Part shown: positions 1 to 33,032 of the stretch, in pieces
How the letters are laid out: every line of letters begins with the position of its first letter
How positions within the stretch are numbered: position 1 is the stretch's first letter
Assembly (NCBI GenBank): GCA_019112985.1
Contig: DXIG01000141.1
Location: forward strand, 1-33,032
Direction of reading: 5' to 3'
DNA from: Candidatus Butyricicoccus stercorigallinarum
GTDB lineage: Bacteria > Bacillota > Clostridia > Oscillospirales > Butyricicoccaceae
DNA: 33,032 nt
Notes under the pieces: generated by a model
The model's input: only the letters and a program-made list of their open reading frames with translations
Told to the model about the DNA's origin: nothing
The model's database searches: none
Program-made: the position numbers and the translations under genes

Positions 1-813
1 GACCGGGCGCTTGGCGGCCTTCTCCTCGCCGTAGACCTCGATGCGCGCCTTGAGATACCGGTCGAACGCGTCCTGCACCATGGGATCGTCGATCTTCGTG
101 CCGTCGATCTCAGTCAGGAAGGTGGTGTGGCGGCAGTGATCCGACCAGTAGGTGTCGATCATGCGCACCTCGGTGATGGTCGGGTCGCGCTTCTCCTCGT
201 CCGCAAAATAGTGCTGGAGGAACTGGAGGTCGTCCAGCTCCATCGCCAGACCGAGCGAGCGGCGCAGCGCCTCCAGCGCCGCGGCGTCCATGGAGACGAA
301 GCCCGCGACGGTGTCCACCTCCGTCGGGATGGCGTAGTTGGCCGCGAGTGTCTCCGGCTTTTCGGCAGAGGCCTCGCGCGAATCCACCGGGTTGATGAGA
401 TAGCCGCGGATCTTGTCCATATCCGCGTCGGTCAGCGCGCCGCCGAGCACATAGATGTGCGCCGCCGCGACCTTGGGGCGCTCGCCCTGCGTCATCAGCT
501 GGATGCACTGGGCACAGGAATCCGCGCGCTGGTCGTACTGACCCGGCAGCGGCTCGACCGCGAGAATGCGGTGCGCGCCCTCCGGCGCGGGGAACTGCTC
601 GTCGTAGCAGTCGTCCGTCATCGGCTCGGAGAACACGATGTGCTTCGCCTTCGCGTACACCGCCGCGTCGATGCCCTCGACGTCGTAGCGGCACAGCTCG
701 CGCACATAGGTGAGCGCCGGGATCTCCAGCAGCTCGCGCATGCTGCTGCAAAGCGACTGCGCCGCGCTGTCAAATCCGCTGCGTTTTTCCGTATAGCATC
801 TTAATACTGCCAT
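1..813 (-). CDS. purL: Phosphoribosylformylglycinamidine synthase (PurL-type), N-terminal part, runs off the window edge
   Basis: Reverse-strand open frame from ATG at 813 (MAVLRCYTEKRSGFDSAAQSLCSSMRELLEIPALTYVRELCRYDVEG...EVRMIDTYWSDHCRHTTFLTEI); the YWSDHCRHTTF motif is characteristic of FGAM synthase. No stop before position 1. Confidence 0.88.
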   Translation of the reverse strand, partial: MAVLRCYTEKRSGFDSAAQSLCSSMRELLEIPALTYVRELCRYDVEGIDAAVYAKAKHIVFSEPMTDDCYDEQFPAPEGAHRILAVEPLPGQYDQRADSCAQCIQLMTQGERPKVAAAHIYVLGGALTDADMDKIRGYLINPVDSREASAEKPETLAANYAIPTEVDTVAGFVSMDAAALEALRRSLGLAMELDDLQFLQHYFADEEKRDPTITEVRMIDTYWSDHCRHTTFLTEIDGTKIDDPMVQDAFDRYLKARIEVYGEEKAAKRPV

Positions 814-874
814 GTTACACCTCAAAAAAGCATAAGTCTCGTTGTTCGGATGGTTGCAATGTACCGTTGCTATT

Positions 875-903
875 ATCATACCGTGTTTCCCCTCCCTTTG
901 CAA
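875..903 (-). promoter_or_regulatory. Putative sigma-A type promoter for purL
   Basis: Reverse strand TTGCAA (898-903), 17-nt spacer, TATGAT (875-880). Confidence 0.5.
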
Positions 904-1005
904 GGGGCGCGGCGGGAGAAAAAAGCGCATTTTGCACGAAATTTGCGGAATATCCGCGTGTATTTTGGTGTTTGCCCAACTTTTTGTTACAAAATCGATA
1001 CGAAC

Positions 1006-1044
1006 GAAAAATCGCCCCTCCGCGGCGTCTGCCGCGGAGGGGCG
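1006..1044 (-). terminator. Rho-independent terminator after htrA-like gene
   Basis: Perfect stem CGCCCCTCCGCGGC/GCCGCGGAGGGGCG, loop GTCT, with T-run on the reverse strand. Confidence 0.85.
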
Positions 1045-1058
1045 CGTGTGTCCGTGTC

Positions 1059-2543
1059 TCAGGGGATGGTGTAGCCGTAGCCGCCGTAGGGGTTGGTCTG
1101 CCCGTTCTGCGAGGAGGAGCTCTCCTGCGAGGCGGAGGTGCCCGCCAGATCGGCCTGATCGATCAGCGTGATCGTGACGGTCAGCGTGCTGCCCGAACGG
1201 TAGATGGTCAGCTCCATCGTGTCGCCCGCCGACAGGTTGTTCTTCACCGCGTTGATCTCGCTCATGCCGGTGATGGTCTCGCCGTTGACGCCGGTGATGA
1301 TGTCGCCCTCCTGAATGCCCTGCTGATAGGCGTCGGAGGCGGTGTCCACGCTGGTAACCATGACGCCCTGCGGGATCTGGTAATACGCCGCGCGCATCTC
1401 GTCGATGTCGTAGCCGCTGATGCCGATGGCCGGGCGGCCGGTGACGTGGCCGTAGGCGATGATCTGGTCGACGACCTCCTTGACCGTGTTGGTCGGGATG
1501 GCGAAGCCCATGCCCTCAATCGAAGCGCTGCTCGTGCCCGACGAGCTCAGCTTGGACGAGGTGATGCCGATGACCTGCCCGCTCGTGTTGATGAGCGCGC
1601 CGCCCGAGTTGCCCGGGTTGATCGCGGTGTCCGTCTGGATCAGCGTCATCTCGCGGTCGTTGATCGTGACGTTGCGGTTGATCGCGGAGATAAAGCCGCC
1701 GGTGAAGCTGTTCTGGAACTCCACGCCGCCAGGCGAGCCGATGGCAAACGCGCGGTCGCCGACCTGCACGCTGTCCGAATCGCCGAACTCCGCCGCGGTC
1801 AGGCCGCTGGCCTCGATCTTGAGCACGGCCAGATCGGTCTGCTCGTCCGTGCCGATCAGCTGCGCCGTGTACGTCGTCGAGTCGCTGAGCACGACGGTGA
1901 TGCGGTCGCCGTCCTCGACAACGTGGTTGTTGGTGATGATGTAGCCGTCCTCGCTCATGATGACGCCCGAGCCGGACGACTCGCTGCCGTACTGGATGTC
2001 ATCGACGACGATGGCGACGATGGACGGCGAGACCTTCTGATAGACGTCGGAATAGCTGCCCGCGTCGTCGCTGCCCGCGCCGCTCGTCTCGCTCACCTCC
2101 ATCTTGACCGAGTCCTCCGGCAGGCCGCTGCCGCTGTCCGCCGCGCCGGACGCATCGCCCGACGACATCGCGGAAAAATCGACGTTGCCGCCCGCGAGCA
2201 TGCCGCCGCCGAACGCCACCGCCGCGATCAGCACGCCCGCCGCCACCGGCTTCCACGGGAATTTGCGCTGTCTGCGCGGTTTTTTGCGCTTGCCGCCGCT
2301 CCACTGCTCGTAGGGCGAGGGTCCGTCCGGGGGCGGCGTGCTGCCGCCGTCCGCGCCGGACGCGCTGCGGTACGCGCCGCCATAGGTGCTGCTGTCCGCT
2401 CTGCTGTTCGCGCTGTGGTCTGTGCTGCTGTTCGTATTGTGATAGCCGCTCCCCGGCTGCTCGTCCGCGCCGCGCACCGGCGTCTGGTACGGCGTAGTCT
2501 GGGTGTTTTCCGGCTCGTAATTGCGATTCTGATCCTCCATCAC
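1059..2543 (-). CDS. HtrA/DegP-like membrane-anchored serine protease with PDZ domain
   Basis: 494 aa; N-terminal TM (FPWKPVAAGVLIAAVAFGGGMLAGG); catalytic-triad contexts ITNNHVVEDGD, TDLAVLKI, NPGNSGGALIN; PDZ-like C-terminus. Reverse-strand RBS AAAGGAGG upstream. Confidence 0.93.
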   Translation of the reverse strand: MMEDQNRNYEPENTQTTPYQTPVRGADEQPGSGYHNTNSSTDHSANSRADSSTYGGAYRSASGADGGSTPPPDGPSPYEQWSGGKRKKPRRQRKFPWKPVAAGVLIAAVAFGGGMLAGGNVDFSAMSSGDASGAADSGSGLPEDSVKMEVSETSGAGSDDAGSYSDVYQKVSPSIVAIVVDDIQYGSESSGSGVIMSEDGYIITNNHVVEDGDRITVVLSDSTTYTAQLIGTDEQTDLAVLKIEASGLTAAEFGDSDSVQVGDRAFAIGSPGGVEFQNSFTGGFISAINRNVTINDREMTLIQTDTAINPGNSGGALINTSGQVIGITSSKLSSSGTSSASIEGMGFAIPTNTVKEVVDQIIAYGHVTGRPAIGISGYDIDEMRAAYYQIPQGVMVTSVDTASDAYQQGIQEGDIITGVNGETITGMSEINAVKNNLSAGDTMELTIYRSGSTLTVTITLIDQADLAGTSASQESSSSQNGQTNPYGGYGYTIP

Positions 2544-2663
2544 GCATAGCCTCCTTTGCTGTGCTGCGTTGTGCTTTCTTTTCTGATGGTATTATTGTAC
2601 GGGAAGAATATGATGGTTCGTTGTCGCCTATGTTAAGATTTTGTGAATCCGTGCGGCGGCGCA

Positions 2664-2700
2664 AATCAAACGCCCCTGCGCGGTGGGCAGAGGCGTTTTG
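2664..2700 (-). terminator. Rho-independent terminator after sensor kinase
   Basis: Stem AACGCC(c)CTGC/GCAG(a)GGCGTT with T-rich reverse-strand tail. Confidence 0.6.
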
Positions 2701-2704
2701 TGTG

Positions 2705-4180
2705 TTATTTCTGTGTCAGCTGCCGTCCCTCGCTGCCGCCGGACGCCTTCTGCGCGAGCGGAACGGTGAACGCAAATTCCGTCTCGCCGTCCGCCGAGCG
2801 CACCGAGATGTCGCCGCCGTGCAGGTTGACGATGGATTTGACGATATACAGGCCGAGCCCCGCGCCGGTGCGGTCGCGGCTGCGGCTGCGATCCACCTTA
2901 TAGAAGCGGTCGAACACGTGCGGCAGGTCCTCCGCCGGAATGCCCGTGCCCGTGTTGCGGATGGAAAACAGGCTCATCGCGCCCTCCGCCTCCGCGCGGA
3001 TGGTCAGCGTGCCGCCCACGTCCACGAACTTGACGGCGTTGTCCACGAGGTTGTAGATGACGCGGTAGATGTGGTCGCTGTCGCCGTTGACGATCAGGCT
3101 GTCCTGCAAATCCACGTCCATCTCCAGACCCTTGTCGTTGATCTGCTTTTCAAAGCTGATGAGCACGCGCGCCGCCATTTCGGTCAGGTCAAACGGCGCG
3201 GGTGTGATGATCAGCTCGCCCGCCTGAATTTTCGCCGCGTCCAGCATGCGGATGACCAGCCGCGACAGGCGGTTGACCTCCTCCGAGATGATGTGCAGGT
3301 ACTGCGGGTGGCGCTCCTGCGGGATGGTGCCGTCCAGCATGCCGTCGACAAAGCCGCGGATGGACGTCATCGGCGTCTTCAGCTCGTGCGAGACGTTGGC
3401 CACAAAGCCGCGGCTCAGCTCCTCCTGCTGCTGCAACGACGTCGCCATGTTGTTGAAGCTGACCGCCAGCTCGTCGATCTCGTCGCAGTTGTTGTTCTCG
3501 GACACGCGCACGTCAAATTCGCCGTGGCCGAACTTTTTCGCCGCAGAGACCAGGCTCTTGAGCGGCCGCGTCAGCATATCCGAAACGAACCAGCTGATGA
3601 TGAGCGTCAGCATCAGCGTGATGGCGACGATGAACAGATAGCTGCGCATGATCGTGTGCATCAGGCCGGTGGTCGAGGCGGACGGCACCGCCGCGATGAC
3701 AACCGCCACCGTCTGGCCGCTCTCGTCCACGCAGCTCGCGCCCGCGATGAAGTAATTTTCCGAAAACAGGCCGCTGACGTTGCCCAGCCCGAAATAGGTG
3801 CCGTTCTCCTGAATGGACTGCACGAGCTTGCCGCTGACCGTGCCCTGAATCTGATCCTGCTCCAGGCCGTCGCCCTGCGGCAGCGAGCTGATGCGCACGT
3901 TGCCCTGCGCGTCGGTCAGCAGGATGGCGCAGCCGCTGACGGCGGCCTGCTGGTCGAGGTAGGTCTTGAGGAAGGTGTTGTCCTGCATTTGCAGCAGCAC
4001 CGTGTTGTCCTCCACGATCGCGTCGACGTAGCCGACGGTCGTCTCCAGCTGCTCCTGCTTCTCCTTGACGGAATAGCGGCTGACCTGCGCCATGAACACG
4101 CCGCCCGCGAACGTAAAGCTGACGAGAATCAGCAGCGCGAACGCCACATAATTCTTGACGAACAGATTTCTCATGGTCAA
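2705..4180 (-). CDS. Two-component sensor histidine kinase (TM-extracellular-TM-HAMP-HisKA-HATPase)
   Basis: 491 aa; H-box VANVSHELKTPMTSIRGFVDG, N-box IYNLVDNAVKF, G-boxes GTGIPAEDLPHVFDRFYK and RTGAGLGLYIVKSIVNLHGG. Start overlaps the stop of the response regulator. Confidence 0.93.
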   Translation of the reverse strand: MTMRNLFVKNYVAFALLILVSFTFAGGVFMAQVSRYSVKEKQEQLETTVGYVDAIVEDNTVLLQMQDNTFLKTYLDQQAAVSGCAILLTDAQGNVRISSLPQGDGLEQDQIQGTVSGKLVQSIQENGTYFGLGNVSGLFSENYFIAGASCVDESGQTVAVVIAAVPSASTTGLMHTIMRSYLFIVAITLMLTLIISWFVSDMLTRPLKSLVSAAKKFGHGEFDVRVSENNNCDEIDELAVSFNNMATSLQQQEELSRGFVANVSHELKTPMTSIRGFVDGMLDGTIPQERHPQYLHIISEEVNRLSRLVIRMLDAAKIQAGELIITPAPFDLTEMAARVLISFEKQINDKGLEMDVDLQDSLIVNGDSDHIYRVIYNLVDNAVKFVDVGGTLTIRAEAEGAMSLFSIRNTGTGIPAEDLPHVFDRFYKVDRSRSRDRTGAGLGLYIVKSIVNLHGGDISVRSADGETEFAFTVPLAQKASGGSEGRQLTQK

Positions 4181-4854
4181 TCCCTGGTCTCGAACTTATA
4201 GCCGACGCCCCAGACGGTCTTCAGCTCCCATTTGTCGCTGACGCCCTCCAGCTTTTCGCGCAGGCGCTTGACGTGCACGTCCACCGTGCGCGTGTCGCCG
4301 AAGTAGTCAAAGCCCCAGACGTCGTCGAGCAGCTGCGCGCGCGTGAACACGCGGTTGGGGCTGGAGGCGAGGAAGTACAGCAGCTCGATCTCCTTCGGCG
4401 GCGCGTCCACGCGCTTGCCGTCGATGATCAGGTCATACGCCTGCTTGTCGACCGTCAGCTTGTCAAACGAGATTTTGCCGCTGTCCTCCGGCGCAAAGCG
4501 GCGGAACACCGCGCGCACGCGCGCGACCACCTCGCGCATCTCGAGCGGCTTGACGATGTAGTCGTCCGCGCCCATCTCCAGACCGTTGACCTTGTCGAAC
4601 GTCTCGCCCTTGGCGGTCAGGATAATGATCGGCACCTTGCTCTCGGCGCGGACGATCTTACAGACCTCCCAACCGTCCATGACCGGCATCATGACGTCGA
4701 GCAGGATCATATCCGGATTGATCTTGCGCCACTGGGCGACGCCCTCCTCGCCGTTTGCCGCTTCGGTGATCTCATATCCCTCGCGCTCGAGGTACAAACG
4801 CAGAAGCTCGCGGATGTTGCCGTCGTCTTCCACGATCAGAATTTTTTTGCTCAT
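4177..4854 (-). CDS. OmpR/PhoB-family response regulator
   Basis: MSKKILIVEDDGNIRELLRLYLEREGYEI...MILLDVMMPVMDGWEV...IILTAKGE... plus winged-helix C-terminus. Start taken at 4854 (RBS AGGAGGAGCGGGC-ATG) rather than the longer ORF. Confidence 0.94.
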   Translation of the reverse strand: MSKKILIVEDDGNIRELLRLYLEREGYEITEAANGEEGVAQWRKINPDMILLDVMMPVMDGWEVCKIVRAESKVPIIILTAKGETFDKVNGLEMGADDYIVKPLEMREVVARVRAVFRRFAPEDSGKISFDKLTVDKQAYDLIIDGKRVDAPPKEIELLYFLASSPNRVFTRAQLLDDVWGFDYFGDTRTVDVHVKRLREKLEGVSDKWELKTVWGVGYKFETRD

Positions 4855-4954
4855 GCCCGCTCCTCCTCTTCGCATATGCATGGATTTCCGTTTTCATTAT
4901 ACGGTATTTTTTGCGGCAATTCATCACTTTTTTGTAAACGAAAGGAAATCCGCG

Positions 4955-4990
4955 CAAAAAATCCGGCCTGCGCGGGCACGCAGCCGGATG
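4955..4990 (-). terminator. Rho-independent terminator after putative glycoside hydrolase
   Basis: Stem ATCCGGCCTGCG/CGCAGCCGGAT (one bulge) with T-run TTTTTTG on the reverse strand. Confidence 0.65.
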
Positions 4991-5014
4991 TGTGAGCGTT
5001 TTTCGCCGTTTGCG

Positions 5015-6145
5015 CTATTCGTCCAGCCGGTTTTCGGCCAGATCGAGCGCCGCCTCCGCGTCGCCGGCGCCGTCGAGCGCCGCCGCCCCCTCAAACGAGA
5101 GCCAGGCGTCGCCGTCCGTCAGAAGCGGGACGAGCGTCCATTCCTCCGCCCGGGCAGCGTCCAGCAGCTCGCGCGCGCTGTCCGCGCCGTCCGCCGGCAC
5201 AAACAACCGCTCCGCTGCCGCCAGCAGCGCCGCAGTGTCGCCCGCCGGGATGCCGTCCTCCGCGCCGTTGACCGACAGCTCGGTCAGGCCGGACAGCGTG
5301 TCCGCCGTCAGGCTGACCGGTACCCCGTCCGCCGCGCGCCGGATCTCCTCCAGCGCGTCGAGCAGCACAGACGCCTGATCGTCCGGATCCCGGTCGAAGT
5401 CCGCGCGGTCGAGGTGGCCGCGCGGCGGGAACGTGAAGTCCGCGAGCAGCAGCTCGCCGCAGCCCGCCTCCACCGCACTCGCCGCGATGTCGCACAGATA
5501 GTCCACCGCGTCGCCGTTGGTCGGGTCGAGCCAGCGCGTGTTGTCGTAGTCGAACCACGTGCCGCCGCGCTCGAACTGGATGGCCAGATCGCTGTTGCGG
5601 CGCGTCGCCTGCGCGTCGTGCAGGCAGTAGATGCGCCCGATGACGTGAATCCCCGCGTCGCGCCAACCGGCGATGGCCGCCGCCAGCGCGTCCGCATCGC
5701 CGTCGACCAGCTGTTCGGCATCGTCCAGCTCTCCGGTGTCGACCGCGAGGCGCAGCGCGCCGTCCGCGTCCTTGATGTCGACGATGACGGTGTCGAGCGC
5801 GCCGCGCTGCGCGAGCGCCGAAACGCGCTCCGCCTGCTGCGCGGCCTCGTCTGCCGCCAGCACGATCATGCGGCTGTACGCCTCCTCCGGCTCATCCTCC
5901 GGTTCGTCTTCCGGCTGCCCGTCCGGCTCGTCCGCCGCCGGCTGCTGCGTGTCCTGCTGGCTCTCCTGCGCCAGCACGCCGTAGCGGTCGATGACGTGCG
6001 CGCCGTCCTCGTCGAACGACAGGCACCGGGCGACGAGAAAGACGCCCACGCCAACAACCAGAGCTGCCGCAATCAGGACGGCCGCCACCGTGCGGCGGAT
6101 GCGCGATTGATTGGGATTGTGATTGCTGTTCATGGGCGTCTCCAT
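5015..6145 (-). CDS. Membrane-anchored putative glycoside hydrolase-like protein (resembles DUF4015)
   Basis: 376 aa; N-terminal TM (VAAVLIAAALVVGVGVFLVA) then a TIM-barrel-like region (DTVIVDIKDADGAL, IHVIGRIYCLHD, GTWFDYDNTRWLDPTNGDAVDYLCDIAASAVEAGCGELLLADFTFPPRG). An alternative start at 6133 has a better RBS. Confidence 0.6.
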   Translation of the reverse strand: METPMNSNHNPNQSRIRRTVAAVLIAAALVVGVGVFLVARCLSFDEDGAHVIDRYGVLAQESQQDTQQPAADEPDGQPEDEPEDEPEEAYSRMIVLAADEAAQQAERVSALAQRGALDTVIVDIKDADGALRLAVDTGELDDAEQLVDGDADALAAAIAGWRDAGIHVIGRIYCLHDAQATRRNSDLAIQFERGGTWFDYDNTRWLDPTNGDAVDYLCDIAASAVEAGCGELLLADFTFPPRGHLDRADFDRDPDDQASVLLDALEEIRRAADGVPVSLTADTLSGLTELSVNGAEDGIPAGDTAALLAAAERLFVPADGADSARELLDAARAEEWTLVPLLTDGDAWLSFEGAAALDGAGDAEAALDLAENRLDE

Positions 6146-6171
6146 TCTCTCGTTGTTTGATCCGGCAGCGC

Positions 6172-7053
6172 TTACTTGCCCGCTGCCGCGGCCTTTTCCG
6201 CAGCGGCCTTCTTCGCCGCCTGCTTGGCCTTGAGCTCCTTCAGCTCTTCAATCTTTTCCGGGGTGTGCCACGGCTCGATGATGTGGCGCGGGCAGGCCTT
6301 TGCGCACATCTGACAGCCCTTGCACTTGTCGTAATCGATGACCGGCAGGTTGCCCTCCAGATGGATGGCGTCGAACTTACAGGTCTTCTCGCACAGGCCG
6401 CAGCCGATGCAGCCGACCGCGCATGCATCCATGACTTCCTTGCCCTTCGCCTTGGAGGAGCAGTCCACGCGGACGACGTTCTTGGCCGGGACGAGCGAGA
6501 TGATGTGCTTCGGACAGGCCGCGATGCACTTGGAGCACGCGGTGCACTTGGCCGCATCCACCTTGGCGACGCCGTCGACGACATGGATGGCGCCGAACGG
6601 GCAGGCCTTCTCACAGGTGCCCAGGCCGAGGCAGGCGTAGGCGCATTCCTTGTAGCCGTTGGCCACGCGGATGGCGCCCAGGCAGTCCTCGATGCCCTCG
6701 TACTTGGCGCGCGTCTTCGCGTTTTCGCAGGTGCCGGAGCAGTGGACGTGCGCGATCATCTTTTCCGTCTCGGTGACTTCGACGCCGAGCACGGCCGCGA
6801 TCTTCTCCGCAGCCGCCGCGCCGCCGACCGGGCAGCCGTTGACCGGCGCCTTGCCCTCGACGATGGCGGTCGCCAGACCGTTGCAGCCCGCATAGCCGCA
6901 GCCGCCGCAGTTGGCGCCCGGCAGGCACTCCTGTACCGCCGGAATGCGCTCGTCGACCTCAACGGCAAAGATTTTGGATGCGAATGCCAGGATCAGGCCG
7001 AACAGCAAGCCCATGACGCCCAGAACCAGCACCGCATAAACAATATTCATCAT
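6172..7053 (-). CDS. rnfB: Electron transport complex subunit RnfB (multi [4Fe-4S] ferredoxin protein)
   Basis: 293 aa; N-terminal TM, CLPGANCGGCGYAGC, and ferredoxin motifs CTACSKCIAACP, CIGCGLCEKTC, CKGCQMCAKACP. Confidence 0.95.
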   Translation of the reverse strand: MMNIVYAVLVLGVMGLLFGLILAFASKIFAVEVDERIPAVQECLPGANCGGCGYAGCNGLATAIVEGKAPVNGCPVGGAAAAEKIAAVLGVEVTETEKMIAHVHCSGTCENAKTRAKYEGIEDCLGAIRVANGYKECAYACLGLGTCEKACPFGAIHVVDGVAKVDAAKCTACSKCIAACPKHIISLVPAKNVVRVDCSSKAKGKEVMDACAVGCIGCGLCEKTCKFDAIHLEGNLPVIDYDKCKGCQMCAKACPRHIIEPWHTPEKIEELKELKAKQAAKKAAAEKAAAAGK

Positions 7054-7086
7054 TTGTGATTCAACTCCTATCTCTGACCGCCGGGT

Positions 7087-7671
7087 TTACCAGATCTTCA
7101 TGCCGCTGAAGCCCAGGAACGCCATCGCCATCAGAGAAGCGGAAACCAGGGCAATCGGGAAACCATCGAAGCACTTCGGATAGTCCGCCGACGCGGCCAG
7201 GCGCTCGCGGATGGAGGCGAACAGCACGATGGACAGCGTGAAGCCGAGACCGCCGGTGATGCCGTAGACGATGGATTCCAGGAAATTATAGCTGTTCTGC
7301 ACGTTCTGCAGCGCGACGCCCAGAACCGCGCAGTTGGTGGTGATCAGCGGCAGGAAGATGCCCAGCGCCTGATACAGCGCCGGCATGGACTTCATCAGGA
7401 ACATCTCGACGAACTGAACCAGCGTCGCAATAATCAGAATAAAGGCGACTGTCTGCATATAGCCCAGACCCAGCGGAACCAGAATGAAGGTATTGACCAG
7501 CCAGGTGGCGGCAGACGCCAGACCCATGACGAACGTAACCGCCATGCCCATGCCGACCGCCGTGTCGATCTTCTTGGATACGCCGAAGAACGGGCAGCAG
7601 CCGAGGAACTGCGACAGGATAAAGTTGTTAATCAGAATCGCGCCGAGAGAAATCGATAAAATGGATGTCAT
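7087..7671 (-). CDS. rnfA: Electron transport complex subunit RnfA
   Basis: 194 aa polytopic membrane protein, [42 protein letters not shown]; position in rnf operon. Confidence 0.94.
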
Positions 7672-7677
7672 AATGCA

Positions 7678-8268
7678 TTATTCTCCTTTCTTCAGCAGCT
7701 TCTGCATGACAGCGATGACAAAGCCGAGCGTCAGAAAGCCGCCTGCCGGCAGGATCATAATGGTGGCCGGCTGGCTGAATACGGTGATCGCACCGCCGCC
7801 GATGGTGCCGGCGCCCAGCAGCTCACGGATGACCGACATGATGACGAGCGCGAACGTGAAGCCCAGACCCATGACCAGACCGTCCATCGCGGACGCACCG
7901 ACCGAGTTCTTGGAAGCGAACGCCTCCGCGCGGCCGAGGATGATGCAGTTTACGACGATCAGCGGGATAAACAGACCGAGCGACGCGGACAGCGACGGGA
8001 TAAACGCCTGCAGCAGCAGGTCGACCATCGTGACGAAGCCCGCGATGACGGTGATGTACGCTGCGATACGAACCTTGTTCGGGATGATCTTGCGCAGCAG
8101 GGAGATAACGATATTGGAACAGATGAGAACCGCAGTGGCGGAGAGACCCATGCCGATGCCGTTGACCACCGAGGTGGAGGTCGCCAGCGTCGGGCACATG
8201 CCGATCAGCTGAACCAGTACCGGGTTATTGGTAACCAGACCCTCTTTCAGACTCTTTCCTAAACTCAT
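7678..8268 (-). CDS. rnfE: Electron transport complex subunit RnfE
   Basis: MSLGKSLKEGLVTNNPVLVQLIGMCPTLATSTSVVNGIGMG...; start set at 8268 within the longer ORF. Confidence 0.93.
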   Translation of the reverse strand: MSLGKSLKEGLVTNNPVLVQLIGMCPTLATSTSVVNGIGMGLSATAVLICSNIVISLLRKIIPNKVRIAAYITVIAGFVTMVDLLLQAFIPSLSASLGLFIPLIVVNCIILGRAEAFASKNSVGASAMDGLVMGLGFTFALVIMSVIRELLGAGTIGGGAITVFSQPATIMILPAGGFLTLGFVIAVMQKLLKKGE

Positions 8269-8281
8269 GACTATGGCCTCC

Positions 8282-8863
8282 TTAACCCTGCTGTGCGGCG
8301 AACTGCACGGCGGCATTGACGCCCTCCGCCACAGCGCGGCTGGTAATGGTGGCGCCGGTGAGCGCGACGATCGAGCCGCCGTCCTTCTCAACGGCAACCG
8401 AGCCGTCCGCCGGCTGATCGGCGAACTGATCCATAAACTCCGCCTCGGTGCAGCGCGCGCCCAGACCCGGCGTCTCGGAAGACGCGGAGATGACGGAGAT
8501 GCCCGTGATCGTGCCGTCGGCGCTGATGCCGACCATGGTGTCTACGCCGCCGCCGAAGCCGGTCGGCGCGACCTCGACGCAGTAGCCCGCGTCCTGGCCG
8601 TCCTTGGTCATCTTGTAGGCGGAGACGATCTCGACGGACGTGCCGCTGTCGGTGGTCACCGTCGTGCCCTCCGCGACCTCAATCGGCTCGGAGTCGGCTT
8701 CCATGACCTGCGCCAGCGCGTTTTCCGTCTTGATCTGGTTCTGCTGAGCAATCGGCTCTACCGTGATCGCGTTGACGGCGCCGAGGCACAGCGCCACGAC
8801 CAGCGTGATGGCACAAAGAACGCCGCCGAGCTGTACAAATTCGTTTTTCTGCTTGCCAGCCAT
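8282..8863 (-). CDS. rnfG: Electron transport complex subunit RnfG
   Basis: 193 aa; one N-terminal TM, C-terminal FMN-binding domain with flavinylation-type motif LTGATITSRAV. Confidence 0.92.
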   Translation of the reverse strand: MAGKQKNEFVQLGGVLCAITLVVALCLGAVNAITVEPIAQQNQIKTENALAQVMEADSEPIEVAEGTTVTTDSGTSVEIVSAYKMTKDGQDAGYCVEVAPTGFGGGVDTMVGISADGTITGISVISASSETPGLGARCTEAEFMDQFADQPADGSVAVEKDGGSIVALTGATITSRAVAEGVNAAVQFAAQQG

Positions 8864-8866
8864 CGA

Positions 8867-9871
8867 TTAGCCCTCCTTCTTCTGCTTTGCCGGTGCGCCG
8901 AACTTCTTCGGGCGGGTGTACTTGTCGATCAGCCATACCGTGGTGTTCATCAGCAGGATGGAGTAGCAGACGCCCTCCGGATAGCCGCCGAAGTAGCGGA
9001 TCATCACGGTGAGCAGGCCGCAGCCGATGCCGAAGACCACCTGGCCCTTGCGCGAAACCGGGGAGGTCGAGTAGTCGGTCGCCATGAAGAACGCGCCGAG
9101 CATCAGGCCGCCGCCGAACAGGCTGTACAGCATGGAGTCCAGATGGCCCAGGCCGCCCTGCGGGAACAGGAAGGTGAGCACCGCGACCGTCAGGATGTAC
9201 GCCGCCGGGATGTGGATCGTGATGACCTTGCGCACGAGCAGATAGACGCCGCCGATGATCAGCGCGATGGCGGAGACCTCACCCATGGAGCCGCCGCACA
9301 TGCCGAGGAACATGTTGGCGATGCTCGGCAGCTCGCCTTCCGCCGTGCCCTTGATGATGGCCAGCGGCGTGGCGGTGGTCATCGCGTCCAGCGCCTCGGT
9401 GGAGTTGGAGATCAGGCCGACGTCCGCGCGCGCGCGGACCCAGGTGGTCATGGCGACCGGCCAGGAGGCCAGCATAAAGGCGCGTCCGGCCAGCGCCGGG
9501 TTGATGAAGTTTTTGCCAAGGCCGCCGAACAGGCTCTTGGCGATGATGATGGCGACGCCGTCGCCGATGATCAGCATCCAGTACGGAACCGTGACCGGGC
9601 AGACAAACGCCAGCAGCACGCCGGTCACCGCGGCGGACAGGTCGCGCACCGTGTTCGCCTTGCCGACAATCTTATCGTAGATCGACTCGAACACCAGGCA
9701 GGCCGCGACGGAAATCACCGTCATGAGCAGCGCGCGCAGGCCGAACACATAGGTCGAAACCGCCAGCGACGGGACGAGCGCCAGCAGCACGTCGAGCATG
9801 ATCGACTGGGTATCCTCTCCGCTCTTGATGTGGGGGGAGGATGTAATTACTACCTTACTGAAATCATACAT
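8867..9871 (-). CDS. rnfD: Electron transport complex subunit RnfD
   Basis: 334 aa polytopic protein, SSPHIKSGEDTQSIMLDVLLALVPSL..., GLGKNFINPALAGRAFMLASWP. Confidence 0.93.
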   Translation of the reverse strand: MYDFSKVVITSSPHIKSGEDTQSIMLDVLLALVPSLAVSTYVFGLRALLMTVISVAACLVFESIYDKIVGKANTVRDLSAAVTGVLLAFVCPVTVPYWMLIIGDGVAIIIAKSLFGGLGKNFINPALAGRAFMLASWPVAMTTWVRARADVGLISNSTEALDAMTTATPLAIIKGTAEGELPSIANMFLGMCGGSMGEVSAIALIIGGVYLLVRKVITIHIPAAYILTVAVLTFLFPQGGLGHLDSMLYSLFGGGLMLGAFFMATDYSTSPVSRKGQVVFGIGCGLLTVMIRYFGGYPEGVCYSILLMNTTVWLIDKYTRPKKFGAPAKQKKEG

Positions 9872-9886
9872 GTCGTTCCACCCTCC

Positions 9887-11233
9887 TTACTTCTGCGCGG
9901 CAGCCGCGGCGGCCTTGCGCTTTTCCTGTACGCGCATCTTGGCGACGCGGAACTGCTGCACCAGCGGAATGCGCGCCGGACAGACATAGGCGCACGAGCC
10001 GCACTCGATGCAGTCGAGCACGTCGTATTCCTCGCAGCCGTCCAGATCGTTTCTGGACGCGAACATATTCATATAGACCGGGGTCAGGTGCATCGGGCAG
10101 ACGCCGACACAGCGGCCGCAGTGGATGCAGACCGGATCGGCCACGCGCTTGTCCTCGTCCTCACAGAACGCGAGGAAGGCGTTGGTGCCCTTGAGCACCG
10201 GCACATCGGTGGTAAACTGCGCCACACCCATCATCGGGCCGCCGGCCAGCAGCTTGTTGGGCGGCTGCTTGAAGCCGCCGCAGGCGTCGATCAGCTCGGT
10301 CACGCAGGTGCCCGTGCGCACCTCTAAGTTCTTCGGCTCGTTGACCGCGGAGCCGGAGACCGTGACCACGCGGCGGATGACCGGCATACCCTTGGCAAAG
10401 CAGCGGTACACCGCGCCCGCCGTGTCCACATTGAACACCGCGCAGCCCGCGTCCGCCGGCAGCTTGCCGGACGGCACCTCGCGGCCGGTGACCGCGTTGA
10501 TCAGCTGCTTTTCTGCGCCCTGCGGGTAGCGGCACTCCAGCGGCGCCAGCTTGATGACCGGGTCGCCCGCGAGCAGCTGCTCGATCTTCGCGAACGTGTC
10601 CTGCTTGTTCAGCTCGATGCCGATGAACGCCTGCTTGACGCCCATGATCTTGACCAGATAGCGGACGCCCTCGACGATCTCCTCCGGGCGCTCGAGCAGC
10701 AGCCGGTGGTCGGACGTGATGTACGGCTCGCACTCCGCGCCGTTGATCAGGATGGTATCGCACTTGCCGATACCCGACTTGATCTTGACGTGCGTCGGGA
10801 AGGTCGCGCCGCCGTGGCCGACGATGCCGGCGTCCCAGATGGCCTGGATGCGCTCGTCGTTGGACATGGATTCAAAGTCCTTCGGCTGGACCGATGCGTG
10901 CAGCCTGTCCTCGTGGTCGTTCTCGATCACAATAGACAAAACCTTAGCACCGTTCTGATGCAGCATCGGTGTGACGTCGAGGACCTTGCCGGAAACCGAC
11001 GCGTGCACCGGAGCGCTGACAAAGCCGCCGGCCTCTGCGATCATCTGACCCATGTCGACGATGTCACCCTTCTTCACCAGCGGCTTGGCCGGTGCGCCAA
11101 TGTGCATCGAAACGGGAAGAACGACCTTATCCGGCGCCTTCAGGACTTCGATCGGCTTTGTGTTTGTTGCGGACTTGAATCCCGGATCGTTTTTGCTGCC
11201 GGGATGGATGCCGCCACGAAACGTATACGCCAT
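9887..11233 (-). CDS. rnfC: Electron transport complex subunit RnfC
   Basis: MAYTFRGGIHPGSKNDPGFKSATNTKPIEVLKAPDKVVLPVSMHIGAPAKPLVKKGD..., ferredoxin motifs CIHCGRCVGVCP and CIECGSCAYVCP; start set at 11233 with upstream GAGAGGTG. Confidence 0.94.
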   Translation of the reverse strand: MAYTFRGGIHPGSKNDPGFKSATNTKPIEVLKAPDKVVLPVSMHIGAPAKPLVKKGDIVDMGQMIAEAGGFVSAPVHASVSGKVLDVTPMLHQNGAKVLSIVIENDHEDRLHASVQPKDFESMSNDERIQAIWDAGIVGHGGATFPTHVKIKSGIGKCDTILINGAECEPYITSDHRLLLERPEEIVEGVRYLVKIMGVKQAFIGIELNKQDTFAKIEQLLAGDPVIKLAPLECRYPQGAEKQLINAVTGREVPSGKLPADAGCAVFNVDTAGAVYRCFAKGMPVIRRVVTVSGSAVNEPKNLEVRTGTCVTELIDACGGFKQPPNKLLAGGPMMGVAQFTTDVPVLKGTNAFLAFCEDEDKRVADPVCIHCGRCVGVCPMHLTPVYMNMFASRNDLDGCEEYDVLDCIECGSCAYVCPARIPLVQQFRVAKMRVQEKRKAAAAAAQK

Positions 11234-11379
11234 GATGGATTCACCTCTCTGTTCATTCTGTGCGGCAGCCCCGCCGCACGGCAAACGATATTCTCTTCGG
11301 AGCCTCCGCCGCCGGACATCCGGCCGCCTCCGCCCCTGTGCGCTGCTTCCCGCTATATGGATACAGCACTATACCATAG

Positions 11380-11409
11380 ATTATACCGTCACGCACACCA
11401 AATGTGCAA
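11380..11409 (-). promoter_or_regulatory. Putative sigma-A promoter of the rnf operon
   Basis: Reverse strand TTGCAC (11404-11409), 18-nt spacer, TATAAT (11380-11385). Confidence 0.6.
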
Positions 11410-11598
11410 GAAATTTTACAAAAAAACAGCATGAATCAACAAATTATTTCGCAGGTTTTTTGTGTACCCTGTCTATTCTGTCAAAAAATCGACACATTTC
11501 TTCCATCTGTTTTGTGTTTTCTGATGCGGTTTGGAAAAACACGCACATTTTTCCTGTGCAATCCGGAAATACTGACTTCAGCCCCGTTTTGCGCGCGC

Positions 11599-11635
11599 AA
11601 AAACAGACCTCTCCCGCCGCGGCGGAAGAGGTCTG
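11599..11635 (-). terminator. Rho-independent terminator after HATPase protein
   Basis: Stem CAGACCTCT(c)CCGCC/GGCGG(a)AGAGGTCTG with reverse-strand T-run. Confidence 0.75.
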
Positions 11636-11648
11636 ACCCATGCGTCTG

Positions 11649-14021
<2,373 letters not shown>

Positions 14022-14051
14022 TTATCTTCCTTAAAAAATCTGCGATTCAGA

Positions 14052-14085
14052 AGCGGGCTTTCCCTCCGGGGAAAGCCCGCTTTTC
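14052..14085 (+). terminator. Rho-independent terminator after gapA
   Basis: AGCGGGCTTTCC-CTCC-GGGGAAAGCCCGCTTTT. Confidence 0.88.
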
Positions 14086-14214
14086 CCATTGCCAGCATGC
14101 CCGCCGCGCCCGCCCGCCATACTGCCAAATGTCACCGGCGCGCGCCCGGCCTTGTCCGCCCCCGCCGCGCCGTGGTATACTGTTCTCAAACAGAACGAGA
14201 CGGGAGGGAACCTC

Positions 14215-15177
14215 ATGAAACACATCATGCGCGCGCTCTGTCTGGCGGCCTGCGCGCTGGCCGCTCTGACGGGCTGCGGCCAGACCGCCGAACGCCCGGC
14301 GCAGGAGCAGGCGCAGGCGCTCGTCACCGGGCAGCGCTGCGCCGGTGCGGCCGCCGCCGTCACGCCGGAATACGCCGCGCTGTGCGAGACGGTGACCGCG
14401 CCGCTGACCGCGGCGGAGGACGGGAGCGTCAGCAGCTTCCGCGCGCCGGGGCAGCCGGACGGAACGCGCTATCTCGACTGCGTGAGCACGGTGGAAAACA
14501 CGGGTGACACGGCGCTCGACCTCAAAACCGGCCTGTATTTCTACTGCGAAGACGGCGATACGCGCTATGACGGCTGTCTGGTGCTCACCGAAACGGCGGA
14601 CGGCGCCCGGCTGGAGGAGGCCGGCAGCCTGCCGCCCGGACAGACCGCGCGCGTGCACTACGCGCTGCCCGTGCCGGCGGACGTCTCCGCGGCGCAGCTC
14701 ACGGTCTCGCTCGTCCTGCCGGATTCGGGCGCGCGCTATACCGCGCCGCTGACCGGCTGCGCGCCGCCGCTCGCCGGTACGCTTGTCCCCGGCGACAGCC
14801 TGACCACGGGCAGCGGCGCGGTGCTCACCGTGCAGTCGTGCAGCGCCGGGACGGAGGCGGCCGCGCGCACCGAAGCGGGCGGCGGCATGTCCCTGCTGCC
14901 CGCCACCGACGGAAACCGGCTGCTTGACCTCGTCGTTGCGGTCGAGCCCGACGGCGCGCAGCAGGCCGGCACGCTGTACGGCGGGCTGGTCTGGGCGGAC
15001 GGCACCGGCACGCGCGGCGTGCTCGCGCTCGAAGCGGACGGCGCGATGCAGTACGGCGGCGCGCTCACCCCCGGCGAAACGGCGACGACGCACCTGCTGT
15101 TCGAGCTGGCGGACGGGACAGACGCGGCGGCCTGCCTGTATGTGGACGGCGCCTTTTACGCCGTCGCGGACGAATAA
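14215..15177 (+). CDS. Putative lipoprotein of unknown function
   Basis: MKHIMRALCLAACALAALTGCGQTAERPAQEQ: lipobox LTGC; start 14215 with RBS GGGAGGGAAC. Confidence 0.75.
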   Translation: MKHIMRALCLAACALAALTGCGQTAERPAQEQAQALVTGQRCAGAAAAVTPEYAALCETVTAPLTAAEDGSVSSFRAPGQPDGTRYLDCVSTVENTGDTALDLKTGLYFYCEDGDTRYDGCLVLTETADGARLEEAGSLPPGQTARVHYALPVPADVSAAQLTVSLVLPDSGARYTAPLTGCAPPLAGTLVPGDSLTTGSGAVLTVQSCSAGTEAAARTEAGGGMSLLPATDGNRLLDLVVAVEPDGAQQAGTLYGGLVWADGTGTRGVLALEADGAMQYGGALTPGETATTHLLFELADGTDAAACLYVDGAFYAVADE

Positions 15178-15183
15178 CGAAAA

Positions 15184-15215
15184 AACGCCCCGGAGCGAAC
15201 AACTCCGGGGCGTTC
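15184..15215. terminator. Hairpin terminator between converging genes (better T-run on the - strand)
   Basis: ACGCCCCGGAG/CTCCGGGGCGT stem; reverse strand ends in TTTTTTCG. Confidence 0.75.
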
Positions 15216-15267
15216 TGCGCGTCGGGAACCCTCGACACGCTTCAAAATTTTGGGAAGGGCGCTGCCG

Positions 15268-15777
15268 TCATTCCAGCGTGACGTAGGTCTTGGTTTTTTC
15301 CTCCGGGTGCAGGTTGTTGCGCCGCTTGCCGACCATGTCGAGCACCTTCAGCCGGTACACCGCCGTCACCTTCGCCATCTCCTCGTTGAACGCGAAGTCC
15401 TCCGCGTGGTAGTGGCGCATGAGAATCCGCAGCGCCGCGAGCTTGTCCTCGTCGGGCACAAATTCCACCGTGCCGTGCCCGATGACGCTGGCGTAGCCCA
15501 TCGTGCAGCTCATGCGCTCCTGATAGAGGATGATGTTGTGCTCGCAGTCCATCTCGAAGGTCGCCCGGTTGTCCTGCGCGATCAGATCCAGCTTTTTCCC
15601 CTGTCCGGCGCTGTGGAAATACAGGTACACCTGCCCGTCCTGCACGTCGACGCCGAAGTTGAGCGGGACGATGTAGGGAAAGTCGCGGTCGAACAGCGCC
15701 AGGCGGCACACGTCGCACTTGCTGATGATGCGCATGATCTCGTCAAAGTCCGTGATCTCCCTGTCTTTTCTTCTCAT
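15268..15777 (-). CDS. Pyridoxamine 5'-phosphate oxidase-family flavoprotein (NimA/5-nitroimidazole-reductase-like)
   Basis: MRRKDREITDFDEIMRIISKCDVCRLALFDRDFPYIVPLNFGVDVQDGQVYLYFHSAGQGKKLDLI...; start taken at 15777. Confidence 0.85.
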   Translation of the reverse strand: MRRKDREITDFDEIMRIISKCDVCRLALFDRDFPYIVPLNFGVDVQDGQVYLYFHSAGQGKKLDLIAQDNRATFEMDCEHNIILYQERMSCTMGYASVIGHGTVEFVPDEDKLAALRILMRHYHAEDFAFNEEMAKVTAVYRLKVLDMVGKRRNNLHPEEKTKTYVTLE

Positions 15778-15814
15778 TGTGGTTCCTCCCTGCTTTTTCT
15801 GTCGGTTTTTCCCT

Positions 15815-15860
15815 GAAAAAAGACGAAAACCTCTTTTGCTGACCCGCAAAAGAGGTTTCG
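15815..15860 (-). terminator. Terminator downstream of tRNA-Ser pair
   Basis: AAACCTCTTTTGC/GCAAAAGAGGTTT stem with reverse-strand CTTTTTTC. Confidence 0.7.
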
Positions 15861-15864
15861 TTTC

Positions 15865-15954
15865 TGGCGGAGAAAGAGGGATTTGAACCCTCGCGACACT
15901 TTCGCGCCCTACTCCCTTAGCAGGGGAGCCCCTTCACCACTTGGGTATTTCTCC
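15865..15954 (-). tRNA. tRNA-Ser (anticodon GCU)
   Basis: Reverse strand GGAGAAATACCCAAGTGGTGAAGGGGCTCCCCTGCTAAGGGAG...GGTTCAAATCCCTCTTTCTCCGCCA: acceptor stem, long variable arm, anticodon GCT, encoded CCA. Confidence 0.95.
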
Positions 15955-15983
15955 AAAGGCTGTCGGCTTATGCAAGAGAAATG

Positions 15984-16072
15984 TGGCGGAGAGGGTGGGA
16001 TTCGAACCCACGCGCCCTTTCGGACAAACGGTTTTCAAGACCGCCTCGTTATGACCACTTCGATACCTCTCC
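15984..16072 (-). tRNA. tRNA-Ser (anticodon UGA)
   Basis: Reverse strand GGAGAGGTATCGAAGTGGTCATAACGAGGCGGTCTTGAAAACCG...GGTTCGAATCCCACCCTCTCCGCCA: anticodon TGA, long variable arm, encoded CCA. Confidence 0.95.
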
Positions 16073-16102
16073 GGATCGAATCTCTCGTGTTAAGCAAGAA
16101 AT

Positions 16103-16131
16103 ATTATAGCATACCGCACCCGGTGTGTCAA
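16103..16131 (-). promoter_or_regulatory. Consensus-like sigma-A promoter for the tRNA-Ser pair
   Basis: Reverse strand TTGACA (16126-16131), 17-nt spacer, TATAAT (16103-16108): perfect match to both hexamers. Confidence 0.85.
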
Positions 16132-16330
16132 CAACTTTTCTCCCGCTTTCCGCCCGCCGCGCGCTGGAACATACTTTGTGAATAGTTGATTAACTTTTCG
16201 GAAAACAGGTGCAATTCCTTGGACAATATGTTATACTTAATCACGTAACAGCGCACATTTTTTGTGCATCTTGTGAAAACAAATCCCGCTGAGGCTTCAG
16301 CGGGCATTTCCCGTCAGGAGGTCGTTTTTT

Positions 16331-17251
16331 ATGATCTACACTGTGACATTAAATCCTTGTCTGGACTATCTGGTCGCCGTCCCCGGATTTCAGTCAGGCC
16401 GTGTCAACCGCGCCCGGTATGAGCGCATCATCCCCGGCGGAAAAGGAATCAATGTCTCGTATGTTCTGCATATTCTCAAACAGGAAAGCCTTGCGCTCGG
16501 TCTGGTCGGCGGATTCACCGGCGCGGAGATTCAGCGCCTGATGGATCGCGACGGCATCCGTCACGATTTCGTCCAGCTGCAGCGCGGCAGCAGCCGCATC
16601 GACGTGCAGATGGTGGACGGCATCGAAAGCTCCATCAACGGCGTCGGCCCGGAGATCACGCCGGAGGACATCGTCGCGCTGTGCGGCAAGCTGCAGCGGC
16701 TTCAGGATGGCGACACGCTCGTGCTGTCCGGCTCCATCCCGCGCGGCGCGCGCGATACGGTCTACAGCGACATTCTCAGCACCGTCGCGGACAAGGACCT
16801 GTACGTGGTGGTGGACGCCAAGGGTCCCCTGCTGCTCAACACGTTCAAATACCGGCCGTTTCTCATCAAGCCCAACCGGCAGGAGCTGATCGACATCTTC
16901 TACCGCAATCCGGACAGCATCGACGACATCATCCACTACGCCCGCTCGATGCAGGGCATGGGCGCGCGCAACGTCCTCGTCTCGCTGGACGCGGAGGGCG
17001 CGGTGCTCGTCACCGAGAGCGGCGACGTCTACCGCCACAGCGCCATGGAGGGCACCATTCGCAACACGGTCGGCTGCGGCGACTCCATGCTCGCGGGCTT
17101 CCTCAGCGGCTATCAGCAGAACCACAACATGGTGGAGGCGTTCCAGCTCTCGCTGGCGGCGGCCTCGGCCAACGCCTTCCACGAGGGGCGCGGCACCTAT
17201 GAGGACATCATGGAGCTGTACCAGACGCTCCAACACGAAATTGAGGACTGA
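16331..17251 (+). CDS. fruK: PfkB-family hexose kinase, probable 1-phosphofructokinase
   Basis: MIYTVTLNPCLDYLVAVPGFQSGRVNRARYERIIPGGKGINVSYVL..., C-terminal NTVGCGDSMLAGFLSG; RBS CAGGAGG. Confidence 0.8.
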   Translation: MIYTVTLNPCLDYLVAVPGFQSGRVNRARYERIIPGGKGINVSYVLHILKQESLALGLVGGFTGAEIQRLMDRDGIRHDFVQLQRGSSRIDVQMVDGIESSINGVGPEITPEDIVALCGKLQRLQDGDTLVLSGSIPRGARDTVYSDILSTVADKDLYVVVDAKGPLLLNTFKYRPFLIKPNRQELIDIFYRNPDSIDDIIHYARSMQGMGARNVLVSLDAEGAVLVTESGDVYRHSAMEGTIRNTVGCGDSMLAGFLSGYQQNHNMVEAFQLSLAAASANAFHEGRGTYEDIMELYQTLQHEIED

Positions 17252-17311
17252 CGCTTCCCAAAACCGCAGGCGTTTTCTTTCCTGCACGACGCATTGCTGT
17301 TCGACAGTCTG
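17251..17311 (+). repeat. Dispersed intergenic repeat, copy 3 (internally deleted)
   Basis: 5' block ACGCTTCCCAAAACCGCAGGCGTTTT and 3' block TGCACGACGCATTGCTGTTCGACAGTCTG match the two ends of copy 1 without its interior. Confidence 0.65.
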
Positions 17312-17312
17312 G

Positions 17313-17345
17313 CCTCCCGCCGGTTTCCGGCGGGAGGTTTTTTTC
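17313..17345 (+). terminator. Rho-independent terminator after fruK
   Basis: CCTCCCGCCGG-TTT-CCGGCGGGAGG-TTTTTTT. Confidence 0.92.
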
Positions 17346-17351
17346 TGCCTG

Positions 17352-17975
17352 TCAGCACTTCTTCTTGCGCCCGGTACAGGTGACATCGAACGACGGATTG
17401 TAGGCGTAGTAGTTTTTGGCGTCCAGATTTTCCTGTACATCGCGCAGCACCTCGCCAAAGCGCTGGAAGTGCACGATCTCGCGCTCGCGCAGGAACTTGA
17501 TCGGGTCGCGCACGTCCGGATCGTCCAGCAGGCGCAGCAGGTTGTCGTAAGTCAGGCGCGCCTTCTGCTCCGCCGCCATGTCCTCGAACAGGTCGGCGAG
17601 CGCGTCGCCGGTGGATTGCAGCGTCGCCGCGGAAAACGGCGTACCGCTCGCCGCCTGCGGATAGACGCCCGTCGTGTGATCGACAAAATAGGCGTCAAAG
17701 CCGCCGCTGCGGATCTGCTCCGGCATCAGGTTGCGCGTCAGCTGGTGGACGATGGCGCCGATCATCTCGCAGTGCGCCAGCTCCTCCGTACCGATGTCGG
17801 TCAGCACCGCCTTGCCCTGCGCATACGGCTGCGCATAGCGCTGGTTCAGATAGCGCATGGCCGCGCCCAGCTCGCCGTCCGGCCCGCCGAGCTGCGTCAG
17901 AATCAGCTTCGCCATGGCCGGATCCGGCTTGCAGATGTGCACCGGATAGATGAGCTTCTTGTCATACTCCCACAT
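17352..17975 (-). CDS. cotJC: Spore-coat-associated manganese catalase-like protein CotJC
   Basis: 207 aa; MWEYDKKLIYPVHICKPDPAMAKLILTQLGGPDGELGAAMRYLNQRY...GTEELAHCEMIGAIVHQL... Confidence 0.92.
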   Translation of the reverse strand: MWEYDKKLIYPVHICKPDPAMAKLILTQLGGPDGELGAAMRYLNQRYAQPYAQGKAVLTDIGTEELAHCEMIGAIVHQLTRNLMPEQIRSGGFDAYFVDHTTGVYPQAASGTPFSAATLQSTGDALADLFEDMAAEQKARLTYDNLLRLLDDPDVRDPIKFLREREIVHFQRFGEVLRDVQENLDAKNYYAYNPSFDVTCTGRKKKC

Positions 17976-17979
17976 GCGG

Positions 17980-18228
17980 TTACACCCCTTCCCACGGCCA
18001 CGGATCGTCCGCCCAGTCCCAGCGCCCGCCTGCGCCCGCGCCTGACAGGCCGAGCGGCCCGAAATGCTTCTGATACATCTCCTTCGCCTGCTCGTGCTTT
18101 TTGTTCATCGCGCGGTAGTATTGCAGCGCGGTTTCATCCTCCGGATGTCCGTCCAGATACATGCCCGCGTCGATCCGCGCGAACGCGCGGCGGCGCAGCT
18201 CCTGCATCGCCTGCTGCTGCTCAGTCAC
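17980..18228 (-). CDS. cotJB: Spore coat protein CotJB
   Basis: TEQQQAMQELRRRAFARIDAGMYLDGHPEDETALQYYRAMNKKHEQAKEMYQKHFGPL...WDWADDPWPWEGV; probable GTG start overlapping the cotJA stop (GTGACTGA). Confidence 0.87.
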   Translation of the reverse strand: MTEQQQAMQELRRRAFARIDAGMYLDGHPEDETALQYYRAMNKKHEQAKEMYQKHFGPLGLSGAGAGGRWDWADDPWPWEGV

Positions 18229-18445
18229 AGTGCACCGCCTCCTCTCCGATAAACGGCTTATCCAGATCGGCAAAAATGGTGCCGCGCGCCAGCGCTACAT
18301 CGTCGTTGTAGATATTCTGCCACAGCTGGTCGGGCACAAAGCCCATTGCCAGCGCGAGCAGGTTGTAGTTCATGACAAAGCCCGGGCCGGATTGCTCGTT
18401 CTGCGTCGTGACCGCGCGCCTGGCGTTGGTCTTTTCCTCAGCCAT
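18221..18445 (-). CDS. cotJA: Spore coat-associated protein CotJA
   Basis: MAEEKTNARRAVTTQ...LAMGFVPDQLWQNIYNDDVALARGTIFADLDKPFIGEE; the LARGTIF..LDKPF block is typical of CotJA. Start at 18445. Confidence 0.8.
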   Translation of the reverse strand: MAEEKTNARRAVTTQNEQSGPGFVMNYNLLALAMGFVPDQLWQNIYNDDVALARGTIFADLDKPFIGEEAVHCD

Positions 18446-18532
18446 ATCGCCTCTTCCTTTCTCCAAAAGTTGAGCCGGCCGGCTCTCCATCCATCCTATG
18501 CGCCGCCGCCCGCCCGGGTGCGCGGCCGGGTA

Positions 18533-18561
18533 TTGACAATCTGATATTATTATGATATCAT
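18533..18561 (+). promoter_or_regulatory. Sigma-A promoter of the SPFH-RHH module
   Basis: TTGACA (18533-18538), 17-nt spacer, TATCAT (18556-18561). Confidence 0.75.
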
Positions 18562-18590
18562 ATCAATATCTCAGAGTAGGAGGAATGAAT

Positions 18591-19601
18591 ATGAAGGAAC
18601 TCGTTCTCAACAACCGGAAGCACGGCATGGCGGTGCTGCTGGTGACGCTGGCGCTGTATCTCGCCGCCATCGCCGCCTGCGTGTTCGCCGCGAACAACGA
18701 TCTGACCCCGCTGCTCGTCGGCAGCATCCTCTGGCTGTGCCTCGGCTGGTTCCCGCTGTGCGGGCTCAAGGTGCTCAAGCCGCAGGAGGCGCTCGTGCTC
18801 ACGCTGTTCGGCAAGTACATCGGCACGCTGCGCGGCGAAGGCTTTTACTTCGTCAACCCGTTCTGCACCAGCGTGAACCCGGCGGCGAAGACGCGCCTCA
18901 ACCAGAGCGGCGACGTGGACAGCGGCGCCGGCGCGGCCAAGCGCAGCGGCACGTCGTTCACGCTCAACCTGCAAACCGAGGTGGCGAGCAACAAGCTGTC
19001 GCTCAAGGTGATGACGCTCAACAACAGCCGCCAGAAGATCAACGACTGCCTGGGCAACCCGGTGGAAATCGGCATCGCCGTCATGTGGCGCATCACAGAC
19101 ACGGCGAAGGCGGTGTTCAACGTGGACAACTACAAGGAATACCTCTCGCTGCAATGCGACAGCGCGCTGCGCAACATCGTGCGCATCTATCCCTACGACG
19201 TCGCGCCGGGCGTGGACACCACGGGCGACGGTCTGGCGGACGAGGGCAGCCTGCGCGGCTCGAGCGAAGTGGTCGCCGCGCGCATCCGCGAAGAGATTCA
19301 GCAGCGCGTCGCCGACGCCGGTCTGGAGATTCTCGAGGCGCGCATCACCTACCTGGCGTATGCGCCGGAAATCGCCGCCGTCATGCTCCAGCGCCAGCAG
19401 GCGTCCGCCATCGTGGACGCGCGCAAGATGATCGTGGACGGCGCGGTCGGCATGGTGGAAATGGCGCTCGACCGGCTGAACGAAAACCAGGTCGTCGAGC
19501 TGGACGAGGAGCGCAAGGCCGCCATGGTCTCCAATCTGCTCGTCGTCCTGTGCGGCAACCGCGACGCGCAGCCGATTGTCAACTCCGGCAGCCTGTACTG
19601 A
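18591..19601 (+). CDS. SPFH (stomatin/prohibitin/flotillin)-domain membrane protein
   Basis: Two N-terminal TMs, then band-7/SPFH-like region ([25 protein letters not shown]...[40 protein letters not shown]...[49 protein letters not shown]). RBS GTAGGAGG. Confidence 0.88.
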
Positions 19602-19610
19602 CACGGTCCT

Positions 19611-19823
19611 ATGGGCAAGAAAAAGCAGATTCCACTGCGGCTGTCGCAGAGCCTGTACGACGCCATCGCCGCGTGGGCGGAGGACGACTTTCGTTCGGTC
19701 AACGGGCAGATCGAATACCTGCTGACCGAATGCGTCCGCCAGCGGAAGAAAAACGGAAAATATGTGCCGGAACAGCTGGAGGAGCACCTCGAGATGGATC
19801 TGGAATCCACGCCGGCCGATTGA
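19611..19823 (+). CDS. Ribbon-helix-helix (Arc-like) DNA-binding protein
   Basis: 70 aa; [50 protein letters not shown]; starts 9 nt after the SPFH gene. Confidence 0.8.
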
Positions 19824-19868
19824 CAAACGCCGCGCGCCATGCTATGCTTTTGCTATCGAAGGACAGCC

Positions 19869-20084
19869 CATTCCAAAAAACGCAGGCGTTTTTTGGAGAA
19901 CAGGCAGCCCGCGGCAGCGCACGCGCACAGCGCGCACGTTTGCGGGCTGTGCGGTGTTTTTCCGACGCACCTGTCGCCGGAAAAACGATTTCACCTGCCG
20001 CCTGCGGGCGGAAAAATTCTGCCGAGCGCTGTTCACGCACGCAAGAAACTTTCTTGCATGACGCATCGCTTTTTCGACAGTCTG
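19869..20084 (+). repeat. Dispersed multi-hairpin intergenic repeat, copy 1 (full length)
   Basis: Shares ordered blocks with the reverse complement of 29070-29254: GCAGCCCGCGGCAGCGCACGCGCAC, GTTTGCGGGCTG, TTTTTCCGACGC.CCTGTCGCCGGAAAAA, TGCCGCCTGCGGGCGG, ATGACG.AT.GCTTTTTCG.CA.TCTG. Confidence 0.82.
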
Positions 20085-20114
20085 CGCTCTCCTCGCAAGA
20101 GGAGAGCGATTTTT
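20085..20114 (+). terminator. Rho-independent terminator of the SPFH-RHH transcript
   Basis: CGCTCTCCTC-GCAA-GAGGAGAGCG-ATTTTT. Confidence 0.8.
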
Positions 20115-20141
20115 CGTTCTGTTTCCGAGGAGGACCCCATC

Positions 20142-20645
20142 ATGCATGACACCATCGCCGAACTGCTGCTGGCGGCCTGCGCCTACAACGGCGCCGACCC
20201 CCGGCGCAACCACCACCTGCTCAAGGTGCACAACTACTGCCGCATGATCGCGCAGGGCGAGCAGCTGGACGCGCACACCCGCTTTGTGCTGGAGGCCGCC
20301 GCCGTCCTGCACGACATCGGCATCCACGAGGCGGAGCGCGTGCACGGCTCGTCCGCCGGGGCGTATCAGCAGCAGGAGGGGCCGGCGGTCGCGCGGCGGC
20401 TGCTCGAGCCGTTCGCCCTGCCGGAGGAGGACGTGGCGCGCATCTGCTGGCTGATCGCGCACCACCACACCTACCGCCCGATCGACGGCGCCGACCATCA
20501 GATTCTGTTGGAGGCGGATTTCCTCGTCAATGCGTGGGAGGATGCGTTCGGCGAAGCGCAGATCCGCCATTTTTACACCCACGTCGCCGCGACGGAAACC
20601 GGAAAGGCGCTGCTGCGCGCGCACTATCTGCCGGACGCGGATTGA
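20142..20645 (+). CDS. HD-domain hydrolase
   Basis: MHDTIAELLLAACAYNGADPRRNHHLLKVHNYCRMIAQGEQLDAHTRFVLEAAAVLHDIGIHEAER...; H..HD motif; RBS GAGGAGG. Confidence 0.85.
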   Translation: MHDTIAELLLAACAYNGADPRRNHHLLKVHNYCRMIAQGEQLDAHTRFVLEAAAVLHDIGIHEAERVHGSSAGAYQQQEGPAVARRLLEPFALPEEDVARICWLIAHHHTYRPIDGADHQILLEADFLVNAWEDAFGEAQIRHFYTHVAATETGKALLRAHYLPDAD

Positions 20646-20944
20646 GGCTCCGCCGGGCGGAACACGCACAACCAGATGCACGGCGCGCTGGTGTAGCTGA
20701 CGCGGTGGCGCAGGTGGGCGGGCAGCCACGCCGTGTCGCCCGCGCGCAGGCGCTGCCGTCTGCCGCCGGCGTATTCCAGCTCGCCCTCCCCCGCGAGGAC
20801 GCACACCCACTCGTCCTCCGCCTGGTCGTACCAGCCGGACGTCTGCCCGTTGGAGACGATGCGCTCGATGCGCGTCGCCCCGGTCAGCAGCGGCTCGACC
20901 AGCTCCTCCGCCGGCAGTTCCGCCGGCAATGCAAAGACATTCAT
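20624..20944 (-). CDS. Small cupin-domain protein
   Basis: 106 aa; TSGWYDQAEDEWVCVLAGEGELEYAGGRRQRLRAGDTAWLPAHLRHRV, a cupin-like metal-site pattern. Confidence 0.8.
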   Translation of the reverse strand: MNVFALPAELPAEELVEPLLTGATRIERIVSNGQTSGWYDQAEDEWVCVLAGEGELEYAGGRRQRLRAGDTAWLPAHLRHRVSYTSAPCIWLCVFRPAEPQSASGR

Positions 20945-20985
20945 CTGTTTCAGCCTCCCAATTTTTTCGAGAAAGGATTGTTGTT

Positions 20986-21612
20986 ATGTCCGAAACCCGT
21001 CAGGATACCTTCACCTGTCCGCAGTGCGGGGAAGACGGCCCGATCGAGCTGTGGACCGGCATCAACGTCGACCACGACCCCGACGCGCGCCGCCGCGTCG
21101 AAGACCTGTCGCTCTTTTCGTGGACGTGCCCCAACTGCGGCAAGGACTGCCTGGTGCTGCACCCCTGCCTGTACCACGACATGACCAACGAATTTATGGT
21201 CTGGTTCGCGCCCGACGGCGAGGTGCAGGACGGCGCGGAATTTTCCCAGCTTGAGCGCTACACGCTGCGCACGACGCGCACGCCCAACGAGTTCCGCGAG
21301 AAGATCAACGTCCTCGAGCGCCATCTGGACGACCGCGCGCTCGAGCTGACCAAGCTGATCCTGATCATGCAGCTCTCGCGTGACAGCGTCGACGTCGTGG
21401 ACGTCGTGTTCCACAGCATCGACCGCAATGGACAGTTCGTCTTCGTGCTCGTCCACCCGGACGGCGTGGAGCAGTACCTGCGCCTGCCGGCGGCGACCTA
21501 CCAGAAGCTGGCGCACGACGTGCGCGAATACCTGTTCACGCCGGGCCGCGGCTTCCAGACCATCGACCTGAGCTGGGCGAAGGAAGCGCTGGAGCTGCTG
21601 CGCGGCGCGTAA
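20986..21612 (+). CDS. CpXC-domain protein
   Basis: MSETRQDTFTCPQCGEDGPIELWTGINVDHDPDARRRVEDLSLFSWTCPNCGKDCLVLHPCLYHDM: paired CPxCG motifs; start at 20986. Confidence 0.8.
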   Translation: MSETRQDTFTCPQCGEDGPIELWTGINVDHDPDARRRVEDLSLFSWTCPNCGKDCLVLHPCLYHDMTNEFMVWFAPDGEVQDGAEFSQLERYTLRTTRTPNEFREKINVLERHLDDRALELTKLILIMQLSRDSVDVVDVVFHSIDRNGQFVFVLVHPDGVEQYLRLPAATYQKLAHDVREYLFTPGRGFQTIDLSWAKEALELLRGA

Positions 21613-21630
21613 AAACGCCCCCTTACGACA

Positions 21631-21665
21631 AAAGCCGTCCCGCTCGCGCGGGACGGCTTCGTTTA
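21631..21665. terminator. Bidirectional hairpin terminator between CpXC gene and iolG
   Basis: AAGCCGTCCCGC-TC-GCGCGGGACGGCTT, T-rich on both sides. Confidence 0.8.
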
Positions 21666-21696
21666 TTGTTCAATCATGGTATGGATTGCTGGAAAA

Positions 21697-22722
21697 TTAC
21701 TCGGCAACCTTGACCCAGACACCGCCGTTGCGGCAGGACTCGGTTGCTGCGGCAGCCATCAGGACCGGACGCAGGCCGTCATACGCACCGACAACCGTCG
21801 GCTTGTCGTTGACGACAGAGTCGATGAAGTACTTGAGCTGCTCGATGAACGCATCGTTGTAGCGCTCGAGGAAGAACCACTTCGGCTTCTCGGAAACCGA
21901 GCCGTCGACGGTGGTGATGGTCGCGGTGGAGTTCAGATCGTTCTGATCTGCCGCCATGCCCTTGGAGCCGAAGACCTCAACTCTCTGGTCGTAGCCGTAA
22001 ACGGCCTGACGGGAGTTGTTGATGGTGGCGATTGCGCCGTTTGCCAGCTTCATGGTGACAACCGCGGTGTCGACATCCGGGATACCGGACTCTTTCTGCA
22101 GGTTCGGGTTGACCAGGCAGGAGCCAACGGCGGAAATCTCAACCGCCTCGGAGCCGGACAGATAGCGAACCATGTCGAAGTCATGGATCATCATATCATA
22201 GAAGATGCCGCCGGAAACTGCGACGTAGGATGCCGGGGGCGGCTCCGGATCGCGGGAGGAGACGTTGATGTAGTGCGGATCGCCGATCTTGCCGGCCTTG
22301 ACCGCGTCAGCAACTGCCTTGTGGTTGTGGTCGAAGCGGCGGTTGAAGCCGACCTGGAACTTGACGCCCTTTTCCTCTACCATCGCCAGCAGCGCCTTGA
22401 TCTTCTCGATATCGTAGTCGATCGGCTTCTCGCAGAATACATGCTTGCCAGCCTTGACCGCTTCCATCGAAACCTCACAATGGGTGTCGGTGGAGGAGCA
22501 AACCATGACGACGTCGACATCCGGGTTGTTGATGACGTCCATGTAATCGGTGGATGCGTTGGTGATGCCTCTCTGTGCCAGCCACTCGCGCGCGCCGGAC
22601 TTGTCGAGCATCGGATCGGCCGCCGCGATAACCTCAGCGCCGTCCAGGTTGTTCAGCAGGTTGTTGATGTGGAGCTTGCCGATACGGCCGCATCCAACAA
22701 CGCCAAAACGTAAATTTGCCAT
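21697..22722 (-). CDS. iolG: Inositol 2-dehydrogenase (Gfo/Idh/MocA family)
   Basis: 341 aa; MANLRFGVVGCGRIGKLHINNLLNNLDGAEVIAAADP..., VFCEKPIDYDIEKI, FQVGFNRRFDHNHKAVADAVKAGKIGDPHYINVSSRDPEPPP. Confidence 0.9.
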   Translation of the reverse strand: MANLRFGVVGCGRIGKLHINNLLNNLDGAEVIAAADPMLDKSGAREWLAQRGITNASTDYMDVINNPDVDVVMVCSSTDTHCEVSMEAVKAGKHVFCEKPIDYDIEKIKALLAMVEEKGVKFQVGFNRRFDHNHKAVADAVKAGKIGDPHYINVSSRDPEPPPASYVAVSGGIFYDMMIHDFDMVRYLSGSEAVEISAVGSCLVNPNLQKESGIPDVDTAVVTMKLANGAIATINNSRQAVYGYDQRVEVFGSKGMAADQNDLNSTATITTVDGSVSEKPKWFFLERYNDAFIEQLKYFIDSVVNDKPTVVGAYDGLRPVLMAAAATESCRNGGVWVKVAE

Positions 22723-22842
22723 GACCTTTTCTCTCCTTGTCTATACGAATGCTATACGACGGAAAATGGGATACCCGCGGCAAACGCCGCCGGGTATCCA
22801 TATTTCTTTCCTTTTTAGGCGAATTTCAGGCGAACTGTCGTC

Positions 22843-23748
22843 TTACTTTGCCATTTCCGCGGTGATGTACTCGTAAGCCATCTTCGCGTACTTGAACGGG
22901 TTGGCCTTTGCCGGGTCCTGCTCGGCCTCGACCATGATCCAGCCTTCGTAGCCGATCTCGTCCAGCTTCTTGAGCACTGCCGGGAAGTCAACGCAGCCTT
23001 CCGGATCGCCCGGTACGGTGAACGCGCCGTTGCGGACGGACTTCAGGAAGGACCAGCTCTCCTTGATGGCCTGATCGCGAACCGGCTTGCGCATGTTCTT
23101 CAGATGTACGTGGCCGATTCTGTTCGGGAACTTCTCGAGGATCGCCAGCGGGTCAACCTCGGAGAACGTCCAGTGGCCGGTGTCGTAGCACAGCAGCAGG
23201 TCGTCGGAGGTATTTTCCAGCATGCGGACGGTCTCCTCCAGCGTCTGCACGCAGGTGCCCATGTGATGGTGGAAGCAGGCGCGGATGCCGTTGCTCTTTG
23301 CGTACTCAGCCAGCTTGTTCAGGCCTTCGCACATCTTCATGAACTCGTCGTCGGTGAACGTCGCCTTGTTCTCAAAGATGGACAGATCCTGATTGCCCTG
23401 GATGGAGTAGGACTGCTCAGAAATGTTGATTGCCGTCGCGCCGGCGTAGGACAGATACTCGATCTCCTTCTTGAACTCCTCGAAGGTCTCCTCGTACGGC
23501 TTGGTGCCGAGGAAGGAAGAGAACCACTTGGAAGCAATCGTCATGCCGCGCAGGTCGAGCGCTTCCTTCAGCTCCTTGACGTCGGACGGATACTTGTGTC
23601 CGACCTCGCAGCCGGTGAAGCCGGCCAGGCGCATCTCGGAAATGCACTGCTGGAACGTATTCTCGTCGCCGAGATCCCACATGTCGTCGTTGGTCCAGCC
23701 GATCGGACAGATACCAAGCTTGATATCCTTGTTTGTGAACATACTCAC
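22843..23748 (-). CDS. iolE: Inosose dehydratase (myo-inosose-2 dehydratase)
   Basis: 301 aa; FTNKDIKLGICPIGWTNDDMWDLGDENTFQQCISEMRLAGFTGCEVGHKYPSD... typical IolE TIM barrel. Confidence 0.92.
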   Translation of the reverse strand: MSMFTNKDIKLGICPIGWTNDDMWDLGDENTFQQCISEMRLAGFTGCEVGHKYPSDVKELKEALDLRGMTIASKWFSSFLGTKPYEETFEEFKKEIEYLSYAGATAINISEQSYSIQGNQDLSIFENKATFTDDEFMKMCEGLNKLAEYAKSNGIRACFHHHMGTCVQTLEETVRMLENTSDDLLLCYDTGHWTFSEVDPLAILEKFPNRIGHVHLKNMRKPVRDQAIKESWSFLKSVRNGAFTVPGDPEGCVDFPAVLKKLDEIGYEGWIMVEAEQDPAKANPFKYAKMAYEYITAEMAK

Positions 23749-23859
23749 AACACCTCCATAATTTTATAATCCTGTCCGCACGTCCAGTGTCCGCGTGAAA
23801 TCTCTCTAAATTTCCACGCGGCGCGCGGGCAGGTAAATAGGCTTTTCTCCTACATTCTT

Positions 23860-23888
23860 ATGATATAGGATACGGTGGTATTTGTCAA
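23860..23888 (-). promoter_or_regulatory. Sigma-A promoter of iolE
   Basis: Reverse strand TTGACA (23883-23888), 17-nt spacer, TATCAT (23860-23865). Confidence 0.7.
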
Positions 23889-24085
23889 ACGTTTTGTGCA
23901 ATTTGGTTAATTATTTTTTCTTTTCCCCCGCAATCTATCCTGTTTTTACAAATATATTGGCAATGTTGTCCATATGCCCCGCAGATATATCCATTTTTAT
24001 GGGCACTTTTCCAGTCGCGGATTTCCGGCGGGCGCTGCGCGCCGCACGCGCCGCCGTTTTGCAGCTTCCTGCTGTCCCGGCGCGC

Positions 24086-24123
24086 GAAAAAGAGCGCCGC
24101 TCCCGCGTGGAAGCGGCGCCCTC
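24086..24123 (-). terminator. Rho-independent terminator after secreted protein gene
   Basis: GAG/GGCGCCGCTTCC..GGGAGCGGCGCTC stem with reverse-strand TTTTTCG. Confidence 0.7.
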
Positions 24124-24134
24124 TGCTGCCGTGG

Positions 24135-24983
24135 TCAGATACGTTTTTTGTATACCGCCAGTCCGGCCAGCGCGAGCGCGGCGGCGCCCGCCAGGCACCA
24201 GAGCGGCCAGGCGGCTTCTTCCGCTGCGGCCGTGCCGTCCGCCGTCCCGCCGTAGTGCCGCTCGATGATGGCGGAGAACTCGCCCATCGGGTAGGCCTCG
24301 CCCTGCCCGATGTCCGCGGGGTCGACGCCGGTCGGGCGCGGATCGCCGATCGGGATGGCCTGCAAGCCGTCGTCCGGCGTCTCCAAAATGGCGACGGCCG
24401 AGCGCAGCTTGGGCGAGCCGCCGAGAATCAGCGCGCGGCTGATCGTTCCGCTGTACGCCGCTTCGATCTGCTGCTCATACCAGTCGGCGGTGTCCGCCTG
24501 CTCCCGGATCTCGGTCGGATACCAGTTGCCCTCGTCCTCTCTCAGCTGCTCAAGCTGCTTCTCCGTCAGTATGGCATACGCCTGATCGTCGCCGGTCTCC
24601 GGCACGCCCTGCGCGAGGGTCACGCTGAGCACCGCGTCCTGCGCCCGCACCGGCAGCACCCAGACGGTGTAGTCGGCCGCCTGCGCGATCTGGTCGAACG
24701 TCATCTCCTGCTGCAAAAACTGCCCGTAGAGATTCGACTCGTCCACGTACATCTTGTACGCCTGGCTCCAGTCGAGGTCGTCCGCGGTCACGTCGGCGGT
24801 GATGCCGCTGTCGTCATATTCCTGTAATTCGTTGATCCAATCCACAATGCGCTCGTCCAGCGCGGTCAGCTCCGCGTAGTCCGGCGTCTCCGGCGTCAGC
24901 CGCTCGATCTCGGCGGCGAACGCGCCGGCCGTCAGCGCCGCGCCGCACAGCGCGGTGAGCGCGAGCAAAAACAGCTTTTTCAT
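24135..24983 (-). CDS. Secreted or membrane-anchored protein of unknown function (signal peptide plus C-terminal TM; possibly TPM-domain-like)
   Basis: 282 aa; MKKLFLLALTALCGAALTAGAFAAEIERL...WPLWCLAGAAALALAGLAVYKKRI. Family assignment tentative. Confidence 0.65.
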   Translation of the reverse strand: MKKLFLLALTALCGAALTAGAFAAEIERLTPETPDYAELTALDERIVDWINELQEYDDSGITADVTADDLDWSQAYKMYVDESNLYGQFLQQEMTFDQIAQAADYTVWVLPVRAQDAVLSVTLAQGVPETGDDQAYAILTEKQLEQLREDEGNWYPTEIREQADTADWYEQQIEAAYSGTISRALILGGSPKLRSAVAILETPDDGLQAIPIGDPRPTGVDPADIGQGEAYPMGEFSAIIERHYGGTADGTAAAEEAAWPLWCLAGAAALALAGLAVYKKRI

Positions 24984-25188
24984 GTCGCTCCCTCCTCAGT
25001 CTTCGACCGGGTATGCGTCTCATCTTTTCTTGTGGTTTTATTCTATTACAGAAAAGAACGAAGCGCAATAGATATGTCAATATTGTAACCAAACTGTTTC
25101 TGTATTTTCATAAACATGGCATAAACGGGCAATCGCCTCTCTCCCCCTCCCGCGCGCCGGCGCGCCGCGCGATATCGCTTTTGCGCGC

Positions 25189-25221
25189 AAAAAAGCGCCG
25201 CCCCCCTGCGGGGGCGGCGCG
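25189..25221 (-). terminator. Rho-independent terminator after transketolase genes
   Basis: GCGCCGCCCCC-CTGC-GGGGGCGGCGC with reverse-strand TTTTTT. Confidence 0.85.
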
Positions 25222-25244
25222 GACAGAATCGGAGCAGTCCAATC

Positions 25245-26219
25245 TTACTTTCTGGCGATAACCTTCTTGACGTTGGCGACGATCTCCTCTGCGGTCAGCT
25301 TGTACGCCTCCTGCAGGAAGTTCTGCGCGCCAACCTGGCCGAACTGGTCGTGTACGCCGACCATCTCAACCGGCGTCGGGCACTGCTCGGACAGCACGCG
25401 GGCAACGGCGGAGCCGAGGCCGCAGGTGCAGTTGTGGTTCTCAGCGGTGACGATCGCGCCGGTCTCCTTGGCGGACTTGACGATCAGCTCCTCGTCGATC
25501 GGCTTCCAGGTGAACATGTCGATGACACGAACCTTGATGCCCTCGGCCTCCAGCGTCTCGTAAGCCTTCAGCGCCTCGTCGACCATGATGCCGGAAGCGA
25601 TGACGGTCGCCTGGTCGTCTGCGCTCTCCTTGAGCGTGACGCCCTTGCCGATCTCGAAGTCAGAGCCGTCGGCGTAGATGGTGGTGAAGCCCTTGCGGAT
25701 CATGCGCATGTAGGACAGACGGCCCTCTACGGCGGTCAGCTTCTTGGTCAGCGCGTAAACCTGCGCGTAGTCGACCGGATCGATGACGATCGCGTCCGGA
25801 ACGGACATGTACAGCGCGCAGTCCTCAAACGGCATGTGGGTGCCGCCGTTGTAAGCAGCGCATACGCCGGGGTCGGAGCCCAGAACCTTGACGCCCAGCT
25901 TCGCATATGCGGCGGACATGAACGCCTGGTCGAACGCACGGCGGGAAGCGAAGCAGCCGAAGGAATGGATCCACGCCTTCTTGCCGGTCGCGGTCAGACC
26001 AGCGGCGATGCCCATGGCGTTTGCTTCCGCGATGCCCGCGTTGATGGTGCGGTCCGGATACTTGGCAGCCAGCTTCTTGGTGTTGATGCAGCCCATCAGG
26101 TCGCAGTCGACATGAACGACGGACTTGTCCGCCTCCATGAGCTCGAGCATAGCCTGAACGTAGCCGTCACGGCAGCTGCGCTTGTCTTTTTCGTGCTTTC
26201 CAATTAAAGTAAAACTCAT
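25245..26219 (-). CDS. Transketolase C-terminal subunit (pyrimidine-binding and C-terminal domains)
   Basis: 324 aa; MSFTLIGKHEKDKRSCRDGYVQAMLELMEADKSVVHVDCDLMGCINTKKLAAKYPDRTINAGIAEANAMGIAAGLTATGKKAWIHSFGCFASRRAFDQ. Confidence 0.9.
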   Translation of the reverse strand: MSFTLIGKHEKDKRSCRDGYVQAMLELMEADKSVVHVDCDLMGCINTKKLAAKYPDRTINAGIAEANAMGIAAGLTATGKKAWIHSFGCFASRRAFDQAFMSAAYAKLGVKVLGSDPGVCAAYNGGTHMPFEDCALYMSVPDAIVIDPVDYAQVYALTKKLTAVEGRLSYMRMIRKGFTTIYADGSDFEIGKGVTLKESADDQATVIASGIMVDEALKAYETLEAEGIKVRVIDMFTWKPIDEELIVKSAKETGAIVTAENHNCTCGLGSAVARVLSEQCPTPVEMVGVHDQFGQVGAQNFLQEAYKLTAEEIVANVKKVIARK

Positions 26220-26233
26220 TTCCTATGCCCTCC

Positions 26234-27097
26234 TTACTTTGCAGCCTTGACAGCAGCCAGCTCAGCCTCTGCTGCAGCGATTGCTTCTTCCCACTGCTCC
26301 GGAGACGGCTGAGAGCTGTGAGCGGCAGACGGCTCTGCGAACGTAGCGCCCTTGCCCTTGGTGGTGTTCAGGACGATGCAGGTCGGAACACCCTTCACGG
26401 TCAGCGCCTGCTGAACAGCGTCGTAAACCTGCTCTACGTCGTTGCCGTTGGCAACCTCGATGACGTTCCAGCCGAACGCATCAAACTTCGCGCCGAGGCC
26501 CTTGCCGTGGCTCATGACGTCGGCAACCGCGCCGTCGAGCTGATTCTTGTTGTCGTCCACAAAGCAGGTCAGGTTGTCCAGCTTATAGTGCGCGGCAAAC
26601 TGCGCAGCCTCCCAGACCTGTCCCTCGTCACATTCGCCGTCACCGACAAAGACGTAAACGTGGTTGTCGCGTCCATCGATCTTGTTGCCCAGCGCAGCGC
26701 CGGTCGCGGTGGACATGCCCTGGCCGAGAGAACCGGTGGTCAGATCGACGCCCGGGGTCTTGGTGCGGTCGGTATGGGACGGGAAGTTCGTGTTCGGCTT
26801 GTTCAGCGTGCGGGTCTCCTCCAGCGGATAGTAGCCCTTGAGCGCGAGGGTCGCGTATGCACACGGACCTGCGTGACCCTTGGACAGGACGCACCAGTCG
26901 CGGTCCTCCCAGCGCGGGTTCTTCGGATCAACCTTCATGACGTCGCCGTACAGAACCGCCATTGCCTCGACGATCGACATCGAGCCGCCGACGTGTCCAA
27001 AGCCAAGCGAGCCGATGGTCTTCAGGGTCTCAACACGGATTTCTGCTGCGAATTCACGGAGAGCCTGCATCTTTTCTGCTTTCTGCATTGAATACAC
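26234..27097 (-). CDS. Transketolase N-terminal subunit (TPP-binding)
   Basis: 287 aa; GSLGFGHVGGSMSIVEAMAVLYGDVMKVDPKNPRWEDRDWCVLSKGHAGPCAYATLALKGY..., VFVGDGECDEGQVWEAAQFAAHYKLDNLTCFVDDNKNQLDG. Confidence 0.92.
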   Translation of the reverse strand: MYSMQKAEKMQALREFAAEIRVETLKTIGSLGFGHVGGSMSIVEAMAVLYGDVMKVDPKNPRWEDRDWCVLSKGHAGPCAYATLALKGYYPLEETRTLNKPNTNFPSHTDRTKTPGVDLTTGSLGQGMSTATGAALGNKIDGRDNHVYVFVGDGECDEGQVWEAAQFAAHYKLDNLTCFVDDNKNQLDGAVADVMSHGKGLGAKFDAFGWNVIEVANGNDVEQVYDAVQQALTVKGVPTCIVLNTTKGKGATFAEPSAAHSSQPSPEQWEEAIAAAEAELAAVKAAK

Positions 27098-27180
27098 CTA
27101 CCTATTCCTAATTCGTAAATTGTAGTGCGGATTTGCGGCGCGGAACCCCGCGCCGGCGCCCCCGCACAGCAGTTTCTTTG

Positions 27181-27209
27181 ATTTTATCATTCCTGCCCAC
27201 AAATTGCAA
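27181..27209 (-). promoter_or_regulatory. Putative promoter for the split transketolase genes
   Basis: Reverse strand TTGCAA (27204-27209), 17-nt spacer, TAAAAT (27181-27186) with upstream TGA (extended -10). Confidence 0.6.
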
Positions 27210-27345
27210 TGCTCGGCCGCTCTTTTTTATAGATTTTTTCAATATGCCCCGATTTTTTGGAAAAGTTATCGCAACATGTTCCACAACTCTTGCATTGCAA
27301 TGTTCCATTTCTTCCCCAAAAGTCACAAAATTTTTTCAATTTATG

Positions 27346-27380
27346 GTTCCATTTTGTTATCATTTCTGGTATACTACCAG
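27346..27380 (+). promoter_or_regulatory. Putative promoter/operator of the DeoR-family regulator
   Basis: Extended -10 TGGTATACT (TATACT 27370-27375) inside inverted repeat CTGGTA-TAC-TACCAG (27366-27380); weak -35 GTTCCA at 27346. Confidence 0.5.
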
Positions 27381-27539
27381 TAACACGGGCGCAGGACTGC
27401 GTTTTGCGCTCATCTCCCGGGGCTTTTTCCGGCCGGACGTGCAGGGTGTCCGCGCAGCCCCGGCATCGCTGCGGCGCGCCGCCGGGGGGGCGGGTGCGTC
27501 CGATTCGTATTTCACCATTCAATAGAAAGCAGGGGTCGA

Positions 27540-28295
27540 ATGAAAATCAGCAGACTCAACTCCATCGAGGAGTACGTCCTTTCGCAGAAGACCGTCTCCA
27601 TCGACGAGCTGTGTGAGGTCTTCCACGTTTCCAAAAATACCATCCGCCGCGACCTGAATGAGCTGGAAGCGCGCGGACACATCGCCAAGGTCTACGGCGG
27701 CGTCACCGCCGTCACGCCGGAGGAGGTCATGCCGCTGCCGGTGCGCTCCGGTCTCAACCCGACCGCCAAGGACTACATCGGCCAGCTCGCCGTGCGCGAG
27801 ATCAGCGACGGCGACACCGTCTTTATCGACTCCGGCTCCACCGCCGTGTGCGTGCTGCGCCATCTGCCGCCGCGCATCAAGCTGACCATCGTGACGCACT
27901 CGCTGCCCGCCATGGTCGAGGCGTCCAAGTTCGACAACGTCAACCTGATCTCGCTCGGCGGCGTGTACAACGCCTCCACCAGCTCGTTTGTCGGCATCAC
28001 GGCGCAGCAGGCGCTGTCCGACCTGCGCATCTCCAAGGCGTTCCTCAGCGCGACCGGCGTCACCGTCGAGTCGGGCATGAGCAACACGACCTTCTTAGAG
28101 GCGGAGATCAAGCGCGGCGTCGTCACGCACGCCGCGCACGTCATCCTCATCGCGGACGGCTCCAAGCTGGGGCACGACGCCACCGTCACCTTCTGCCGCT
28201 TGCAGGACATCGCCACCTTTATCACCGACCAGCAGCCCGCGCCCAAGTTCGTCGAGTTCTGCCGCGCGCACAACGTGCGCATTCTCTGGGAGTGA
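27540..28295 (+). CDS. DeoR-family transcriptional regulator (IolR-like candidate)
   Basis: 251 aa; MKISRLNSIEEYVLSQKTVSIDELCEVFHVSKNTIRRDLNELEARGHIAKVYGGVTAV plus sugar-phosphate sensor domain (VFIDSGSTAVCVLRHL, ISKAFLSATGV). Confidence 0.9.
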   Translation: MKISRLNSIEEYVLSQKTVSIDELCEVFHVSKNTIRRDLNELEARGHIAKVYGGVTAVTPEEVMPLPVRSGLNPTAKDYIGQLAVREISDGDTVFIDSGSTAVCVLRHLPPRIKLTIVTHSLPAMVEASKFDNVNLISLGGVYNASTSSFVGITAQQALSDLRISKAFLSATGVTVESGMSNTTFLEAEIKRGVVTHAAHVILIADGSKLGHDATVTFCRLQDIATFITDQQPAPKFVEFCRAHNVRILWE

Positions 28296-28468
28296 GCGCG
28301 CCGCCGGCTAAAATATTCCGCAATTTTTGCAAACATCACACCGTCATACTTTTTTGTTGGCAAACGCAGTTGGGGAGCGGTTGCTGCCTATTTTCTGTTC
28401 CCGTTCCGGGCATGCTAACGGCATGACCCATACACGCTTGCATCCAAAAAAGACAGGAGGTATTTGTC

Positions 28469-29023
28469 ATGAAAAAACGGATGACTGCACTGCTCCTTGC
28501 CGCCATGCTGGCAACACTTCTGCTGGCGGGCTGCGGCAGCACGGCAGGCCAGACAGACGCGCAGGATTCGTCTTCCGCATCCAATTCCGATGTGGGCGGC
28601 GCGGCCGCCGGCAGCGCACAGACGGACGACACGCAGGACGACGCGCAGGATGACGCGGCCGGCAACGGCGCGGCGGCGCAGGATGACACCGCGCCGAGCG
28701 GCGGCACGGCGCAGAGCACCGGCGGCCAGGACGAGCTGAGCACGCTGTCGCAGAAGGTCACGGACGCGGTCGCGGCGGCGGACGCGGCGACGCCCTCCGG
28801 CTCGCGCGATGCGGACCGCACGCTGTTCATGGAGCACAAGATGGCGCTCGACAGCCTCGACCGCGAGCTGGACGCCTATGAGGACGCGCTGGAGGCGCAG
28901 TACCGCAGCGGCCAGCTGAGCTTCGACGCCTTCCGCACCGAGGACATCGAGGTCGAGCGGCTGGAGGACAACCTGGACGACGCGGAGGACCGCCTGGAAG
29001 ACCGCTTCGGCATGGACGATTAA
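28469..29023 (+). CDS. Acidic, low-complexity putative lipoprotein
   Basis: 184 aa; MKKRMTALLLAAMLATLLLAGCGSTAGQTDAQDSSS: lipobox LLAGC; RBS ACAGGAGG; Asp/Ala/Gly-rich linker then charged helical C-terminus. Confidence 0.75.
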   Translation: MKKRMTALLLAAMLATLLLAGCGSTAGQTDAQDSSSASNSDVGGAAAGSAQTDDTQDDAQDDAAGNGAAAQDDTAPSGGTAQSTGGQDELSTLSQKVTDAVAAADAATPSGSRDADRTLFMEHKMALDSLDRELDAYEDALEAQYRSGQLSFDAFRTEDIEVERLEDNLDDAEDRLEDRFGMDD

Positions 29024-29043
29024 ATCATCACCAGAACAACGAA

Positions 29044-29069
29044 AGAGGACGCTCCGGCGTCCTCTTTTT
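29044..29069 (+). terminator. Rho-independent terminator after acidic lipoprotein gene
   Basis: AGAGGACGC-TCCG-GCGTCCTCT-TTTTC. Confidence 0.85.
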
Positions 29070-29254
29070 CAGATTGCCGAAAAAGCAATTCGTCATCGCT
29101 TTCAGCAGCGCGTTGCCGCCCGCAGGCGGCAGTCAAATTCGTTTTTTCCGGCGACAGGCGCGTCGGAAAAAACACCGCTCAGCCCGCAAACGTGCGCGTG
29201 CGCTGCCGCGGGCTGTCTGTTCTCAAAAAAACAGGCGTTTTTTGAAGCGTGTCG
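29070..29254 (-). repeat. Dispersed multi-hairpin intergenic repeat, copy 2 (opposite orientation to copy 1)
   Basis: Reverse complement matches 19869-20084 over ordered blocks (see findings). Confidence 0.82.
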
Positions 29255-29282
29255 AAAAAGCCGCCAAAAGGCGGCTTTTTTT
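29255..29282. terminator. Hairpin terminator, HxlR side
   Basis: AAAAAGCCGCC-AAAA-GGCGGCTTTTT, symmetric, functional on either strand. Confidence 0.75.
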
Positions 29283-29295
29283 CGTCTGCGCGATG

Positions 29296-29649
29296 TCACT
29301 CCGGCGTTTCCTGCTGCGCGCGCACGGCGTCCAGATAGACGCGCCCCCAGGCGCACATCGCGTCTAAAATCGGCAGCACGGTCTGCCCGAACTCGGTCAG
29401 CTCATATTCCACGCGCGGCGGCACGACCGGATAGGCGCGGCGCACGATCAGCCCGTCGGTTTCCAGCTCGCGCAGCTGCTGTGTGAGCATCTTGGGCGTG
29501 ATCTTGGGCATCTTCTTTTGCAGCTCGCCGAAGCGCAGCGCGCCCTCCGTCAGATGGTCGAGAATCAGCGCCTTCCATTTGCCGCCGATCAGCCCCAGCG
29601 TCGCCTCGATCGGGCAGTCGTAGGGGATGTTGTTCACGTCACATTTCAT
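29296..29649 (-). CDS. HxlR-family winged-helix transcriptional regulator
   Basis: 117 aa; CPIEATLGLIGGKWKALILDHLTEGALRFGELQKKMPKITPKMLTQQLRELETDGLIVRRAYPVVPPRVEYELTEFG. Confidence 0.92.
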   Translation of the reverse strand: MKCDVNNIPYDCPIEATLGLIGGKWKALILDHLTEGALRFGELQKKMPKITPKMLTQQLRELETDGLIVRRAYPVVPPRVEYELTEFGQTVLPILDAMCAWGRVYLDAVRAQQETPE

Positions 29650-29935
29650 CCGGCTCTCTCCTCCTGCGCAGGCACCGGACAGTTCCCATTTCCATAGTCG
29701 CTACCCAAAAAGTGCATGCTTGTCTTTCCCATTTTTTCTGATATGATAGTTGATAGAATCAGTATAGCATCCGCCGGCCGGTTTCACAACACGAACCGGC
29801 GCATCCGCATGGCAAAAAGCGGCATCCGGCGCGCGTTTTCCCCTGCTCGTCCGATTCGCTCACAACAGCGCCCGCATCGCGGCGCTTTTCCGGCGACCTG
29901 CACAAGATTCTCTGCGCATTTTCTTTTCTGTCTTC

Positions 29936-29964
29936 TTGAAAACGACAACATGTCATGATATAAT
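29936..29964 (+). promoter_or_regulatory. Sigma-A promoter of iolB
   Basis: TTGAAA (29936-29941), 17-nt spacer, extended -10 TGATATAAT (TATAAT 29959-29964). Confidence 0.75.
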
Positions 29965-30063
29965 AACAATAAATTATGCAAACAAGGGTGTGGTACGCTC
30001 TTTTTGCAGCATTGTACTTCAAGGTTCTGCCGGTTTCCGGCACAGAGAAAGGTGTGTTTTACA

Positions 30064-30879
30064 ATGTACATGGATAAGGAAGTCAAACGCGGCTACAACG
30101 AATACCTGCGTCTTGACGAAGGAGAGGGAAAAGCCGGCATGATGGATGTCGCCCTTCTGGTCATGGAGGCCGGCGATACCTACACCATCGAGGAAGCCGA
30201 CAAGGAAGTGGCCTGCCTGCTGTTTGACGGCGACGTCAACATGGCGTGGGACGACCAGAGCGTCGATATGGTTCGCCCGAACCCGTTCGACTACAACCCG
30301 TGGTGCCTGCTCGTTCACAAGCAGACCAAGATCGTCATCACCGCCAAGGGCCCGTCCAACATCTACGTTCAGAAGACGCTGAACGACAAGACCGAGCCGG
30401 AGTTCCCCAACAAGCTGTTCCGTCCGGAAGATACCGACACCTGGGCGCGCAGCGCCAACGGCGAGCTTCAGGGCTGCTGCAAGCGCGACGTGCGCACCTG
30501 CTTCGATCTGGACATCGCGCCGTATTCCAACATGGTTCTGGGCGAGGTCGTCAACCTGCCGGGCAAGTGGACCTCCTACCCGCCGCATCATCATCCGCAG
30601 CCGGAGGTTTATTTCTACCGCTACGACAAGCCGATGGGCTTCGGCGCAGGCTGGGGCAACGGCGAGCTGTATGAAACCCATCACAACGGCATGGCGCTCA
30701 TCACCGACAAGATGCATTCGCAGGTCACCGCGCCGGGCTACTCCTGCTGCTATGCGTGGGGCATCCGCCACCTGCCGGGCGATCCGTGGGACAAGACCCG
30801 CATCGACGACGAGGAGCACCTGTGGCTGCTGGCCGACGACGCCAACGACCACATCTGGAAGTGCCCGACCGGCTACTAA
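30064..30879 (+). CDS. iolB: 5-deoxy-glucuronate isomerase
   Basis: MYMDKEVKRGYNEYLRLDEGEGKAGMMDVALLVMEAGDTYTI..., GEVVNLPGKWTSYPPHHHPQPEVYFYRYDKPMGFGAG; start at 30064 after RBS AGAAAGGTG. Confidence 0.93.
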   Translation: MYMDKEVKRGYNEYLRLDEGEGKAGMMDVALLVMEAGDTYTIEEADKEVACLLFDGDVNMAWDDQSVDMVRPNPFDYNPWCLLVHKQTKIVITAKGPSNIYVQKTLNDKTEPEFPNKLFRPEDTDTWARSANGELQGCCKRDVRTCFDLDIAPYSNMVLGEVVNLPGKWTSYPPHHHPQPEVYFYRYDKPMGFGAGWGNGELYETHHNGMALITDKMHSQVTAPGYSCCYAWGIRHLPGDPWDKTRIDDEEHLWLLADDANDHIWKCPTGY

Positions 30880-30962
30880 TCCACCCGCTTATTGTAACAA
30901 TAAGGCATATATCCGAAAACAATGTGAGAATTGTGTAACAACTGCATGAGGAGGAAATTCCA

Positions 30963-32939
30963 ATGAAACACATGGAAACCGTCCGTCTGACGACCAGCCA
31001 GGCCTGCATCCGCTTCCTGGAAAATCAGTACGTCAGCTATATTGACATGGACGGCAACGAAGTTGAGCAGAAGTTTATCCGCGGTATCTTCATGATTCCG
31101 GGTCACGGCAACTGTGTCGGCTACTGCAACGGCATCGAGCAGGAGATCAAGGACCTGGAAGTTTACCAGGGCAAGAACGAGCAGGGCATGGCTCTGGCCG
31201 CTGTTGCATTCTCCCGCCAGCTGCGCCGCAAGCAGGCGTTCGTCTGCACCTCTTCTGTCGGCCCCGGCGCCTGCAACATGATCACCGCAGCCGCGACCGC
31301 AACTGCGAACAACATTCCGGTTCTGCTGATGCCGGGCGACGTCTACGCTTCCCGCCAGCCGGACCCGGTTCTGCAGCAGATGGAGCAGCCGCAGAACCTG
31401 ACCATCTCCGCGCACGACTCCTTCCAGGCCGTCGTCAAGTACTGGGGCCGCGTCAACCGTCCGGAGCAGATCATGACCGACATGATCTCCGCGTTCCGCG
31501 TGATGACCGATCCGGGCAACTGCGGCGCCGTTGCGGTTTCCATCCCGCAGGACGTTCAGGGCGAAGCCTACGACTATCCGGTTGACTTCTTCAAGAAGCG
31601 CGTCTGGAACATCGAGCGCCGCCCGGCGACCAAGAAGGCTGCCAAGAAGGCTGCGGAAATCATCATGAGCGCGAAGAAGCCGCTCCTGATCTGCGGCGGC
31701 GGCGTTCGCTACGCAGAGGCGCACAAGGTCTTCCGCGCATTCGCCGAAAAGTACGGCATCGCGTTCGGCGAGACCCAGGCGGGCAAATCCGCCATCGAGT
31801 GGACGCATCCGCTCAGCCTCGGCGGCCTCGGCATCACCGGTACCGAGTGCGCGAACAAGTTTGCGCATGACGCCGACGTTGTCATCGGTGTCGGCACCCG
31901 TTACACCGACTTCACCACCGCTTCCAAGTGGCTGTACGACGTCAACGCGAAGTTCGTCAACATCAACCCGTCCGAGTTCCAGTGCCTGAAGATGGACGCG
32001 TATCCGGTTGTCGCCGACGCAAACGAGGCGCTGACCGCGATCGAGGCGGAAATCGACGCCATGGGCGGCTACCACACCTGCGAGGCGTATGCGGCCGAGG
32101 TCAAGACGCTGCAGGACGCCTGGTGGGCTGACGTGGACCGCATGGATCACACCGAGTACATCGACGCCGAGTCCTACGTTCCGGAAATCCAGGACGCGAA
32201 CCGCCGCGCGGTCGAGCACTTCATCGAGTCCATCGGCTCCAAGCTGACGCAGACCGCCGCTCTGGGCTACATCAACACCCACATCGCGCCGGATTCCATC
32301 TGTGTCGGTGCGGCCGGCTCGCTGCCGGGCGACCTGCAGGCGCTGTGGAGAGCTTCGGTTCCGAACACCTATCACTGTGAGTACGGCTACTCCTGCATGG
32401 GCTACGAGGTTGCCGGCGCTTACGGCTGTAAGATCGCCTGCCCGGATCAGGAAGTTTACGCGATGTGCGGCGACGGCTCGTTCGACATGCTGCACTCCGA
32501 GCTGATCGCTTCCATCCAGTACGGCTACAAGATCAACGTCTGCCTGTTCGACAACGCCGCTTACGGCTGCATCAACAACCTGCAGGTTGGTCAGGGCAAC
32601 AAGTCCCGCACGACGGAGAAGAACATGCACATCCCGGGCACGCCGTACGACGGCTGTGATCTCGGCCCGGCCATGAACATCGACTACGCCGGTGTTGCAG
32701 AGGCTTACGGCTGCAAGGTTTACCGCGTCAAGACCATCGACGAGCTGGCTGCTGCGCTGGAGGATTCCAAGAAGCAGACCGTTTCCACCCTGATCGACAT
32801 GAAGGTTCTGCCGAAGTCCATGTCCAAGGAGTGGGAGGCCTGGTGGCGTGTCGGCGTCGCCTCTGTTTCCGAGAAGCCGGAAGTTCAGGAAGCCTACAAG
32901 AGACTTCAGGATCATCTGTACGAGGCCCGTCACTATTGA
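30963..32939 (+). CDS. iolD: 3D-(3,5/4)-trihydroxycyclohexane-1,2-dione acylhydrolase (THcHDO hydrolase)
   Basis: 658 aa TPP enzyme; VRLTTSQACIRFLENQYVSYIDMDGNEVEQKFIRGIFMIPGHGNCVGYCNGIEQ..., CGDGSFDMLHSELIASIQYGYKINVCLFDNAAYGCINNLQ; RBS GAGGAGG. Confidence 0.95.
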   Translation: MKHMETVRLTTSQACIRFLENQYVSYIDMDGNEVEQKFIRGIFMIPGHGNCVGYCNGIEQEIKDLEVYQGKNEQGMALAAVAFSRQLRRKQAFVCTSSVGPGACNMITAAATATANNIPVLLMPGDVYASRQPDPVLQQMEQPQNLTISAHDSFQAVVKYWGRVNRPEQIMTDMISAFRVMTDPGNCGAVAVSIPQDVQGEAYDYPVDFFKKRVWNIERRPATKKAAKKAAEIIMSAKKPLLICGGGVRYAEAHKVFRAFAEKYGIAFGETQAGKSAIEWTHPLSLGGLGITGTECANKFAHDADVVIGVGTRYTDFTTASKWLYDVNAKFVNINPSEFQCLKMDAYPVVADANEALTAIEAEIDAMGGYHTCEAYAAEVKTLQDAWWADVDRMDHTEYIDAESYVPEIQDANRRAVEHFIESIGSKLTQTAALGYINTHIAPDSICVGAAGSLPGDLQALWRASVPNTYHCEYGYSCMGYEVAGAYGCKIACPDQEVYAMCGDGSFDMLHSELIASIQYGYKINVCLFDNAAYGCINNLQVGQGNKSRTTEKNMHIPGTPYDGCDLGPAMNIDYAGVAEAYGCKVYRVKTIDELAAALEDSKKQTVSTLIDMKVLPKSMSKEWEAWWRVGVASVSEKPEVQEAYKRLQDHLYEARHY

Positions 32940-32974
32940 TCCGCCGCGTCTCCGACGCATCAACGCAATTCCCG

Positions 32975-33008
32975 CAGGAGCCTGCCACGCGCAGGCTCCT
33001 GTTTTTTT
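32975..33008 (+). terminator. Rho-independent terminator after iolD
   Basis: CAGGAGCCTGC/GCAGGCTCCTG stem followed by TTTTTTT. Confidence 0.92.
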
Positions 33009-33032
33009 CGCACTTTTTTGCCCGAAATTCTC

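Follow-up and report, generated by a model that had tools for sequence, protein, structure and literature searches.

A new IS1182-associated MITE family of Oscillospirales that duplicates the intrinsic terminators it enters

Results and Discussion

The dispersed intergenic repeat of Candidatus Butyricicoccus stercorigallinarum described here is a new family of MITEs that is associated with IS1182 and duplicates the terminators that it enters. We observed the ends of the element, its terminator target and the duplication of the whole hairpin, found the empty site in five relatives, and identified IS1182 elements that share both these ends and this duplication. Taken together, the reading of this family as a non-autonomous, IS1182-mobilised MITE, which inserts at terminators with duplication of the entire hairpin and whose interior is a maintained cargo, is in our judgement very probably correct.

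Copies in the analyzed window

The window (the whole stretch of DNA that was analyzed, 33,032 nucleotides of contig DXIG01000141.1) contains three copies, and the right end of each (3/3) adjoins a terminator hairpin. The features are as follows, R1 being a covariance model (CM) of hairpins 2 and 3.

17250-17311, plus strand: copy 3, a 62-bp internal-deletion derivative with part of hairpin 1 and the right end CTGTTCGACAGTCTG
17312-17344, plus strand: terminator GCCTCCCGCCGG-TTT-CCGGCGGGAGG with T7, adjoining copy 3
19873-20084, plus strand: copy 1, five hairpins and right end; CM R1 match at 19904-19987
19873-19896, plus strand: copy 1 hairpin 1, CCAAAAAACGC-AG-GCGTTTTTTGG
19905-19949, plus strand: copy 1 hairpin 2, CAGCCCGC...GCGGGCTG, with conserved CGCAC...CGCACGTTTGC inside; covariation
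19956-19986, plus strand: copy 1 hairpin 3, GTTTTTCCGACG-CACCTGT-CGCCGGAAAAAC, the strongest-covarying stem
19998-20011, plus strand: copy 1 hairpin 4, CCGCC-TGC-GGGCGG
20041-20057, plus strand: copy 1 hairpin 5, GCAAGAAA-C-TTTCTTGC
20069-20084, plus strand: copy 1 right terminal inverted repeat CTTTTTCGACAGTCTG, matching the IS1182 ends of locus L090
20085-20113, plus strand: intrinsic terminator CGCTCTCCTCGCAAGAGGAGAGCGATTTTT, adjoining the right end of copy 1; the right-hand copy of the target hairpin, still present
29042-29069, minus strand: terminator hairpin adjoining the right end of copy 2 (L081)
29070-29254, minus strand: copy 2 (L021), inverted, with a truncated left end and a deletion of about 10 nt in hairpin 2
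29070-29085, minus strand: copy 2 right terminal inverted repeat, which on this strand reads CTTTTTCGGCAATCTG
29255-29283, no strand assigned: the other terminator, AAAAAGCCGCC-AAAA-GGCGGCTTTTTTT, adjoining the truncated left end of copy 2

The genes around copy 1 encode RHH and HD-domain proteins, copy 2 lies beside a gene for an HxlR regulator, and a PfkB kinase gene precedes copy 3. Copy 1 (19873-20084) has lost its left terminal hairpin together with the left copy of the terminator. The R1 matches in the window are at 19904-19987 on the plus strand (E 2.5e-18) and at 29140-29216 on the minus strand (E 7.1e-17). The original prediction had placed all five palindromes of 19873-20057 correctly, and the same ordered blocks that it reported in inverted orientation at 29070-29254 are indeed found there on the minus strand, including the R1 match. 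The change in length of the third stem, from 5T/5A in copy 1 to 6T/6A in copy 2, was confirmed as well; across the family 6/6 is usual, with 5/5 in L001 and L006 and an imperfect 7/6 in L009. On the other hand, the AGCGCGCAC that had been taken for an extra segment of copy 1 is the normal state of the family, and it is copy 2 that has a deletion of about 10 nt (alignment row L021). Copy 3 at 17250-17311, the other copies in the genome, the terminators at the right ends and the terminator duplication that other copies show had been missed.

In copy 2 the left terminal hairpin is truncated, and the copy (29070-29283) is flanked by two differing terminators of convergent genes; identical pairs are found elsewhere. 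The window also holds tandem tRNA genes (Rfam RF00005) at 15868-15954 and 15987-16072 on the minus strand.

Ends, copy number and distribution of the element

Members of the family are about 200-256 bp long, with intact elements at 202-256 bp, contain no transposase gene and occur in many dispersed copies. Their ends have the form CAG-N2-TGTCGA...TCGACA-N2-CTG, with terminal inverted repeats CAGCGTGTCGA.../...TCGACAGACTG, in which the left end matches the inverted right end imperfectly. Three features expected of a MITE are found: a short, gene-less element in many copies, terminal inverted repeats, and a target duplication (TSD) with an empty site. As in MITEs generally (reviewed, for example, in PMC10969869), the element is short, non-coding and multicopy and shares its terminal repeats with autonomous insertion sequences; it differs from them in targeting a terminator hairpin with a whole-hairpin TSD, and in having an interior that is not derived from the partner IS and is conserved across families with covariation.

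The host genome (G000) is a 2.1-Mb draft in 145 contigs, and a 231-bp query found 33 places in it at E ≤ 1.6e-12, some of them perhaps fragments of a single copy; we estimate about 30 copies. The best other copies match the query at E 1e-60 to 1e-68, far above chance. A survey with R1 of 394 genomes of Oscillospirales detected the element in 48 of them, patchily distributed over 22 of 169 genera and at least six families, so the repeat is not genome-specific as had been supposed. Most of the named carriers are MAGs and isolates of Oscillospiraceae (Flavonifractor, Pseudoflavonifractor, Intestinimonas, Oscillibacter). The original prediction was to be given up if the genome held only the copies already seen, the stems did not covary and relatives had no copies; further genomic copies, covariation and copies in relatives were all found. 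Its description of the repeat as uncatalogued also holds in the sources searched: Rfam 15 at gathering scores returned two tRNAs and no family for the MITE over the whole window, a permissive threshold applied to six loci gave sub-threshold chance matches and nothing else, and no MITE publication naming Oscillospiraceae was found in the literature search.

A copy on contig JAEEYY010000124.1 (L221) belongs to a MAG labelled Synergistes, by horizontal transfer or through bin contamination.

Terminator targeting, hairpin duplication and the empty site

Many copies are bracketed by one and the same intrinsic-terminator hairpin on each side, with a T-tract after the right one only. In the host genome, 28 copies have flanks long enough for comparison, and 11 of these have a hairpin common to both sides, as against 0/756 mismatched left/right pairs; in the named genomes a matching flank pair accompanies 20 of 63 copies (mismatched pairs, 0/932), and over all loci 38 of 115 copies retain one. 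In 34 of these 38 duplications, what the two flanks share is a hairpin of 7 bp or more. TSD length ranges from 22 to 49 bp and rises with the span of the hairpin (r = 0.90, n = 34). On average, 4.2 of the 8 nt that follow the right hairpin copy are T, compared with 2.2 after the left. When right ends were sought by pattern in the host genome, all 14 genuine ones adjoined a hairpin; two further pattern matches (L085 and L086) were excluded, as they lie elsewhere and look like chance. No preferred orientation of the element with respect to the terminator emerged, because many targets are two-way terminators; they are T-rich on the right in 23 cases, A-rich on the left in 18 and both in 12. About two-thirds of the copies have no recognizable duplicate flank, the missing duplicates having been lost by decay, deletion or recombination.

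The clearest insertion is in genome G241, where a 256-bp element starting with CAG and ending with CTG stands between two copies of AAACGCCGGGGATACCCCGGCGTTT. When its two flanks are joined, they align continuously, at 81-94% identity, with sequences of five other species of the genus, and in these (G088, G417, G411, G116 and G169) the same locus has a single terminator and no element.

A hairpin appears to be the usual but perhaps not an obligatory target, since a few duplications (L123/L162/L239, L192, L194) are 24-34 bp non-hairpins at gene ends. These segments and that of L031, grouped with L123/L162/L239, are not strong hairpins, and some apparently lie at the 3' ends of coding genes; one such non-hairpin duplication is common to several Pseudoflavonifractor-like genomes. 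At two loci, L024 in the host genome and L090 in G048, the right hairpin copy appears inverted relative to the left (loop reverse-complemented, stem the same), as if the hairpin had flipped during or after insertion, while at most other loci the copies are in direct orientation. The right terminator of L012 (G000:C109:7828-8029) is nearly identical to the left terminator of L017 (G000:C49:6609-6741, at a contig end), which suggests either that MITE copies have recombined or that the assembly was misjoined within the repeat.

IS1182-family elements with the same ends

Seven IS1182-family elements of 1496-1583 bp, matching NF033551, were found in the order. They start with CAG(C/T)(C/T)TGTC(G/A)AAAAA and finish with ...ACA-N2-CTG, and the direct repeats on either side of each, 27-39 bp long, are exact and perfectly palindromic. 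An eighth, L090 in genome G048, shares these ends, and its hairpin repeat is near-exact. Scores against NF033551 were 385-405 bits (cut-off 270) for L089, L090, L255, L257, L261, L262, L264 and L265. For the IS loci we relied on exact repeats because a loose-window flank test had a background of 9/930 cross pairs. G048 holds both L090 and the MITE, whose right end GTTTTTCGACAGTCTG is there the exact reverse complement of the 16-nt IRL of L090, CAGACTGTCGAAAAAC; the right terminal repeat of copy 1 matches the same IRL, inverted, at 15 of 16 nt. Three IS1182 elements (L089, L090 and L101) have, inside the IS and beside the right inverted repeat, a near-perfect palindrome that recalls the left terminal hairpin of the MITE.

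On these sequence comparisons, IS1182-family elements are the likely source of the transposase for the MITE, mobilization in trans being suggested by the shared ends and target behavior. In the host assembly, a draft in which repeats collapse, we found no IS1182 transposase by NF033551 and no match to PF01609 (DDE_Tnp_1); the gene may have been lost, left unassembled or collapsed. The conserved core of the MITE was absent, by R1, from 14 of 14 IS loci tested, and mobility appears to be independent of the interior hairpins because the autonomous elements tested lack them.

Two other classes of element were weighed against the IS1182 assignment. An intergenic, palindromic and dispersed repeat could also be a REP/BIME that depends on a RAYT tyrosine transposase for its movement, or a relic of IS200/IS605 resembling the PATEs, and the original wording had been 'REP/MITE-like'. 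To our knowledge, REP/RAYT elements have no TSDs, so that the first half of that wording is wrong for an element with terminal inverted repeats and long target duplications; the second half stands on its inverted repeats, TSDs, empty sites and partner IS family. PATEs of Haloquadratum are likewise small mobile repeats tied to palindromes, but they derive from IS605-type elements and have neither inverted repeats nor target duplications (PMC3119063), both of which are present here. A REP or PATE identity is accordingly very improbable. Group IIC introns also insert at terminators, and a derivative of such an intron, or another terminator-homing retroelement, would have this placement in common with the present element. 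However, neither inverted terminal repeats nor duplication of the target characterizes group IIC introns, Rfam gave no hit for the element, whether to group II introns or to another family, and the IS1182 elements share exact ends with the MITE. The TSDs, the inverted repeats and the IS1182 match effectively rule out this origin, to which we give the least credence of all the readings considered.

Proposed insertion mechanism and relation to known IS1182 systems

The MITE is likely to be moved in trans by an IS1182-family DDE transposase. This enzyme would recognize the hairpin of an intrinsic terminator, whose palindromic sequence can be extruded as a cruciform, and the 3' ends of the element would be joined to the two 5' feet of the hairpin, these being the presumed strand-transfer positions. 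Gap repair would then copy the whole hairpin and give the order A-tract, hairpin, element, hairpin, T-tract. The left hairpin copy would thereby lose its T-tract and the right one keep it; the right copy should therefore still be a working terminator.

The closest known systems are IS1272, an IS1182-family element of Staphylococcus, and TnSha1, which share with the present one the IS1182 family, the targeting of stem-loops by structure rather than sequence and the use of many intrinsic terminators as targets (PMC5678879, PMC4923244). IS1272 replaces the hairpin, duplication having been drawn as a hypothetical pathway b (PMC5678879), and at terminators TnSha1 and IS1272 delete the hairpin without duplication (PMC4923244). 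In contrast, the present element duplicates the whole hairpin, as in pathway b, and is a MITE with its own conserved interior. Comparison with empty sites thus indicates that IS1182-type ends can probably duplicate an entire hairpin, the outcome proposed, yet unseen, for IS1272. The ISfinder description of the IS1182 family, as cited in PMC7335449, gives direct repeats of 2-60 bp. The partners reported here exceed the NF033551 cut-off and likewise have long, variable direct repeats; relative to that cited description, the difference is that here TSD length follows the length of the target hairpin. We found no explanation of the variable direct-repeat length of IS1182 in the literature searched; the 2-60 bp spread would be explained if each repeat is as long as the hairpin hit. 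Copying of the terminator would let the MITE enter beside genes with transcription termination kept, and may explain the roughly 30 copies in a genome of 2.1 Mb.

The conserved interior

The original prediction suggested that the fold is maintained, and two alignments bear this out. In an alignment of 110 sequences that was fitted to the structure, both sides have changed in 25 of 28 pairs, with 422 double-changed cells, where shuffles gave 110 and slid controls no more than 71; a smaller MAFFT alignment, not structure-fitted, agrees, with both-side changes in 18 of 30 pairs and 47 cells vs 6.7. Unpaired motifs (CGCAC, CACG-TTTGC and CATG in the loop of hairpin 3) are nearly invariant, in the linkers as well as in the loops. 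Nearly all changes of pairs go directly from one Watson-Crick pair to another. Exceptions to pairing are G-U in 23 and A-C in 19 cases (p = 0.64), the tRNA positive control, too small at 15 tRNAs, giving 5 G-U to 1 A-C. Some internal mismatches persist, namely A-C at columns 89/120 and TC/CT at 20-21/52-53; these plus-strand positions become G-U and tandem G-A if the minus strand is read, so that a minus-strand molecule is conceivable, the overall parity of G-U and A-C favoring neither strand.

Selection on DNA hairpins, palindrome correction and an RNA function are all possible causes of this pattern. We tentatively put forward, at somewhat less than even confidence, that the interior functions as a folded nucleic acid, either RNA or single-stranded or cruciform DNA, under selection across at least six families. 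If so, it might, for example, improve the copying or survival of the element or act on host transcripts and, the terminator being regenerated at each insertion, the element would amount to a 3'-end module that spreads itself and does next to no harm. The conserved interior raises the question of what a mini-transposon can carry. The more specific proposal of a structured RNA under selection, as a 3'UTR element or small RNA to whose function mobility is secondary, would account for the strong covariation (18/30 pairs; 25/28 pairs, 422 cells vs 110), for the near-invariance of the unpaired motifs and for the spread over at least six families, and placement at gene 3' ends would cause the interior to be transcribed. 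An RNA role is nevertheless not indicated by the exceptions to pairing, because G-U and A-C are equally frequent (23 vs 19, p = 0.64) where a selected RNA strand should favor G-U; the direct passage between Watson-Crick pairs and the lack of an Rfam match point the same way, and we regard this proposal as rather unlikely.

The near absence of wobble intermediates and of strand asymmetry is what would be expected if the stems were kept by a mutational process, the templated correction of imperfect palindromes, rather than by selection, and the paired changes of arm length (5/5, 6/6) fit the copying of one arm from the other. Such a process leaves the conservation of loops and linkers across families unexplained, and the conserved mismatches (A-C 89/120; TC/CT 20-21/52-53) persist in spite of it; as the cause of the matching stems it seems to us doubtful.

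A divergent version of the element occurs at five loci of genome G042 (L034, L038, L041, L044 and L047), where hairpins 3 and 4 are kept and other large hairpins replace hairpins 1 and 2.
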